Of a stretch of 64,000 bases of DNA, positions 1 to 64,000 are shown one piece after another. This DNA is from Mesorhizobium onobrychidis. Lineage in GTDB: Bacteria > Pseudomonadota > Alphaproteobacteria > Rhizobiales > Rhizobiaceae. The position numbers were made by a program, and so were the translations under genes. Every line of letters begins with the position of its first letter. The first letter of the stretch is position 1. The stretch lies in contig NZ_CP062229.1 of the NCBI RefSeq assembly GCF_024707545.1, positions 6,305,501 through 6,369,500 on the forward strand, read 5' to 3'. The notes beneath the pieces were generated by a model that saw only the letters and a list, made by a program, of their open reading frames with translations, ran no database searches and was not told the origin of the DNA.

Positions 1-279
1 CAGCAGCAGCAAGGCTCCTTGCAGCATGCGGCGGGCGCCAAGCCGATCGATATAGCGCGCCAGGAACAGGGCGCTTGCGGATGTGCCGAGGCCGAACGCG
101 GCGGACGCGATCATGACGGCCGGCACGCTTGTCGCAAACGAGGCGGCGACCGCCGGTGCTATCGGACCGAGAACCAGCGAGTTGGAACCGATCACGGCGA
201 TGCATCCGGTCAGCAGATAGGCGAGCGCCGGAATAGGCGGCCTTGCCGTCAGTATTGCGACTTGATCACTGTTCGACAT
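1..279 (-). CDS. MFS transporter, N-terminal part (cut by window edge)
   Basis: This is the first 93 codons of a minus-strand major facilitator permease; the rest lies before the window. After a short cytoplasmic N-terminus there are two hydrophobic helices, then the loop FLARYIDRLGARRMLQ. That loop matches the conserved MFS motif between helices 2 and 3 (G/D-R-x-G-R-R-type). The start is the ATG at 279, only about 50 bases from the divergent Lrp/AsnC regulator, which may therefore control it. The substrate cannot be told; an amino-acid or drug efflux role is only a guess from the regulator. Confidence 0.75.
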   Translation of the reverse strand, partial: MSNSDQVAILTARPPIPALAYLLTGCIAVIGSNSLVLGPIAPAVAASFATSVPAVMIASAAFGLGTSASALFLARYIDRLGARRMLQGALLLL

Positions 280-327
280 TCGTCGATAATGTCCGTATTA
301 AATTCTGTATCAACAAGGAATTTCATT

Positions 328-867
328 ATGGATGAAGAAACAGATGGCATTCCGCAGAACAGGCCCGCTGTCCGGGACGTCGACGCAATTGACCGAAAGA
401 TATTAGGCGTTCTGGTCGACGACGCTACGATCAGCTATGCCGAGCTCGGTGATCGCGTCGGCCTGTCGCCGCCGGCAGCCCATGAACGGGTAAAGCGGCT
501 TCGGCGCAGCGGCGCCATTCGCAACACCGCGGCGATCATCGATCCCAAGGCGGTACGCAAGCCGTTGCTCGCTTTCGTGCACATCGACACCAAGGGCTGG
601 GGAAAGACCCCCGAACTGATGGCGATTTCCGAGCACCCCGAAGTCGAGGAGATTCATTCGGTGGCCGGCGACACATGCATGCTGATCAAGGTCCGCACCG
701 AGGACACTCGGGCGCTCGAAGGCCTGCTGTCGCGTCTTTACGAAACACCTGGCGTCACCTCGACGCGAAGCTATGTGGTTCTGTCGACCTATCTCGAGCG
801 GCCGGTGCAGCCCGGGATTACGACCGAATGGCCGACGCCCCGGCACATGGCCAAGCCGCTGTATTAG
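328..867 (+). CDS. Lrp/AsnC family transcriptional regulator
   Basis: A 179-residue DNA-binding regulator of the feast/famine family. Residues about 15-65 form the N-terminal helix-turn-helix (DVDAIDRKILGVLVDD, then LSPPAAHERVKRLRRSGAI). Residues about 75-160 form the RAM ligand-binding and oligomerisation domain. The ATG at 328 is preceded by AAGGA nine bases upstream, so it is preferred to the in-frame ATG at 289; the longer open frame before that is not coding. Such proteins usually sense amino acids and control adjacent transport genes. Here the neighbour is the divergent MFS permease. Confidence 0.85.
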   Translation: MDEETDGIPQNRPAVRDVDAIDRKILGVLVDDATISYAELGDRVGLSPPAAHERVKRLRRSGAIRNTAAIIDPKAVRKPLLAFVHIDTKGWGKTPELMAISEHPEVEEIHSVAGDTCMLIKVRTEDTRALEGLLSRLYETPGVTSTRSYVVLSTYLERPVQPGITTEWPTPRHMAKPLY

Positions 868-884
868 GGCCACCCTGCGTCCAA

Positions 885-1721
885 TCAACCCAGCTCCAAG
901 GTCGTTATCGCAAAGACCCCGGACTGCGCGAGCTGCGGCGCTTTTCCCTTGTACATTCGAGCCGTTTCGAAACCCGGTTGAAGGCCCGCGGACGTCAGCA
1001 GGCCTGCAAATTGCCCGCTAGTCTCGGGAACGTCGAGATGGACATTCCCGGGTCCGGAGAGGTTGGCGAGCGCCGCGAAAAGGCGGCTTGCTGCGTCCAG
1101 GCTGTTGGAAAAGAGCGGACCGATCTTGCAGCCGTCGCGGCATCGGCGCGCGACGCCGTACCCCTCGATCGCGCCATCCCTGACGATCGCAAGCGCCATG
1201 TGCGGCGGGCGCAGCCAGTGTTCCAAGAAGGATCGCCTCGGTGCGGGAAAGAACCGGCTGTCGTAGTCCAGGACATCGGGCATGAGTTCCGGGCCTATGG
1301 CGCAAATGTCGCTATCGGTGGCTTCCGGAACATTCGGCGCTCCGACGAACCGGATCGTTCGGTAGACCGGCGCAAAACCCATGCTGCGGTAGTTGGCCTG
1401 CTGTTCGACGACACCATCGAGGCCGATTGTCCGGCTGCCGAGCCGCGCCATGCCGGCGTCCCAGACCGCCTTGCCATGGCCCTCGCCGCGCCTGTCCGGC
1501 CGACAGATGTAGAGACCGATGAAGCCGAAATCGTTGCCATAGGCGACGGCCGAAATACCGGCCACCATCTCGCCATCGACAAAGGCACCGATGAAGCCGT
1601 CGGGATCCGCCGCCTGGAACGCCACGGCATCGCCGAGGCCGGGATTCCAGCCCTCCGCTGCCGCCCAGTCGACGAGGGTTTCCAGTTCGTCAAGTGCGAG
1701 CGTTCTGATCGTTCGGCGCAT
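885..1721 (-). CDS. GNAT family N-acetyltransferase (two-domain)
   Basis: A 278-residue protein with an N-terminal GNAT domain (about residues 1-130). The acetyl-CoA loop is visible as RPDRRGEGHGKAVWDAG. A second, GNAT-like C-terminal domain (about 150-275) resembles the Acetyltransf_18 type that often follows such domains. The start is the ATG at 1721, five bases after the stop codon of the racemase gene, so it is the last gene of the ABC-transporter operon. It may acetylate the amine or amino acid brought in by the importer; the substrate is unknown. Confidence 0.8.
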   Translation of the reverse strand: MRRTIRTLALDELETLVDWAAAEGWNPGLGDAVAFQAADPDGFIGAFVDGEMVAGISAVAYGNDFGFIGLYICRPDRRGEGHGKAVWDAGMARLGSRTIGLDGVVEQQANYRSMGFAPVYRTIRFVGAPNVPEATDSDICAIGPELMPDVLDYDSRFFPAPRRSFLEHWLRPPHMALAIVRDGAIEGYGVARRCRDGCKIGPLFSNSLDAASRLFAALANLSGPGNVHLDVPETSGQFAGLLTSAGLQPGFETARMYKGKAPQLAQSGVFAITTLELG

Positions 1722-1726
1722 TGCGA

Positions 1727-2485
1727 TCACTCGGCGGCAACGGTACCGGGGGCAAAGGATTTCAATGCGCCACGATAAGGCTTTGCCAGCGGATTTGCAT
1801 AGGCGCCACGCTTGGACGTCGACAGGCCAAGCGCGATCAGTGCCTCGGCCTGCTTGACCGCCGCGCCGACGCCATCGATGACCGGAACGCCGAATTGCCG
1901 CTGCAGCTCGGCGGCGAGATCGGCCATGCCGGCACAGCCGAGCACGACGGCCTCGGCGCGATCCTCGTCGAGTGCGCGCGCGATCTCGCCCCGCAGCTTC
2001 AGGATCGCGTCCGATGCCGGATCTTCGAGGGCAAGCACCGGAATGTCGGCGGCGCGCACGCGTGCCCGTCCTGCCATGCCATAGCGTTGCACCAGCCCTT
2101 CGACCGGCACGCGCGAGCGCTCGGTGGTGGTGACGACGGTGAAGCGCTGGGCGATGAACGAGGCCGTGCTGAGCGCTGCCTCGCAAATGCCGATGACGGG
2201 AATGTTGGCCATGGCGCGCGCGGCATCGAGGCCGGTGTCGTCGAAACAGGCGATGATCGCGGCCTGCGCGCCTGAGCGCTCGCCGGCAGCGATCTCGACC
2301 AGCAGGCCCGGCACCGCAAGCGCCTCGTCGTAGTAGCCTTCGATCGATACCGGACCCATCGACGACGTAACCGCGACGATTTTCGTTCCGGCGCCAGCGA
2401 CGAACCGCGCCGCAGCGCCAATGGTTTCGGTCATGCTGGCGGTTGTGTTCGGATTGACAACGAGGATTTGCACTGCGGCTCTCAA
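1727..2485 (-). CDS. Asp/Glu/hydantoin racemase family protein
   Basis: A 252-residue cytoplasmic protein of the aspartate/glutamate/hydantoin racemase superfamily. The N-terminal ILVVNPNTT motif is typical of hydantoin and allantoin racemases. Two cysteines at the expected catalytic places are seen: C80 (IIACFDDTG) and C184 (VVLGCAGM). It overlaps the upstream permease gene by four bases, showing translational coupling with an ABC importer. It probably inverts the stereochemistry of an imported cyclic ureide or amino-acid derivative. Hydantoin, allantoin or arylmalonate-type substrates cannot be separated by eye. Confidence 0.8.
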   Translation of the reverse strand: MRAAVQILVVNPNTTASMTETIGAAARFVAGAGTKIVAVTSSMGPVSIEGYYDEALAVPGLLVEIAAGERSGAQAAIIACFDDTGLDAARAMANIPVIGICEAALSTASFIAQRFTVVTTTERSRVPVEGLVQRYGMAGRARVRAADIPVLALEDPASDAILKLRGEIARALDEDRAEAVVLGCAGMADLAAELQRQFGVPVIDGVGAAVKQAEALIALGLSTSKRGAYANPLAKPYRGALKSFAPGTVAAE

Positions 2486-3300
2486 ATACGCGCCCGGCGA
2501 CGGCCGACATAGACGATTGCGCCGAGCGTCACCAAAATCACCAGGAAGGAAAACACGGTCGTCACGGTGCCCAGGGCATAGAGCACCGGCGTCGTCACAT
2601 TCGTCGTCATGCCGTAGATTTCGAGCGGCAGCGTGTTGAACGTGCCCGAGGTCATCAGCGTGCGGGCGAACTCGTCATAGGACAGGGTGAAACCGAACAG
2701 GCCGACACCGATCAGGCTGGGCGCGATCATCGGCAGGACGACATGCGCGAAAGTCTGCCAGGAGGTCGCACCCAAGTCCCGCGCGGCTTCCTCATAGGCC
2801 GGCGAGAACCGGTTGAAGACGGCGAACATGATCAGCACGCCGAACGGCAAGGTCCATGTCAGATGTGCACCAAAAGCAGACGTGTACCAAGCTGGGCGGA
2901 AGCCGATCTGCTGGAAGACGACGCCAATGCCGAGCGAGATGATGATCGACGGCACGACCAGGCTGGCGACGGCCAGATAGAACAGTGCGGTGGCACCGCG
3001 AAATTTCTGGCGGAAGGCAAGACCGGCGAGCAGCGACACGCCAACGGTCACGACCATCACCATCATGCCAAGGATGAAGGAGCGTTTGAAACTGCCGCCG
3101 AAATCGCCGACCGCCTGGCGCTCGAATAGATTGGCGAACCAGTGCAGCGAAACGCCGTTCAATGGGAATGTCAGCCCGCCATTCTCGCCCTGGAAGGACA
3201 GGATCAGGATCGCCGAGAGCGGGCCGTAGAGAAACAGCACGAAAAGGGCGAAGAAGGCCGCCAGCACGTAGAATTCGAGGGTGCGCTTGTCCCGGCTCAT
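2482..3300 (-). CDS. ABC transporter permease, spermidine/putrescine type (PotC-like)
   Basis: A 272-residue inner-membrane permease with about six hydrophobic helices. The cytoplasmic EAA loop is clear (YEEAARDLGATSWQTFAHVVLP), the coupling site for the ATPase. It follows the partner permease after a four-base gap and overlaps the racemase by four bases. It is paired with the PotB-like, PotD-like and PotA-like proteins just upstream. Members of this family carry polyamines, but also aminoethylphosphonate, opines and other organic cations. The racemase argues for an amino-acid derivative rather than a plain polyamine. Confidence 0.85.
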   Translation of the reverse strand: MSRDKRTLEFYVLAAFFALFVLFLYGPLSAILILSFQGENGGLTFPLNGVSLHWFANLFERQAVGDFGGSFKRSFILGMMVMVVTVGVSLLAGLAFRQKFRGATALFYLAVASLVVPSIIISLGIGVVFQQIGFRPAWYTSAFGAHLTWTLPFGVLIMFAVFNRFSPAYEEAARDLGATSWQTFAHVVLPMIAPSLIGVGLFGFTLSYDEFARTLMTSGTFNTLPLEIYGMTTNVTTPVLYALGTVTTVFSFLVILVTLGAIVYVGRRRARI

Positions 3301-3304
3301 CGCC

Positions 3305-4222
3305 TCACAGCTCCTTGCGGATGTCGACGATGCGCAGAATGCCGGCGACCATCAAGAGCACCAGAACCAGGAGCACGACCGCGTTGGCGGCCGCTGCCGG
3401 ATATTGCAGCAGCGACATCTGGTTCTTCATCATCAGCGCGACAGAGGCGCTCTGTCCGCCGGACATCACCTGCACCGTCGAAAAGTCGGCCATCACCAGC
3501 GTGACGACGAAGATGGTGCCGATCGCCATGCCGGGCTTGGCGAGCGGGATGATGACGTTCCACAACACCTGCCAGCCGGAAGCGCCGGCATCACGCGCGG
3601 CCTCGATCAGCGACTTGTCGATGCGCATCAGCGTGTTGAAGATCGGCGTCACCATGAACAGCGCGTAGAGATGCACCATGGCCAGCACCACGGCGAATTC
3701 CGAATAGAGCAGCCATTCGATCGGCTTCGGGATCAGTCCGATCTGCACCAGCGTCGAGTTGACCAGGCCGTTGCGGCCAAGCACCGGAATCCACGAGATC
3801 ATCCGGATGATGTTGGAGGTCAGGAACGGCACAGTGCAGACAAGGAACAGCACCATCTGCATGGCGGTGGTCCTGATATGGAAGGCGAGGAAATAGGCGA
3901 CCCAGAAGCCGACGAACAGCGTCAGCGCCCAGACGATGGCGGCGTATTTCAGCGTGTTCAGATAGGTTTTCCAGGTGACCCAGGAGCCGAGCGTGTCGGA
4001 ATAGTTGGTGGTCAGGAAATCCGGGTACATCGCCGCGAAGTCGTAGTCCCAGAAAGAGACCACGGCGATCATCAGGATCGGCAGCAAAAGGAACGCGCCG
4101 AGGATCAGCGCCAGCGGTGTCGCCTGGAGATAGGGGACGATCGCGCCGATCGAGAAACGGCCGCGCCTGGCGGGTTTGGCGGCGGCCATTGCAGGGCGTT
4201 CGAGCGCAACTGTCATGAACAT
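3305..4222 (-). CDS. ABC transporter permease, spermidine/putrescine type (PotB-like)
   Basis: A 305-residue inner-membrane permease. A cytoplasmic N-terminal stretch of about 30 residues is followed by six predicted helices and the EAA loop IEAARDAGASGWQVLWNVIIP at about residues 215-235. It forms a heterodimeric channel with the downstream PotC-like permease. An insertion-type repeat lies between it and the binding-protein gene, so its transcription continues through that repeat. The ATG at 4222 is used; a second in-frame ATG lies two codons later. Confidence 0.85.
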   Translation of the reverse strand: MFMTVALERPAMAAAKPARRGRFSIGAIVPYLQATPLALILGAFLLLPILMIAVVSFWDYDFAAMYPDFLTTNYSDTLGSWVTWKTYLNTLKYAAIVWALTLFVGFWVAYFLAFHIRTTAMQMVLFLVCTVPFLTSNIIRMISWIPVLGRNGLVNSTLVQIGLIPKPIEWLLYSEFAVVLAMVHLYALFMVTPIFNTLMRIDKSLIEAARDAGASGWQVLWNVIIPLAKPGMAIGTIFVVTLVMADFSTVQVMSGGQSASVALMMKNQMSLLQYPAAAANAVVLLVLVLLMVAGILRIVDIRKEL

Positions 4223-4257
4223 CTCGGTGGTGGTCGGCTATGCGGCTGAGGCCGCGT

Positions 4258-4410
4258 TTCCTTCTCCCCCTGTGGGAGAAGGTGGATTGGCGCGCAGCGC
4301 CAAGACGGATGAGGGTGTTGGAAGAAACTCAGCGTTAGCGATCCGTCCAACACCCCTCATCCGACCGAGCTTCGCTCGGCCACCTTCTCCCACAAGGGGA
4401 GAAGGGGAAG
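4258..4410. repeat. RIME-like palindromic intergenic repeat
   Basis: A 153-base mosaic palindrome. The outer arms CCTTCTCCCC and GGGGAGAAGG are inverted; inside them GTGGGAGAAGGTGG faces CCACCTTCTCCCAC. An inner pair, GGATGAGGGTGTTGGA and its imperfect complement TCCAACACCCCTCATCC, flanks the centre. There are further small hairpins GCGCAGCGC and CCGAGCTTCGCTCGG. This layout is typical of the Rhizobium intergenic mosaic elements. It sits between the binding-protein and permease genes of one operon, where it could form RNA hairpins that alter expression of the two parts. Confidence 0.8.
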
Positions 4411-4418
4411 AGGTTGCG

Positions 4419-5708
4419 CTACGCCGCGATGAATTCGTTCCAGCGCCTCACCATGTAGCGGTCCTCGTCCATGACCGAGTTCCAGCAGGCGACCTTGCCC
4501 ATGCGCTCGACGAAGGAGCCGCCGTCACGCACGGCGCCCGCCTTCTCCATGACCTTGCCGTCCGGCGCCATGATGTCACCCTTGGCCGGCTTACCGTCGA
4601 CCCAGTAGCCCCATTCGTCCTCGGACATGAACTGCTTGGCCGTATCCATGGCGGCCGAGTAGTAGCCTTGACGGTTGAGATAGGCGCCGACCCAGCCGGA
4701 CAGATACCAGTTGATATATTCGTAGGCGGCGTCGAGCTCGGCGCCCTTGAGATGCGCCGCCAGGCCAAGGCCGCCGCCCCACGAGCGGTAGCCTTCCTTG
4801 AGCGGCTGGTATTTGCAGGCGATGCCCTTGGAACGGACCGCGGCGACGGCCGGCGACCACATCGACTGGATGACCACTTCGCCTGAAGCCATCAGGTTGA
4901 CGCTCTCGTCGAACGATTTCCAGAACGCCCGGAACTGGCCGTCCTGCTTGGCCTTGATCAGGAAGTCGATCGTCTTGTCGATCTCCTCCTTGGTCATGTT
5001 GCCCTTGTCGGCATATTTGATGTTGCCCATGGCTTCCATGATCATCGCCGCATCCATGATGCCGATCGACGGGATGTTGAGGATGGCGGCCTTGCCCTTG
5101 AAGGCCGGATCCATGATGTCGGCCCAGGTGGTGATGTCGCGGCCGACAAGGTCGGGGCGGATGCCGAGCGTATCGGCATTGTAGATGGTCGGAACCATCG
5201 TCATCCACTGCGTCGGTTCCTTGGCGAAGGTCTTGGCGTCCTGCGCTTCGACGAAGCCGACCGTATGCGGCGCGGTGCCCTGGGCAATGACGCTGTCGGG
5301 CGTCAGCTTGCCGGTGATGAAGAGCGGTACGATCTTGTCGTAATATTTCAGCTTCTTGACATCCATCGGCTGCATCACGCCGGACGGATACACCTTCTTG
5401 GCGATCCAGTATTCGATGTCGGCGATGTCATAGCTGTCCGGCTGGGTCACCGCGCGCTGGGCGGCGGCGTCGGAATCGGTCGCGGTCATCTCCAGCGTGA
5501 TGCCGAGATCGGCCTTGCACTTGTCGGCGATGGCGTTGAGGTTGGACACGCCGGTGCCGAACTGGCGCAGCGTGATCGGGTTCTGCGCCCAGATCGTCGG
5601 GAAGCCCGTGATGGCGCCCGAGCCGGCGGCAAAACCAACGACAGCGGCACCGGTCTTGAGCAGCGAGCGGCGGGAAATTCCTGTCTTCTTGTCTGTGGTG
5701 TTGGTCAT
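4419..5708 (-). CDS. ABC transporter substrate-binding protein (PotD-like), Tat signal
   Basis: A 429-residue periplasmic binding protein. The N-terminus carries a twin-arginine signal (SRRSLLKTGAAVVGFAAGSG), suggesting export in folded form. The mature part has the two-lobed polyamine/iron-type fold, with phrases such as IADIEYWIAKKVYPSGVMQPMD and an end typical of the extracellular solute-binding family. It lies between the ATPase gene and the two permease genes of the same operon. The ligand is unknown; linkage to a racemase and an acetyltransferase suggests an amine or amino-acid derivative. Confidence 0.85.
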   Translation of the reverse strand: MTNTTDKKTGISRRSLLKTGAAVVGFAAGSGAITGFPTIWAQNPITLRQFGTGVSNLNAIADKCKADLGITLEMTATDSDAAAQRAVTQPDSYDIADIEYWIAKKVYPSGVMQPMDVKKLKYYDKIVPLFITGKLTPDSVIAQGTAPHTVGFVEAQDAKTFAKEPTQWMTMVPTIYNADTLGIRPDLVGRDITTWADIMDPAFKGKAAILNIPSIGIMDAAMIMEAMGNIKYADKGNMTKEEIDKTIDFLIKAKQDGQFRAFWKSFDESVNLMASGEVVIQSMWSPAVAAVRSKGIACKYQPLKEGYRSWGGGLGLAAHLKGAELDAAYEYINWYLSGWVGAYLNRQGYYSAAMDTAKQFMSEDEWGYWVDGKPAKGDIMAPDGKVMEKAGAVRDGGSFVERMGKVACWNSVMDEDRYMVRRWNEFIAA

Positions 5709-5742
5709 GGTCAGTTCCCCTGTTTTAACTGGTTATTCTGGT

Positions 5743-6831
5743 TCAGGAATCGAAACGGCCAAGGACGATCGCGTCCTCGGCGTCCCAGGCGATCGGCACG
5801 GCGTCGCCGACGGAGACCGGCTTGGCGAAGAAGCTGGTGTCGTCGACGATCACGGTAAAATCCTCGATACCGGCGCCATTGACCGAGAGCTTCACGGTCG
5901 AGCCGCGGTATTCGATATTGGAGACGATGCCGGCGAAACCCAGCCCCGTGGCCGGCGGGTCGCCGATCCGCACATGGTCGGTGCGAATGGCGATATCGAT
6001 CGGCTCGCCGATCGCCCTGCCCTGCCCGCTGGCCGCAAGCGAGGCGCCACCCGGCACATCGAAAACAACCATGCCGTCGCGGCTGCCGCTGACGCGGCCG
6101 GAGACGACGTTGTGATCGCCCATGAAACGGGCAACGAACGCAGTGGCCGGCCGCTCGAAGACGATGCGCGGATGCGCCGCCTGCTCGATGCGGCCGTCAT
6201 TCATGACCACGATGAGGTCGGCGAGCGCCATGGCCTCCTCCTGGCTATGGGTGACGTGAACGAAAGTGATGCCGAGCGACGTCTGCAGCTTCTTCAATTC
6301 CGCCCGCATGCGGATCTTCAGGAACGGATCGAGCGCCGAGAGCGGCTCGTCGAGCAGCAGCGCCTCGGGGTCGGTGATCAGCGCCCGAGCCAGAGCGACG
6401 CGTTGCTGCTGTCCGCCCGAAAGCTGCGCCGGTCGGCGGCTGGCGTAGCCCTCCATCTGCATCAGCTTCAGCATATCGAGCGCCTTGGCGCGGCGCTCCT
6501 CCTTGCCGACACGCTTCATCTTGAGGCTGAACGCAACATTGTCGACCAGGTCGAGATGCGGAAATAGCGCGTAGGACTGGAACATCATGGCGGTGCCGCG
6601 CCTGGCCGGCGGCAGGTCAGTGACCACTGTGTTGCCGAGACGCACGTCGCCGCTCGATATGCTTTCGTGCCCGGCAATCATGCGCAGCGTCGACGTCTTG
6701 CCGCAGCCGGACGGCCCGAGCAGGCAGCAATAGGTTCCCGCGGGAATTTTCAGGCTGATGTCTTCGACGGCAGTCGTTGCGCCATAGATCTTCGAAACGG
6801 ACACGATGTCGATTTCGGCGGCTTTGGACAT
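5743..6831 (-). CDS. ABC transporter ATP-binding protein (PotA-like)
   Basis: A 362-residue cytoplasmic ATPase and first gene of the operon. Walker A is GPSGCGKTS (39-47), Q-loop MMFQSYALFPH, signature LSGGQQQRVALARAL (137-151) and Walker B LLLDEPLSALD (158-168), with the H-loop at VTHSQEEAMALAD. The C-terminal third is a TOBE regulatory domain. It energises the two downstream permeases. The 262-base divergent region towards the GntR gene holds the likely promoter. Confidence 0.9.
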   Translation of the reverse strand: MSKAAEIDIVSVSKIYGATTAVEDISLKIPAGTYCCLLGPSGCGKTSTLRMIAGHESISSGDVRLGNTVVTDLPPARRGTAMMFQSYALFPHLDLVDNVAFSLKMKRVGKEERRAKALDMLKLMQMEGYASRRPAQLSGGQQQRVALARALITDPEALLLDEPLSALDPFLKIRMRAELKKLQTSLGITFVHVTHSQEEAMALADLIVVMNDGRIEQAAHPRIVFERPATAFVARFMGDHNVVSGRVSGSRDGMVVFDVPGGASLAASGQGRAIGEPIDIAIRTDHVRIGDPPATGLGFAGIVSNIEYRGSTVKLSVNGAGIEDFTVIVDDTSFFAKPVSVGDAVPIAWDAEDAIVLGRFDS

Positions 6832-7093
6832 CCGGCTTCCTTCTCTAAATCAACTTAAGCAAAGCATCATGCATGCCAATTGCCCTCCATCGACCTCAAA
6901 CAATTGATTCCTTGGGAAAATCGGACTCGCATCCGGCTGCCCGCCGAAACGACACGCTTATGCGATGCACAAATTATAGGCGATAGCCGGCGATTCGCGC
7001 AAAAATCGTATGCAATCTTTTCTGACATCGCATTCACTTTGGCCCTCGTGCAAGCGACCCGATTCAGGGTAGAAAGGCGCAGGGACCACCATC
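6832..7093. promoter_or_regulatory. Divergent promoter region between PotA-like operon and GntR gene
   Basis: This 262-base AT-richer spacer must carry both outward promoters. It holds possible GntR/FCD half-sites: CGTATGCAATC near 7007-7017, GCATGCCAATTGCC near 6871-6884 and GATGCACAA near 6964-6972. The GTATGCAAT core recurs in front of another GntR-controlled operon at 14326. No clear sigma54 box was seen. The binding sites are inference from repeated motifs. Confidence 0.4.
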
Positions 7094-7807
7094 ATGAATA
7101 TAGCCGACCAGACTTTCCCTGCTGTCGACAGTGCCAACGAGGATCGCGCCCAGGCAATCCGCGACCAGTTGCGCGACGCGATCGTCGATCGCCGGCTGGC
7201 GCCCGGAACCAAGCTGTCGGAAGGCGAGGTCGGCACTTTGTTCGATGTCAGCCGCACCGTGGCGCGCGCGGCGCTGCAGATGCTCTCCTTCGAAGGCTTG
7301 GTGCGGATCGAGCGCAATCGCGGCGCCTTCGTCGCCAACCCGTCGCCGGAGGAAGCGCGTCAGGTCTTCGCTTCGCGCCGGCTCATCGAGCCCGGCATCG
7401 CGATTGCCGCAGCCGGGCGGATGACGCCGGACCATGTCGCTGCCTTCAAGGCGCAGCTCGATGAAGAGGGCCGCTTCATTGCCGAACGCGGACCAAATGC
7501 AAGACGCTCGGAAATCAAAGCTTCGGGCGATTTTCACCTTCTGCTGGCTTCGGTTGCCGGAAACGCGATCCTCCAGCGCTTCATGGAAGAGCTGGTGGCG
7601 CGGTCATCGCTGGTGATCGCGCTCTATGGCCGCTCGGGCGTGTCGAGCTGCGGCCATAGCGAGCACATGAATATCCTCGAGGCGCTGGAAAATGGCAATT
7701 CCGAACGGGCCAGCGCACTGATGCTGCACCACATCGACCATATCGAGGCCGACCTCGATCTGCGCGTCAGGAGCGGTCCGGCACTCAGGCAGGCACTCGA
7801 ATTCTGA
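7094..7807 (+). CDS. GntR family transcriptional regulator (FCD subfamily)
   Basis: A 237-residue regulator. The N-terminal winged helix-turn-helix spans about residues 15-85 (LAPGTKLSEGEVGTLFDVSR and the wing LVRIERNRGAFVANPS). The C-terminal all-helical FCD ligand-binding domain spans about 95-225, with the histidine- and asparagine-rich pattern of FadR-like sensors (SGDFHLLLASVAGN, LMLHHIDHIEADL). It is divergent from the PotA-like operon and most likely its regulator, released by the imported substrate or a catabolite. Confidence 0.88.
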   Translation: MNIADQTFPAVDSANEDRAQAIRDQLRDAIVDRRLAPGTKLSEGEVGTLFDVSRTVARAALQMLSFEGLVRIERNRGAFVANPSPEEARQVFASRRLIEPGIAIAAAGRMTPDHVAAFKAQLDEEGRFIAERGPNARRSEIKASGDFHLLLASVAGNAILQRFMEELVARSSLVIALYGRSGVSSCGHSEHMNILEALENGNSERASALMLHHIDHIEADLDLRVRSGPALRQALEF

Positions 7808-7963
7808 CGGTCATTCCGACCGGAGGGACGCGAAAACCGCGCCCTTCAAAGCCGCTGGGCCCGGATTTTCAGGATCTGGTACAGCATGTCGCGAATGCGC
7901 CGCAGCCTCATCGACCATTTCTGGCTCATCTGCATTCCAGTTCTGTTTGGCGTTCGCCGCGTC

Positions 7964-8548
7964 TCAAAAAGCTTGGGCCGCCATGGCCATTCCAACCAGC
8001 GAGGTGGCGATCCCAGCGGTGCGGACCGTCATCGGCCAACGAGCGAGCTTGAAGACGGACAACACCCCGATCGCATGCAGCATCGACGTGCCGAGCATGA
8101 AACCAGCGGCGTAGGCGATGCCGCTGGCGCTCTCGGAGATCTCGAGGCCGTGGGCGTTGCCGTGAAAGAGGCCGAACAGGGCTGTCAGTGCTGCTGCGGC
8201 GGCCAGCGGCAGCGGCCGGGCAAGGCCGACCATGGCACCAAAGGTCACGAGCGACAGCGCGATGCCGGTTTCAAGGGAAGGCAGGCCGATGCCGGCCATG
8301 CCGAGCAAGGCTCCGGCGACCATGGCCGAGACAAAGAACAGCGGCACAAGGACGATACTGCGCCCGCTGGCCAGAGCGCCAATCATGCCGACCGCGACCA
8401 TGGCGAGCAGATGATCCATGCCGAACAGCGGATGTTCGAGGCCGGCGAAAAAGCCGTAGACGTGAGCGCCGCCGCTATGGGCGAACGCCAGCGAAGGTAT
8501 GAGCGCGGCGAGAGATGAAAGGGTGCCAAGTCTTGCGAATGTTTTCAT
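7964..8548 (-). CDS. HupE/UreJ family nickel permease
   Basis: A 194-residue membrane protein with a cleavable-looking N-terminal signal segment and six to seven hydrophobic helices. The family motif HPLFGMDHLLAMVAVG follows the first segment, and a second histidine motif, GLFHGNAHGLE, is in the middle. Both are the metal-binding signatures of HupE/UreJ nickel or cobalt transporters. It is the last gene of the guanidine operon, 38 bases after the His-rich protein. Nickel supply to the nickel-dependent hydrolase two genes upstream is the natural reading. Confidence 0.85.
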   Translation of the reverse strand: MKTFARLGTLSSLAALIPSLAFAHSGGAHVYGFFAGLEHPLFGMDHLLAMVAVGMIGALASGRSIVLVPLFFVSAMVAGALLGMAGIGLPSLETGIALSLVTFGAMVGLARPLPLAAAAALTALFGLFHGNAHGLEISESASGIAYAAGFMLGTSMLHAIGVLSVFKLARWPMTVRTAGIATSLVGMAMAAQAF

Positions 8549-8586
8549 GGTTGTACCTGGTTGATAAGAGTGACCGGGTTCTGGTT

Positions 8587-9129
8587 TCAGTGCCCGGGAA
8601 CGGCGAATTGCGAAGCCGCGGAACGGTCCGTAAGGGCACGCGCCGCGGCGAAGCCGAGCGGCTTTTGCTCAGTGCCATCGTGATAGATGAAAGCGAGGCG
8701 GCGGCGGTGCGATGTCAGGCGCGCCGGCAACGGGTGATAGGCGACGCCGGTGCCACCGACGAGCGGCATGACCGCGCCGACGTCGACCAGATCATCGGTT
8801 TCGACGCGAAGCAGATGAAGCCGCACGCCGTCCGCCCTCTCGCCGACAAAGGGTATGCCGGCCAGACGCAGAAAGCTGGATGGGTCCGGCGCCCGGGCAA
8901 AGCCTTCGAGGAAGGCGGTTTCGACAAGATCGAGGTCGACCGATGCGGGATCGGCGGGTGGCTCGTGAGCCTGGTCATGCGCCAGATGCGGCGTCTGCCA
9001 TTGCAGCGGCTTGCCAGCGGGTCCGTTGTGGCCGAGGGCGTGCGGATGGTCATGACGACCATTCGGGCCATGATGATGGTGGTGACCGTCGCCATGGTCA
9101 TGACTGTGGTGGTGATGATCGTCGTGCAT
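8587..9129 (-). CDS. Histidine-rich protein, candidate nickel chaperone of guanidine hydrolase
   Basis: A 180-residue cytoplasmic protein of no recognised family. Its first 34 residues include 16 histidines (HDDHHHHSHDHGDGHHHHHG and more), a metal-binding tail like those of HypB or UreE. The remaining part (about 60-178) is a compact alpha/beta domain with no cysteine motif and no Walker A, so it is neither HypA nor HypB. The ATG at 9129 lies three bases after the hydrolase stop; an in-frame TTG at 9135 would overlap that stop. Placed between the hydrolase and a nickel permease, it probably stores or inserts Ni2+. The role is inference. Confidence 0.7.
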   Translation of the reverse strand: MHDDHHHHSHDHGDGHHHHHGPNGRHDHPHALGHNGPAGKPLQWQTPHLAHDQAHEPPADPASVDLDLVETAFLEGFARAPDPSSFLRLAGIPFVGERADGVRLHLLRVETDDLVDVGAVMPLVGGTGVAYHPLPARLTSHRRRLAFIYHDGTEQKPLGFAAARALTDRSAASQFAVPGH

Positions 9130-9131
9130 GG

Positions 9132-10340
9132 TCAAAAACTCACCGGTTTGTCGATGATCGATTTATGCTTGCCGAGATTGCCGTGGGCGACCATCGAGCC
9201 GAGCGCCTCGACGACGACACGCACGCCGAACAGCGCGGTGATGTCCGACGTGTCGTAGGGCGGCGAGACCTCGACCACCTCCAGCCCGCAAATGCCGGGC
9301 GCCGTCACCAGCCCAAGCAGCTTGAGCGCCTCGCGCGGCAGGAAGCCGCCCGGCTCAGGCCAGCCCGTGCCGGGCACGAAACCGCAATCGAGGCTGTCGA
9401 CGTCGAAAGAGATGTAGACGGCGTCGGTGTCTTTCCATGCGAGTTCGAGCGCGATTTCCGCCGCCTTCTCAAGGCCTATCTGCTCGATGTCGGCAATGGT
9501 GAGCACGTTGGTGCCGCGCTTCCTCGCCTCGGCGACGCCGTAGCGGGGAACCTGCCAGCCGCCGATGCCGAGCTGCACGAGATTGGTCGCCGAGACGTTC
9601 GGCAGGTTGGTCGCCCAATACCAGGGCGTGGTGTGCATGCGCTCGTCGAGATCCTTTTCCTGGATGTCGATATGGCGGTCGAAATGGATGATGCCGATGC
9701 GTTTCGAGGTCACGTCGGCGATGCCGCGCACGCAGGGAAATCCAATCGAATGGTCGCCGCCCAGCATGATCGGCAGCGCGCCGGACGAGGCGACATGGCT
9801 GACGCCCTTGGTGATCTGGTCGAAGCTTTTTTCGAGATTGGCGGGAATGGTGAAGACGTCGCCGGCGTCGCACAGCGTCATCTGCTCGCGCAGGTCGACG
9901 CCGAGCTCGTAGTTGTACGGCGTGTAGAGCGCCGAGATGCGACGAATGCCTTGCGGCCCGAAGCGGGTTCCCGGCCGGTAGGTGGTGCCGCTGTCGAAAG
10001 GGATGCCGATGACGGCAGCATCATATTTGCCGACGTCGCGGACGTTCTCGACATAGGGCGCCTTGAGAAAGGTATTGATGCCGGCGAAATGCGGCAGCTC
10101 GCCGCGCGCGAATGTCGGGATCGACTTGTCGACGATCGACTCCGATCCCGGCAGGCCCATGTCGAGCGCCCATTGCTGCTCTTTGCGCCAGCCGCTTTCC
10201 GGCAGCTTGCCCTCGGCCTCGATCGACTTCCAGCCCTGGGTGCCGCGCGCGTCGAAATCCGGGTGGTGGAAGCGTTCCCTGGCCTCCCGGGCGACCAGCC
10301 CTGCCCGGCGGTGGCTGCGTTCGGGGATATTTCTGGACAT
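9132..10340 (-). CDS. gdmH: Guanidine hydrolase candidate (arginase/agmatinase superfamily)
   Basis: A 402-residue ureohydrolase. The dinuclear metal ligands are all present: H197 in GGDHS, D221/H223/D225 in HFDRHIDIQ, and D313/D315 in SFDVDSLD. The roughly 100-residue N-terminal extension before the catalytic core resembles the nickel-dependent guanidine hydrolase of cyanobacteria (Sll1077) rather than short agmatinases. The operon starts with a guanidine-I riboswitch, includes a dedicated importer and ends with a nickel permease. The expected reaction is guanidine plus water to urea plus ammonia. By homology alone it would be called agmatinase; the riboswitch decides for guanidine. Confidence 0.85.
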   Translation of the reverse strand: MSRNIPERSHRRAGLVAREARERFHHPDFDARGTQGWKSIEAEGKLPESGWRKEQQWALDMGLPGSESIVDKSIPTFARGELPHFAGINTFLKAPYVENVRDVGKYDAAVIGIPFDSGTTYRPGTRFGPQGIRRISALYTPYNYELGVDLREQMTLCDAGDVFTIPANLEKSFDQITKGVSHVASSGALPIMLGGDHSIGFPCVRGIADVTSKRIGIIHFDRHIDIQEKDLDERMHTTPWYWATNLPNVSATNLVQLGIGGWQVPRYGVAEARKRGTNVLTIADIEQIGLEKAAEIALELAWKDTDAVYISFDVDSLDCGFVPGTGWPEPGGFLPREALKLLGLVTAPGICGLEVVEVSPPYDTSDITALFGVRVVVEALGSMVAHGNLGKHKSIIDKPVSF

Positions 10341-10352
10341 TCACGGTCTCCG

Positions 10353-11162
10353 TTACGACGCCGTCGTCGCCATTGCTGTATCCGGCCGGGTCGTCCCGAC
10401 CATCGCGGCCACCTTGGCCAAGTGATGAGAGGAAGCCCGGGTCTTGCGATCGAGCTTCAAATCGTAGGTGATCGTCGCGCCGTAAGCGGACGGGAACTGC
10501 GGATCGTGGCGCAGCTTGTCGAAAACCAGCACGCGGGTGCCGAGCTTGAAGGCCTCACCGATATCGTGGGTGACCATCACCACCGTCATGCCGTGCTCGG
10601 TCCACAGCTCGGTCAGCAGGTCGTGCATCTCGACGCGGATGCCGGGATCGAGCGCCCCGAACGGTTCGTCGAGAAGCAGGATCTGCGGACGGCCGAGCAA
10701 GGTCTGCGCAATCGCCAGCCGCTGCTGCATGCCGCCGGAAAGCGATGCCGGATAAAGGTCGCGCGCATGAGCGAGCCCGACGCGCGCCAGCATGGCCTCG
10801 GCCTCTTGCCTGGCCTTTCTGCGCCTGGCGCCGAAGACGCGGCCAAACGGCCCGCCCGAGCGAAAGTCTTCGACCAGCAGCAGGTTCTGCATGGCGGTCA
10901 GATGCGGAAATACCGAATAGCGCTGAAAGACAATGCCGCGCTGCGGCGTCGGCTCGGGCACGATCGGGCCATCGCCGACGATGACGACGCCGCTGCTCTG
11001 CTGCTCCTGGCCGAGCAGAATGCGCAGGAACGTCGATTTTCCGCAGCCGCTGGCGCCGACCAGCGATAGGAATTCGCCGGCCTCGGCGGTGACGTTGACC
11101 CGCTCGAGCACGCGGGCATCGCCATAACTCTTTTCCAGCCCGTGAACGACGATGCGGCTCAT
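10353..11162 (-). CDS. ABC transporter ATP-binding protein, TauB/SsuB type (guanidine importer)
   Basis: A 269-residue ATPase. Walker A is GASGCGKST (36-44), the signature is LSGGMQQRLAIAQ, Walker B is ILLLDEPFGALD and the H-loop is VTHDIGEAF. Its ATG at 11162 overlaps the permease stop by four bases, so the much longer upstream open frame is not coding. The C-terminal 60 residues extend past the nucleotide-binding domain without a clear TOBE fold. With the permease and binding protein it forms a nitrate/taurine-type importer; riboswitch control suggests guanidine as cargo. Confidence 0.88.
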   Translation of the reverse strand: MSRIVVHGLEKSYGDARVLERVNVTAEAGEFLSLVGASGCGKSTFLRILLGQEQQSSGVVIVGDGPIVPEPTPQRGIVFQRYSVFPHLTAMQNLLLVEDFRSGGPFGRVFGARRRKARQEAEAMLARVGLAHARDLYPASLSGGMQQRLAIAQTLLGRPQILLLDEPFGALDPGIRVEMHDLLTELWTEHGMTVVMVTHDIGEAFKLGTRVLVFDKLRHDPQFPSAYGATITYDLKLDRKTRASSHHLAKVAAMVGTTRPDTAMATTAS

Positions 11163-12070
11163 CTGGCCTCCAACGGATGCGCCCAAGGGGACATCGCTTG
11201 GGAAAGCCGCACCAGCAGCCAATCGGTGATGACGGCAAGCAGCGTGATCCAGGCGACATAGGGCAGGATGACGTCCATCGAGAGATAGCGGCGGACGAGG
11301 AAAATGCGGTAACCCAGCCCTTCGGTCGAGGCGATGGCTTCGGCGGCGATCAGGAAAAGCCAGGCCGGCCCGAGTGCCAGCCGCACGCAGGTGATGAGGC
11401 GCGGCATGACTTGCGGCAGCACCAGCCGCAAGACCATGGTCCAGCTGTTGCCGCCAAGTGTCTGTGCCTTGGCCACCAGTTCGGACGGCAACTCCATCAC
11501 CCGGTTGGCGATGTCGCGCACCATCACCGGCGCGACGCCGACGGCAATCAGCGTGATCTTGGCCGTTTCGCCGAGGCCGAGCGCGATGAACAGGATCGGC
11601 AGCAGCGCCAGCGGAGGGATGACGCAGACGACGGTGACGAAGGGCAGCAGGAAGGCGCGCACCCGCGGAATGAAGCCGATGGCGATGCCAAGCGAAAGCG
11701 CGGCGAACGTGGCAACGCCCACGCCCGCGAACAGCCTGAGGAGACTGGCATAGGTGTCGACCCACAGGATGAGGTCGCCGGAGCGTCTGTCCGGAACCGT
11801 CGCCAGGTCAAGAAAGGCCGACCACATCTGTGCCGGCGAGGGCAGCAGCTTGTCGCTGGGATTGACCGCCAGTCGTTGCGCCGAAGCGATCAGATAGACG
11901 ATCGCCACGAACAAGAACGGCAAGCCGCCGAGGAACAAGGCGCTGCCGCGCGAGACCTTCGCATTGATCATGCGAAGGCGCACCCTCGACCTCGGCCAGG
12001 AAGGGCGCGTGGTGCCCTCCCCGCCCGTCGCGGAGACTTCATCCCTGGCACTCATTCCCTTGGCCAGCAT
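11159..12070 (-). CDS. ABC transporter permease, TauC/SsuC type (guanidine importer)
   Basis: A 303-residue inner-membrane permease. A polar N-terminal region of about 40 residues is followed by six helices and the EAA-type loop (LVAKAQTLGGNSWTMVLRLVLP, about 200-221). The start is taken at the ATG at 12070, seven bases after the binding-protein stop; in-frame ATGs at 12055 and 11971 are alternatives, and the polar leader makes a shorter product possible. It overlaps the ATPase gene by four bases. The gene order (binding protein, permease, ATPase, hydrolase) parallels the cyanobacterial guanidine locus. Confidence 0.87.
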   Translation of the reverse strand: MLAKGMSARDEVSATGGEGTTRPSWPRSRVRLRMINAKVSRGSALFLGGLPFLFVAIVYLIASAQRLAVNPSDKLLPSPAQMWSAFLDLATVPDRRSGDLILWVDTYASLLRLFAGVGVATFAALSLGIAIGFIPRVRAFLLPFVTVVCVIPPLALLPILFIALGLGETAKITLIAVGVAPVMVRDIANRVMELPSELVAKAQTLGGNSWTMVLRLVLPQVMPRLITCVRLALGPAWLFLIAAEAIASTEGLGYRIFLVRRYLSMDVILPYVAWITLLAVITDWLLVRLSQAMSPWAHPLEAR

Positions 12071-12076
12071 GTCGCG

Positions 12077-13141
12077 TCAGGGCGTTGCGGTTGCGGCCTC
12101 GGCCATGAAGGCTGGATCGAAACGCAGCTTGACGTTTTTGGCGTCGCCCAGCGTGGATCCGTCGGGAAAGCTCATGCCGACCACGTCGACACTCGTCGCG
12201 TTGGTGCCTAGGATGCCGTGGCTGAACAGGAAGTTGCGGACCAGATCCATCGTCTTCGGCAATTCGGTGCCGTTGGTGAACTCGACCGCCTTGGCGGGGT
12301 CGAAGAACATTGCCGTCGAAGCAAGCTGCGCGTCGAAGCCGGCGAGGTCCGTACCGGACGCCTTGGCCATCTCCTCCTTGGCTGCCTTGCCTTCCGGCGT
12401 GTCCGAGCTCATCAGGTCCATCGCTTCGTACCACGCGCCGGCAAGCGCCTTGCCCAGCGCAGGGTTGTCCTTCAGCGTCTCGGTGTTGACGACCATCATG
12501 TCGATGATCTCGCCGGGAATCTGCGAGGAATCGAACACTTTGTGCGCACCCGGCATGGCGACGATCTCGGACACCAGCGGATTCCAGGTGACGACCGAGG
12601 TGACGTCGCTGGTGCCGTAGGCGGCGACCATGTCGGCGTCGGAGGTGTTGACGACGGTGATGTCCTTCTCGGCGAGCTTGACCGTGTCCAGCGCCCGCGC
12701 CAGCAGGTAATGCGAGACGGAGAGCTCGACGAGATTGACCTTCTGGCCGGCAATGTCGGCGAGCGCGGCCTTGTCCTTGAGGATCACGGCATCGTTGCCG
12801 TTGGAGAAGTCGCCGATGATCACGGCGGTGGTGTCGACGCCGCCGCCAGCGGGGATCGACAGCGCGTCCATGTTGGTCATCGAACAGCCGTCGAAGCCGC
12901 CGGCGGTGTACTGGTTGATGCTTTCGACATAGTCGTTGATGCGGGTGATCTCGACGTTGATGCCGTTTTTTTCAGCCCATTTCTTCATGATGCCGCTGTC
13001 GGAAAGATAGCCCCACGGCATCCAGCCGACATAGATCGACCAGCATATCTTGAAGTCTTTCTTGGGCGCCGCGTCGGCGGCGGAAATCATGGGAAGGCTG
13101 AGTGATGCGGCTAGGATGATTGCGGCCAGCTTGCGAAGCAT
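12077..13141 (-). CDS. ABC transporter substrate-binding protein, TauA type (guanidine-binding candidate)
   Basis: A 354-residue periplasmic protein with a Sec signal peptide ending near residue 24 (AASLSLPMISAADAA). The mature part has the NitT/TauT-type two-lobed fold, with an aromatic-rich opening CWSIYVGWMPWGYL that could cage a small cation. It is the first gene after the guanidine-I riboswitch; an AGGGG ribosome site lies about seven bases before the ATG. It should deliver guanidinium to the downstream permease. A related small cationic ligand cannot be excluded without binding data. Confidence 0.87.
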   Translation of the reverse strand: MLRKLAAIILAASLSLPMISAADAAPKKDFKICWSIYVGWMPWGYLSDSGIMKKWAEKNGINVEITRINDYVESINQYTAGGFDGCSMTNMDALSIPAGGGVDTTAVIIGDFSNGNDAVILKDKAALADIAGQKVNLVELSVSHYLLARALDTVKLAEKDITVVNTSDADMVAAYGTSDVTSVVTWNPLVSEIVAMPGAHKVFDSSQIPGEIIDMMVVNTETLKDNPALGKALAGAWYEAMDLMSSDTPEGKAAKEEMAKASGTDLAGFDAQLASTAMFFDPAKAVEFTNGTELPKTMDLVRNFLFSHGILGTNATSVDVVGMSFPDGSTLGDAKNVKLRFDPAFMAEAATATP

Positions 13142-13187
13142 TGCGTACCCCTGTTCGCGATCCGGATTGCGACCGGACTTTATGTTG

Positions 13188-13233
13188 GGGTTTGCGGAGC
13201 GCGCATCCGGGAGAGGTTCGCGCCAGCAAACCC
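13188..13233 (-). promoter_or_regulatory. Hairpin downstream of riboswitch, candidate expression platform
   Basis: On the minus strand, GGGTTTGC (starting at 13233) pairs with GCAAACCC (ending at 13188). Inside, GCGCG pairs with CGCGC. The 15-base loop AACCTCTCCCGGATG contains TCTCCCGG, the exact complement of CCGGGAGA in the conserved 3' part of the aptamer (13243-13250). Loop-aptamer pairing and aptamer folding would compete. No T-run follows, so it is not a simple intrinsic terminator. Confidence 0.6.
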
Positions 13234-13356
13234 GTGCAGGGTTCTCCCGGGATTTTGGCCCGCCGTGTTCCGCCGGATGCCTCAGTGCATCCCTGGCGGT
13301 CGCATCTCTTGGACCAGCACCGCTTTGTTGCGGCCGGAACCCTAGACGCTCTGCAC
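13234..13356 (-). ncRNA. Guanidine-I riboswitch (ykkC class)
   Basis: The 5' leader of the guanidine operon carries the ykkC signature blocks in order on the minus strand: CTAGGGTTCCG, CTGGTCCAAGAG, ACACGGCGGGCCAAAA and CCCGGGAGA. P1 closes the aptamer by pairing GTGCAG (starting at 13356) with CTGCAC (ending at 13234). Internal stems are CCGC/GCGG and the hairpin CCGCC-A-GGGATGC/GGCATCC-GGCGG. This class binds guanidinium and normally raises expression when ligand is present. It identifies the downstream genes as guanidine related. Confidence 0.93.
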
Positions 13357-13367
13357 ACCATCAACGA

Positions 13368-13383
13368 AGCAAGGAGCATGCCA
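13368..13383 (-). promoter_or_regulatory. Sigma54 (RpoN) -24/-12 promoter of guanidine operon
   Basis: On the minus strand TGGCATGCTCCTTGCT fits the RpoN consensus TGGCAY-N5-TTGCW, with the invariant GG and GC separated by exactly ten bases. Counting the C of GC as -12 puts transcription start at about 13357, one base before the riboswitch P1 helix. That agreement supports both assignments. It implies activation by an enhancer-binding protein such as NtrC; no convincing enhancer site was identified. Confidence 0.8.
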
Positions 13384-13496
13384 AAGCCGAATTATGCCAT
13401 AAGGCCGGCATTTGTGGAGCTGTGCAGCTTCGAGCATTCGCACGAGTGACGCGAAAATCATCGCATCGCCGACGGATTGGGCAGTTTGCCTGATTG

Positions 13497-14201
13497 CTAG
13501 GAAGATATCCCGATTGAATCCACCGCCGGTTTCATCGGGTCAACCGCGGCAAAGACGGCGCTCGCCTCGCTGACGATGGAAACGTGATCCTTGGCTGCAT
13601 GCCCTGCGGCAGCGCTGTCGCCGCGCATGATCGCGGTAACGATGACGTCATGCTCCTGCCAGGATTTGGCCAGGCGGCCCGGCAGCATGAATTGCGCGCG
13701 CCGAAACGGCGCCAGCCGGCTGCGCGTCATGACGGTCAGTTCATAGATGTGCTTGCTGTGCGCGCCGCGATAGAGCCGGGTGTGGAACTCGGTGTTGAAA
13801 TACTCGTAATCCTCCTCCGCACCCAGCTGCACGAGACGCGCCGATAGCTGGTGCTCGATTTCGAGCGCGCGGCGCTCGGCGGTGGTCATGCGCTCGGCTG
13901 AGAACCGCGCGCAGATCGCTTCAAGCTCGGCCATGCTCTCGAACATCGAGGCAAGGTGCTCCTGCGTCACCACGGCGACGGTGGCGCCCCGGTTGGGCCG
14001 CCTTTCGACCAGCCCCATGGCGCTCAGCCGGCCAAGCGCCTCCCTGACGGGGGTGCGCGACACATCGAAACGGGCAGCCAGCGAGGCCTCGTCGAGCTTT
14101 TCGCCGGGGCGCAGGAACCCGGTGACGATCCGGTCGCCGATCGCCCTCACCATCTGATCGACGGTCGTGCCCGACCTGATCAAGCTGCGCTTCCCCGACA
14201 A
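13497..14201 (-). CDS. GntR family transcriptional regulator (FCD subfamily)
   Basis: A 234-residue regulator with an N-terminal winged helix (about 10-80: GEKLDEASLAARFDVSRTPV, then GLVERRPNRGATVAVV). The C-terminal FCD domain (about 90-215) has a metal/ligand-type pattern (NTEFHTRLYRGAHSKH, HAAKDHVSIV). It is divergent from the biuret/triuret operon, whose promoter overlaps a candidate site for it. It also backs onto the guanidine operon promoter with 113 bases between, so an effect there is possible. Likely a repressor responding to a substrate of the 14.5-22.8 kb operon. Confidence 0.87.
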   Translation of the reverse strand: MSGKRSLIRSGTTVDQMVRAIGDRIVTGFLRPGEKLDEASLAARFDVSRTPVREALGRLSAMGLVERRPNRGATVAVVTQEHLASMFESMAELEAICARFSAERMTTAERRALEIEHQLSARLVQLGAEEDYEYFNTEFHTRLYRGAHSKHIYELTVMTRSRLAPFRRAQFMLPGRLAKSWQEHDVIVTAIMRGDSAAAGHAAKDHVSIVSEASAVFAAVDPMKPAVDSIGISS

Positions 14202-14321
14202 TTCTCCTCCGTCCAGTCTTTTTCGCGGCCGTGCGACAAGTGGCTCGCCGGAAGTTTCGACTCGGGCGCCTCTATGCCTTTATTTTAATCTACATGTCAA
14301 ATTGACCGTTTGAAAGGCAAA

Positions 14322-14334
14322 AAGTGTATGCAAT
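14322..14334 (+). promoter_or_regulatory. Candidate GntR operator, distal copy
   Basis: AAGTGTATGCAAT here is matched by an inverted copy (AAGTGCATGCAAT read on the other strand) at 14414-14426, with one mismatch in 13. The first copy also lies inside an AGGCAA/TTGCCT inverted repeat (14315-14339). Two inverted copies about 92 bases apart between a GntR gene and its divergent operon are a typical looping-operator arrangement. The binding itself is inference. Confidence 0.5.
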
Positions 14335-14403
14335 TGCCTCTCGCTTGAGCAGAACGCGTCGGTGTATCGACTGATTTCATTTAATAAATTTTAGCTTTTG
14401 AAC

Positions 14404-14420
14404 TGGCACAGCGATTGCAT
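14404..14420 (+). promoter_or_regulatory. Sigma54 (RpoN) -24/-12 promoter of biuret/triuret operon
   Basis: TGGCAC-AGCGA-TTGCAT is a perfect match to the RpoN consensus, with GG (14405-14406) and GC (14417-14418) ten bases apart. Predicted start of transcription is near 14430, giving a 50-base leader before the ATG at 14480. The proximal GntR site at 14414-14426 covers the -12 element. Confidence 0.8.
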
Positions 14421-14426
14421 GCACTT
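14414..14426 (-). promoter_or_regulatory. Candidate GntR operator over the -12 box
   Basis: ATTGCATGCACTT is the inverted counterpart of the site at 14322-14334. It overlaps the TTGCAT of the sigma54 promoter, so a bound regulator would block RpoN holoenzyme. This suggests dual control: nitrogen limitation through RpoN, and substrate through GntR. Confidence 0.5.
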
Positions 14427-14479
14427 TTCCGAGAAGGGAATCAATCGACCCGGAAAAGGGTCCAACAGGGAGCATCGAC

Positions 14480-15607
14480 ATGACCGAGAGATTCATGCTT
14501 AGCCGCCGCGAACTGCTCAAGACCTCCGCCGCCGGAGCGGCACTCGGTCTGGCCTCGGCGTCATTCCCGATCAGCAGGGCGTTCGCCGCTGCCGTCACCG
14601 TCGGCTTTATCTATGTCGGACCGAAGGACGACTACGGCTACAACCAGGCGCATGCCGAGGGTGCCGCCACATTGAAGGCCATCGAGGGCATCTCCGTTGT
14701 CGAGGAGGAGAACGTCCCCGAAACGGTCGATGTCCAGAAGACGATGGAATCGATGATCAACCTCGACGGCGCGTCGCTGATCTTCCCGACCTCCTTCGGC
14801 TATTTCGATCCGCATATGCTGGCCATGTGCGCGAAATTCCCCGACATGCAGTTCCGCCATTGCGGCGGCATGTGGAACAAGGACAAGCATCCGATGAATG
14901 CCGGTTCCTATTTCGGCTATATCGGCATGGGCCAGTATCTCAACGGCGTCGCCGCCGGCCACGCCACCAAGACCAAGAAGATCGGCTTCGTCGCCGCAAA
15001 GCCCATTCCGCAGGTCCTGCTCAACATCAACTCCTTCCTGCTCGGCGCACGCTCGGTCGACCCGACCATCACCTGCCAGGTGATCTTCACCGGCGAATGG
15101 TCGCTGGCGGTCAAGGAGGCGGAAGCCACCAATGCACTGGTCGATCAGGGTGCCGACGTCATCACCTGCCATGTCGACAGCCCGAAAGTGGTGGTCGAAA
15201 CGGCGGCGGGACGCGGTGCCTTCATCTGCGGCTACCATGCCAATCAGAGTCCGCTGGCGCCCGAAAAATATCTGACCGGCGCGGAATGGAACTGGGCGAA
15301 GGTCTACAAGATGTTCGTCGACGACCTCGCGGCCGGCAAGCCGCTGCCCAATTTCACGCGCGGCGGACTGGCCGACGGCTTCGTCAAGATGAGCCCGCTC
15401 GGCCCCGCCGTCAGCGAGGCGGCGCGCGCCCAGTTCGACGGCACGCTCGCCGAAATGATGAAGGGCGGCTTTTCGGTGATCAAGGGGCCGTTGAAGAACA
15501 ACAAGGGCGACGTCGTCGCAACCAAGGGCCAGACCTTCGTCGAAGCCGCGATCGAGCTGGAAAGCATGGACTATCTCGTCGAGGGTGTCGTCGGCTCGAC
15601 CGCTTGA
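14480..15607 (+). CDS. BMP family ABC transporter substrate-binding protein
   Basis: A 375-residue periplasmic binding protein of the basic-membrane-protein (PnrA-like) family. A Tat-like signal (LSRRELLKTSAAGAALGLAS) ends near residue 35 at FAAAV. The mature fold opens with VGFIYVGPKDDYGYNQAHAEG, the usual BMP start. A GGGAG ribosome site precedes the ATG. Homologues bind nucleosides or purines; here the operon encodes hydrolases of biuret-like compounds, so a ureide ligand such as triuret or biuret is likely. The ligand is inferred from context only. Confidence 0.88.
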   Translation: MTERFMLSRRELLKTSAAGAALGLASASFPISRAFAAAVTVGFIYVGPKDDYGYNQAHAEGAATLKAIEGISVVEEENVPETVDVQKTMESMINLDGASLIFPTSFGYFDPHMLAMCAKFPDMQFRHCGGMWNKDKHPMNAGSYFGYIGMGQYLNGVAAGHATKTKKIGFVAAKPIPQVLLNINSFLLGARSVDPTITCQVIFTGEWSLAVKEAEATNALVDQGADVITCHVDSPKVVVETAAGRGAFICGYHANQSPLAPEKYLTGAEWNWAKVYKMFVDDLAAGKPLPNFTRGGLADGFVKMSPLGPAVSEAARAQFDGTLAEMMKGGFSVIKGPLKNNKGDVVATKGQTFVEAAIELESMDYLVEGVVGSTA

Positions 15608-15629
15608 GCATGGATCGGAGACGGGGGCC

Positions 15630-16772
15630 ATGGCAGACACCGTGAGCAGTGCGAGCGTGCCAGTGATGCTCGGCGCCCGAGGCTATCCGACGGCGCTCGA
15701 ATGGATCGCCCGGCGGGCGGAAGCCTTCGTCATCCCGCTCGCGGCGCTGATTGTCGGCATGGCCCTGTTCAGCCTGTTCATCGCGCTGGTCGGCAAATCG
15801 CCGGCGCAGCTCTATGAAACGATGTGGCGCGGCGGCTTCGGCTCGTGGTTCTCGATCCAGAACTCGCTGTCGCGGGCCGCACCCTTGCTGCTTGCGGCGC
15901 TCTGCGTGGCGCTGCCGGCCCGGCTCGGCCTCGTCGTCATCGGCGGCGAAGGCGCGATCGTGCTGGGCGGCGTGGCCGCCGCTGCAACTGGCGTGGCCAC
16001 CAGCGGCACGCCGGCCTTTTTCGTTGTACTTGCCATGGGCGTGGCGGGCATGGCCGCCGGCGGCATCTGGATCGGTGCCGTCGGCGCGCTACGCCACTAC
16101 CGTGCCGTCAACGAAACCATATCGAGCCTTTTGATGGCCTATATCGCCATCGCCCTGATGAACCATCTGGTGGAAGGGCCGCTGCGCGATCCCGCCTCGC
16201 TCAACAAACCTTCGACCGAGCCGCTGGCGCAGGCCTACCGCATCGGCAACATTGCGGGCATGGACGTGCATTGGGGCCTGGTCGTCGGTGTTATCGCATG
16301 CATTCTGTCCTGGCTGCTGATCGAAAAGACGCGCTGGGGGTTCGCCGCCCGCATCGCCGGCGGCAATGTCAGGGCAGCCCAGGTGCAGGGACTTGCCGTC
16401 GGACCGCTGATCGTCGGTTTTACCGCGCTGGCCGGCGGCTTCGCCGGTCTTGCCGGCATGCTGGAAGTTGCCGCCGTGCAAGGCAGCGCCAATGCTTCGC
16501 TCGCCGCCGGCTATGGGTATACCGGTATCCTGGTCGCCTTCCTCGCCCGCCACAATCCGCTCGCCATCATCCCGGTCGCGTTTCTGCTTGGCGGCATCGA
16601 CGCCTCAGGCGGCCTGATCCAGCGCCGCATGGATCTGCCCGACGCCACCGTGCTGGTGCTGCAAGGCATGCTCTTCGTCGTCATCCTGTTCAGCGAAACC
16701 TTCTACGGCCGCTTCAAGGCCTTCAATCCCGACCTCTGGCAGAGGCCCGATCTCTTGAAGGGGATTGCCTGA
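15630..16772 (+). CDS. ABC transporter permease, nucleoside/BMP type (subunit 1)
   Basis: A 380-residue branched-chain/ribose-type permease with 9-10 hydrophobic helices (YufP-like). Family landmarks are SRAAPLLLAALCVALPARLGLV and GLAVGPLIVGFTALAGGFAG. The start is the ATG at 15630 after GGAGACGGGGG. It shares one base with the following permease gene (TGATG), showing translational coupling. It forms a heterodimer with the next gene product. Confidence 0.87.
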   Translation: MADTVSSASVPVMLGARGYPTALEWIARRAEAFVIPLAALIVGMALFSLFIALVGKSPAQLYETMWRGGFGSWFSIQNSLSRAAPLLLAALCVALPARLGLVVIGGEGAIVLGGVAAAATGVATSGTPAFFVVLAMGVAGMAAGGIWIGAVGALRHYRAVNETISSLLMAYIAIALMNHLVEGPLRDPASLNKPSTEPLAQAYRIGNIAGMDVHWGLVVGVIACILSWLLIEKTRWGFAARIAGGNVRAAQVQGLAVGPLIVGFTALAGGFAGLAGMLEVAAVQGSANASLAAGYGYTGILVAFLARHNPLAIIPVAFLLGGIDASGGLIQRRMDLPDATVLVLQGMLFVVILFSETFYGRFKAFNPDLWQRPDLLKGIA

Positions 16773-17698
16773 TGGACTCAACCGAAATCGGCCTCTGGGG
16801 TGTTCCGCTTGCCATGCTCGGCGGCGCCATCCGCGTGTCGACGCCCTTCATCTTCGTGTCGCTGGGCGAAGCCATCACCGAACGTTCGGGGCGCATCAAT
16901 CTCGGTCTCGAAGGCACGCTGGTGTTCGGCGCGATGACCGCCTATGCCGTGGCGGTGATGACCGGCTCACCATGGCTCGGTCTGCTGGCCGCCGCCGCCG
17001 CCGGTCTTTGTTTCGGCCTGTTCCACGGCTGGATCTGCAAATTCCGTGGGGTTAACGACATCGCCATCGGCATTGCGCTGATGCTGTTCGGCTCGGGTCT
17101 CGCCTTCTTCTTCGGCAAACCGTTCATCCAGCCCTCGGCGCCCGACCTGCCGGCCATCCCCTTTGGCGGCTGGTCCGACGTTCCGCAGGTGCAGGCGGCG
17201 CTCAACGTCAATGTGCTGTTCCTGATCGGCGCAGCCCTTGCCGTGTTCCTATGGTGGGCTTTCCGCAACACCCGCGCCGGCCTGATCCTGCGCGTGGTCG
17301 GTGACAGTTCCGATGCGGCGCGCGCCATGGGCCTCAACCCGAACACGGTGCGCCTCATCGCCACCGGTATCGGCGGTGCGCTGGCCGGCATCGGCGGCGC
17401 CTATCTGTCGCTCTATTATCCCGGCAGCTGGACCGAAGGCATTTCGTCGGGCCAGGGGCTGATGGCGGTGGCGCTGGTCATCTTCGCGCGCTGGAACCCG
17501 CTCGGCTGCTTTGCCGCAGCGCTGTTGTTCGGCGGCGCCGGCGCGCTCGGGCCGGCGCTGCAATCGGTCGGCGTCACGCAAGGCTACTATCTGTTCTACG
17601 CCGCGCCCTACATTCTCACCCTCGTCATCATGATCGCCACCTCGTCGCCGAGCCGTTCGCTGGCTGGCGCGCCGGGCGAACTGTCGATCACCAAATGA
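16772..17698 (+). CDS. ABC transporter permease, nucleoside/BMP type (subunit 2)
   Basis: A 308-residue permease of the YufQ type with about eight helices. It opens with the family phrase [25 protein letters not shown]. Its start ATG overlaps the previous stop by one base. With the preceding permease, the BMP protein and the double-domain ATPase downstream it completes a four-part importer. The hydrolase genes are interleaved with the transporter genes, so uptake and breakdown are expressed together. Confidence 0.87.
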
Positions 17699-17723
17699 CG
17701 TTTCCAGACTGGAGTTTTGCTCA

Positions 17724-18425
17724 ATGAACGCCAGAGCCGAGGTCACGCAGCGCTACATCGACGCCGACCCCTATCCATGGCCCTACAATGGCGAGCTTCG
17801 GCCCGACAACACGGCGCTGATCATCATCGACATGCAGACCGATTTCTGTGGTCCGGGCGGCTATGTCGACCATATGGGCTACGACCTGTCGCTGGTGCGG
17901 GCGCCGATCGAGCCGATCAGGTCGGTGCTGTCGGCCATGCGGGCGAAGGGCTACACCATTATCCACACGCGCGAGGGCCACCGGCCCGATCTCGCCGACC
18001 TGCCGGCCAACAAGCGCTGGCGCTCGCGCCGCATCAATGCCGGCATCGGCGACCCCGGACCCTGCGGGCGCATCCTGGTGCGCGGCGAGCCGGGCTGGGA
18101 CATCATCCCCGACCTCTATCCGGCCGAAGGCGAGCCGATCATCGACAAGCCGGGAAAGGGCTCGTTCTGCGCCACCGACCTGGAGCTGATCCTCAACCAG
18201 CGCGGCATCGAAAACATCGTGCTGGCCGGCATCACCACCGATGTCTGCGTGCACACGACGATGCGCGAAGCCAACGACCGCGGCTTCGAATGCGTGATGC
18301 TGGAGGATTGCTGCGGGGCGACCGACTACGGCAACCATCTCGCTGCGATCAAGATGATCAAGATGCAAGGCGGCGTGTTTGGCGCGGTGTCGAACTCGGC
18401 GTCCTTCGTTGCCCAGTTGCCATGA
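17724..18425 (+). CDS. biuH: Biuret hydrolase (isochorismatase-like cysteine hydrolase)
   Basis: A 233-residue cytoplasmic cysteine hydrolase. The triad is D36 ([10 protein letters not shown]), K142 ([10 protein letters not shown]) and C175 ([10 protein letters not shown]). Q215 is also present. As I recall, these positions match those reported for Rhizobium leguminosarum BiuH, which hydrolyses biuret to allophanate and ammonia. The gene follows the permeases after 25 bases, and allophanate hydrolase, which would use the product, is at the end of the same operon. Ureidoacrylate hydrolase (RutB) is the main alternative, but no other rut genes are present. Confidence 0.82.
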
Positions 18426-18434
18426 GGTTCGACC

Positions 18435-19964
18435 ATGAGTGACCGCGGCAAAAAAGCGCTTGGCGTCGAGACCATCGGCATGAGCATGCGCTTCGGCGCC
18501 TTCACCGCGCTGGACGACGTCTCGATCAAGGTGCCGGCGGGATCGTTTCACGCGCTGCTTGGCGAAAACGGCGCGGGCAAGTCGACGCTGGTCAAATGCA
18601 TCATGGGTTTTTATCACCCGACCGCCGGCGACATTCTGGTCGACGGCCGCGAGGTCGGGATCGCCAGTCCGAAGGATGCCTCGGCGCTCGGCCTCGGTAT
18701 GGTCTACCAGCATTTTACGCTTGTCCCGTCACTGACGGGTGCAGAGAACCTGGTCATTTCGCGCGAAAAGGTGCCGGGGATTATCGACTGGCGCAACGAG
18801 CGCGCCGCACTTGCCCAATTCATGGAGCGGATGCCGTTCAAGCTGCCGCTCGACGTCAAGGTGGCCGAACTCGCCGCCGGCGAGAAACAGAAGCTCGAAA
18901 TCATCAAGCAGCTTTATCTCGGCCGCAGCTTTCTGGTGCTGGATGAGCCGACGTCGGTGCTGACCCCCGGCGAGGCGCAGGAAGTGCTGGGCCTCGTGCG
19001 CGGCATGACCAAGGCGGGCGACCTCACCGTGCTGATGATCTCGCACAAATTCCACGAGGTGACGGCTTTCGCCGACGACATCACGGTGCTGCGCAAGGGC
19101 AGATTGACCGGAACTGGCAAAGTATCGGAGCTGTCTCACAAGCAGATGGCGGCGATGATGATCGGCGACCAGCCGATTGCCGCCCTCGACTCGCGTGCTC
19201 CAGTGCCGGGCGATGCCAGGCAGGTTCTGACGGTGAAGTCGCTGAAGGCGCCCGACCGCACCGGCCTGAAGACCATCAATATCGGCGAGCTCGATGTGAA
19301 ATCCGGCGAGATCGTCGGCGTCGCCGGCATTTCCGGGAACGGCCAGAAGGAGTTTTTAGAAGTCCTTGCCGGGCAGCGTGCGCGTGATGCCGGCGACGTT
19401 CTGGTGAAGGGGTCACCCTATGGCGCCAGCCGCGCCGAGGCACGCACGCTCAATGTGCGCTTCATCCCGGAGGAACCGTTGCGCAATGCCTGCGCGCCGA
19501 GGATGACGGTTGCCGAAAACATGGCCTTCCGGACCTTCGACCTGAACGAGGCCGGCAAGCAGATCAACTGGATCAAGATGAGCGCCATCAGGGACTATGC
19601 GACGCGCCTGGTCGAGCAGTTCAAAGTCAAGACCGCCTCGCTCGCCTCGCCGATTTCATCGCTGTCCGGAGGCAATGTGCAGCGCGCGGTGCTCGCCCGC
19701 GAACTGACCGGCGAGGTCGATCTTCTCATCGTGTCCAATCCCTGCTTCGGCCTCGATTTCTCAGCCGTCGCCGAAATCCGCGCCCGCATCATGAAGGCGC
19801 GCAACGCCGGCGCCGCGGTGCTGCTGATGTCGGAAGATCTCGATGAGCTGCTTGAACTTTCGGACCGCATTTTCGTCATGTCCGACGGTGCGCTGGTCTA
19901 CGAGACGCCGATCGCCCAGGCGAGCGTCCAGACGATCGGCGAGCATATGGCGGGACATCACTGA
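18435..19964 (+). CDS. ABC transporter ATP-binding protein, double-domain sugar/nucleoside type
   Basis: A 509-residue ATPase made of two fused nucleotide-binding domains. The first has Walker [10 protein letters not shown] and Walker [14 protein letters not shown], with a degenerate signature ([12 protein letters not shown]). The second has a degenerate P-loop ([13 protein letters not shown]), signature [15 protein letters not shown] and [13 protein letters not shown] in place of Walker B. That asymmetry is usual in this family. It powers the BMP-type importer and ends one base into the next hydrolase gene. Confidence 0.9.
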
Positions 19965-20632
19965 TGGCGGAGATCGACGCGCTGCCGTTTCCGTTTGCCT
20001 TCAAGCCTGAGGCGATGGCGCTGGTCGTCATCGACATGCAGCGCGATTTCGCCGAGCCGGGCGGCTTCGGCGCCAGCCTCGGCAACGACGTCGGCCGGGT
20101 GGTGGCGATCGTGCCAACGGTGAAGAGACTGATCCAGGGATTTCGCGCCGCCGGCCTGCCGGTGATCCACACGATGGAATGCCACAGATCAGACCTTTCG
20201 GACCTGCCGCCGGCCAAGCGCAATCGCGGCAATCCGTCGATCCGGATTGGCGACGCTGGCCCGATGGGCCGGGTGCTGATCGTCGGCGAGCCGGGAACGG
20301 CGATCCTCGACGAGCTTGCCCCGCTGCCTGGCGAAATCGTCATCGAAAAACCCGGCAAGGGCGCGTTCTATGCCACCAGCTTCGGTGAGGACCTGAAGCG
20401 GCTCGGCGCGCAGCAACTCGTCTTCGCCGGCGTCACGACGGAAGTCTGTGTGCAAACGACGATGCGCGAGGCCAACGACCGCGGCTATGAATGCCTGCTG
20501 GCCGAGGATGCGACGGAGAGTTATTTTCCGGAATTCAAGGCGGCCGCGCTGGCCATGATCAGGGCGCAGGGCGCGATCGTCGGCTGGACGGCGACGACGG
20601 ACCAGGTGCTCAAAGGAATTGCCGATGCCTAA
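19964..20632 (+). CDS. trtA: Isochorismatase-like cysteine hydrolase, triuret hydrolase candidate
   Basis: A 222-residue paralogue of the biuret hydrolase 1.5 kb upstream. The triad is D24 (VVIDMQRDF), K129 (IEKPGKGAF) and C162 ([10 protein letters not shown]). It shares most family positions with BiuH but differs in the N-terminus and the pocket-facing loops. A second such enzyme beside BiuH and allophanate hydrolase parallels the triuret pathway described in Herbaspirillum, where TrtA turns triuret into carboxybiuret, which decays to biuret. The substrate is inferred; carbamate-like or ureide substrates remain possible. The start overlaps the ATPase stop by one base. Confidence 0.65.
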
Positions 20633-20975
20633 CATTGCATACCCGGCTCTCATCGATGCGGGCTGGCGTGATCTGGCATTCGAGCATTTTCGCGAAGGCA
20701 TCACGGTGCATTGGCTGCTCAAGGGCGGGCCGGCCGAACCCTCCGTCGCGATCCTGAACTATCGGCCCGGCGCCGGCGTGCCGCGCCATCGCCATGTCGC
20801 ACTGGAAACCATCGTTGTGCTGGAAGGCACCCAGAGCGACGAGAATGGCGACTATCTTCCCGGAAGCGTGATCCTGAACCCGGTCGGGACCGAGCATTCG
20901 GTGTGGACGAAACACGGCTGCGTCGTGCTGATCCAGTGGAATCTGCCGGTGGTCATCCTGGACGAGACGAAATGA
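20625..20975 (+). CDS. Small cupin-domain protein
   Basis: A 116-residue single-domain cupin. Motif 1 is seen as [20 protein letters not shown], with two histidines and a glutamate as metal ligands; motif 2 is [17 protein letters not shown]. The ATG at 20625 lies inside the end of the previous gene and has AAAGGAA upstream; an earlier in-frame TTG is less likely. Its stop overlaps the start of allophanate hydrolase by four bases. Its job in a biuret/triuret operon is unknown: an isomerase, a sensor or help with the unstable carboxylated intermediate are guesses. Confidence 0.78.
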
Positions 20976-22801
20976 GCGACATCCGCTTCGATATCGGCAG
21001 CCTGCACGCGACCTATGCCTCCGGCATGTCGGCCGCTACCATTATTGAAACCGTGTTTCAGCGCATAGCGAAAGCGGACGATCCAGGTATCTTCATCCAT
21101 CTGGCGAGCAAGGCGGACCTGCTCGCCGAAGCCGAGGCACTCGGCGGATTCGATCCCGTGGCAAAGCCGCTCTGGGGCGTGCCGTTCGCGGTCAAGGACA
21201 ACATCGATGTTGCCGGCATGCCGACCACGGCCGCCTGCGCCGAATATGCCTACTTGCCGGCGAAAGACGCCACCGTCGTCGCGCGTCTGAGGGCGGCCGG
21301 CGCGCTGGTCGTCGGAAAAACCAATCTCGACCAATTCGCCACCGGGCTAGTCGGCGTGCGCACGCCCTATCCGATCCCGAGAAACGCGATCGATCCGAAA
21401 CTGGTGCCGGGCGGTTCCTCGTGCGGCTCGGCCGTGGCGACGGCGCACGGCATTGTTTCTTTCGCGCTCGGCACCGATACCGCAGGATCCGGCCGTATCC
21501 CCGCCGGCCTCAATAACATCGTCGGGCTAAAGCCGACGGTCGGCGCGCTGTCGGCCACCGGCGTCGTCCCGGCCTGCCGTACGCTCGACTGCGTCTCCGT
21601 CTTCGCACTCACCGTCGATGACGCCTACAGCGTCTTCAGGGTCGCGGCGGCAGAGGACGACGCCGATCCTTATTCGCGCGCTATCGCGGCGGCGCCGCTC
21701 GGTCCGCGCCCATCCGTGCTGTCTGTCGGCGTTCCGGCAAAGACGGACCGGGAATTTTTTGGCGATGCGGCCATGCAGGCGGGATTCGAAACGGCGCTGC
21801 GGACGCTGGAACAGCTCGGCTGCCGATTGATCGAAATTCCCTTCGGCGATTTCTACGCTACCGCCAACCTGCTCTACGAAGGCGCCTGGGTGGCGGAGCG
21901 CTATGCGGCGATCGCGGATTTCATGGGCGTGAACGAGGCAGCCATGCACCCGGTGACGCGCCAGATCATCGGCGGCGCGCGAAAGCTTTCCGCAGCGGAT
22001 GCTTTCAAAGGCCTCTATGCGCTGCAGGCCTACAAGGCCAGGCTCGCGCCTGTCATCGCCTCGGTCGACCTTTTCTGCGTGCCGACCGCGCCGACGCACT
22101 ATTCGCTGGAGACTGTTTTGGCCGATCCGATCGTCACCAACAGCCGGCTCGGCACCTACACCAACTTCGTCAATCTACTCGACATGTGCGGCATCGCCGT
22201 ACCGACGGGCAAGCGCGACGACGATCTGCCGATGAGCGTCACCTTGCTTGCCGCCGCCGGCAAGGACGCCTTGACGGCGACGCTGGCCAGCGAGCTCCAT
22301 GCAGCCAGCGGTCTCGGCCTTGGCGCGACTAGCTGGGCGATACCTGCCAGCGTCGCCAAAATCCCGGATTTCGATGACGAGATGATCGAGATCGTGGTCG
22401 TCGGCGCGCATTTGTCGGGAATGCCGCTCAACGGCCAGCTCTGCACACTGGGCGGCCGAATGAGCAGGGCCGTCAAGACGGTCGCCTCCTATCAGCTCTA
22501 TGCACTCGCCGGCCAATCCGTGCCGAAGCCGGGGCTGGTGCGTGTTGCCGATGGCAACGGGAAGTCGATCGATGTCGAGGTCTGGCGGCTTTCAGCAGAT
22601 GCGTTCGGACGCTTCGTGGCCGCGATCCCGCCGCCGCTCGGCATAGGCACGATCGAGCTCGATGACGGGACATCGGCCAAAGGCTTCCTGGTCGAAACCG
22701 CCGGGTTGTCACGAGCTATCGACATTTCGGCCTATGGGGGTTGGCGTAGCTTCATCGCAAAGGCCGGCGGAGAGCAACTGGAAAGCGTTCCGGCCGATTG
22801 A
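20972..22801 (+). CDS. atzF: Allophanate hydrolase
   Basis: A 609-residue amidase-signature enzyme that turns allophanate into ammonia and carbon dioxide. The Ser-cisSer-Lys machinery is visible: K75 (VPFAVKDNID), GGSSCGS (147-153) and the nucleophile S173 in GTDTAGSGR. The C-terminal part (about 465-600) is the extra domain typical of full-length AtzF/DUR1-type allophanate hydrolases. It overlaps the cupin gene by four bases and is the last gene of the operon, finishing breakdown of the biuret hydrolase product. No urea carboxylase is linked, which favours a biuret rather than a urea route. Confidence 0.9.
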   Translation: MSDIRFDIGSLHATYASGMSAATIIETVFQRIAKADDPGIFIHLASKADLLAEAEALGGFDPVAKPLWGVPFAVKDNIDVAGMPTTAACAEYAYLPAKDATVVARLRAAGALVVGKTNLDQFATGLVGVRTPYPIPRNAIDPKLVPGGSSCGSAVATAHGIVSFALGTDTAGSGRIPAGLNNIVGLKPTVGALSATGVVPACRTLDCVSVFALTVDDAYSVFRVAAAEDDADPYSRAIAAAPLGPRPSVLSVGVPAKTDREFFGDAAMQAGFETALRTLEQLGCRLIEIPFGDFYATANLLYEGAWVAERYAAIADFMGVNEAAMHPVTRQIIGGARKLSAADAFKGLYALQAYKARLAPVIASVDLFCVPTAPTHYSLETVLADPIVTNSRLGTYTNFVNLLDMCGIAVPTGKRDDDLPMSVTLLAAAGKDALTATLASELHAASGLGLGATSWAIPASVAKIPDFDDEMIEIVVVGAHLSGMPLNGQLCTLGGRMSRAVKTVASYQLYALAGQSVPKPGLVRVADGNGKSIDVEVWRLSADAFGRFVAAIPPPLGIGTIELDDGTSAKGFLVETAGLSRAIDISAYGGWRSFIAKAGGEQLESVPAD

Positions 22802-22945
22802 ACGACCGGCGGTTCGCGCCGGCAATGTCAGCTCGACGAGCCGGTCACGCAGAATGCCGTAAGCGATCCGTAAGCGCGCGTGTGCGAAAGTTGCACCGTG
22901 AGTGGCAGGCGTCACCAAACGCTCGCCACTGCCGGAGATCTCGCG

Positions 22946-25162
22946 ATGCGAACAGTGGCCCCAACAGGTTTCGTCGGAACTCATCAGACCCGGCGATGGT
23001 CCGCGCCGTCGCGTTTTTCTTCGCGCCGGACGCTGTCGACGGCAGCGGCGATATTTCTCAGCCTGCTGCCGGCTTCGGGGATCGCTGGAGGCCAGACTCC
23101 CGATTGGCGCCTGAACGCTCGCATCGTCGCGGTCGGGCTGCCCGACGTGGCCGGCGTGCGCGAGGTGGGGCGCTTTCATATCGGCGGGCCTATACCGGGA
23201 AATCCGGAATTCCTGATGGCGACGCGCGAAGGCCGGATGCTCGATCCGCTCAGGGTTCTCGTCGCCGTGGGCAGCAATTTCGGCGCACCGCCAGGCGATC
23301 CAGCATTTGAGGCCGGGACGATCCTGTCCATCGATCCGCGCGCGGGCAAGTCCGGTGGCACCATTATCGTTCCGCAAGAGCTCAACAATGGAGATGCGAG
23401 GGTTCAGCTCTACACGGCACAGAGTGAACGGTTCCTCAACCAGCGGTACAATGCCGGGGCTCGAACCGCACGCCTCGCAGCCGCGTCTGGACCGCGATAT
23501 ATTTCGATCAACAACGCGTTCGGAAGGCCCTGGATCGCCAACGCGCCGAACGGGGTGGCTGGCGAGGGCAGCGTCACGGTCGTCGACCCCGACGGTGCGC
23601 CGCTCGCCAACGCGCCAAGCCGCGAGGCCGGCGGCGTGTTCGCCGGCCGGCATACCGATCGCGAGCAGACGCCGAAAGCACAGCCCAGCGGCTGGCTTGG
23701 CAAGCTGCTGAACTATCAGGCAAGCGGCCAGCTGACATCGGGCGGAATGCAGACGGGCGCGCTCGGAACGGCGTTTCTCGGTCCGTCGCCGGACGGCAGC
23801 GGCTTTGCCGTTTTCGCCGCCGTCACCGCGGATGGCGGCGTTGTTCAAATCCATGTCCAGGACGGCGTCGACGGCTTGGCCGGGCTTGGCACGGTAAGCA
23901 CCGGCCTGGGCACGGTAAGCACCGGCCATGGCACGGTGAGCACCGGCCAGGGCACGGCAAGCACCGACCGTGGCACGGTGAGTGCCGGCCACGGCATCGG
24001 CGAAGATCCCGGCGTCATCGGCATCGCCTTCAAGTGGAACCCGGACCGCGCTCTCTACATCGCCGATCCGGGCCGCGACCGGCTGGTGCTGCTTGAGCTG
24101 GAGGACGACCGGCGGCATTTCACGGTCGCCAGGACCCGCACGATCTTGCTGCCGGAATTCGACCGCCCGGTCGACGTCGCCGCCGCCATTCCCGAAATCG
24201 CCAATCCGCAGTTCTCGAGCCATACGACACTCGCCGGCGGGTCCGATCTGTTTGTCGCCAACCGCGGCAACGGTTCACTGCTGCGCGTGAGCCAGGACGG
24301 CCAGCTTCTCGCACGCGCGACGATCGAGGTTCCAGGGCTCGGCCCTTTGGGAGCCGATCGCCTTCGCGCGATCGCGACGTCGGCGGACGCACAGCATATC
24401 TGGATAACGATTGGCGGCGAGGTTCCGGGATTTCCGGGCCACGAAGGGGCGCTCGTCGAGGTTGGGGCCTTCGATGAGCACGGCGCGGCGGCAGCGACGC
24501 AGGAGACACAGAGCGCTGCCGCCGACGCCAATCTTGCGGCGCGCGGAAAAAAGTCGTTCCAGACCGATTTCACGCCGCGGACGGGCCTCGGCCCATTGTT
24601 CAATGCAACGTCCTGCGTGGCCTGCCATCCCGGCCCTGGCGGCGCGAGCGTCGATGAAGGCCACTTTGCGCGCAGAATAGCCCACATGGATCCGGGGTCT
24701 GGGCGCACGGTTCCGATCGATCATCCCAACAGCCCGGTCGCCAGGCGCTATACACTCGACGGGGGCGCCGGCAACGCGACCGTGCCAGCGGCGATGCCAA
24801 GCCAGGCCAATGTGATTTCGCTGCGCATGCCGCTCGCTCTCTACGGGATCGCTGGGATCGACGAGATACCCGACAGCGTCATCGAAGCGCAGGCGGTCAG
24901 CAAGGGCGACGGCATCAAAGGCCGCGCGCATCATGTCGTCGATGGCCACGGCGCATCGCGGGTCGGCCGATACGGCTGGAAGGCTGACATGGCCACCCTC
25001 GAAGACATGGTGGCGAACGCTTTCGCAAACGAACTCGGCGTCACCAGCGCGACTGTCAGCCGCGGGGCGGGCGCGCAGCCGATCGAAGACGATTCCGCAC
25101 AGATCGATGCGGTCGCCTCCTATCTGCGAGCGCTCCGCCTGCCCGATGGGGCAAAGCCATGA
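22946..25162 (+). CDS. Exported haem protein: propeller-like region plus first half of a DUF1111 di-haem domain
   Basis: A 738-residue protein. A signal segment (RTLSTAAAIFLSLLPASGIAGG) lies near residues 30-50. Residues about 50-520 look like a beta-propeller (DPGVIGIAFKWNPDRALYIADPG, FVANRGNGSLLRVSQDG). Residues about 535-738 match the N-terminal half of DUF1111-type di-haem oxidoreductases, with one haem site, CVACH (557-561), and the later phrase GRYGWKADMATLEDM. The second haem half is missing here and occurs in the next gene. The ATG at 22946 has GGAGA seven bases upstream. The function is unknown. Confidence 0.75.
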   Translation: MRTVAPTGFVGTHQTRRWSAPSRFSSRRTLSTAAAIFLSLLPASGIAGGQTPDWRLNARIVAVGLPDVAGVREVGRFHIGGPIPGNPEFLMATREGRMLDPLRVLVAVGSNFGAPPGDPAFEAGTILSIDPRAGKSGGTIIVPQELNNGDARVQLYTAQSERFLNQRYNAGARTARLAAASGPRYISINNAFGRPWIANAPNGVAGEGSVTVVDPDGAPLANAPSREAGGVFAGRHTDREQTPKAQPSGWLGKLLNYQASGQLTSGGMQTGALGTAFLGPSPDGSGFAVFAAVTADGGVVQIHVQDGVDGLAGLGTVSTGLGTVSTGHGTVSTGQGTASTDRGTVSAGHGIGEDPGVIGIAFKWNPDRALYIADPGRDRLVLLELEDDRRHFTVARTRTILLPEFDRPVDVAAAIPEIANPQFSSHTTLAGGSDLFVANRGNGSLLRVSQDGQLLARATIEVPGLGPLGADRLRAIATSADAQHIWITIGGEVPGFPGHEGALVEVGAFDEHGAAAATQETQSAAADANLAARGKKSFQTDFTPRTGLGPLFNATSCVACHPGPGGASVDEGHFARRIAHMDPGSGRTVPIDHPNSPVARRYTLDGGAGNATVPAAMPSQANVISLRMPLALYGIAGIDEIPDSVIEAQAVSKGDGIKGRAHHVVDGHGASRVGRYGWKADMATLEDMVANAFANELGVTSATVSRGAGAQPIEDDSAQIDAVASYLRALRLPDGAKP
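23888..23992 (+). repeat. Five 21-base tandem repeats inside the haem-protein gene
   Basis: Five consecutive 21-base units beginning GGCACGGTAAGCACCGG, drifting from copy to copy. Because 21 is a multiple of three, they encode five seven-residue repeats (GTVSTGL, GTVSTGH, GTVSTGQ, GTASTDR, GTVSAGH). They form a flexible linker or surface loop in the propeller region. Copy number could vary between strains by slippage. Confidence 0.85.
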
Positions 25163-26589
25163 GCCTCGCCCTGACGCTCTCCCATGCGCCGGAAAAAATG
25201 CGCCCGGTCTTGCCCGGCGTCATCGTTGCTGCGGCACTCGCCCTTGCGGCCGGCTGGATCGCCGGCGGACTGGGCGAGCCGCTGTCGCGCAACCCGGTCC
25301 TCGTCGCCATGCTCTTCGGGCTGCTGATCGGCAGCAGCTTCGCCTGTCCGGACGCCTTGCGCCCGGGGCTCGACTTCACCAAGCGCTATCTGTTGCGGCT
25401 TGCCGTGGTGCTGGTCGGCTTCCGTATCACGACGCGGCTGTTCCTGGATCTGGGGTTCATGCCGCTCGCGGTGGCTGCCATCGAGCTGATCCTGGTGCTG
25501 ACGCTGCTCTACGCCATCGCGCGCAAGCTGTTCAGGCTCGACTCCGAGATCGCGCTGCTTGTCGCCGTCGGCAGCGCCGTCTGCGGCGCCGCGGCGATCC
25601 TCTCGATGGCCGCGCTCGTGCGTGCGCGCGACCAGAGCGCCGGCATCGCCATCGCCTTGATCACGCTGAGCGGCACCGTGGCGTTGCTTACCTATCCGGT
25701 CATGTTCCTGGGCGGATGGCTGCCGCATCTCGACGACCGCCTCTATGGCGTGTTCGTCGGGGCGAGTATTTTCGAGCTGGCGCAGGTCTACGGCGCCTCC
25801 TTCGCCATTTCCGATGACGCGCTGAACACCGCCACGCTGGTCAAGCTCAGCAAAGTGCTGATGCTCGTCCCGCTTCTGCTGGTCGCCAGCCTGGTGTTTC
25901 GCCGCCGTCACAAGGCGCAAGAGGCCACGCCGATCCCGTTCCCATGGTTCATCGTCGCGTTCATCGGCGTGGTGATGTTCAATTCGGAGATCACCCTCAA
26001 TCCGCAACTGCGCCGCGTCATCCTCAATGTCGACCAATTCCTGTTCCTCATGGTGATGATCGCGCTCGGCATCACCACCAGGGTCGGCCGGCTCGGAGAG
26101 GCCGGCGGCGCCTGGCGCCTGATCGGCGTGGGGCTAGTCGGGGTGGCTCTGTCGGCGGCCCTGGCCTATGGTGCGCTGATCCCGTTCTCGGCGACCTTCC
26201 GGGCCGCATCACCTTCATCGAGCCAAAGCGCGATGCTTGGCAGCCATGGCGGACGGCTTTTCGCCTCGACCGGTTGCGCCAAATGCCATGTGCCGGCGCT
26301 GGAGGGCATCAACGGCGAAGTCCGGCTCTACTCCGACCTTTTGCTGCACGACATGGGGCCAGCGCTCGACGACAAGATCGTCCAGGGCGATGCCGTCGGC
26401 GCCGAATGGCGGACCACGCCGCTCGTCGGCATCCGCCTGCGCCAACGTTACCTGCACGACGGCCGCGCGACCACGCTGCGCGATGCCGTCTTCGCCCATG
26501 GCGGCACGGCGCAGATCGTGCGCGACCGCTTCTTCGACCTGGAGGACACCGACCGCCAGGCGATCCTCGATTTCGTGGCGAAGCCATGA
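25159..26589 (+). CDS. YeiH-type membrane protein fused to second haem half of DUF1111
   Basis: A 476-residue fusion. Residues about 10-350 are a YeiH/UPF0324 (putative sulfate exporter) membrane domain with about ten helices, including NPVLVAMLFGLLIGSS and VGSAVCGAAAILSMAALVRA. Residues about 360-476 are a cytochrome c segment with CAKCH (373-377), then LLLHDMGPALDD and RYLHDGRATTLRDAVFAHGG. That is the C-terminal half of DUF1111 proteins. The start overlaps the previous gene by four bases (ATGA). The cytochrome part must face the periplasm. Together the two genes seem to rebuild one di-haem enzyme attached to a transporter. Confidence 0.82.
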   Translation: MSLALTLSHAPEKMRPVLPGVIVAAALALAAGWIAGGLGEPLSRNPVLVAMLFGLLIGSSFACPDALRPGLDFTKRYLLRLAVVLVGFRITTRLFLDLGFMPLAVAAIELILVLTLLYAIARKLFRLDSEIALLVAVGSAVCGAAAILSMAALVRARDQSAGIAIALITLSGTVALLTYPVMFLGGWLPHLDDRLYGVFVGASIFELAQVYGASFAISDDALNTATLVKLSKVLMLVPLLLVASLVFRRRHKAQEATPIPFPWFIVAFIGVVMFNSEITLNPQLRRVILNVDQFLFLMVMIALGITTRVGRLGEAGGAWRLIGVGLVGVALSAALAYGALIPFSATFRAASPSSSQSAMLGSHGGRLFASTGCAKCHVPALEGINGEVRLYSDLLLHDMGPALDDKIVQGDAVGAEWRTTPLVGIRLRQRYLHDGRATTLRDAVFAHGGTAQIVRDRFFDLEDTDRQAILDFVAKP

Positions 26590-26634
26590 TGCGGCTTTAT
26601 CACGCCACCACCGTTTTTGATCGGCCGAACCGCC

Positions 26635-27348
26635 ATGTATGAAGCCGTCATCGCAGAGCTGAACCATCTCGACGGACCCGACCTGCTGGCGCCGCTCGTC
26701 AGCGACCTGTTTTGTGGAAACATAGCGCTCGTGTCCTCGTTCGGCGCGGAATCCGCGGTGCTGCTGCATATGGCGGCCTCGATCGACCGTTCGCTCCCCG
26801 TCATCACGCTCGACACCGGAAAGTTGTTTTCGGAAACGATCGCCTATCGCGCGCAGCTGACGGCTCTGCTCGGCCTCACCGATCTGCGTGTCATCACGCC
26901 TCAGGCGAATGTCTTGCGGGTGCTCGACGGCGCTGGAGCGCTGCACCGCCGCGATCCGGACCGGTGCTGCCACATCCGCAAGGTTCTGCCGCTCGAAAAT
27001 GCCCTGACTGGTTTCAAGGCCTGGATTTCCGGTCGCAAGCGATATCACGGCGGGCTCCGCGCGGATGTTCCGACGGTCGAGGAAACTGACGGACGCCTGA
27101 AGATCGATCCGCTTGCCCGCTTCACCCGCGAACAGATCGAGGTCTATCTCGATCGCTATAATCTTCCCCGGCATCCGCTGCTCGAAAAAGGCTACCTCTC
27201 GATCGGCTGCGCGCCCTGCACGCTCGAGGGCGGCAGCGTCGACAACCCGCGCGCGGGCCGCTGGAGCGGATTGTCGAAGATGGAGTGCGGGATTCACCGG
27301 TCGCCCGCCGGCGCTGCCTCACACAATTCGGTCTCCTCCGCGTCCTGA
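26635..27348 (+). CDS. cysH: Adenylyl-sulfate (APS) reductase, CysH family
   Basis: A 237-residue cytoplasmic enzyme of sulfate assimilation. The CC motif (C111-C112) and the CxxC (C192, C195) supply the [4Fe-4S] cluster of the APS-reducing, plant/Rhizobium type. The catalytic cysteine is C218 in ECGIH. The P-loop-like stretch VSSFGAESAVLL binds the nucleotide. The ATG at 26635 is chosen; an in-frame TTG at 26617 is possible. It follows the YeiH-cytochrome fusion by 45 bases, so the three genes may form a sulfur-related operon. Confidence 0.88.
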   Translation: MYEAVIAELNHLDGPDLLAPLVSDLFCGNIALVSSFGAESAVLLHMAASIDRSLPVITLDTGKLFSETIAYRAQLTALLGLTDLRVITPQANVLRVLDGAGALHRRDPDRCCHIRKVLPLENALTGFKAWISGRKRYHGGLRADVPTVEETDGRLKIDPLARFTREQIEVYLDRYNLPRHPLLEKGYLSIGCAPCTLEGGSVDNPRAGRWSGLSKMECGIHRSPAGAASHNSVSSAS

Positions 27349-27515
27349 TTTCGCGATCGCAGGCATCCAGTCGCCGCTTAGAGTCGGCCGTTGCCGCTTC
27401 ACTGCGAAGCCCCTACGAATTGTCGCATGATTGCGCTACCCTAAGGCCAATCTGGGCGGCGGGACGGTCATGGCGGCACGACCGACGCTCGATGATTGGT
27501 CGAGCGGGAGCCCCC

Positions 27516-30500
27516 ATGACCGCCCTAGACGCAGTTGAAGCCGATGCGAAGCGCCCGCTCTCGGGCACAGGCCGGATCGCCAAGCTTGCGGCGCCGCGCA
27601 GCGCCAGGATATTGAGGCGGAACCGCGTTCTCGAAGCGATCGACCTGAAATCGCGATCAACCATATGCTGGGTGGCGGCGCCGGCCGGCTACGGCAAGAC
27701 GACGGCGGTCATCGACTATCTCGAAAGCGTCGAGGCACCGCATGTGTGGTTCCGCATCGACGAGGGCGACCAGGATATTGCGCGCTTCTTTCAATATCTG
27801 GCGCAGTCACTCGCCTCGGCCGCGGACATGCCGGTGTTCGGCGTGGAGTATGCCGAGCAGCCGAAGGAGTTCGCCAGGCGCTTCTTCAGGGCTTATTTCG
27901 CGCGGTTGAAGCCCGGCACCATTCTGGTCCTGGACGATTTGCAGGACGCCGACACGCCCGAATTCCGGGCGGTGCTTTCCGTGATGTTCCGTGAGCTTCC
28001 TGACACGGTTCGCTGCATCTGCGTCTCGCGCACGCTGCCCCAGGGCGAACTGGGCGACCTCGTTCTCAAGGGTCAAATGGCCGTCGTCGACCGGTGGGCG
28101 CTCGAATTCTCGACATCGGAAGCACGCGATTTCGTCAAGCTGCGTTCGAGGAACGGCGCCGTTTCAGTCGATGTCGAAGCGGCGCGCGGTTGGGCTATCG
28201 GGCTGGTTCTCCTCGCTGATCACGGCTCGGCGGTCGGACCTGACGACACGAACGGGACAGCACCCGGCGGGCAGAACGCGCTGTCGGACGTTCTCGGCCG
28301 TCATTTCTTCCTTTCCCTCCCCGCCGCCGACCAGGACATGCTGCTGAAACTGAACCTGCTGCCCGAAATCAGCGCCGAGCTGGCGGACGTTATGATCGGG
28401 TCGGGGGAAGCGGGAAAGCTGCTCGACAGGCTCTTCAGGCGGCAGTTGCTGGTCACGCGAACGGAAAACAGCCGCGGCGTCTTCCACCTGCACGACCTCT
28501 TGCGGGACTTCCTCGACCGACGCTTCGCGCAGCGTGTGCCGATTGAAGAGCAGAAGTCGCTCAAACAAAGGGCGGCAAAGGTCCTAGCGGACGCCGGTCG
28601 TTATGACGAAGCCATACACCTCGCCTTGCAGGCAGAGGACTGGGACCGGGCGAGCGGACTCATGCTGAGCCGGGCGGAGGCCGTGCTGGCGCAGGGACAT
28701 CGGACAACCTTCATCGAATGGGTCGGCCGGTTGCCGGAAGCTTTCATGAATGGCTGGCATTTCTATTGGCTGGGCGTGGCCCACATGCCGGACGACGCGG
28801 CGGCAGAGCACTGGCTGTCGAAGGCATGGCACGCCTTTGGCGAGGCCGACGATCAGCGCGGGCTTTGTCTTACGGTGTCGCGCGCGGTGCTGGTCAAGAC
28901 GGACAGTTGGCGCACCTACGAGGGACTTTCGGCCTGGACTCGTCGGGCGTTCGAAATCATCGAGCGCGGCCTGCCGGAACTGCCTTCAGAGGAAGCGATG
29001 CTGGTGCGCATCGGTATGGTGCGGGCGCTGAACTTCGGCGACGACTACTATGGCAACAGCCCGGCCGGACAAGCGCTGGAAACCGAACTCCTGCAGCGGT
29101 TGACCCGGAATCCCGAGCAGGATCCGAGCGGCTTGCGGCTGCTTGCCAGCGAATCCCTGATCGAGCATTCGGTATCGATCATGCGGGCCGATTTGTTCAC
29201 GAAGGCCGTCGACAGCGTCGTTGACGATTTGAGCGACAAGGAGATGCTGCCTTGGGTCCTCGGCATGTGGCTGGTCGAGTTTGGCGCCAAGAGCGGCCGC
29301 TATTTTCCCTACAAAAGACGGGGTTTTCCCTATCCTTCGGCCGAAGCGGCGTTGCGGGAGGCGATCGCCATCGGCGAGCGCGAATCGCTCAAGGGCGTGG
29401 AGTTCGGTGGCCTCTATCACCTTCAGATGCAGATGAAGTTCCGCAACGATTTTGCCGAGTTCCAGCAGGTGGTTGAGCGCCTGGCCGAGATCGCTGACAG
29501 CCGTTTCAGCACGCAAGTCGCCGTCGTCGCCAATTGCTACGCTACGCTTCATGCCAGGCAAGGCGATTTCGCGGCCGCCTATCAGGATTGCGAGCGTTTC
29601 ATGGCGGCGAGCGAGGCCGCCAACGAGCCGATGGTCGAGCGCTGGGCACACTTTATCACGAAGTTCCAGGTGCTGCTCGCCGACAGGAAGCCGCGCGAAG
29701 CCGCCACGTTTCTTGACGATTTGCTGCCGCGGCTGGACGGCGGCGCCCGCAAACGGACTGAGATATGCATTCTGGCAGCGGCCGCGCTGGAGAGCCTGTG
29801 GGACGGGGATCCGCACTATGGCGATCGGCTGAAGCTCTTCATGGAGGCGCTGCGCGACATCAGCTGGCCAATGGTGCTCCTCAATGTTCCGGAGTTGCTC
29901 GCCGAACTGCTTGGCGATGCGCTTGAACGCGGCATCGAGCCCAAGCTTTGCCGGTCGCTGATCGGGGAACGCCGGCTGGATGTGCCGCAGCGGCGGCCCG
30001 CGGCCTGGCCATGGCCGCTCAAGGTCCACGTTCTCGGAGGCTTTCGGCTCGAACTCGACGGAAACCCTCTCCCTCTCGGCGCCAAGCCACCGACGAAGGC
30101 TCTCGACATACTGCGGGTACTGGCGATCTCGAAAGACAACACCTGCTCGCTGGAGACCCTTCAGGACTGGCTGTGGCCCGACCTCGACGGCGATCAGGCG
30201 CGGGCGGCCTGCGAGCAAGCGCTGCATCGGCTGCGCAAGCTGCTCGGGCGGACCGACCTCATCGTCCAGCGCGAAGGCAAGCTTCGCCTGGCATCGGACA
30301 AGGTCTGGGTCGACCTCACCGACTGGGATACACGGCTCAGGTCCGTCACGACCGTCAATGGCGGGGCGGTGGGACTGCGCCCGGAAGCGGAAGCGCTCTT
30401 CCTCGCATTCCCCGGTCCGCTGTTTCTGCACGAGCGAGCCAGCTTCTGGTCGCTAGCCGCCGCTGAAAAAGTGCGTCGCGATCTGATCGATCTCGCCTTG

Positions 30501-30755
30501 CGGATCGGCCAGCGGCTGGAGGCGACCAACGCCCATGAAGCGCGCTCGATTTATCTGAGGACGTTGGACCTCTATCCGGATGCCGGCCCCGTCTGCAAGG
30601 CGCTGATCAAGGAGCGGCTGTCGCGCCATGATTTCGAAGGTGCGGTCGACGATTATGCGCGCTACGAACGGGCGCTGCGTGCTGCCGGAGAAGCGGCGCC
30701 CGCTGTGGAAATACGCGCCTTGGTCGACCCCTATCTTGTGCGGCATACGCGCTGA
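27516..30755 (+). CDS. Large MalT/SARP-type transcriptional regulator
   Basis: A 1079-residue regulator. Residues about 20-330 are a STAND-type ATPase with Walker A APAGYGKTT and a Walker-B-like ILVLDDLQ, as in MalT. Residues about 370-800 are helical, TPR-like repeats. Residues about 825-915 form a winged-helix DNA-binding domain (VHVLGGFRLELDGNPLPLG, RAACEQALHRLRKLLG), followed by a bacterial transcriptional activator domain (BTAD) to the end. MalT carries a C-terminal LuxR domain; this one has a SARP-type domain instead. The ATG at 27516 has GGGAG upstream. Its target is unknown. Confidence 0.85.
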   Translation: MTALDAVEADAKRPLSGTGRIAKLAAPRSARILRRNRVLEAIDLKSRSTICWVAAPAGYGKTTAVIDYLESVEAPHVWFRIDEGDQDIARFFQYLAQSLASAADMPVFGVEYAEQPKEFARRFFRAYFARLKPGTILVLDDLQDADTPEFRAVLSVMFRELPDTVRCICVSRTLPQGELGDLVLKGQMAVVDRWALEFSTSEARDFVKLRSRNGAVSVDVEAARGWAIGLVLLADHGSAVGPDDTNGTAPGGQNALSDVLGRHFFLSLPAADQDMLLKLNLLPEISAELADVMIGSGEAGKLLDRLFRRQLLVTRTENSRGVFHLHDLLRDFLDRRFAQRVPIEEQKSLKQRAAKVLADAGRYDEAIHLALQAEDWDRASGLMLSRAEAVLAQGHRTTFIEWVGRLPEAFMNGWHFYWLGVAHMPDDAAAEHWLSKAWHAFGEADDQRGLCLTVSRAVLVKTDSWRTYEGLSAWTRRAFEIIERGLPELPSEEAMLVRIGMVRALNFGDDYYGNSPAGQALETELLQRLTRNPEQDPSGLRLLASESLIEHSVSIMRADLFTKAVDSVVDDLSDKEMLPWVLGMWLVEFGAKSGRYFPYKRRGFPYPSAEAALREAIAIGERESLKGVEFGGLYHLQMQMKFRNDFAEFQQVVERLAEIADSRFSTQVAVVANCYATLHARQGDFAAAYQDCERFMAASEAANEPMVERWAHFITKFQVLLADRKPREAATFLDDLLPRLDGGARKRTEICILAAAALESLWDGDPHYGDRLKLFMEALRDISWPMVLLNVPELLAELLGDALERGIEPKLCRSLIGERRLDVPQRRPAAWPWPLKVHVLGGFRLELDGNPLPLGAKPPTKALDILRVLAISKDNTCSLETLQDWLWPDLDGDQARAACEQALHRLRKLLGRTDLIVQREGKLRLASDKVWVDLTDWDTRLRSVTTVNGGAVGLRPEAEALFLAFPGPLFLHERASFWSLAAAEKVRRDLIDLALRIGQRLEATNAHEARSIYLRTLDLYPDAGPVCKALIKERLSRHDFEGAVDDYARYERALRAAGEAAPAVEIRALVDPYLVRHTR

Positions 30756-30815
30756 AGACGATCCGTTGCGCTGTCTGGCGAAACACGGCGCTATAGTCGG
30801 TCTGACGGTCATCGC

Positions 30816-31450
30816 TCAAGCTCCGTTCAGGATGTTTGCGGCCAGGAGAAGGGCTGCCAGGATCAGAACGAGACCGGCGATCGCGTCCATTCGCTTGCGG
30901 TAGATCGGGCGGTCGAAGCGGCGCGACAGGCTCACCCCGGCCAGGCTCCAGCCATAGAACTTGATTGCGGAAGCCGTGCGGAACCCGGCTGCGAACCCCG
31001 CCTGTTCGTCGCTGCCGTAGCTGAACGAGAGAACGCCGACGAGAAACATCGCCTCGAGCCAAACCAGAGGATTGAGCCAGGTGACGGCGAGCATCGACCC
31101 GATCGCCCGAGATCTGGACTTGCCGCCTGTTGTGGCAGCCGCCGTCCTGCGTTTCCGGCTGATGTTGAGCAAGGTGCGCGCACCCCACCAGGCGAGGAAT
31201 ACGGCGCATACTGCCTGCAGCACACCGGAGATTGCGGGATGGTGCGTCAGCAGCGTTCCAAGCCCGCCGATTCCCATGGTCACCAAAGCGATTTCCGAGA
31301 CGTAACCGGTGGAAGCGACGGCAAAGGGGTGGCTGCGGGTCAGCCCCGCCTGGATCAGCATGAGGTTCTGGGGGCCGAGGGAAAAGATAGCCCGAGGCCG
31401 AACACGAAGCCGGATACCGCTGCCGGCGACAACAGGGCGTCGGCTGTCAT
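30816..31450 (-). pseudogene. LysE/ArgO family amino-acid exporter, frameshifted
   Basis: Read from the ATG at 31450, the protein begins TADALLSPAAVSGFVFGLGL and then loses frame. The other frame continues IFSLGPQNLMLIQAGLTRSHPFAVA through the rest of a LysE-type permease (about six helices). A one-base deletion near 31388-31391 explains the break; with one base restored the product would be 211 residues, normal for LysE. It may be a real pseudogene or a sequencing error. No LysG/ArgP-type regulator is adjacent. Confidence 0.75.
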
Positions 31451-31803
31451 GTGACGCCACCCGGCTTTTTCGGTCCCGCACCCTTCTGCATCTGCCGCCT
31501 CCCACGCGACGTAGTGTGGAAGGCAGACGCATATGGATCGCTTACGGCAAAGCCGGCAGTCCCAGTTCATGGTTCGCCGACCACAGCTGATTTGCCGAAA
31601 TCGCACGAAAAAAATAGCCGGGCTCGAATACGGCCCGGCCAAAAGAAGGTTACAACCTTCAGAGGGGAACGCCGTTCAACGGAATGGGAGGAAACCGTCG
31701 AACGGTCTTACCTGTTTGAGCTTGTTTGGGCGTGTTGGCGACGAACAAAATTCCAAAAGCCGGCGGGATAACGAAAATTCCCGTTCTATTTGCTCTAACC
31801 TCT
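31451..31803. other. Intergenic stretch downstream of oxygenase gene
   Basis: This 353-base gap between the broken exporter and the oxygenase gene contains no convincing gene on either strand. Its one clear element is the terminator-like hairpin at 31608-31640. It also holds the upstream region of the frameshifted exporter. Confidence 0.6.
31608..31640 (-). terminator. Rho-independent terminator
   Basis: On the minus strand GCCGGGC pairs with GCCCGGC around a nine-base loop and is followed by TATTTTTTT. It lies about 165 bases downstream of the minus-strand oxygenase gene ending at 31804, which it probably terminates. Confidence 0.75.
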
Positions 31804-32823
31804 TCAGACAGGTGACGCCCTCGTCTCACGGAGATCGGCATAGTGCCGGCGCGCCACGTCAGGATGCGAGCGCAAGCGACTTTTCAGCACGTTGGTGCCG
31901 ACATCGCGAAACAGCGGATTGTCCGGATCGCTCGCCGGTCCGCGCGCCTCGGCAGCCAGTTCTTCAGGCAGGGTGAGCAACGGGATCGTCGCATCGAGCC
32001 GGGCGCTGAAGAAGAACGGGACGGAAATCCGCTCGACACCGGCCGGCGGCGTGACGACACGGTGGACCGTCGCCCTGAGATAACCGTTCGATGCCAGTTC
32101 GAGGAGTTCGCCGATGTTGACCACCAGCGTTCCGGGGATGGGATCCACATTCACCCAGCTTCCGTCGTATTCGACCTGCAGCCCCCTGTTGTCGTCCTGA
32201 AGCAGGAGCGTCAGGAAACCGCCGTCCTTGTGTGCGCCGACGCCCTGGTCGCCGCCGGTTGCATTGCGTCCGGGATAGCGCACGATCTTCATGCGATGGT
32301 TGGGCTCACCGCCATAGATCGGATCGAAAGCGTCCTCGGCCTGGTCGAGCGACAGCGCGAAAGCCTTCAGCAGGCGGATCGCCACCGCCGTCGCCTTGGT
32401 CTGCCATGCCAGCAGCGCCGGCTTGAGTTCCGGCAGGGCCGAAGGCCACTGGTTCGGCCCTTGCAGCCGCGTCCAGGCAGGAATGCCCGGCCCCTGTGGT
32501 ATGGGTCGACGCTCGACGCCGATGTCGAGCTGTTCGCGCCAATCGGCCTTGCCCTTGGTCAGTTCGCCACCGGTCCGCGTGTAGCCGCGGAATTGCGGGG
32601 ACTTGACCATTTCGATGGCCAGCTTATCGGCTTCCGACAAGGCAAAGAACCGGCGCGAGGCGTCGAGCACCTCGTCAATCTCCACAGCCGAAATTCCATG
32701 GCCGCTGAGATAGAAAAAGCCGACATCGCGGGCCGCCGTGCGCAGGTCAAATAGAAAGGTCCGACGCTCCGACGCACCCTGTTCGAGACGGCTGAGATCG
32801 AGCACGGGTACAATCCTGGCCAT
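31804..32823 (-). CDS. 2-oxoglutarate/Fe(II)-dependent oxygenase (isopenicillin N synthase family)
   Basis: A 339-residue cytoplasmic oxygenase. The N-terminal DIOX_N domain (VPVLDLSRL, DVGFFYLSGHGI) is followed by the double-stranded beta-helix core. Iron ligands are H198, D200 (GAHKDGGFLTLLLQD) and H254 (TVHRVV); the oxoglutarate-binding R265-x-S267 follows. The ATG at 32823 has a good AGGAGG site, better than the in-frame TTG at 32829. Bacterial homologues hydroxylate or open rings of small metabolites; the substrate here is unknown. It stands alone, with a terminator downstream. Confidence 0.85.
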   Translation of the reverse strand: MARIVPVLDLSRLEQGASERRTFLFDLRTAARDVGFFYLSGHGISAVEIDEVLDASRRFFALSEADKLAIEMVKSPQFRGYTRTGGELTKGKADWREQLDIGVERRPIPQGPGIPAWTRLQGPNQWPSALPELKPALLAWQTKATAVAIRLLKAFALSLDQAEDAFDPIYGGEPNHRMKIVRYPGRNATGGDQGVGAHKDGGFLTLLLQDDNRGLQVEYDGSWVNVDPIPGTLVVNIGELLELASNGYLRATVHRVVTPPAGVERISVPFFFSARLDATIPLLTLPEELAAEARGPASDPDNPLFRDVGTNVLKSRLRSHPDVARRHYADLRETRASPV

Positions 32824-33036
32824 GGTCAACCTCCTCCTGCCTTCAGGCTTGGTTCAGGCCTTTACGGTGACACGCAGGTCGTTGCGATCAAAGCAACGTT
32901 CGATCCAATCTCGATGCCAATGGAAGAAAGTCAGCGCTGCGTTTGGCGGCCGCCAGGCAAATAACGTCCGAACGGGTGTTCCATGGCACGAAGGCATCAT
33001 GGCAACCATATGCACGAGTTGCAGTCCGGCCGAGAC

Positions 33037-33747
33037 TCAGAAATTTTCGACCCACGGCCTGAGTTCGAGCTCCCAAGTCCAGGCGCTGCGATGCTGCCGG
33101 TGGATTGCGAGATAGGTTTCGGCGATCGCGTCCGGAGACAGCCGGCGATCCTGCCGGTCGGGTTCGCCGGCCTGTCCGGGCCTATTCTGTCCGGGCTCGT
33201 TCGCCGCGATCACACCGTCGACAATGAAATGCGCGACATGGATGTTTTTCGGCGCAAGTTCGCGGGCCATGGATTGGGCCAGTCCGCGCAGGCCGAACTT
33301 TGGCATGGCAAAGCCGGCCGAACCCGGAAACCCTTTGACGCTGGCGGTGGCGCCGGTGAACAGGATCGAGCCGGAGCCGCGGGAAAGCAACCGGCGCGCG
33401 GCCTGCTGGCCGACCAGGAACCCGCCATAGGCGCCGACCAGCAATGCCTGTCTGACCGCTTCGGGTTCGAGGTCGGCGATCGGTCCGCGGGAGCGGCCGC
33501 TGGCGTTGAAAACCACAAGCGACAGAGGACCGGCCTTGTCGGCGACGTCGAACAGGTTTTCGACCGACGCGACATCGGCAACGTCCGTTTCGACCGCCAA
33601 CGCTCCGGTCTCGTCGACCAGCGTGCTCAGCTTGCCGACGTTGCGGGCAGCCAGGACCACGCGAAATCCCTCCTTGGCGAGAAGACGTGCAAGCGAGGCG
33701 CTCAGCCCCGGTCCTGCTCCAGCGATAATTGCCACGTGCGATGTCAT
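33037..33747 (-). CDS. Short-chain dehydrogenase/reductase with altered active site
   Basis: A 236-residue Rossmann-fold protein. The nucleotide-binding loop is AGAGPGLSASLA (10-21) and the structural NAS motif is at 81-83. The expected catalytic tyrosine of YxxxK is phenylalanine here: F146 in GFAMPK with K150 kept. An SDR lacking that tyrosine may be inactive as an oxidoreductase or use a different mechanism. The ATG at 33747 is suitable. It lies 213 bases from the oxygenase gene on the same strand, without evidence of an operon. Confidence 0.8.
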   Translation of the reverse strand: MTSHVAIIAGAGPGLSASLARLLAKEGFRVVLAARNVGKLSTLVDETGALAVETDVADVASVENLFDVADKAGPLSLVVFNASGRSRGPIADLEPEAVRQALLVGAYGGFLVGQQAARRLLSRGSGSILFTGATASVKGFPGSAGFAMPKFGLRGLAQSMARELAPKNIHVAHFIVDGVIAANEPGQNRPGQAGEPDRQDRRLSPDAIAETYLAIHRQHRSAWTWELELRPWVENF

Positions 33748-33806
33748 GGAGCTTCTCCCTTACGGATTCTGGTATGGTACGGATTCTAGTGCGGCGGATT
33801 GGCGAT

Positions 33807-34029
33807 TCAGGTCCTACCACTCGTGCTTCTGAGGTAGGATTTCGAGCCGACATAAATATGTTCGCCGAGACGAAGGCCGGTCGGCCGATCGAGGGTCGAC
33901 TTGCAGGCCGCCATGACGGCAAAGTTGCCGCTGGTGCGCGCACATTGAGCAGTGACAGGCGATCGGCTGAGCAAGCTCGCCTGCAATCTCGTGGCGCACG
34001 CCGCCGCAGGGACAACGTCCAGTCGCCAT
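33807..34029 (-). pseudogene. GFA (glutathione-dependent formaldehyde-activating-like) family, broken
   Basis: From the ATG at 34029 the frame encodes TGRCPCGGVRHEIAGELA and ACHCSMC, the zinc-binding start of GFA/Mss4-like proteins. It then shifts: the sense sequence TSGNFAVMAACKSTLDRP continues in another frame up to a stop at 33807. One extra base near the CHCSMC codons explains the shift. Even when repaired the product is only about 74 residues against the usual 130 or so, so it is both frameshifted and truncated. Confidence 0.65.
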
Positions 34030-34520
34030 CCGGTCCTCCGTGATCCGCCCCATCAAGTGGTCCGGTCGGATTGTTATGGCATTGAGGGTTTCGGCGCCAG
34101 CACAGCCGCTGGTGTGGTGAATGGCCCCTGCGTAGCGAAAAGGACAATGCCCGCATCACGCACGAGGTCGATGCGGACCGCTTCTTCAAACTGATGTTCG
34201 ATCTGCTGCGGGATTAGGGCGAATTCGAACGGCACCCTCCTGATCTTTGCGTGGATCGCAGAGGGGCGGCGCTACCGACTTGAAGGATCGGTGGGCGCAC
34301 CCACCGACGGCGCGCGATTTCGACGCCGTCGGCGGCTTCCTGTGCCTCACCCCACTGCCCTCTTCCTTCGGATCAGGAAGGCGTGAATGATCTTGGGAAA
34401 GTCTTCCACGCTGCGAGCCCAACTCTATGCGTGCCGGCGGGTACGCAAATCGGTGCCATCACCCATTTTTGGGCGGCCGGTTTCCCAGTTTTCGCGGGCG
34501 TGTTCTTGCTTTTGCGGGAA
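34030..34520. other. Degenerate intergenic region
   Basis: About 490 bases with no intact gene. A 43-codon open stretch at 34086-34217 (plus strand) ends in the coding-looking sequence ITHEVDADRFFKLMFDLLRD but has no start or recognisable partner. It may be the tail of a lost gene. The region lies between two other broken genes. Confidence 0.4.
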
Positions 34521-34882
34521 TTACCTAATTTTCGTGCGGTTCCAGCGGATAGGCGCCCGTCGGGAACGACGCGTTTTTGTACGCAGCGGTCTCGCCATGC
34601 AGTCGGCGGTGGCTCCGATGCTCACGGCGCTTATGAAACCGAGCAGGATGATGGAAATGCAGCAAACAGCGTTGATCGCGAGCGCCGTCACCGTCTGCCA
34701 GTCCCGCACCGCTACGAGGGTGTAGGCGACAACAGTGGAAAGATGCGATGCGGCGAAAAGGCTCCAGGTCCAATAAGAGACCGCAGTCGCACCGTTCGTA
34801 TCCCGGACAATTGCTGCCATCTGAGAACGGGAACCGCATCGAATGAAGTGAAGGCAAGGAGCGCCATTTCGATCCTGGTCAT
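34521..34882 (-). pseudogene. Small PQ-loop-like membrane protein, frameshifted
   Basis: From the ATG at 34882 the frame starts TRIEMALLAFTSFDAV. The family continuation QMAAIVRDTNGATAVSYWTW and two to three hydrophobic helices follow in another frame up to a stop at 34521. An indel near 34825 joins the two. The pattern resembles short PQ-loop/SemiSWEET-like membrane proteins of Rhizobiales. It is probably non-functional. Confidence 0.5.
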
Positions 34883-35058
34883 AGAAACCTCGTGGACTTC
34901 GAGGAAGCACTCGATGTACGGCGGCTCGGCGTCCAAGGGTTTGATCTGCCGGGCCGTTCGCAACCGGGCCCCTCGGTGTGGGCCTGCATCGTTTCACCCG
35001 TCGAGACCGCGCTAAGCGGCGGCCCATTTACCGGCTCACCGGTCGAGAGCGTCCTGGA

Positions 35059-35415
35059 TCAATGCTTGTTCCATCGGATCGCCATCGGAGTGGCAGCGGG
35101 CTCGCTCACGAGAACCGTGGCGCCGTCCCGCATGATCTCGAAATCGAGAGATGGCTGACCGACGGCTTGAGGCAAGGAGATCACCATGTGTTGCCCCGGT
35201 CCGAGCGTGGAGACGAACCGCATCGGCTGCGCATCGGCCCCTGAAGCCAGGGTCGCAACGACCCGGTAGCCGTCCTGCTCGACCGTGTAATAGACGACGC
35301 CTTTGACGTGGCCGAAATGGATGCTGTGGCCGTTCCCCGGCGCAAGTTCCGAGGCCGCGGCCACGCTCGTGGTGGCGAGCAAGACCGTCGCAAATGCGGT
35401 AGAATATCTGATCAT
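35059..35415 (-). CDS. Small exported protein of unknown function
   Basis: A 118-residue protein with a clear Sec signal (TAFATVLLATTSVAAA, cleavage near residue 21). The rest is beta-rich (VVYYTVEQDGYRVVATLASG) without cysteines or a lipobox, so it should be free in the periplasm. No family is recognised. It stands between degenerate sequence and the LuxR-type regulator. Confidence 0.7.
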   Translation of the reverse strand: MIRYSTAFATVLLATTSVAAASELAPGNGHSIHFGHVKGVVYYTVEQDGYRVVATLASGADAQPMRFVSTLGPGQHMVISLPQAVGQPSLDFEIMRDGATVLVSEPAATPMAIRWNKH

Positions 35416-35563
35416 TGCTATTCTCTCCGATTGGCGAGCTCATGGACTGCTTCGCAGTCTATGCCAAACTCACAAGCGCAACCTATGCGCGGAGGCATTC
35501 GCGCACATCGGTACGGTCACCTAGTTTCCCGGCAGCTGATCTCCTAGTTTTTTAAGGGCTTGC

Positions 35564-38242
35564 CTAGTTTTCACGGACTTGCAGCGCGTCTGCCGACGGC
35601 AAAAGCCAGGGCTCGCCGCGAAGGCGGAGCAGAATTTCCATCCGGTTTGCTGCGTTGAATTTGCCGAGCACGGCGGAAACCTGGTGCTCGATGGTCCGCG
35701 GCGAGCGCGACAGACGCCGTGCCGCCTCCTTGTTGCCCAAACCTTGAGCGATCATTGTGAGTACCTGTTGTTCTTGCCTCGTCAGGCCCAGTGGATGCTG
35801 CCTAGCCACGGTGTATGGCCCCCGGCGCTGCTTCGGCAGCAGATTGGCAGCTCCGATGCGCTGCGCCAGCTTTCGCGCCAGCGCTGCCGCGGGGCGCGCT
35901 TCGACGCCCTCGAATGTAGCCACGGCGCGAGCCAGCGCCGCGCCGGCATCGGTTCCGCGGACCTGCATGAGGGCGAGCGCTGACTCATAGGGAAGACCCA
36001 GGCGGGACCATTCTGCCGAGGCCGCCATCGGGTCGCCGCGGAGTTCCAATGCTTGCGGCAAAGGAATGCGGCCGGCCGGCACCGGCAGCGATCCCGCCAT
36101 TCCGCAGCGCTGCCACCAGACTGCCAGTTCACCGACATCCCAGGGACGGAAATTGTCGAGGTCCATTTCGGTGAGGGCCGTCAGCTGCTCGTGGCCGGCG
36201 CCGGGCTCCTCGGCAAGCCAGGCGGCCTCGGCCAGCGCCAAGCGAACCGGTATGACGCGTTGAGCCTCGCCGGTTGTCAGACCCTCCTGGAGCGCCTGCT
36301 CCAGCAGGGCCGCGCCACCGGGCTCACCCAGCCGGATCCGCGCCCTGCCGAGTTCCGTCAGAGCCGGCAGGTGCATCACCATCGGCAGGCGTTCCAGATT
36401 CATGACGCCTTGGGCAATCGTCTCGGCCTCGCGAAAGCGGCCCTGCTCGGTACGAAGCTGTGCCTGCCGGCCGAGCAGGTATTGCGCCGCCGAATCGAGG
36501 TCGTGCCTGGCGCAATACGCAATCCCTTCCGCGAGCAGCCGTTCGGCCAAGGCGAAGTCCTTGGCCACTACCGCGCATTCGGCGAAGTTCGTATAGGCTC
36601 GCGACGCATGGTCGTGAAACCCGTGATCGAGCGCCAGGGTAAGGCTTTCCTCCAACCGCTCACGCCCGCCCGGGCGGTCGGCGAACATCAGCGCTGTGCC
36701 GACATTGTTCAGGGCGTGGACGCGTGTCTCGACCTCACCAAACCGGTCCGCCAGGCTGATCGCGCGCTCGCCCCATTCGATCGCCTCGTTGAAGCGATAA
36801 TGCAGCATGTGTAGCTGCGAGCGCGTGCTGTATGCCATCGCCAGTTCCGGCCCAGGCGGCAGGTTCTCCACTTCACGCACTGCCTGATCCGCGTAGTCTT
36901 CCGCCTCCTGGCCCTCTCCGCGGCGCCAGTGGAGACGCGACAGCCAGCGCAGATTGGCCCCGACCTTGTCGATGCGCCCAAGCTCCCGCCAGATCGCAAT
37001 GGCGCGATGCCGCGCCTCGATGATTTCATCGTAGACGAACAGTGACAGGCCCGCCTCGTAGGCCCAGTCTTCACAAAGCTGGGCAGCCAGCGCCGACGGA
37101 GCCTCTGAAACGTATCGGAGTGCGGTCGCCAGATGTGAAGCCGCCTCTCTATGCGCGCCCAGACGCGCGGCCTGCTCGGCGGCCTGCGGCGCGAGCTCCA
37201 GGACGCGTTCGCCGTTGTCGGCGCCGCCGGCATGGTGCACCCGTCGCGAAAGTAGAGCGCTTGCCTGCGCCGCCGGAAGTTCGGAGAGTGCCGCTTCGAC
37301 TTTCGCATGCAGCGACCGTTGGAGAGACGGAGCGAGGCGGTCGAGCGTCGCTTCCCTGGCAAGCTCGTGGCGAAACGTCAGCGCGCCTTGAACATCCCGC
37401 CGCAGCAATCCCCGTCCCACGCACTGATCCACGAGAACTTCGGTCTCGTCCCCGAGAAGCGCCCGGATCAGCCACGGCTCAACGCTGCCCGGCATGATGC
37501 TCATGACCTCCAACACCTCGCGCTCTCCTGGGGTCAGGCGCGACAAGCGCGACCAGACCGCATCGCGTATGGAATCGGGCACGCGCCCCGACTCGACCTC
37601 ACTGCTAGACAGGAGTTCGGTGACGAAGAAGGGATTGCCCTCGGTAATGCGATAAAGCCCGCCGGCGGAGCGGCCAGCCTGCTCGGCCAGCACCGTCACC
37701 GCCTGGGAAGACAGCGGTTCCAGGGTCACGCGGCTCACCGAGCCGGACGGAAGGTCGCCGAGCACGTGGGTCAGAGGATGATCGGCACTTATCTCGTCTC
37801 TGCGCATGCTGAGCACCAGCATCGTGCGAAGCAGGGAGACGCGGCGACCGAGGTATCTTACCAGGTCAAGTGTCGCATTGTCGGCCCATTGCATGTCCTC
37901 GAAGACGAGCACGGTCGTGCCCTTGGTGTGCTGAAGCGCATTCAACAACGCCGGAAAAAGCCGCTCCGGCGCCGCGGTCTCCTCGAGCAGCGCCGCCACG
38001 CGGGGGTCTAGCAGGTGCGCCATGTCCTGAAGAGGACCGAGCGGGCGCGGTGTGAAGAGCGCCTCGCACCAGCCCCACAGCATCCGGTAATTCCTGTCGG
38101 CGTTTTCCGCGAATTCGCGCAGGAGGGAAGTCTTGCCGACGCCCGCTTCGCCGTCCACCAGCACGGTCCCGCCGTGTCCGGCCGCAGCTCTCTCGGCGCT
38201 GGCCAACAAAGTTCCAAGCGGCGCCTCTCGCTCAAGCAGCAT
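35564..38242 (-). CDS. LuxR family regulator with AAA ATPase domain (LAL type)
   Basis: An 892-residue regulator. The N-terminal ATPase has Walker A GEAGVGKTS (about residues 31-39) and a Walker-B-like VLVFEDMQWADN. The middle (about 330-790) is helical, TPR-like repeats. The C-terminal 75 residues are a LuxR helix-turn-helix (LTRQEQQVLTMIAQGLGNKEAARRL, SPRTIEHQVSAVLGKF). LAL regulators respond to an inducer bound by the helical part. No obvious target operon adjoins it; the DUF1349 pair lies upstream on the same strand. Confidence 0.9.
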   Translation of the reverse strand: MLLEREAPLGTLLASAERAAAGHGGTVLVDGEAGVGKTSLLREFAENADRNYRMLWGWCEALFTPRPLGPLQDMAHLLDPRVAALLEETAAPERLFPALLNALQHTKGTTVLVFEDMQWADNATLDLVRYLGRRVSLLRTMLVLSMRRDEISADHPLTHVLGDLPSGSVSRVTLEPLSSQAVTVLAEQAGRSAGGLYRITEGNPFFVTELLSSSEVESGRVPDSIRDAVWSRLSRLTPGEREVLEVMSIMPGSVEPWLIRALLGDETEVLVDQCVGRGLLRRDVQGALTFRHELAREATLDRLAPSLQRSLHAKVEAALSELPAAQASALLSRRVHHAGGADNGERVLELAPQAAEQAARLGAHREAASHLATALRYVSEAPSALAAQLCEDWAYEAGLSLFVYDEIIEARHRAIAIWRELGRIDKVGANLRWLSRLHWRRGEGQEAEDYADQAVREVENLPPGPELAMAYSTRSQLHMLHYRFNEAIEWGERAISLADRFGEVETRVHALNNVGTALMFADRPGGRERLEESLTLALDHGFHDHASRAYTNFAECAVVAKDFALAERLLAEGIAYCARHDLDSAAQYLLGRQAQLRTEQGRFREAETIAQGVMNLERLPMVMHLPALTELGRARIRLGEPGGAALLEQALQEGLTTGEAQRVIPVRLALAEAAWLAEEPGAGHEQLTALTEMDLDNFRPWDVGELAVWWQRCGMAGSLPVPAGRIPLPQALELRGDPMAASAEWSRLGLPYESALALMQVRGTDAGAALARAVATFEGVEARPAAALARKLAQRIGAANLLPKQRRGPYTVARQHPLGLTRQEQQVLTMIAQGLGNKEAARRLSRSPRTIEHQVSAVLGKFNAANRMEILLRLRGEPWLLPSADALQVREN

Positions 38243-38305
38243 AAAAACTCACGCCTCCTTAACCTTGAAGGTACAGCAGTAAGCCTCGAGTGCAACAACG
38301 TCATT

Positions 38306-38596
38306 TCATGTGGATTGATTGGAATGACAGCTTTCGTCTATTTCGTCTTCGATCGCATCGTGATGGCTGCCGACGGCGCGAACGCCGTCGGCCAGGCAGA
38401 TAGTGTAGAAAGACCTGCTGCCGATGAAGATGACATCCTCGACCCGTCCCATCGCCGATTGCGTGGTGTCATTGTCCCGGTTGAAGCGGAAGGATTCCGG
38501 ACGAATTGAGACGATCATCTTGCCGCGCAATTCGCCTGTCGGAACGATGCTGTTGTGAAAGCGGAGCCGGATCCGGTAACAGGACGCATCAGTCAT
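38306..38596 (-). CDS. Orphan TOBE domain, remnant of an ABC transporter ATPase
   Basis: A 96-residue product matching only the C-terminal TOBE_2 region of spermidine/sugar-type ABC ATPases (LRGKMIVSIRPESFRFNR, then a short beta-strand domain). No Walker A, signature or Walker B precedes it. The ATG at 38596 overlaps the end of the DUF1349 gene by eight bases, so it is translated from the same message if at all. It is either a gene relic or a stand-alone ligand-binding domain. Confidence 0.6.
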   Translation of the reverse strand: MTDASCYRIRLRFHNSIVPTGELRGKMIVSIRPESFRFNRDNDTTQSAMGRVEDVIFIGSRSFYTICLADGVRAVGSHHDAIEDEIDESCHSNQST

Positions 38597-39170
38597 GAAG
38601 TTCCTTCGAGATCGCCGGGCCGACCGAAAAATCGCTGAATGTGACTTCGAAACCTTCACGTTGCGGCGAACAGCACATCATGCCGATATCGACTGTTTTC
38701 GAAGGCGGGAAGTAGGCGAGCCGCACCGGCTTCCAGTGATGGTCGGAGGCATCAAGATACTGAACACGAATTGTCTCGGCATGGCGGGTCAGCCGGATCC
38801 TGACGCCGCCCGGACCAGCCGGGATGCTGACCAATGACCAGTCGGAAGCATCATTGGTGACGACGACGGAAAAATATGCCAGCCCGTCGGTGAACTCAAT
38901 GCCGGCCTTGACCCAGTGCGTCTCGCTCAGCCGGACCATCAAACCGGCCTGGTCGTAGAGCACCTTGTAGTCCCCCTTGACGGTGACCTCGGCGCTGAAG
39001 TCGCCCTCGACCTGCCGGTAGAGGAAGTGGCCATTGTCGCGCCAGAAGTCGTAGAACGTCGCGCGCCAGAAATCGGTTTCCTTCCCGGTCCGCACATGCA
39101 CGGTGCTGTCGCCGAAAGCATGATGCGGTGGCGGGTTGAGCCAGGTCAGTTCTGCATTCTGAGATGTCAT
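38589..39170 (-). CDS. DUF1349 family protein
   Basis: A 193-residue protein of the DUF1349 family (concanavalin-like beta-sandwich). Typical phrases are KETDFWRATFYDFWRDNGHF and GDYKVLYDQAGLMVRL, followed by WVKAGIEFTDG. No signal peptide is seen, so it is cytoplasmic. Family members often accompany sugar metabolism genes; here the partner is the orphan TOBE domain, which suggests a former ABC transport locus. Confidence 0.85.
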   Translation of the reverse strand: MTSQNAELTWLNPPPHHAFGDSTVHVRTGKETDFWRATFYDFWRDNGHFLYRQVEGDFSAEVTVKGDYKVLYDQAGLMVRLSETHWVKAGIEFTDGLAYFSVVVTNDASDWSLVSIPAGPGGVRIRLTRHAETIRVQYLDASDHHWKPVRLAYFPPSKTVDIGMMCCSPQREGFEVTFSDFSVGPAISKELHD

Positions 39171-39270
39171 CGACTTGCTCGTCTCTCCAGTTCGTGTTGC
39201 CTTGTCCGTCGCTCATGCGAAGAGGCGGCTACGATCTCGTCCAGATCATTTGTACCCGGCTCCAACCGTT

Positions 39271-40788
39271 TCATTTCGGCGTTTGGTAAAGCTCGGTCGC
39301 GGCCTCTCTCAGAGCGCGCCGGCTGTCTGGCCTGAAATACATCATGTGGCCGCCTTCCAGCAGGTCGACGCGGATGGGCTTTGCGCCAGGAAGCGAAGGA
39401 ACCTGGCCGACCAGGTAGCGTGACACCAGATAGGGTGTCACCAGGTCGGTGTAGCCGTTGACGATCAAAACGCCGAGGCCGGGATTTAGCGCGCGCGCCT
39501 GCTGAAGGTCATCCATCACGCCGACATAGCCCTGACGCGTCGGGCTCGTCCCGTAATCCCAATTGCCGCTGACTTCGCGGTTGAGAAGCCGGTAGCTTAG
39601 ATCGGTGCGGAATTTCAATTCCTCACGCACATAGCTGACAAAAGCGGATGTGAGCGCCGGCACGCTACGGTCGAGCACCGGATCAGGACCGCGAGGCCTT
39701 GGACTTTCCGGGGCAACGTCTGCCGTTTCGATCGTGCCGTCATAGGTGCTGAGAACATTGCCCCTTGCCCGCGCAAACTCCTTGGCGAAGAGGGCGGTGG
39801 GAATGCGTGCAAAGTTTCGTTTGACGAGTTCGAGCGGCAGGCCGGTGATTTCGGCAACGCGCGGGCTCGCCAGGCGCCCACCCTGTTCGAGCCCGCTGGC
39901 AAGCGCGACGAGATAGTCGCCAAGCGCATAGCGTTCGACATCGGCCAACCGCTCCTGCAGTTCGGAACCGGTGACGCCTTCGCTGCGCAGGCGCACCGCC
40001 GCCAGCGACGGCAGCTCAAGCGCCCAGTGGAGCGGCTGGAACTCGTCGGGCCGCACGAGTGTGAATTCGAGCGCGGGCGAGATGAGCACGATGCCGCGAG
40101 GACTGATGCCGATATCATCCTGAAGCGTCTTGGCAAGCAGTGCCGCCCGAAACCCACCATAGCTTTCGCCGGCAAGAAACACCGGCGACGCCGTGCGGCC
40201 CGCCTGTGCCAGGTAGAGCCGGATAAAGGCGCCCATCGCGGCAGCGTCCTGGTTGACGCCCCAGAAGCTGCGTGCCTCGGTTCCGGGTGCTTCGCGGCTG
40301 TAACCCGTTCCGACCGGGTCGACAAAGACCAGGTCGGTCATGTCGAGCCATGTGTTCGGGTTGTCCAAAAGCCTCTGCGGCGATGGGAGAAAACTTCCAT
40401 TAGCCGCCGTCGCCATCACGCGTGGACCGAGCGCGCCGAGATGCAGATAGGCGGAAGCCGCTCCGGGACCACCGTTGAATACGAACGTGATCGGGCGCTG
40501 GGGATCAGGTTCCCGGCTTGGCTCGGCACGCAGCGTGTAGGCGACATGAAAGATTTCCGCGGTGACGTCGCCCTTGCCGGATAGCAACGACAGCGTGCCG
40601 GCCCTTGCCTGATAGTTGAGCGTGCGTCCCGCGATCACGATCGAATGATCTGAGACCTGGGGCGGCGGAAGCAGCGACAGAACGCCGCCTGAAGGCGACG
40701 GCCGCTCGGCCACTTCCGCATGGCCGGCTGAAAGGCCGCCAACCAGCAGCAGCATAGCAAGGGTGATTTCTAGCAGCTTGATACGCAT
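39271..40788 (-). CDS. Secreted serine carboxypeptidase-like protein (peptidase S10 family)
   Basis: A 505-residue exported alpha/beta-hydrolase. A Sec signal (EITLAMLLLVGGLSAGHA) ends near residue 24. The oxyanion motif FNGGPGAAS and the nucleophile elbow GESYGG identify family S10. The catalytic Asp is in NGYTDLVTPY and the His in EGGHMMYF. It should cleave C-terminal residues or act as an esterase in the periplasm. No accessory genes adjoin; the next gene on the same strand is 102 bases upstream. Confidence 0.87.
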   Translation of the reverse strand: MRIKLLEITLAMLLLVGGLSAGHAEVAERPSPSGGVLSLLPPPQVSDHSIVIAGRTLNYQARAGTLSLLSGKGDVTAEIFHVAYTLRAEPSREPDPQRPITFVFNGGPGAASAYLHLGALGPRVMATAANGSFLPSPQRLLDNPNTWLDMTDLVFVDPVGTGYSREAPGTEARSFWGVNQDAAAMGAFIRLYLAQAGRTASPVFLAGESYGGFRAALLAKTLQDDIGISPRGIVLISPALEFTLVRPDEFQPLHWALELPSLAAVRLRSEGVTGSELQERLADVERYALGDYLVALASGLEQGGRLASPRVAEITGLPLELVKRNFARIPTALFAKEFARARGNVLSTYDGTIETADVAPESPRPRGPDPVLDRSVPALTSAFVSYVREELKFRTDLSYRLLNREVSGNWDYGTSPTRQGYVGVMDDLQQARALNPGLGVLIVNGYTDLVTPYLVSRYLVGQVPSLPGAKPIRVDLLEGGHMMYFRPDSRRALREAATELYQTPK

Positions 40789-40890
40789 GACGACTCCGCA
40801 GCGGAACGACTGGAAGCTACCACGCTGATTGCTCAGCCGAAATCACAGGACCGTGCACGCCCTCGCTGCTGGAAGGAGACAGCGTGACTT

Positions 40891-41988
40891 TCAACGCACG
40901 ATCTTGACGCACATCGGCGTGCCGACATCGATAAACCGTCCGGTGTCGGCCAGCCGGCCCGTGGCCGCGTCGCGCGCGAAAATCGAGATGCGGTCGGCGT
41001 TCTGGTTGGCCGAGAAGAGATGGCCGCCCGAGGGCGTCAGTGCCAGATTGCGCGGCGTGGCGCCCCCGCACGGCGCATAGTCGACGAGCGCGAGCGTGCC
41101 TGTCTGCTGGTCGACAGAAAACACCGCAACGCTGTCATGGCCGCGGTTGGAACCGTAGAGGAAGCGGCCATCGGGCGAGATCTGGATATCGGCGCAATGA
41201 TTGCCGTCGCGCGTCGCGGCCGGCACGGCCGGCTTCGTGTCGATGACCGAGAGCCTTCCTGACGTATCGTCGAGCGCAAGCGACGCCACCGTTGAATCCA
41301 GTTCGTTCATCACGAATACGAAGCGCCCGCCCGGGTGCAGCGCCACGTGACGTGGGCCGGCGCCGGGCGCAAGCACCGACTCCGCCAGTCTGGTCAGGCT
41401 GCCGTCAGGCGCGATGCGGTACGAGACAAGCCGATCGATGCCGAGATCGGCGACGATCGCCACGCCGCCGGCAACCGTCTCGGTGACGCTGTGAGCATGG
41501 GGGCGTTCCTGACGAGCTGTATCGGGGCCCGTTCCGGCATGGGTGACGCTCGACAACGGCGCGGTCAGACCACCGTCCTCGCGCAGCCCATAGACGACGA
41601 CCGAGCGATCGGGACCGCCTTCACCGATGCCGTAGTTGGCCACCAGGAGCTTCGTCCTGTCGCGCGTGATGGTGTTGTGCGCGGTGATGCTGCCAAGCGT
41701 CGGCTGCTTGTTGATGTAGGACAGCGCGGCGGTTTGCCTGTCGAAGCGGTAGGCCGAGACCACGCCCTCGCGCCAGGCGAGCACTTCGGAATTGGCATAG
41801 ATGTGGGAGCCGTCCGGCGTCACCGACAGGAAAGTCGGATTGTCGATGTCACCCGTCTCAGTCAGTTTCCTCGTCTCCAGCGTCTCTTCGTCGAAGCTGT
41901 AGACGCCGAGCCCGACGCCGCGCGCGCCCTGAAAATAAGGCGCCTCGCGGTTGAGACTGCCGACAAAGACCAGACAGGCATTCCGCAT
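40891..41988 (-). CDS. Lactonase family protein (6-phosphogluconolactonase-type beta-propeller)
   Basis: A 365-residue seven-bladed propeller of the YbhE/Pgl family. Recurrent blades are seen (SVTPDGSHIYANSE, DLGIDRLVSYRIAPDGSLT, QISPDGRFLYGSNRGHD, LTPSGGHLFSANQNADRISI). It has no signal peptide. It is divergent from the CoA-transferase operon with a 128-base spacer that holds an inverted repeat. It would hydrolyse the lactone formed by a sugar dehydrogenase such as the Gfo/Idh protein at 48.1 kb. Confidence 0.83.
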   Translation of the reverse strand: MRNACLVFVGSLNREAPYFQGARGVGLGVYSFDEETLETRKLTETGDIDNPTFLSVTPDGSHIYANSEVLAWREGVVSAYRFDRQTAALSYINKQPTLGSITAHNTITRDRTKLLVANYGIGEGGPDRSVVVYGLREDGGLTAPLSSVTHAGTGPDTARQERPHAHSVTETVAGGVAIVADLGIDRLVSYRIAPDGSLTRLAESVLAPGAGPRHVALHPGGRFVFVMNELDSTVASLALDDTSGRLSVIDTKPAVPAATRDGNHCADIQISPDGRFLYGSNRGHDSVAVFSVDQQTGTLALVDYAPCGGATPRNLALTPSGGHLFSANQNADRISIFARDAATGRLADTGRFIDVGTPMCVKIVR

Positions 41989-42071
41989 AAATCCTCCCTT
42001 GTTCCGCCGGCGTTGGCCGCCGCGGATTCGCGCGAAATTTCGCTGAGACTCGCTTGCAACGCAATCCCATA

Positions 42072-42090
42072 TGTGAAAAGTCTATTCACA
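42072..42090. promoter_or_regulatory. Inverted repeat TGTGAA-N7-TTCACA, candidate operator
   Basis: A perfect six-base inverted repeat separated by seven bases. It lies in the 128-base spacer between the divergent lactonase gene and the 42.1 kb operon, close to the expected promoters. The regulator is unknown; the IclR protein at 45.6 kb is one candidate. Confidence 0.5.
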
Positions 42091-42116
42091 AAAGAAGATT
42101 GACGGGAGGATAGATC

Positions 42117-42245
42117 ATGCAATTCGCTGTTCCACGGTTCGTCGGCACTGGCGATCGCGAAGGAGAACTCGTGCTTTATTGCGAGCACCTGCAGACGGTG
42201 AAGTTCCGCAAGCCGGCCGATTTCGCCGGCAAGACGGAGAAATAG
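42117..42245 (+). CDS. Short ORF (42 residues), possible deletion remnant
   Basis: A 42-codon frame with a strong GGGAGGA site upstream of the ATG. It ends three bases before the CoA-transferase start. The product (start [16 protein letters not shown], end [14 protein letters not shown]) has no recognised family. It could be the two ends of a lost gene joined by an in-frame deletion, or a small leader protein that couples translation to the next gene. Confidence 0.4.
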
Positions 42246-42248
42246 GCA

Positions 42249-43409
42249 ATGGCCGCCATTGCCGAATTGCCGCTGACCGGGCTCGTCGTCGTCGACATGA
42301 GCCAGTTCCTGTCCGGGCCCTACTGCTCGCTGCGACTGCTCGACCTTGGCGCCCGCGTCATCAAAATCGAGCGCCCGGATGGCGGTGACCTGTCGCGCCG
42401 GCTTTATCTCAGCGACACCGAGATCGGCGGCGACTCTACAATCTTCCACGCCATAAACCGCGCCAAGGAAAGCTTTGCCATCGACCTCAAGGACGAGGCC
42501 GACCTTGCGGCGCTGCGCGGCCTGCTGGCCAAGGCCGACGTGCTGATCCAGAATTTCCGCCCCGGCGTCATCGAGCGCCTGGGCCTCGACTTTGAGGCGG
42601 TGCGTGAGATCAATCCGCGCCTGGTCTATGCCTCGATCAGCGGCTATGGCGAGGAAGGCCCCTGGGTCAAGCGGCCCGGGCAGGATCTGCTGGCGCAGGC
42701 GCGTTCCGGCGTGATGTGGCTGAACGGCGACGAGGACCAGGGGCCGGTGCCCTTCGGCCTGGCGATTGCCGACATGCTGGCGGGCTCCGCCGCCGCGCAA
42801 GGCATCCTTGCCGCACTGGTGCGGCGCGGCCTGACCGGCACGGGCAGCCACGTCGAGACCAGCCTGCTCGAAGCGCTGGTCGACTTCCAGTTCGAAGTGC
42901 TGACCACGCATCTCAATGACGGACGCCGCCTGCCGCGGCGATCGGCCTTCCGCAGCGCCCATGCCTATCTGTCGGCGCCTTACGGCGTCTATCCGGCCAA
43001 GGACGGCTATCTGGCGATTGCCATGACGCCGGTCCCGAAGCTGGCCGATCTCCTGGCGCTCGAAGAGCTAGCGCCCTATCGCGATCAGCCGTCGACCTGG
43101 TTCACCGCCCGCGACGAGATCAAGGCGATCATCGCGCAAAAAATCGCGACGAAGACGGTCGACGAATGGCTTGCCATCCTCGAGCCTGCCGATATCTGGT
43201 GCGCCAAGGTGCTGACCTGGCCGGAAATGATGGCCAGCGAAGGCTTCCAGGTGCTCGACATGCTGCAGACGGTGACGCGCGAGGATGACGTCTCGATCCT
43301 CACCACGCGCTCGCCGCTCAGGGTCGATGGCGTCCGCGCCAAGGTCGAGCGGGCTGCGCCACGCATCGGCGAGCACAGCGCAAAGATCCGCAAGGAGTTC
43401 GGATTGTGA
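42249..43409 (+). CDS. CaiB/BaiF family CoA-transferase (class III)
   Basis: A 386-residue class III CoA-transferase. The N-terminal VVVDMSQFLSGPYCS, IKIERPDGGD and the DVLIQNFRPGVIERLGLDFE segment are family hallmarks. The catalytic aspartate lies in the conserved central region near GLAIADMLAGS. It moves CoA between carboxylic acids, activating the acid product of the pathway. It overlaps the next gene by four bases. The organic acid used is unknown. Confidence 0.88.
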   Translation: MAAIAELPLTGLVVVDMSQFLSGPYCSLRLLDLGARVIKIERPDGGDLSRRLYLSDTEIGGDSTIFHAINRAKESFAIDLKDEADLAALRGLLAKADVLIQNFRPGVIERLGLDFEAVREINPRLVYASISGYGEEGPWVKRPGQDLLAQARSGVMWLNGDEDQGPVPFGLAIADMLAGSAAAQGILAALVRRGLTGTGSHVETSLLEALVDFQFEVLTTHLNDGRRLPRRSAFRSAHAYLSAPYGVYPAKDGYLAIAMTPVPKLADLLALEELAPYRDQPSTWFTARDEIKAIIAQKIATKTVDEWLAILEPADIWCAKVLTWPEMMASEGFQVLDMLQTVTREDDVSILTTRSPLRVDGVRAKVERAAPRIGEHSAKIRKEFGL

Positions 43410-44566
43410 GCGACGTGATGCTCAAAGGCATGACCTGGAGCCATCCGCGCGGCTACGATCCGATGGTCGCCTGTTCGGCGCTGTGGAAGCAGCGCACCGG
43501 CGTCACTGTTGAATGGGACAAGCGCTCGCTGCAGGATTTCGAATCCTTTCCGGTCGAAGAACTGGCCCGTGCCTATGATTTGATCGTCATCGATCATCCG
43601 CATGTCGGCCAGATCACTGCCGAGAATTGTTTGGCGCCGCTCGATGTCGTTGGCCGCGAAGCGGAGCGCGCGGCGCTGGCGGCGGGCAGCGTCGGCCGGT
43701 CCTATCCGAGCTACAACTGGCAGGGCCGGCAGTGGGCGTTTCCGATCGACACGGCGAGCCAGGTGCAGGCGTGGCGGCCGGACATGCTTTCCGCCGCCCC
43801 GGCGAACTGGTCCGACGTGCTCGACCTGGCGCGGCAAGGTCGCGTGCTGTTGCCGCTCAGGCCGCCGCATTCGCTGATGGTGTTCTACACGCTTGCCGGC
43901 AATTTCGGCCGACCAGCCGCCGAAGAGCCTGGCGACCACGTAAGCCCCGAGATGGGCAGCCGTGTTTTCGAGATGATGCGCGAGATCGCGGCTCTCGTCG
44001 ATCCGGCCTGCCTTGGCATGGACCCGATCGACATCCTGGAGCAAATGGCCAGGTCCGGCTCACGGATCGCCTGCGCGCCGCTGGTCTATGGCTATGTCTC
44101 CTATGCCATTGCCGGATTTCGGCCCAACCGCCTTGCCTTTGCGGACATCCCGGCTGCGGGCCATGCCGGTCCGGTCGGCTCGGCGCTCGGCGGAACCGGC
44201 ATTGCCGTGTCGGCCTTTTCGAAGGCGAAGCAGGCGGCCATCGACTTTGCCTACTGGATCGCCAGCGGCGAGGTGCAGCGCGGCCCCTATGCGTCGGCCG
44301 GCGGCCAGCCCGGCCATGCCGCAGCTTGGGACGATGCAGTCGTCAACGCAGCCACCGGTAATTTCTACATGGACACCCGCGCCACGCTCGAGGGTGCCTG
44401 GGTCAGGCCACGCCATGATGGCTACATGACATTCCAGCAGGCCGCGTCCGATCGCATCAATCTCGGCCTGACCGAGAAGCACGATGCCGGCCGCGTCGTT
44501 GCCGATCTCAATCGCCTGTTTGTGGAGAGTTTCCCGGCACCCGGCGCTGCCGGTGGAGGATCCTGA
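43406..44566 (+). CDS. Solute-binding-protein-like protein without signal peptide
   Basis: A 386-residue protein with the fold pattern of ABC extracellular solute-binding proteins (RAYDLIVIDHPHVGQIT, GTGIAVSAFSKAKQAAIDFAYWI). The N-terminus (SDVMLKGMTWSHPRG) is polar and lacks any export signal, so it should stay in the cytoplasm. It overlaps the CoA-transferase gene by four bases. No intact permease or ATPase accompanies it; a permease relic lies just downstream. It may be a former transport protein or a cytoplasmic binding protein. Confidence 0.75.
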   Translation: MSDVMLKGMTWSHPRGYDPMVACSALWKQRTGVTVEWDKRSLQDFESFPVEELARAYDLIVIDHPHVGQITAENCLAPLDVVGREAERAALAAGSVGRSYPSYNWQGRQWAFPIDTASQVQAWRPDMLSAAPANWSDVLDLARQGRVLLPLRPPHSLMVFYTLAGNFGRPAAEEPGDHVSPEMGSRVFEMMREIAALVDPACLGMDPIDILEQMARSGSRIACAPLVYGYVSYAIAGFRPNRLAFADIPAAGHAGPVGSALGGTGIAVSAFSKAKQAAIDFAYWIASGEVQRGPYASAGGQPGHAAAWDDAVVNAATGNFYMDTRATLEGAWVRPRHDGYMTFQQAASDRINLGLTEKHDAGRVVADLNRLFVESFPAPGAAGGGS

Positions 44567-44588
44567 AACAGCTTAAATGGAGGAGAAC

Positions 44589-44731
44589 ATGAACAGTCTG
44601 ATCCGCGGCAACCCACGCTGCTGATCGGCCTCGGCTTCCGGCCGTCGACCGTGCAGGCTGCACTTGGCCTGGTGATCGTGCTGCTTGTGTCGCTCTATGA
44701 CCGCGAGAGGCACGTGTCGGCGACGATCTGA
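44589..44731 (+). pseudogene. Relic of a sugar-type ABC permease (start and tail only)
   Basis: A good GGAGGAGA site leads into ATG with 11 codons (NSLIRGNPRCC) and a stop. In another frame the sequence PTLLIGLGFRPSTVQAALG continues through VIVLLVSLYDRERHVSATI to a stop at 44731, which looks like the C-terminal helix and tail of a ribose-type permease. A large internal deletion with a frame change would produce this arrangement. Confidence 0.55.
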
Positions 44732-44737
44732 AGCCGC

Positions 44738-45574
44738 TTACAAACTCCAAAGCCGCTTCGCATTGCCGGAGAGCAGCTTTTGCCGCTCATCGATGCTTGC
44801 ACCGGCAAGCAGCGCGTGCGTCGCCGCCACCCAGGTCGCAAGCCCGCCACCAAGCGTGCAGACCGGCCAGTCGCTGCCCCACACGACGCGGTCCCAGCCG
44901 AAGCATTCGATGGTGTGCTCCACATAGGAACGCAGCGTTTCGACAGTCCACGATCCAGTGTCCGCATAGGCGACCACACCGGAAATTTTGCCGACGACGT
45001 TTGGGCGGCGCGCAATCTGCGCCATATGCTCGCGCCAGGGATGCTCACTGCTGCCCTTGATGTCGGGCACGCCGCAATGGTCGAGCACGAACTGCACGTC
45101 CGGCGCGAGATCGGCGAGTGCAATCGCCTTGGGGATTTGGTGCGGCAGGACGACGAGATCGAAGGTCAATTGCGTGCCGGCAAGCCGTTTGATGTTTTCC
45201 CGAAACAGCGCGCCTTCCGAAAGCTCGTCCGGCATGACGTGGAGCACACGGCGAAAACCCTTGACGAAGGGATCGGCGCGCTGGCGCTCGATATAGGCGG
45301 CAAAGCCCGGCTCTTCGGGACGGCAGGAGGCGATTGCCCCGCGCAGCAAACTGTCTTTCTGATGTGACAGCGCTTTCACATGGCTGGTTTCGGCCTCGAT
45401 GTCAGCCGGATCGACATCGACCTCCATGTGCAACGCCCCCTCTATGCCGGCGCGGCGAGCCTGGACTGCATATTCGTCGTAGGAAAAATCGCGGTTGAGC
45501 GCCGGCACGCCGGAGAGCCAGGGATAGCGCAGTGCCGACTGGTCGATCAGGTGCAGATGGGTATCGAAGATCAT
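44738..45574 (-). CDS. Amidohydrolase family protein (lactonase type, COG3618)
   Basis: A 278-residue TIM-barrel hydrolase of the amidohydrolase_2 type. Metal and active-site motifs are FDTHLHL at the N-terminus, FVLDHCGVPD in the middle and VVWGSDWPV near the end. Relatives hydrolyse L-fucono-, L-rhamnono- or 2-pyrone-type lactones. It runs opposite to the CoA-transferase operon and in the same direction as the IclR gene, 67 bases downstream of it. A sugar-acid lactone is the likely substrate. Confidence 0.83.
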   Translation of the reverse strand: MIFDTHLHLIDQSALRYPWLSGVPALNRDFSYDEYAVQARRAGIEGALHMEVDVDPADIEAETSHVKALSHQKDSLLRGAIASCRPEEPGFAAYIERQRADPFVKGFRRVLHVMPDELSEGALFRENIKRLAGTQLTFDLVVLPHQIPKAIALADLAPDVQFVLDHCGVPDIKGSSEHPWREHMAQIARRPNVVGKISGVVAYADTGSWTVETLRSYVEHTIECFGWDRVVWGSDWPVCTLGGGLATWVAATHALLAGASIDERQKLLSGNAKRLWSL

Positions 45575-45641
45575 GACGGCGCTCCCCTCCTTGGCGACTT
45601 CGAGATCATCTCACGGAGAAATTTTTCATTCAAATAAGAAT

Positions 45642-46430
45642 TTATTTCGCCTGCTTGGCCGCGGCTCCCGCCAGTGGCGATAGCTTTTCGGTCGCTGCCA
45701 GCAACAGTTCTATCGTCCTGGTGATATCGGGCGCCTTGGGTGCGCTGACCAGGGTTATGTAGGGGATCGACAGCGCGGCGATCGCCCTGCCGTCCGAGCC
45801 AAGCACAGGTGCCGACAGGTTGAACACACCGGCGGTCTGCATCGACGCCATCATCTCATAGCCGCGTTCACGAATCTGGTCGAGGCGGGCAAAGAACTCC
45901 GGCGATTGAGGCGGCTTGTCGGTGCTGCGCAGATGTTCGGAGATCATCATCCGCCGCTCTTCCGGTGAGCGGAACGCCAGCAGTACATGGCCGGAGCCGG
46001 TGTCGAACAGGCTGATATGCGAGCCGACGCGAATCGAGATGCCCCAGTAATTTGGCGCTTCCTGCTGGGCGATAACCACCGCGGAGCCGCGGTCGAAGAC
46101 GACAAGCTGGTTTGCCTGCTGCGAGGTTTCGGCAAGTTCACGCATCAGCGGCGTCGCATAAGAAACCAGCCGCCGCACCGGCGCGTGCAGTTGCGCCAGA
46201 CCAAACAGCTTGAGCGTCAGCGAATAACGATCACCGTCGGGCCGCGTGACGTAGCCGCGTCGCACCAGCCGGTCCAGCATGCGGTAGAACTCGTTGGGGC
46301 TACGGTCGAGCTTTTTGGCGATTTCCGCCTGCGTCAGGCCGCCGTCGACGCCGGCCAGAAGCTCGAGTATGTCGAGCCCCTTGTCGAGCGCCGGGGCGCG
46401 ATAACGGTCCTCGTCCTCGTCCTCCGCCAT
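45642..46430 (-). CDS. IclR family transcriptional regulator
   Basis: A 262-residue regulator. The N-terminal winged helix spans about 15-80 (GLTQAEIAKKLDRSPNEFYRML, then RGYVTRPDGDRYSL). The C-terminal effector domain spans about 95-250, ending in the family pattern SAPVLGSDGRAIAALSIPYI. It is divergent from the enolase-superfamily gene with 234 bases between. An inverted pair of nine-base motifs in that spacer is the likely operator. It probably controls the whole sugar-acid cluster. Confidence 0.87.
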   Translation of the reverse strand: MAEDEDEDRYRAPALDKGLDILELLAGVDGGLTQAEIAKKLDRSPNEFYRMLDRLVRRGYVTRPDGDRYSLTLKLFGLAQLHAPVRRLVSYATPLMRELAETSQQANQLVVFDRGSAVVIAQQEAPNYWGISIRVGSHISLFDTGSGHVLLAFRSPEERRMMISEHLRSTDKPPQSPEFFARLDQIRERGYEMMASMQTAGVFNLSAPVLGSDGRAIAALSIPYITLVSAPKAPDITRTIELLLAATEKLSPLAGAAAKQAK

Positions 46431-46454
46431 AGCACTCCCCAGTGAATTTTGACT

Positions 46455-46534
46455 TTCATATACGCACGATGGCCTGCATCCGGAAAGGAACTTTCAAACT
46501 TGACGACGCCGTAAATGTTTTGTTTGTATATGAA
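46455..46534. promoter_or_regulatory. Paired inverted motifs TTCATATAC / GTATATGAA, candidate IclR operators
   Basis: TTCATATAC at 46455-46463 and its exact complement at 46526-46534 face each other, 71 bases apart, in the spacer between the IclR gene and the enolase-superfamily operon. Two such sites could hold an IclR tetramer and control both directions. Confidence 0.5.
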
Positions 46535-46664
46535 TTATGTACTGCAAATCGGGTCGGCTTGCCCGAAACCGCTCAAAGCCGGCGACCGAGTGAAAATGAG
46601 CCTGGACCTGTCGCTGGCCCATCTGTTTTCGCCGATACCGGCAAGACATTGCGAGGTTAACGTC

Positions 46665-47777
46665 ATGGCAAAGATCGAAAAAGTCGAACTGCGCATGGTC
46701 GATCTGGTGCCGAAGGTCAAGCGCACCGATGCGATCCAGAGTTTTGTCAGCCAGGAGACGCCGATCGTCACTATCACCGACGCCGACGGCGCGGTCGGCA
46801 CCGGCTACAGCTACACGATCGGCACTGGCGGCTCCTCGGTGATGCGGCTGTTGGCCGACCATCTCGCGCCGCGGCTCATCGGCCGCGACGCTGACATGAT
46901 CGAGGCGATCTGGCACGAGCACGAATTTGCCACCCACGCCACGACGATCGGCGCGATCACGGCAATCGCGCTCGCGGCCATCGATACGTCGCTGTGGGAT
47001 CTCAGGGCGAAGAAGCAAAACCTGCCGCTGTGGAAGCTGGCCGGCGGCGCCAAGGACCGCTGTCCGCTCTACACGACCGAAGGCGGCTGGCTGCACATCG
47101 AGACCGAGGCGCTGGTCGAGGACGCGCTGGCCGCCAAGGCCAAGGGTTTTCGCGGCTCGAAGGTCAAGATCGGCAAGCCGCACAGCTCAGAGGATCTCGC
47201 CCGGCTGACCGCGGTGCGCCAGGCGGTCGGCTCATCCTACGAGATCATGACCGACTGCAACCAGGGCTTTTCGGTCGACGAGGCGATCCGCCGGACGGAG
47301 CGGCTGCGCGATCTCGACCTCGCCTGGATCGAGGAACCGCTGCCGGCCGACGACATAGACGGCCATGTGCGGCTGTCGAATGCGACGTCGACGCCGATCG
47401 CCATTGGCGAGTCGCTCTATTCGATCCGGCATTTCCGAGAATATATGCAAAAAGGCGGCTGCTCGATCGTGCAGGTCGATGTCGGCCGCATCGGCGGCAT
47501 CACGCCGTGGCTGAAGGTCGCGCATGCGGCCGAGACGTTCGACATCCCGGTCTGCCCGCATTTCCTGATGGAACTGCATGTCAGCCTGACTTGCGCCATT
47601 CAGAATGGCCGATATGTCGAGTATATTCCCCAGCTTGACGAACTGACCGCCAAGAAAATGCGCATCGAGAACGGGCACGCATTGGCGCCGGACGAGCCCG
47701 GCATCGGCATCGACTGGGACTGGGACGCCGTCAAGGCGAAGAGCATCGCGGAATTCACGACCGATATAAAAAAATAG
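46665..47777 (+). CDS. Enolase superfamily (mandelate racemase-type) sugar acid dehydratase
   Basis: A 370-residue enzyme. The mandelate-racemase subgroup signature is complete: K166-V-K168 (bases), metal ligands D197, E223 and E249 (MTDCNQG, WIEEPL, IGESLYS), D272 and the base H299 (CPHFLMELH). Such enzymes dehydrate aldonic or aldaric acids. The ATG at 46665 lies inside a longer open frame whose first 50 codons look non-coding. A mutarotase and a sugar dehydrogenase follow directly. The exact sugar acid cannot be deduced by eye. Confidence 0.86.
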   Translation: MAKIEKVELRMVDLVPKVKRTDAIQSFVSQETPIVTITDADGAVGTGYSYTIGTGGSSVMRLLADHLAPRLIGRDADMIEAIWHEHEFATHATTIGAITAIALAAIDTSLWDLRAKKQNLPLWKLAGGAKDRCPLYTTEGGWLHIETEALVEDALAAKAKGFRGSKVKIGKPHSSEDLARLTAVRQAVGSSYEIMTDCNQGFSVDEAIRRTERLRDLDLAWIEEPLPADDIDGHVRLSNATSTPIAIGESLYSIRHFREYMQKGGCSIVQVDVGRIGGITPWLKVAHAAETFDIPVCPHFLMELHVSLTCAIQNGRYVEYIPQLDELTAKKMRIENGHALAPDEPGIGIDWDWDAVKAKSIAEFTTDIKK

Positions 47778-47787
47778 GGAGCCGGAC

Positions 47788-48117
47788 ATGCAGCGGATGG
47801 GAATGGTGCTCGGCCTCAAGCCGGAAAAGGTCACTGAATATGTGCGGCTTCACGCTGCCGTCTGGCCTGAAGTGCTTGCCATGATTTCCGCCTGCAACAT
47901 CAAGAATTATTCGATCTATCTCAAGGAGCCGGAGCACCTTTTGTTCAGCACCTTCGAGTACCACGGCACCGACTATGCCGCCGACATGGCCAAGATGGCC
48001 GCCGATCCCAAGACGCAGGAATGGTGGGCGCTCTGCATGCCTTGCCAGGAGCCGCTGCCGACGCGCGGGGAAGGCGAGTGGTGGGCATCGATGGACGAAG
48101 TCTTCCATCATGACTGA
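47788..48117 (+). CDS. L-rhamnose mutarotase family protein
   Basis: A 109-residue protein of the RhaM family, which interconverts sugar anomers. Seen are GLKPEKVTEYVRLHAAVWPEV with the catalytic histidine, NYSIYLKEPEHLLFSTFEY and the ending [12 protein letters not shown]. It starts ten bases after the dehydratase stop and overlaps the next gene by eight bases. Its presence suggests the pathway handles a free 6-deoxy sugar or a similar aldose. Confidence 0.88.
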   Translation: MQRMGMVLGLKPEKVTEYVRLHAAVWPEVLAMISACNIKNYSIYLKEPEHLLFSTFEYHGTDYAADMAKMAADPKTQEWWALCMPCQEPLPTRGEGEWWASMDEVFHHD

Positions 48118-49186
48118 TGGCGTTTTCGATCCTGCCTCGCTCTCCCAGGCGTGGGCACAGCCGTCGAACCCCAGGCCGATTGTGATTTTCGGCGCCGGGT
48201 CGATCGTCGGCGATGCGCATTTCCCGGCCTATGGGAAAGCCGGCTTCCCGGTCGCCGGGCTTTTCGATCCCGATCAGGCCAAGGCGGAAAAGCTCGCGGC
48301 AAAATGGGGTGTCACCGCTTACCGGTCGGTCGATGAGGCCGCGGCGATCAAGAACGCCGTCTTCGACCTAGCGACGCCGCCGGCTCGTCATGCCGGCGTG
48401 CTCAGGGCGTTGCCCGACGGTGCAGTGGCGCTGGTCCAGAAACCGATGGGCAGCGACCTCACCGAGGCGACCGAGATCCTTGAAATCTGTCGCTCCAAAA
48501 AATTGAAGGCGGCGGTGAATTTCCAGCTCCGCTTCGCGCCGATGATGCTGGCGCTGAAGGATGCGATCGCCAAGGGCTGGCTGGGCGACGTGGTCGATTT
48601 CGACGCTTGGCTGGCGCTTGCCACTCCCTGGCAACTCTGGGAGTTCCTGCTGAAGGCGGCGCGCGTCGAGATCGCCATGCATTCGATCCATTATCTCGAC
48701 CTGATCCGGCAATTGCTCGGCGATCCCGGAGGGGTTCACGCCAAGACGCTCGGCCATCCCAACCACAAGGTCGCGCAAACGCGCACCAGTGCGATCCTCG
48801 ACTATGGCGACACCGTGCGCTGCGCGCTGTCGATCAATCACGATCATAAATTTGGCCGAAAACACCAGGCCTGCGAGTTCCGCATCTGCGGCACCGCGGG
48901 AGCCGCCTATCTCAAACTCGGGCTCAATCTCGACTATCCGCGCGGCGAGCCGGATATCCTTGAAATCTATCCGAAGGGCGGCTCAGACTGGGTTACAGTG
49001 CCGCTCGTCGGCGAATGGTTTCCGGACGCCTTTGTCGGCCGCATGGCCAATGTCCAGCGCTACGCGTTAGGCGAGGATGCCGAACTTGTCAGTTCCGTCG
49101 AGGACGCCTGGAGCACCATGGCACTGGTTGAAGCCGCCTACCAATCGAGCGCGGCGCCGGCAACACCGATCGGGGCGAGGCCCTGA
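48110..49186 (+). CDS. Gfo/Idh/MocA family oxidoreductase
   Basis: A 358-residue NAD(P)-dependent dehydrogenase. The N-terminal Rossmann fold has [18 protein letters not shown] and the family active-site phrase [15 protein letters not shown], the counterpart of EKP. The C-terminal alpha/beta domain carries [16 protein letters not shown] with the usual histidine. It would oxidise a sugar to its lactone, matching the lactonase and amidohydrolase nearby. It overlaps the mutarotase gene by eight bases. Confidence 0.87.
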
Positions 49187-49187
49187 C

Positions 49188-49658
49188 ATGGAGCAGACGA
49201 TTTACTTTGAAGACTACCAGATCGGCTCGTCGCGCATGACCAGCGGGCGCACCATCACCGAAACCGATTTCGTCGTCCACGCCGGCCATACCGGCGATTT
49301 TTTTCCTCACCACATGGACGCCGAGTTCATGAAGACGACGCCGTTCGGCCAGCGTATCGCTCATGGCACGCTGGTCTTCTCGGTCGGCGTCGGGCTGACG
49401 GCAAACGTTATCAACCCGGTCGCCTTCTCCTATGGCTATGACAGGTTGCGCTTCATCAAGCCGGTGTTCATCGGCGATACGATCAAGACCCGCACCACCA
49501 TCTCGGCCAGGGAAGACGACCCCAAGCGGCCGGATTCGGGCCGGGTCATCGAACGCTGCGAGGTGATCAACCAGCATGGCGATGTGGTCCTAGTGGCCGA
49601 CCACATCTACATCGTCGAGCGCCGCGACAAGCCGAACAGCGCTTCGAACTCAGTTTGA
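49188..49658 (+). CDS. MaoC family dehydratase (hot-dog fold)
   Basis: A 156-residue hydratase-like protein. The MaoC hydratase motif is recognisable as [21 protein letters not shown] and the following [15 protein letters not shown]. It starts one base after the dehydrogenase stop and ends the operon. With the class III CoA-transferase at 42.2 kb it suggests that a later pathway intermediate is a CoA thioester that is hydrated or dehydrated. Confidence 0.86.
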
Positions 49659-50064
49659 CAAAACGCGCTTTTTAGCCAGGCCTCAAGTTCCCGGAAGTGG
49701 CTGACGGTTAGGTCAACTCGTGCCGCCAGCCTTGATCTCGCGGGCCTGTGAAAGATGGCGCTGAACCCCGAGACAAAAAACCCGCCTTGGCGGCGGCCGT
49801 CACCTGTCAAGTTGAAACTACCTAGAGTTGCAATTCCATCACTTCAGGTTTGCGCTGTCCCCATTGCCTTCGGTCCAGCGAGGATTTCACGAACCGGAGG
49901 GGCGGCCGGACGGCGCTATTTTTGCGATCGCCACGAAAAAGCGGACCCGTAGTGACAGTCAATCGGCTGGGCAAGGGCTCCAGCGATCCGCTCCGCCGCG
50001 TTCATGGCCGCTCCCGGCGGACGGTTCATCAAAGGCGAAAGCGCGCCCGCGAGGGCCGCTTCGG
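49659..50064. other. Intergenic stretch between convergent genes
   Basis: About 400 bases with no convincing gene on either strand. It contains a weak terminator-like hairpin: on the minus strand CCGC-CAAG-GCGG followed by GTTTTTT (49775-49793), possibly for the minus-strand propeller gene. Confidence 0.5.
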
Positions 50065-50715
50065 TTACTTGCTCGTGGAGCCTCGCCTCGGCCGGCGGAT
50101 GGCTCTCACCTTGCCGCTGTTTCCACCGCCGCAGAAGAACTGATCGCTACCATCGGACTCGAGCCCCGACACGCCTGTTCCAGGCGGCATCTCGAGCTTC
50201 TCCAGGACCTTTCCCGTTTCAGGATCTATCCGCCTGACGTCGCTCTCGTCACCTTCCCAGGTGCCGTGCCAGAGTTCGCCGTCGATCCAGGTGACCCCTG
50301 TGACGATACGGTTGGAATCGATTGTGCGAAGAACTGCCCCTGTTTGGGGATCGATCTGATGGATTTTGCGACCGCGATTCTGCCCAACCCAAAGTGTCCC
50401 TTCGGCCCAGGCGAGCCCGGAGTCGCCGCCGCCACCTGGCGCCGGGATCGTGGCCAGCACTTGGCCGGTCTTCGGGTCGATCTTCTGGATGCGATCTTCG
50501 GCGATCTGGAACAGGTGCTGACCGTCGAAGGCCGTTCCTGCGTGCGCGGCGACATCGATCGCGCGCACCACCTTCCCGCTCGCAGGATCCAAGGCGTTCA
50601 GCCTGTCTCCGGACGCAAACCAGACGTGCTGACCGTCGAACGTAACCCCAGCCACCTGGTCGACACCCGGAAAGGGTCCATATTCGCGGAGGACTTCGGC
50701 TGCAGATCGCTTCAT
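50065..50715 (-). CDS. PQQ/glutamine-cyclotransferase-like beta-propeller protein
   Basis: A 216-residue repeat protein. Four to five propeller blades of about 40 residues recur (VTFDGQHVWFASGDRLNALD, GTAFDGQHLFQIAEDRIQKID, LAWAEGTLWVGQNRGRKIHQI, VTWIDGELWHGTWEGDE). It has no signal peptide. It lies nine bases downstream of the wHTH regulator gene on the same strand, so they are probably cotranscribed. The function is unknown. Confidence 0.72.
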   Translation of the reverse strand: MKRSAAEVLREYGPFPGVDQVAGVTFDGQHVWFASGDRLNALDPASGKVVRAIDVAAHAGTAFDGQHLFQIAEDRIQKIDPKTGQVLATIPAPGGGGDSGLAWAEGTLWVGQNRGRKIHQIDPQTGAVLRTIDSNRIVTGVTWIDGELWHGTWEGDESDVRRIDPETGKVLEKLEMPPGTGVSGLESDGSDQFFCGGGNSGKVRAIRRPRRGSTSK

Positions 50716-50724
50716 GCTTCTATC

Positions 50725-51945
50725 CTAGTAGCCCGAGAGTGAACCGGGGAGTAACAAGATTGTCGGGAATCCCGGTACTGGTGGGGTCATCCAGCGACGC
50801 GCTCGCCCGCGACCGAACGACTGCACCTTGCCTGCTGCCGCAAGCTGCTCGAGCGATCGCTGCACGGTGCGCGAGCTGGCTCCGAGCGCAATTGCGAGCG
50901 CCGAGCTCGACCACGATTCGCCGTCGGCGAGGAAGGCGAGCACTGCTGCATGCTGCTCGTCGACGGGCGGCGCCAGCACCACGACATCGCGTGGGCGGCG
51001 CGGCTTAAGCGCAAAGCCTCGCTTGGTCGCGCTCACATCCGCCAGTGACCGCAGCTCTACGCGAAGCCGGCCGACTTCGACCCGCAAACGGGCGCGATGC
51101 GATTCATCGGCGTGCTTGCCGCCGAAGGCGCGGGCGACGAGCGTGCTCCTCGGCACGTCTGCGGGCCAGGCTTCACCCAGCGTGCGTGCAAGCGCGAACA
51201 AGACCGGGCGCGTCGCGAGCGAGACGATCATGCCGGCGTCACGCACGACATTGCGGCAGGCATCGACGACGAGCGCCCCCGACGCCAGCAGCGCTTCGAC
51301 CTCCTCAAGCAGGAGCGGGCGCTCCTCACCACGGGCGATCAGGCGCGCCGCGGGTGTGTCCATCACGAGGGATGCGCCTTCAACCTCGGCCGTCAGCGCG
51401 GGAATGTCCGCCTGGCGCGCGGCGTGCTCGGCCCGCGCGAGCGCGACGCGCGCCGCCTTGGTCCGGAGGCGGCGAATCGCCAGCCCCGCAATCACCAACT
51501 CGTGGGCGGCCCTCGACGCGGCTGGGAGCGTTGTGGGGTCGAACCCGGCGAGCCTGCTCTCGGCCTCGTCGAGGCGTCCGATCAGGAGCAGGCGCCGAGC
51601 CTCGAGATTGCGCGCATGCGCGGCATTGACGTGGTCGCCGTGCTTTTCAAGCGTGGCCCGCGCGGCGTCGAGTGCCTTCGCCGGCCAACCCAGGTCGCGC
51701 GAGACGAGTGCGATCTCGGCTTCGGCGACGACGCACCTCGCGCGGGCCACGGCCTCCTTCGGACCGAAGGCGCGCGCAGCACTTTTGAGGAGAGCCTTTG
51801 CGCGAACGAGATCGCCGAGCTGCGCCATCGCAATGCCGCGCAGCGCAAGCGCAGGCGCATCGTCACGCAGGGCGACCCGCTTCAATGCGCCGAGGGGATC
51901 ACCCGTTGCGAGAGCGCGCGCCGCAGCGGTGATCAGCGAGTCCAT
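50725..51945 (-). CDS. Transcriptional regulator with TPR-like N-terminus and two winged helices
   Basis: A 406-residue protein. Residues about 1-190 are alanine-rich helical repeats (LALRGIAMAQLGDLVRAKALL). Residues about 250-320 resemble an OmpR/SARP-type winged helix (RARLRVEVGRLRVELRSLAD). A second helix-turn-helix follows near 340-385 (SSSALAIALGASSRTVQRSL). No receiver or ligand domain is recognised. It may control the propeller gene downstream and the divergent DUF899 gene, 137 bases away. Confidence 0.68.
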   Translation of the reverse strand: MDSLITAAARALATGDPLGALKRVALRDDAPALALRGIAMAQLGDLVRAKALLKSAARAFGPKEAVARARCVVAEAEIALVSRDLGWPAKALDAARATLEKHGDHVNAAHARNLEARRLLLIGRLDEAESRLAGFDPTTLPAASRAAHELVIAGLAIRRLRTKAARVALARAEHAARQADIPALTAEVEGASLVMDTPAARLIARGEERPLLLEEVEALLASGALVVDACRNVVRDAGMIVSLATRPVLFALARTLGEAWPADVPRSTLVARAFGGKHADESHRARLRVEVGRLRVELRSLADVSATKRGFALKPRRPRDVVVLAPPVDEQHAAVLAFLADGESWSSSALAIALGASSRTVQRSLEQLAAAGKVQSFGRGRARRWMTPPVPGFPTILLLPGSLSGY

Positions 51946-52082
51946 AGGAATCCCGTCACACTTGTAACTCTCACCATTCGAAATCCGGTCCTAATCTATC
52001 TCAGGACCAACAACCAGCGCGCCGTAAGAAAACGGTGCGAACGAGGCAGGACATAGAGGACAGAACATAGAGGAGAAGAACG

Positions 52083-52853
52083 ATGCCGACACACAGGACC
52101 GGAACACGTGAGGAGTGGCTGGCAGCGCGGCTTGATCTGCTCAAGGCGGAGAAGGAGCTCACGCGACAAAGCGACGAGGTGGCGCGGCGGCGGCAGGAAT
52201 TGCCTTGGGTTCGGATCGACAAGGATTACCGATTCGAGACCGACGAAGGCAGCGCTTCACTGGCAGACCTTTTCAGGGGACGCTCGCAGCTCCTCGTCTA
52301 CCACTTCATGTTCGGGCCTGATTACACGGCCGGCTGTCCGGCCTGCTCAGCGATCGCGGATGGATTCGACGGCTTCGTCGTCCACCTGGCCAACCACGAC
52401 GTCACGCTTTCGGCGGTATCGCGGGCACCGCTCGCGAAGCTGCAGGCGTACAAGCGGCGGATGGGATGGACGTTCCCCTGGGCCTCCTCACACGGCAGCG
52501 ACTTCAACTTCGACTTCGACGTTTCGTTCACCGAGGAGCAGCAGCGCGAGGAAGGCATCGAATACAACTATGTCCGCGAGGCGCCTCTCGCCGAGATACC
52601 CTCGCGTACGACTGCCGACGGCTCCGAGACGTTCGCTGCAATGAGCGGAACGGACATGGCCACGTACACGCGCGAGAGGCCAGGCATGAGCGCATTCGTG
52701 CTCGAGGACGGCGTCGTCTACCACGCCTATTCCACCTATGCGCGCGGACTGGACGGCCTCTGGGGCATGTATCAGTGGCTCGACCGCGCGCCCCAAGGGC
52801 GTAACGAGACGGGCGTCTGGTGGCGCCGCCACGACGAGTACGGCCAGGGCTGA
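52083..52853 (+). CDS. DUF899 family thioredoxin-like protein
   Basis: A 256-residue protein of the DUF899 family. It opens with a helical region (TREEWLAARLDLLKAEKELTR) followed by the typical LPWVRIDKDYRFETDEGS. The thioredoxin-like core has the motif DYTAGCPACSAIADGFDG, a CxxC-type pair. GAGGAGAAGA precedes the ATG. Members are common in soil bacteria and presumed to be redox proteins; no substrate is known. The short membrane protein downstream begins six bases after its stop. Confidence 0.87.
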   Translation: MPTHRTGTREEWLAARLDLLKAEKELTRQSDEVARRRQELPWVRIDKDYRFETDEGSASLADLFRGRSQLLVYHFMFGPDYTAGCPACSAIADGFDGFVVHLANHDVTLSAVSRAPLAKLQAYKRRMGWTFPWASSHGSDFNFDFDVSFTEEQQREEGIEYNYVREAPLAEIPSRTTADGSETFAAMSGTDMATYTRERPGMSAFVLEDGVVYHAYSTYARGLDGLWGMYQWLDRAPQGRNETGVWWRRHDEYGQG

Positions 52854-52859
52854 CGTTCG

Positions 52860-53165
52860 ATGACACTGCACTCCAACCACACGCAGAAGATGCCGCCGGC
52901 AGGCAGCGGATCTGCCGATTTCCCAAGCGACAATGTCGCTGCGCGCGGCGCGGCCGACTGGCTATCCCTGGCAGCCGCGCCAACCTTCGCAATGATGGCG
53001 CTGCTGACGGCCGTCACCGGTGATGCGGACATGATCTGCTCGGCGGCGCAAGATGCGTCGCCGCTGAGCGGAATGGTCGTAATGTACTTGCTGATGAGCG
53101 CCTTCCATTCGGCGCCTTGGCTGAAGCTGGTTGGCAGCCGACGAAGCGCTGTCCGCCGGTCGTGA
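52860..53165 (+). CDS. Small membrane protein linked to DUF899 gene
   Basis: A 101-residue protein with two hydrophobic helices (LSLAAAPTFAMMALLTAVTG and GMVVMYLLMSAFHSAPWL) separated by a short acidic loop. No family is named with certainty. The six-base gap to the DUF899 gene suggests cotranscription and a shared membrane-associated redox role. Confidence 0.65.
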   Translation: MTLHSNHTQKMPPAGSGSADFPSDNVAARGAADWLSLAAAPTFAMMALLTAVTGDADMICSAAQDASPLSGMVVMYLLMSAFHSAPWLKLVGSRRSAVRRS

Positions 53166-53280
53166 TCCGGCGCTCGCCGGATCAAACGGCAACCGCGACC
53201 TGGCGTAGCCCCGACATGGCGATGGCAGTCGATTTTGTGCGAATGTCATTCCCGGCGGAAGAGGGAATTCAGAGCGTAAA

Positions 53281-54012
53281 TTACAGAGTTTCGCCGGACG
53301 TGCTGACCTCGCCTGCATGACGCATCATGCGGCGAAAACTCATCGAGATATGAGCTCGCCTTATGTGCCCGATGGACTCCCAGTCGCCGATCTCGGCGGC
53401 GGCAAGCACCTCTTCCATTTCGCGGCGGAACGCAGTGAACTCCTCGACAAGGCCCAACTGCGGCATCATCTTCAGGACGACGCGCGCGACCTGAAAATAC
53501 AGGCGCTCGCTGATCTCGCGCAGCGGCTGGTTGCCGGTCATCGCGGTGAGCTCGTAGAAAAAATCCATGTTGAGGCGCAGGAAAGCGCGCTGGTCGGGAT
53601 TGAGCACATCGGAATCGCAGCGCGCGATGAGTGCCCTTATCCGGTCGAGGTCGTCCGCCGTGCGCGGGATCGGCGAAAGCTTGCCGACGAGGAGCGCCAG
53701 CTCCAGGCGCAAGTGATAGACCTGTTGCAATTCCTCGATGTCGACATCGGTGACGATCGTGCCGACACCATGGACGGATTGAACCAGACCCTCGGATTCG
53801 AGGCGCGCCAGGACACGGCGAACCGGCGTGCGGCTGATCTGGAATTCCTGGGCAAGCTCTTCCTCGGAGAGATGGCTACCCGGCGCGTAGTCGAGCAGGC
53901 AGATGCGGTCGCGCAGTATCCGGTAGATACGCTCGAACCGCTCCCGCGCCGAAAGCGGACGCGGCGGCGCGGCGGTCACGGCTAGGGGCGTGGCATCCGT
54001 CTCAAGCGTCAT
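53281..54012 (-). CDS. GntR family transcriptional regulator (FCD subfamily)
   Basis: A 243-residue regulator: winged helix at about 20-90 (GSHLSEEELAQEFQISRTPV), then an FCD sensor domain (about 100-220; RAFLRLNMDFFYELTAMTGNQPL). Its ATG overlaps the ATPase stop by four bases, so it is the last gene of the Ehu-like operon and probably autoregulated. The ectoine regulator EnuR is of the MocR type with an aminotransferase domain, so this is a different regulator. A palindrome at 57268 is a candidate site. Confidence 0.87.
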   Translation of the reverse strand: MTLETDATPLAVTAAPPRPLSARERFERIYRILRDRICLLDYAPGSHLSEEELAQEFQISRTPVRRVLARLESEGLVQSVHGVGTIVTDVDIEELQQVYHLRLELALLVGKLSPIPRTADDLDRIRALIARCDSDVLNPDQRAFLRLNMDFFYELTAMTGNQPLREISERLYFQVARVVLKMMPQLGLVEEFTAFRREMEEVLAAAEIGDWESIGHIRRAHISMSFRRMMRHAGEVSTSGETL

Positions 54013-54788
54013 CCAGCCTCCAGGACAGCGTGCAGGAACTGCCGTGTCCGCTCGTTCTTGGGGGCGCCGAACAACTCGCTTGGCGGCCCCTGCTCGCAGA
54101 TCTTGCCGGCATGGAAAAAGCAGACGCGATCGGAGAATTCCTTGGCAAATCCCATCTGGTGGGTGACCATCAGCATGGTGAGGTCATGTTCCCTACCGAG
54201 TTTTCGGATGACTTCAAGCACTTCGCCGACGAGTTCGGGGTCGAGTGCCGAGGTCACTTCGTCGAACAGCATGATCTTGGGCCGCATGGCGCAAGCGCGG
54301 GCGATGGCGACACGCTGCTGCTGGCCGCCGGAGAGCTGCGAGGGATAGTGGTCCTTCTTCTCCGACAAGCCGACCATGTCGAGCAGTTCGGCCGCACGCG
54401 CCTCAGCATCGGCCCGCTTCATGCCGAGCACGGTTATCGGGGCCTCGATGCAGTTCTGCATCGCCGTCATGTGCGGGAACAGGTTGAACGACTGGAACAC
54501 CATGCCGATCTTGGCGCGGATCTTGCGGATGTGTGCGAGATCGGCGGGAACAAGCTTGCCGTTCCTCTCCATGTGGGTGAGCGGCTGGCCTTCGACCCAG
54601 ATGACGCCGTCATTGATCGTCTCCAGCGTCATCAGCATGCGCAGCACCGTCGTCTTGCCGGAGCCGGACGGGCCGATGATGGAGACCTTCTCGCCGCGTG
54701 CTATTTCCAGATTGAGCCCGTCGAGAACGGTCAGCGCGCCGTAGCGTTTCGAAACATTGTCGAAGCGGACCATCGGTTGTTCCGTCAT
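54009..54788 (-). CDS. Polar amino-acid ABC transporter ATP-binding protein (EhuA-like)
   Basis: A 259-residue ATPase: Walker A GPSGSGKTT, signature LSGGQQQRVAIARA, Walker B IMLFDEVTSALDP and H-loop VTHQMGFAKEF. There is no TOBE domain, as usual for the polar amino-acid uptake (PAAT) family. It resembles EhuA of the ectoine/hydroxyectoine importer. It overlaps genes on both sides by four bases, showing tight coupling. Confidence 0.9.
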   Translation of the reverse strand: MTEQPMVRFDNVSKRYGALTVLDGLNLEIARGEKVSIIGPSGSGKTTVLRMLMTLETINDGVIWVEGQPLTHMERNGKLVPADLAHIRKIRAKIGMVFQSFNLFPHMTAMQNCIEAPITVLGMKRADAEARAAELLDMVGLSEKKDHYPSQLSGGQQQRVAIARACAMRPKIMLFDEVTSALDPELVGEVLEVIRKLGREHDLTMLMVTHQMGFAKEFSDRVCFFHAGKICEQGPPSELFGAPKNERTRQFLHAVLEAG

Positions 54789-55444
54789 CGCATGGTCCTC
54801 CGGTTGAGCAGGCCTTCGAGGGAGCGAATGAGCGCGGCAGAAACCAGGCTCATGGCAAGAAAGAACAGGCCGACCAGCGTCATCGGCTCAGTGTAGCGGA
54901 AGGTTTCGGAGCCGATGATCTTGGCCGTCTGCATCAGCTCCAGCACGGCGATTGCGGAAAGCAATGGCGTCTCCTTGAACAAGGCAACCAGATAGTTGCC
55001 GAGCGCCGGAACGATCGGCGGGATCGCCTGCGGAATGATGATGTCGCGGAACGTCGTCCAGGCTGACAGATTGAGTGCGACCGAGGCTTCCCACTGGCCA
55101 CGATGGATGTTGTCGAAACCGGCGCGATAGACCTCGGAACAATAGGCTGCGTAGTGGATGCCGATGGCAAGCACCCCGGCGGTGAAGGCGTCGAGCACGA
55201 CGCCAAATTTCGGAAAGACGAAATAGAGAAAGAATATCTGGATCAGCAGCGGGGTCGACCGGATCAGTTCGACCAGCACCGAAATCGTCCAGCCGGTCCA
55301 CGGCACGGCGATGCGGACGACCGCCAGCACCAGGCCAAGCGAGGCGGCAAGCGCAAAGCCGATCAGCGTCGCCTCGATGGAAACGATGGCAGCGCGGGCG
55401 AGCACCGGCAGGATTTCAAAAGCAAATGCCCAGTCCCAGATCAT
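54785..55444 (-). CDS. Polar amino-acid ABC transporter permease (EhuD-like)
   Basis: A 219-residue permease with about five helices and the PAAT signature loop (EVYRAGFDNIHRGQWEASVALNLSAW). The ATG at 55444 overlaps the preceding permease stop by four bases; the longer upstream frame is not coding. Its length equals the usual EhuD size. It pairs with the EhuC-like permease. Confidence 0.88.
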   Translation of the reverse strand: MIWDWAFAFEILPVLARAAIVSIEATLIGFALAASLGLVLAVVRIAVPWTGWTISVLVELIRSTPLLIQIFFLYFVFPKFGVVLDAFTAGVLAIGIHYAAYCSEVYRAGFDNIHRGQWEASVALNLSAWTTFRDIIIPQAIPPIVPALGNYLVALFKETPLLSAIAVLELMQTAKIIGSETFRYTEPMTLVGLFFLAMSLVSAALIRSLEGLLNRRTMR

Positions 55445-56169
55445 GCTGCCTTCCCCCGCGCCAGTCCGAGCGAAGCCCGCCTTTCGAGAAGCCGCATGCC
55501 GATGGTCACAACCAGCGACATTGCCAGGTACATCAGCAGGACGAGGGTGAAGATCGGAATGGTCTTGAACGTGTTCTGGTTCATTTGCTGCGCCTTGAAG
55601 GCGAGGTCCGACAGCGTGATCAGCGAGACCAGCGCTGTCGATTTCAAAAGCTCGATGAACAGATTGCCCCAAGGCGGAATCATGGCGACGAAAGCCTGCG
55701 GCAGGATGATCCGGCGCAGCATCTGGGGGCGGCTCATGTTCAATGCAGTGCACGCCTCCCACTGTCCGCGGGCAACGGACTGGATCGCGCCGCGCACGAC
55801 TTCCGATCCGTAAGCACCAACGTTCAGGCCGAGCGCCAGGACAGCAACCAGAAAGGCGTTGAGCGTGACACCGAATTGCGGCAGCACGAAAAACAGCCAA
55901 AACAATTGCACCAGCGCCGACGTGCCGCGGAAGATCTCGACATAGACCGTGGCCAGCCATCTGAGCGGCGCCGGGCCATACATCCTTGCCAGCGCCGCCA
56001 GCACGCCCATGACAATTGCCAGCAGGCTGCCGAGGATAGCGATCTCGATCGTCAGGACCGCGCCTTGCAGCAGTCCCGGCATAAACACTTTGTAAGATTC
56101 CTGTGTTGCCAAGGCACCGATCACGACAAGCGCGACGACCAGCATGGCAAGGAGCGTACGGATTCCCAT
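55441..56169 (-). CDS. Polar amino-acid ABC transporter permease (EhuC-like)
   Basis: A 242-residue permease. The PAAT loop is EVVRGAIQSVARGQWEACTALNMS. The start is taken at the ATG at 56169, which begins a hydrophobic first helix (RTLLAMLVVALVVIGALA); upstream codons look non-coding. It lies 56 bases after the binding-protein stop. With the EhuD-like protein it forms the heterodimeric channel. Confidence 0.87.
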   Translation of the reverse strand: MGIRTLLAMLVVALVVIGALATQESYKVFMPGLLQGAVLTIEIAILGSLLAIVMGVLAALARMYGPAPLRWLATVYVEIFRGTSALVQLFWLFFVLPQFGVTLNAFLVAVLALGLNVGAYGSEVVRGAIQSVARGQWEACTALNMSRPQMLRRIILPQAFVAMIPPWGNLFIELLKSTALVSLITLSDLAFKAQQMNQNTFKTIPIFTLVLLMYLAMSLVVTIGMRLLERRASLGLARGKAA

Positions 56170-56225
56170 GCGGATTCCCCCAGGAAAAAAGGGGCGGCGC
56201 TTTCGCGCCGCCAGCAGTTGGGAAC

Positions 56226-57095
56226 CTATTTGCCCGCGCAAAGCTCCGCGGTGGTCTTGTTGGGGAGGTAGTCCTTGCCGAAGCCGAGCGGCTCGACCAG
56301 CGCGATGTGCTCCGGCGAACCGAGGAACGTCTTCAGCTCCGCGTTGAACGCCTCCTGCAGATCGGTATCTTCCTTGCGGAAGCCGAAGCCGCCATGGCCT
56401 TTCACCGACTTGCCGGCAACCTCGCCGAACGGCTTGGTCGATTCGACGCCGTCGGCCTTCTTGGCCATGTCGGCGATCGAAAGAGCGGTTAGTGCGGCAG
56501 CGTCCGCGCGGCCCGACTGGACGGCGGCGACCAGGCTGGACTGGTCGGGCAAGGCAACGATCTGCCCATCGGCGACGCCAGCGTCCTTGGCATAGCCGCC
56601 CCCGACGGCGCCGGCCATCACGGCGAGCTTGAGATCCGGGTTTTCCTTGATGCTGGAAAAGTCCTTCACGCCCTTCGGATTGCCTTTTGCCACCAGCATA
56701 GCCTGACCGATGCCGTAGGACGGCTCGGAGAAATTGATCTCGGCGCAGCGCTTCGGATTGATGAACATGCCGGCGGCGATAATATCGAAGCGGCCGGCCT
56801 TGAGACCCGGAATAAGCGAACCGAATTCGGTCAGCACGCCGTCAACCTGCGCGATACCCATCTTGGCGAGCACCGCCTTGGCAACTTCCGGCGCTTCGCC
56901 GGTCAGCTTGCCGTCAGGCGTGGCGTAACCGAACGGCGCCTCGTTGGCAAAGCCGACGCGGATGTAGCCGTCCTTCTTGGCCCGTTCGAGGGTCGTTTCC
57001 GCATAAGCGGGCAGCGCCGTGAGTGATGTCGCGGCAAGCGCGAGGCAGGCGGCGGCTTTCACGACCATCCGGCGCGATATCGATGATTTGAACAT
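56226..57095 (-). CDS. Polar amino-acid ABC transporter substrate-binding protein (EhuB-like)
   Basis: A 289-residue periplasmic binding protein (SBP_bac_3 family). The signal (SRRMVVKAAACLALAATSLT) ends near residue 33 at AYAET and includes a twin-arginine-like pair. The mature start (KKDGYIRVGFANEAPFGYAT) and the later FDIIAAGMFINPKRCAEINF closely follow EhuB. The ligand may be ectoine-like, but the enzymes across the divergent promoter suggest another cyclic or N-methylated compound. Confidence 0.87.
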   Translation of the reverse strand: MFKSSISRRMVVKAAACLALAATSLTALPAYAETTLERAKKDGYIRVGFANEAPFGYATPDGKLTGEAPEVAKAVLAKMGIAQVDGVLTEFGSLIPGLKAGRFDIIAAGMFINPKRCAEINFSEPSYGIGQAMLVAKGNPKGVKDFSSIKENPDLKLAVMAGAVGGGYAKDAGVADGQIVALPDQSSLVAAVQSGRADAAALTALSIADMAKKADGVESTKPFGEVAGKSVKGHGGFGFRKEDTDLQEAFNAELKTFLGSPEHIALVEPLGFGKDYLPNKTTAELCAGK

Positions 57096-57173
57096 GCTTT
57101 TCTCCCATTGAACAACTGACTGATGATTCCCAGGGCGCGGCCTTCTTCGAGGTCGACACCTGCTTGTCAAGAC

Positions 57174-57277
57174 GTATACAACTGCCCTAGACATTGTGCA
57201 AGCGAAGATATAAAAACCACAGAAAGTCGGTAATAATTCGCAGTCAAACCACAAATTATTGCCCTAGTTGTGCACAA
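57174..57277. promoter_or_regulatory. Divergent promoter with repeated motif and palindrome, candidate GntR operators
   Basis: In the 218-base AT-rich spacer between the Ehu-like operon and the M24 operon, TGCCCTAG plus TTGTGCA occurs twice (57183-57200 and 57260-57274). The second copy contains the perfect palindrome TTGTGCACAA (57268-57277). A GTATAC palindrome lies at 57174-57179. The FCD-type GntR at 53.3 kb is the likely binder. Confidence 0.5.
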
Positions 57278-57313
57278 TTTAAGAAAAACAGCGTACCGGT
57301 AGGTGGGATTTCG

Positions 57314-58504
57314 GTGGCGAGCGCGAGCGGTTTCGGGACTTTCACGCAAGCGGAGTATGCGCAGCGCCTGGCCGGCGTGAAGTCACGCATGGAGAAGGCC
57401 GGCTTCGACCTCATCATCTGTCAGGATCCAGCCAATATGTGCTGGCTGACCGGCTATGACGGATGGTCGTTCTATGTTCCGCAATGCGTGCTCGTCCATC
57501 TGGAGGAAGACCGGCCGATCTGGTTCGGCAGGGCGCAGGACGCCAGGAGCGCACGCCTGACCACCGGCCTGCCGGAGAAGAACATCGTGCCGTTCTCGGA
57601 ACGGCTGGTGCAGCAGCCCGTCGAACACCCCTATGACGAACTCGCCCAGCTGATCCGGTCGCGTGGCTGGGGAAACGCCCGCATCGGCGTCGAGATGGAC
57701 GCGCACTATTACACCGCGCGCTGCCATGCCCATCTCGTCAGCGGGCTGCCTGAAGCGCACTTCGCCAACAACCACGATCTCGTCAACTGGGCGCGGCTGG
57801 TCAAATCCGAAGCCGAGCTGGTGCTGGTCCGCGAGGCCGGTGCGATCTGCACGCAGGCCATGAAACGCGCCATCGAAAAAATGCGGCCCGGCGTGCCGCA
57901 GAACCATGTCATTGCGGAAATCTATCACGCACAGATCATGGGCGTGCCTGGAGCGGGCGGCGACTATGCCGCGATCTGTCCGCTGATGCCCGTCGGCGAG
58001 GGCACCAGCACGCCGCATCTGACCTGGTCCGACACGCCGCTGCCGGACAGCGGCCTCGCCATTCTGGAGATCGCCGGGGTGCGGCGGCGCTATCATGCGG
58101 CGCTGACGCGGACCGTACATTTTGGCAAGCCGCCGCAAGCGATCCTCGACATGGCCAAGGCGATCGTCGAGGGCGTCGACGCCGGCCTTGAGAAGGCGCG
58201 CCCCGGCTACACCGCCGAAGAGGTGGAAGCCGCCTGGCAGGCAGTGTTGAGGAAGAACGGGCTGAAGAAGGAGAGCCGCGTCGGCTATCCGGTCGGGCTC
58301 GCCTACCCGCCCGATTGGGGCGAACGCACCGCAAGTCTTCGTCCCGGCGACACCACAGAGATGCAGTCCGGGATGTGCTTCCATTTCATGGCCGGCGTTT
58401 GGCTCGACGATTTCGGCATCGCCATCTCGGAATCCTTCGTCGTCACGGATCACGGCGGCGAACGCCTCTGCGACGTGGCGCGCGAACTCATCGTCATCGA
58501 CTGA
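57314..58504 (+). CDS. M24-fold hydrolase, ectoine hydrolase-like (EutD/DoeA family)
   Basis: A 396-residue creatinase/prolidase-fold enzyme. The N-terminal creatinase domain spans about 1-155 and the pita-bread domain about 165-390. Where metal-dependent M24 enzymes carry two aspartates, it has EIAGVRRRYHAALTRT (about 250-265), as in metal-free EutD/DoeA and creatinase. The phrase YPPDWGERTASLRPGD also matches ectoine hydrolase. The start is taken as GTG at 57314 with AGGTGGGA upstream; earlier codons look non-coding. It should open a cyclic amidine or cleave an N-acyl/N-methyl amide. Confidence 0.82.
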   Translation: MASASGFGTFTQAEYAQRLAGVKSRMEKAGFDLIICQDPANMCWLTGYDGWSFYVPQCVLVHLEEDRPIWFGRAQDARSARLTTGLPEKNIVPFSERLVQQPVEHPYDELAQLIRSRGWGNARIGVEMDAHYYTARCHAHLVSGLPEAHFANNHDLVNWARLVKSEAELVLVREAGAICTQAMKRAIEKMRPGVPQNHVIAEIYHAQIMGVPGAGGDYAAICPLMPVGEGTSTPHLTWSDTPLPDSGLAILEIAGVRRRYHAALTRTVHFGKPPQAILDMAKAIVEGVDAGLEKARPGYTAEEVEAAWQAVLRKNGLKKESRVGYPVGLAYPPDWGERTASLRPGDTTEMQSGMCFHFMAGVWLDDFGIAISESFVVTDHGGERLCDVARELIVID

Positions 58505-58506
58505 CC

Positions 58507-58581
58507 ATGACGGACGGGAAGCCGGTAACTGACGAAGATCATGCCGGTAACGAAACCGGTAACCAGCACGAGGACGCCTGA
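58507..58581 (+). CDS. Possible 24-residue peptide between the two M24 genes
   Basis: A short frame from ATG 58507 to a TGA that overlaps the next start codon by one base. The product is very acidic and polar, with repeats of GNETGNQ type. The exact fit between two coupled genes suggests it keeps ribosomes on the message; it may also be only spacer. No family is known. Confidence 0.3.
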   Translation: MTDGKPVTDEDHAGNETGNQHEDA

Positions 58582-59729
58582 TGGACCGTAATCCGTTTTC
58601 CGAGGCCGAAATCGTCGGCCGCCTTGTCAGGGTCCGCACGGCGCTGGCTGAGCGCGAGTTCGACGCGGCGGTCTTTGCTTCGCCGGAGAACGTCTTTTAC
58701 CTCACCGGGCTCGATCACTGGGGATATTTTGCCCCACACCTGCTGATCGTGCCGCTCGAAGGGAAACCTGTTCTGGTCACCCGCTCGATGGAAAAGGTGA
58801 CGATCGAGAAACAGGTGACGGCAGCGGAATTCCGCGGCCATTCCGACAGCGAAACGGCGGCCGACCTCGCCGCGCGGGTGCTTGCGGAACTCAGCCTGTC
58901 CGGCAAGCGGATCGGCCTCGAATACTGGACGGCCGGCCTCAGCCATGGGCTTGCCGTCGCACTCCAGACGCAGGCCGATGCCAGATGGAGCGATGTTTCC
59001 GAGCTGGTCGACAAGATGCGGCGGGTGAAGAGCGCCGAGGAACAGGCGCTGATGCGTCAGGCGGCACAAGTGACCGACGCCGCCGCCGGCGCCGCGATCG
59101 CCGCGATCTCGGACGGCGCTTCCGAACAGGAGGTCGCGGCCCAATGTGTTTCAGCAATGATCCGCGCCGGCGGTCATGCTCCGGGCTTCGGACCTTTCAT
59201 CCGCCCGGCCAAGCGCCTGGGCGAGGAGCACACGACCTGGGGCAACGGGATCTACCGCAAGGGCGAGCCGGTCTTCGTCGAACTGTCCGGCTGCATCTCG
59301 CGTTATCACGCGCCGCTCGGCCGGCTCGTTCGCATCGGCTATATCAGCGACGAAGACGCCGCGATGGCGGAAGTGACCGCCAAGGCGTTCGATGCCGTCG
59401 TCGAGGCGCTGCGGCCCGGGGCCAAGGCGCGCGACGTCTACGCTGCCTGGCAGGCAGTCGCGGACGAGGCCGGTCTTTCCCACTATCGCCGCCATCACTG
59501 CGGCTACCTTGTCGGCGCCGGCCAGCCGCCATCATGGACCGGCGGCAATTCGGTAACCGGCTTGAGGCACGATTCCGACCTCGAGATCGAGACGGGGATG
59601 AGCTTCCACATCCTGTCGTGGCTGATGGGCACCGGTCGCGGCGATGACTTCGTCTCCAACACCGTACTTCTGACCGATGCGGGCGCCGAAGTGCTTACCC
59701 GCACGCCGGCCGGCCCGATCGTTCGCTAG
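58581..59729 (+). CDS. Second M24-fold hydrolase, metal-ligand-deficient
   Basis: A 382-residue paralogue of the preceding enzyme, with N-terminal creatinase domain and C-terminal pita-bread domain. At the metal site it reads ELSGCISRYHAPLGRLV (about 233-249), again lacking the two aspartates but sharing the RYHAxL core. It also has GAGQPPSWTGGNSVTGLRHDSD where the first has YPPDWGERTASLRPGD. The two may act in sequence or as a heterodimer on the imported substrate. Ten bases separate it from the sarcosine oxidase genes. Confidence 0.8.
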   Translation: MDRNPFSEAEIVGRLVRVRTALAEREFDAAVFASPENVFYLTGLDHWGYFAPHLLIVPLEGKPVLVTRSMEKVTIEKQVTAAEFRGHSDSETAADLAARVLAELSLSGKRIGLEYWTAGLSHGLAVALQTQADARWSDVSELVDKMRRVKSAEEQALMRQAAQVTDAAAGAAIAAISDGASEQEVAAQCVSAMIRAGGHAPGFGPFIRPAKRLGEEHTTWGNGIYRKGEPVFVELSGCISRYHAPLGRLVRIGYISDEDAAMAEVTAKAFDAVVEALRPGAKARDVYAAWQAVADEAGLSHYRRHHCGYLVGAGQPPSWTGGNSVTGLRHDSDLEIETGMSFHILSWLMGTGRGDDFVSNTVLLTDAGAEVLTRTPAGPIVR

Positions 59730-59739
59730 GCCCGCACGC

Positions 59740-60996
59740 ATGTCGCGCTACTCGGCATTTTCAATTTTCCGCAACACGCTGTCTGGTCAGAAGAACTGGC
59801 AGCGCGCCTGGCGGGCGGCGGAGCCAAAACCGGCCTACGACGTGATCGTCATCGGCGGCGGTGGACACGGCCTCGCTACCGCCTTCTACCTCGCCGAGAA
59901 CCACGGCATCCGCAATGTCGCGGTGCTCGAAAAAGGCTATATCGGCGGCGGCAATGTCGGCCGCAACACCACCGTCATCCGCTCCAACTACCTGCTCGAC
60001 GGCAACACCCAGTTCTACGAATTCTCGATGAAACTCTGGGAGAACATGTCGCGGGCGTTGAATTTCAACGTCATGTTCTCGCAGCGCGGCCAGCTCGTCA
60101 CTGCGCATTCGGCCGATCAGCTCGATGGCTTCAGTCACCGCGCCAACATCATGCGGCTGAACGGCATCGATGCCGATATCCTCGACCGCGACGAGGTGCG
60201 CCGGCTGGTGCCCTATCTCGATTTTTCCGACACGGCCCGCTTTCCGATCCATGGCGCCATCTTCCAGGGCCGGGCGGGCACGGCGCGCCACGACGCCGTC
60301 GCCTGGGGCTACGCGCGCGCTGCCGACGGCCATGGCGTCGACATTATTCAGAACTGCGAGGTGACAGGCTTCCTCCGCGACGGCGACAGTATCGTCGGCG
60401 TCGAAACGACGAAAGGCCGGATCGGCGCCGGCAAGGTCGGCCTCGCTGTTGCCGGTCATACATCCGTGCTCGGCGCCAAGGCCGGCCTTGAACTGCCGAT
60501 CGAAAGCCACGTCCTGCAGGCCTTCGTCACCGAACCGCTGAAGCCGTTGGTAGACCACGTCGTCGCCTACGGTGCTGACCATTTCTACGTCAGCCAGTCG
60601 GACAAGGGCGGGTTGGTCTTCGGCGGCAATCTCGACGGCTACAATTCCTACGCCCAGCGCGGCAATCTCGGCGTCGTGCGCGAAGTGGCGGAGGCGGCGA
60701 TTGCGCTGATGCCATGCATTTCGCGCGTCCGTCTGCTGCGCCATTGGGGCGGCGTCATGGACATGACGCCCGATGCCAGCCCGATCATCTGCCCGACACC
60801 TATCGAGGGCCTCTTTCTCAACGGCGGCTGGTGCTACGGCGGCTTCAAGGCGACGCCGGCTTCCGGCTGGTGCTTCGCCCACACGATCGCCACCGGCAAG
60901 CCGCACCCCTTGATCGCAGCCTACGGGCTCGATCGTTTCCGCACCGGCCACACGCTCGACGAGGCCGGCGCCGGTCCTTGCGCCTGGCTGCAATAG
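59740..60996 (+). CDS. soxB: Sarcosine oxidase subunit beta
   Basis: A 418-residue flavoprotein subunit. The FAD-binding motif VIVIGGGGHGLATAFYLAE lies near residues 35-53, after an N-terminal extension typical of SoxB (RYSAFSIFRNTLSGQKNW). The C-terminal phrases LRHWGGVMDMTPDASPII and NGGWCYGGFKATPASG are family hallmarks. It carries the catalytic site that oxidises N-methyl amino acids. The ATG at 59740 is chosen; earlier in-frame codons belong to the end of the M24 gene in another frame. Confidence 0.92.
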   Translation: MSRYSAFSIFRNTLSGQKNWQRAWRAAEPKPAYDVIVIGGGGHGLATAFYLAENHGIRNVAVLEKGYIGGGNVGRNTTVIRSNYLLDGNTQFYEFSMKLWENMSRALNFNVMFSQRGQLVTAHSADQLDGFSHRANIMRLNGIDADILDRDEVRRLVPYLDFSDTARFPIHGAIFQGRAGTARHDAVAWGYARAADGHGVDIIQNCEVTGFLRDGDSIVGVETTKGRIGAGKVGLAVAGHTSVLGAKAGLELPIESHVLQAFVTEPLKPLVDHVVAYGADHFYVSQSDKGGLVFGGNLDGYNSYAQRGNLGVVREVAEAAIALMPCISRVRLLRHWGGVMDMTPDASPIICPTPIEGLFLNGGWCYGGFKATPASGWCFAHTIATGKPHPLIAAYGLDRFRTGHTLDEAGAGPCAWLQ

Positions 60997-61009
60997 GAGG
61001 CGGAAGGCA

Positions 61010-61306
61010 ATGCTGCGCATCGAATGCCCCTGCTGCGGTCTGCGCGACCATGACGAGTTCCGCTACGGCGGAGACGCTTCCGTCACGCGCCCGGCCCACG
61101 ACGATCCCGATCCGCAGGCCTGGTACGCTTATGTCTATCTCAGGACGAACCCGGCAGGCCCGCACCGCGAATTCTGGCAGCACGTGATCGGCTGCCGCCA
61201 ATGGCTGGTGGTCGAACGCGACACGCGCAATCACGCCATCGCATCCGTTGACTTCGCCAGGAAATTACCCCCCAGGAAATCGCTGGCCAGGAAATCACCC
61301 GCATGA
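61010..61306 (+). CDS. soxD: Sarcosine oxidase subunit delta
   Basis: A 98-residue zinc-binding subunit. The N-terminal CPCCGLRDHDEFRYGGDAS and a later HVIGCRQWLVVERDT supply the cysteines and histidine of the zinc site. The final part carries an uncommon lysine-rich repeat (RKLPPRKSLARKSPA). It starts 13 bases after SoxB and overlaps SoxA by four bases, the standard BDA order. The gamma subunit, if present, must lie beyond the window. Confidence 0.92.
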   Translation: MLRIECPCCGLRDHDEFRYGGDASVTRPAHDDPDPQAWYAYVYLRTNPAGPHREFWQHVIGCRQWLVVERDTRNHAIASVDFARKLPPRKSLARKSPA

Positions 61307-64000
61307 GTTCGAACCACAAGCGGCTGTCGATGGGTGGCCGCATCGACCGCGAGCAGCCGGTCGATTTTACCTTCGATGGCAGGACGCTGGCTGGATATCG
61401 CGGCGACACGCTCGCCTCCGCGCTGCTCGCCAACGGCGTCACCCTGGTCGGGCGCAGCTTCAAATATCATCGTCCACGCGGCATTTTTTCCGCCGGGCCC
61501 GAGGAGCCGAATGCGCTGGTCACGCTCGCAACCGCAGGCAGGCGCCAGCCGAACCTGCCGGCGACGACACTGGAACTTGCAGACGGCGTAGTCGCGGAAA
61601 GCCAGAACCGCTGGCCCTCGCTCGCCTTTGACGTGCAAAGCGCCAACGGCCTGTTGGCGCCGTTCCTTTCGGCCGGCTTCTACTACAAGACCTTCATGGG
61701 CCCGACGCGACGCGCCTGGATGTTCTACGAGCACTTTATCCGCAAGGCGGCCGGGCTGGGCAGGGCCGGCACCGACCCCGATCCCGACCGTTACGAGGTT
61801 CGTCATGCCTTTGCCGATGTCGCAATCGTCGGCGGCGGCCCGGCGGGATTGTCGGCGGCGCGTGCTGCCGCAGCGGCCGGCGCGCGGGTGGCGCTGATCG
61901 AACAGGATTTCCTGCTCGGCGGCCAGCTTCTGGCGGAGCCGTCCGACAGCGCAGCGGCCGCATGGTTGAGACAGGCCGAGGCCGAGCTCGAGGGCTCCGA
62001 AACCGTCACTCTGATGAAGCGGACAACCGCTTTCGGCATCTATGACGGCAATGTCATCGGACTGGTCGAGCAACGCGACCCAACCAATCCGCAGCCGGCC
62101 GGCGAAGCGCGGCAGACATTCACCATGCTTCGCGCCCGCTCGATCGTTTTCGCCACCGGCGCCATCGAGCGACCCATGGTGTTCTCCAACAACGACCGGC
62201 CTGGCGTCATGCTTGCCTCGGCTGCCCGGACCTACCTCAACCGCTTCGCCGTTCTACCGGGCAAGAAAACCATCGTCGCCACCAGCAATGACGGCGCCTG
62301 GCGCGCCGCCTTTGACCTTGCCGATGCCGGCGCGGAGGTAACGGTTGCCGATGTTCGCGCAGCGCCGCCCGAAGCACTTGTCGCAGAAGCCGCACGGTTC
62401 GGCGTGATGGTTCGGGCCAAAACGCATATCGTCGACGTGCGCGGCGGCCATGCCGTCAGGCGTGCAACGCTCAACGGACCGGACGGCCAATCGGAAACGG
62501 CCTGCGACCTGGTCTGCGTGTCCGGCGGCTGGTCGCCAACCGTGCATCTCACCTCGCATCTTGGCGTAAAACCTCAATATCGCGACGACATTGGCGGCTT
62601 CGTGCCGGGCGCGTTTCCGGCGGACCGGTTCGGCGCCGGCTCGATGATGGGAATTTATTCGACCGCCGATGCCATCGAGGACGGTCATCGCGCCGGCACC
62701 GAGGCGGCATGGTTCTGCGGCAAGTCGACGCCGGCGCACGCCCCGTCGAAACTCGATCTCGGCGAGACCGCCGCGGCCCCGCTTCACGAAATCCTGCCCG
62801 CTGGACGTGGAAAAGCCTTCGTCGATTTCCAGATGGACGTGACGACCGGGGATATCGAGATCGCCCATCGCGAGGGCTATCAGTCGGTGGAGCACCTGAA
62901 GCGCTACACCACGCTTGGCATGGGCACCGACCAGGGCAAGACCAGCAATTTTGCGGCGCTTGCCGCAATGGCGGCCTTACGCAACGCAACGATCCCCGAG
63001 ACCGGCGCCACGACCTTTCGACCGCCCTATACGCCGGTCGCCATCGGTGCGCTTGCCGGACGCGCCATCGGCCATCATTTCAAGCCGATCCGCCGTACGC
63101 CGATGCACGACTGGCACATGGCGAACGGCGCCAAGATGCTGGAGGTCGGGCTCTGGATGCGGCCCTATTTCTACAGGCAATCCGGGCTCGACGTGAACGA
63201 AGCCTATGTCGCCGAAATGCGGAGTGTGCGCCAGGCCGCAGGCCTGATGGACATCTCCACCCTCGGCAAGATCGACGTCCAGGGCCCGGATGCCGCGATT
63301 TTCCTCGATCGCATCTACGCCAATGGCTTTGCCAAACTGCCGGTTGGCCGTGCGCGCTACGGCGTCATGCTGCGCGACGACGGCATCGTCTTCGACGACG
63401 GCACCACGACGCGGCTGGCCGAGAACCGGTTCTTCATGACCACCTCGACCGCCAAGGCCGCCGACGTGCTGTCGCGTCTTGAATTCCTGCTCGATACGGC
63501 CTGGCCGGATTTGCGCGTCGCAGTGACCTCGGTGAGCGATGAATGGGCGGCGATGTCGGTTGCCGGACCGAAAAGCCGCGCAATTCTGAGTGCCGCGTTT
63601 CCCGCTCTCGATGTTTCCGACGCGGCACTTGCGCATATGGGATTGCTCGAAAGCGAATGGCAGGGCCGTGCGCTCCGCATCCTGCGCCTCAGTTATTCCG
63701 GCGAGCGCGCCTACGAAATCTATGTCGGCGCAACTGCCGGTGAACAGCTTTGGAGCCGCCTGCTCAAAGCAGGCAGGCCGCTCGGCCTGAAACCTTACGG
63801 CGTCGAGGCGCTCGGCGCGCTGCGTGTCGAAAAGGGCCATGTCGCCGGACCTGAAATCGATGGGCGCACGACGCTCGACGATCTCGGCCTCGGCCGCATG
63901 GCGGGCAAGCGTACCGGCTTCGTCGGCGACGTGCTGCGACGGCGCCCCGCCTTCCAGGCGCCCGACCGCCAGCGCCTGGTCGGACTGGAATGCATCGAGG
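61303..64000 (+). CDS. soxA: Sarcosine oxidase subunit alpha (3' end beyond window)
   Basis: The first 899 codons of an approximately 990-residue subunit. The N-terminal Fer2_4-like domain (about 15-100; RSFKYHRPRGIFSAGPEEPN) has no cysteines, as usual. The NAD-binding fold begins at VAIVGGGPAGLSAAR (173-187). From about residue 620 the aminomethyltransferase (GCV_T) domain starts and transfers the released one-carbon unit to tetrahydrofolate. The gene runs off the right edge. Confidence 0.92.
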   Translation, partial: MSSNHKRLSMGGRIDREQPVDFTFDGRTLAGYRGDTLASALLANGVTLVGRSFKYHRPRGIFSAGPEEPNALVTLATAGRRQPNLPATTLELADGVVAESQNRWPSLAFDVQSANGLLAPFLSAGFYYKTFMGPTRRAWMFYEHFIRKAAGLGRAGTDPDPDRYEVRHAFADVAIVGGGPAGLSAARAAAAAGARVALIEQDFLLGGQLLAEPSDSAAAAWLRQAEAELEGSETVTLMKRTTAFGIYDGNVIGLVEQRDPTNPQPAGEARQTFTMLRARSIVFATGAIERPMVFSNNDRPGVMLASAARTYLNRFAVLPGKKTIVATSNDGAWRAAFDLADAGAEVTVADVRAAPPEALVAEAARFGVMVRAKTHIVDVRGGHAVRRATLNGPDGQSETACDLVCVSGGWSPTVHLTSHLGVKPQYRDDIGGFVPGAFPADRFGAGSMMGIYSTADAIEDGHRAGTEAAWFCGKSTPAHAPSKLDLGETAAAPLHEILPAGRGKAFVDFQMDVTTGDIEIAHREGYQSVEHLKRYTTLGMGTDQGKTSNFAALAAMAALRNATIPETGATTFRPPYTPVAIGALAGRAIGHHFKPIRRTPMHDWHMANGAKMLEVGLWMRPYFYRQSGLDVNEAYVAEMRSVRQAAGLMDISTLGKIDVQGPDAAIFLDRIYANGFAKLPVGRARYGVMLRDDGIVFDDGTTTRLAENRFFMTTSTAKAADVLSRLEFLLDTAWPDLRVAVTSVSDEWAAMSVAGPKSRAILSAAFPALDVSDAALAHMGLLESEWQGRALRILRLSYSGERAYEIYVGATAGEQLWSRLLKAGRPLGLKPYGVEALGALRVEKGHVAGPEIDGRTTLDDLGLGRMAGKRTGFVGDVLRRRPAFQAPDRQRLVGLECIE

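Follow-up and report, generated by a model that had tools for sequence, protein, structure and literature searches.

We describe a family of small proteins, HRP (His-tailed partner protein), that is a real and widespread partner of the guanidine hydrolase GdmH in many bacteria of soil and sea; the pairing is nearly exclusive. The window, the whole stretch of 64,000 nucleotides of Mesorhizobium onobrychidis DNA that was analyzed, contains one such pair, and HRP is present as a single copy in the 7.55-Mb source genome. The reading we favor, at a probability of roughly 0.68, is that the pair belongs to a guanidine-assimilation operon, presumably induced by guanidine, and that HRP is a dedicated GdmH activation factor that would deliver nickel (Ni) in place of HypA and HypB. 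The operon lies on the minus strand, and runs from riboswitch through the substrate-binding protein (SBP), permease and ATPase of an ABC transporter to the hydrolase, HRP and HupE:

13242..13356 (-), guanidine-I riboswitch aptamer (RF00442, 70.9 bits, E 1.4e-10; gathering score 63)
12077..13141 (-), ABC transporter substrate-binding protein (TIGR03427, 547.5 bits, cut-off 333.9)
11159..12070 (-), ABC transporter permease (PF00528, E 4e-19)
10353..11171 (-), ABC transporter ATPase (PF00005, E 2.1e-30)
9132..10340 (-), GdmH-type guanidine hydrolase, 402 aa (PF00491, E 1.3e-75; best PDB matches 7esr/7oi1 and 9fek)
9135..9167 (-), candidate docking element, the hydrolase's C-terminal tail ...HKSIIDKPVSF (motif comparison)
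8587..9129 (-), HRP, 180 aa (open reading frame; His-rich tail ~1-60, core ~61-170)
7964..8548 (-), HupE/UreJ-family permease, an optional component (PF04955, E 5.5e-51, 173 bits, cut-off 23)

The aptamer matches its covariance model above the gathering score and stands upstream of the guanidine genes, before those of the ABC transporter; the sequence-only reading of this DNA was right to place a guanidine riboswitch at the head of the unit. It was also right that a 180-residue protein with 16 His in its first 34 residues directly follows the hydrolase (the ATG of HRP lies 2 nt past the hydrolase stop), and that a HupE-type permease comes next, starting 38 nt past HRP. The segment to which it confined itself, 7964..10340, does hold these three genes, but the unit extends further: its first half, with the ABC genes and the riboswitch, lies outside. 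The model matched by the SBP is named for a putative urea ABC transporter; given the guanidine riboswitch upstream, it probably binds guanidine rather than urea. The operon has a GntR/FCD regulator on either side, at 7094-7807 (+) and 13497-14201 (-), neither of them part of the riboswitch unit, and elsewhere in the window an ar15 family sRNA is found at 31613-31707 (-), with 42.8 bits against a gathering score of 40.

The hydrolase is of the GdmH type. The motifs GGDHS, FDRHID, SFDVD and TGWPEPGG are all intact, and the first three of these, the ureohydrolase metal motifs, presumably carry the metal ligands. Its nearest solved relatives are guanidine hydrolases, 7esr/7oi1 (E 2.4e-162) and 9fek (1.5e-155), with the next family far behind at 9.3e-50. 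Of these structures, 7OI1 is GdmH of Synechocystis and 9FEK the guanidinase of the comammox bacterium Nitrospira inopinata (PMC11410670). The window enzyme shares 99-100% identity with its counterpart at 11 Mesorhizobium loci, and is predicted to act on guanidine, a substrate that the riboswitch supports. GdmH and the metformin hydrolases are reported to rely on Ni and on Ni chaperones (PMC11399263, PMC11271267).

HRP itself resembles nothing named. The window protein matches no Pfam family at E 0.1, and its sole row in NCBIfam, DmeF, scores 12.8 bits where the cut-off is 250. None of 104 aligned family members has a convincing Pfam match, and the family profile finds no convincing match among PDB sequences. 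The HypA domain, PF01155, is absent from the nine families matched by any of the 104 members at E 0.5, which carries a zinc-binding Cys motif, and the core of HRP has no Cys in 34 of 42 members. Neither the window protein nor the 104 members match a P-loop GTPase family, such as that of HypB and UreG. These Pfam and NCBIfam searches thus found neither a P-loop nor a HypA domain in HRP, in agreement with the initial impression. Nor was a description of HRP found in the open-licence literature, in Pfam, in NCBIfam or in the PDB; as far as we have searched, and as had been surmised, the family is apparently undescribed. It is not small. Searches of ~5.8 billion proteins returned 1422 matches to the part of HRP outside the His tail, and 1032 matches to a member from Rhodobacterales, two sets that may overlap; among the best 120 listed from each, the names are 'hypothetical' or 'uncharacterized'. 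One PDB entry, 2qng, was considered as a relative and set aside, since the match takes in no more than a tag-like run of His at the start and one short segment besides. An apparent HRP-HupE fusion (P0013) looks like readthrough from HRP across the intergenic DNA into a truncated HupE, and was left out of the evidence.

In 42 sequences chosen for diversity the tail contains from 1 to 25 His (median 15), and eight core residues are invariant: F73, F77, D82, L106, G118, P122, Y131 and P135. The same 42 sequences have no conserved His or Cys in the core. In a predicted structural model the tail is of low confidence and has no secondary structure, and the core (~71-170) is predicted well, with block means of 90 or more. 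Because some members have hardly any His tail, the family is defined by its core rather than by its His run: the tail of one member (L107, 9141-9473) has a single His, and that of another (L105, 3967-4323) has four. At L107 the open frame of HRP starts at the end of the hydrolase, which leaves no space for a long tail. The description of HRP as a His-rich family is therefore apt for most members but not for all. Two database proteins, P0197 and P0212, are apparently one gene with two starts, one of them without the His tail, and other database copies may lack the tail through such a choice of start.

Pairing was followed through samples of the source strain's order, class and phylum, which have some genomes in common. 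Within the order, GdmH was found in 32 of 297 genomes, in 31 of which HRP shares its contig and strand and is separated from it by 4 to 480 nt; among the 265 genomes without GdmH, HRP was found in none. Seven of 289 class genomes have GdmH (E 1e-90 or better) and all seven have HRP (hypergeometric P 2.6e-13, relatedness ignored). The phylum sample yields seven genomes with GdmH out of 398, all alphaproteobacterial and, again, all with HRP. A lack of linkage between HRP and GdmH in other genomes had been named at the outset as one of the observations that would refute the proposal; at 31/32 against 0/265 the two are linked, and the proposal was not refuted on this count. In these searches, only the top candidates of a first look were scored (at most 12 for HRP and six for GdmH), and absence means none at the thresholds used. 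The HRP profile, A1, comprises the 42 diverse sequences and includes the seven class genomes; HRP in those seven was first found with a profile built from proteins of the 1422-match search only. At least two of the 31 order genomes (G000 and G365) are also in A1, and the overlap may be larger. In a set of 72,556 plasmid records, GdmH occurs in 11 and HRP in seven, and GdmH adjoins HRP in all seven. Five of the HRP records are from Sinorhizobium fredii, and the four GdmH records without HRP are from Actinomycetota.

Closer to the window, the 80 nearest loci with GdmH (the top 80 out of 571; 83-100% identity) all have HRP, and in 78 it lies downstream on the same strand. In Jiella endophytica (L060) HRP is kept at 16236-16700 (-), ~7 kb from GdmH and on the other strand. 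At L077 the contig stops 98 nt past the hydrolase match, and the His-rich beginning of HRP can already be read in those bases. Because HRP is conserved beside the hydrolase even down to ~30% identity, the adjacency is not due to chance. An eighth genome of the class sample, with no GdmH at E 1e-90 (G125), has only a start-less 3' piece of HRP at ~7085-7342, which suggests that loss of the hydrolase is followed by decay of HRP. The single exception in the order sample is a GdmH-like gene in G817 (contig C17, 8177-9508, -). This enzyme is 54-56% identical, does not have the IDKP C-terminal tail, and is followed directly by HupE; no riboswitch above the gathering score was found in the 18-kb stretch around it. 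A GdmH-like gene without HRP counts against the activation-factor reading. If translation of this hydrolase starts upstream, the N-terminus of the enzyme itself is His-rich over a short distance.

The other components of the operon come and go. The SBP and permease are absent from 18 of the 80 nearest loci (at 45% identity), and a HupE-like gene lies within 7.5 kb in 43 (33 downstream, 10 upstream). No HupE was found within that distance at the other 37, and GdmH and HRP are kept there; the search used a profile of the common HupE cluster and frames of at least 90 aa, which divergent copies may escape. HupE is therefore not the fixed part of a nickel route that it had been taken for, and the idea that HRP belongs to the HupE or the ABC module can be set aside, since the pair stays when either is missing. 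The large open frames behind HRP at 17 HupE-less loci were inspected by eye for Ni transporters; L073 had no such frame, and some of the frames are perhaps false. In Ancylobacter (L024 and L028), where the ABC genes are absent, gdmH-hrp comes immediately after the riboswitch, and the smallest unit is thus riboswitch, hydrolase and HRP. A riboswitch above the gathering score was found in seven of 10 HRP-bearing loci scanned, the exceptions being L052, L104 and L126. The window HupE scores above the cut-off of the HupE/UreJ family, and is a putative nickel permease. Certain members of this family are reported to transport Ni, and a predicted cobalt branch also belongs to it (PMC2667541). The window gene differs from other members in standing in a guanidine riboswitch operon; in the wider set of loci it is optional.

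These patterns bear on a reading of HRP as a store rather than a helper. HRP might be an operon-induced buffer for Ni (or Zn), comparable to Hpn or to the His tails that SlyD and HypB carry, that protects the cell during import by HupE; insertion into GdmH would then be spontaneous, or would use other factors. The variable length of the His tail fits, as does the position of HupE next to HRP in the window, and SlyD and the His-rich regions of some HypB proteins are thought to serve in storage (PMC7055735). HRP, however, is kept at the 37 loci where no HupE was found nearby, and at L107, where the tail is almost free of His. And apart from the one relic, it was not found without GdmH, when a general buffer would be expected to be less enzyme-specific. 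We regard storage as an unlikely primary function.

The hydrolases that have HRP as a partner share a further feature, a C-terminal tail resembling HKxxIDKPVSF. Of 93 HRP-type loci, a first tail pattern fits 91; a relaxed pattern, set after sight of the two misses, fits all 93 (89 distinct, four contigs having been counted twice). Neither fits any of the 120 best listed of 4557 hits to an actinobacterial GdmH profile, hits that were chosen by profile match irrespective of HRP neighbors. The chance of a match to the relaxed pattern is ~0.005 per protein. The N. inopinata chain stops two residues past the aligned part and so is without the tail, and the Synechocystis chain fails to align with the IDKPVSF region. 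The tail is perhaps a docking site for HRP. Common descent alone could explain the correlation, which is confounded with phylogeny because the tail-bearing enzymes are essentially one group.

A partner tail would also suit a subunit. HRP might be a structural or regulatory part of the hydrolase (a stabilizer, a gate for the narrow active-site tunnel, or an inhibitor), with the His tail secondary. Consistent with this are the conservation of a core that has no conserved His or Cys, the start of hrp 2 nt past gdmH, and the tail on GdmH itself. Yet the comammox enzyme, expressed alone in Escherichia coli, is reported to be an active homohexamer resembling Synechocystis GdmH (PMC11410670), and most HRP members retain a long His tail. 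A subunit role therefore seems to us improbable.

Are HypA and HypB really replaced? Among 50 genomes with GdmH and HRP, HypA exceeds its cut-off in 16 (two of the matches are partial) and HypB in 14, and every genome with HypB has HypA, too. Neither was found in 34 of the 50, or in 33 of 48 when two duplicates with identical coordinates (G365/G661 and G649/G682) are removed. Of the 50, 11 come from the genome samples and the others carry 39 of the 80 nearest loci; most MAGs and many of the nearly identical Mesorhizobium genomes were not included. Many of the 50 are drafts, and seven of the 11 whose quality is stated (completeness 93% or more) are without HypA. The source strain has both proteins; their genes lie ~231 kb away, beside those for hydrogenase subunits and HypF in a [NiFe]-hydrogenase cluster. 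In 97 neighborhoods its HypA has no match at E 1e-4, and its HypB has three weak ones (26-29% identity), of which one was verified as UreG. The idea that HRP would stand in for HypA/HypB, as first proposed, thus fits the 34 genomes with neither, but is less simple for the source strain.

Helpers encoded elsewhere might nevertheless load GdmH in trans, be they UreE/UreG of urease or HypA/HypB of hydrogenase, with HRP as a minor aid or an adaptor. The HypB model has a sub-cut-off match in all 50 genomes, at ~66-91 bits; the verified UreG scores 75.5 bits. Because these matches span the UreG range, urease helpers, if that is what the scores indicate, could serve as a Ni source for GdmH, and HypA and HypB are available in the source genome and in the 16 and 14 genomes counted above. 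Against this, 34 of the genomes have no HypA/HypB over the cut-off, those of the source strain belong to the hydrogenase cluster, and the strict order of HRP after GdmH is left unexplained. We consider metallation in trans to be distinctly unlikely as the main route. At one locus, L104, UreG (3649-4209) lies near the guanidine genes and a 5_ureB_sRNA match is found at 865-1149; production and use of urea seem to be clustered there.

The activation-factor reading begins with position: HRP stands where HypA/HypB helpers would be expected. Guanidine, sensed by the riboswitch, would turn on uptake by the ABC transporter, hydrolysis to urea and ammonia by GdmH, and the means of metallation. The conserved core of HRP would recognize the apo-hydrolase, perhaps by way of its IDKPVSF tail, and the flexible His tail would capture Ni, imported by HupE where present, and raise its local concentration at the active site. 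HRP would in this way fill the place of HypA/HypB (GhaA/GhaB) in cyanobacteria and in the metformin hydrolase operons. Ni binding, delivery and docking are steps that we infer. The main difficulty is that tail-based delivery cannot be universal, since L107 has but one His and L105 four; these two near His-free members suggest that the core weighs more than the tail. The absence of conserved His or Cys from the core also counts against this reading. The comammox enzyme is reported to be active and partly Ni-loaded although no such chaperone was found in the genome (PMC11410670), and thus GdmH can load Ni unaided. Co-expression of helpers in E. coli did not significantly affect the metformin hydrolase, and so operon neighbors need not be essential; the same helpers were, however, needed for growth on metformin (PMC11271267). 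A bolder version, in which HRP represents a GTPase-free class of nickel-insertion factors that docks on IDKPVSF, passes on Ni from its His tail, and has independently replaced HypA/HypB across Alphaproteobacteria, we offer tentatively, at less than even odds.

Comparison with known systems places HRP among them. The Synechocystis GdmH and picocyanobacterial guanidinase clusters are described as having the same riboswitch, hydrolase family and SsuA/Tau-type ABC transporter as the operon here, with accessory genes likewise in the cluster, namely hypA and hypB (PMC10119275, PMC8390497). Going by the published accounts, a HypA-type and a HypB-type helper (GhaA/GhaB) are thus encoded there, whereas here there is one protein with no GTPase match. 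The operons for metformin/dimethylguanidine hydrolase combine a Ni-dependent ureohydrolase with an adjoining HupE permease, together with hypA and hypB (PMC11399263). That combination is thus not new in itself; these operons differ in that the enzyme is heteromeric, with two ureohydrolase genes, and HRP is not mentioned in the available portions of that account. The comammox guanidinase belongs to the same enzyme family and also stands behind a guanidine-I riboswitch, but has an APC permease and, as far as the accessible text of the report goes, no Ni helper (PMC11410670). With SlyD, UreE, HypB and Hpn, HRP shares a His-rich stretch, carried on a small folded domain or standing alone; it has no sequence match to these families, and a comparison of folds gave nothing clear, a result with which a distant relation to UreE, SlyD or Hpn is compatible.

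The route by which Ni enters the comammox guanidine hydrolase without HypA/HypB has been called unclear (PMC11410670). For guanidine hydrolases without these helpers in Alphaproteobacteria, HRP is a ready candidate for the supply of Ni. If its role is confirmed, HRP could improve recombinant guanidine hydrolases, and Ni insertion would be shown to be possible without a GTPase helper.
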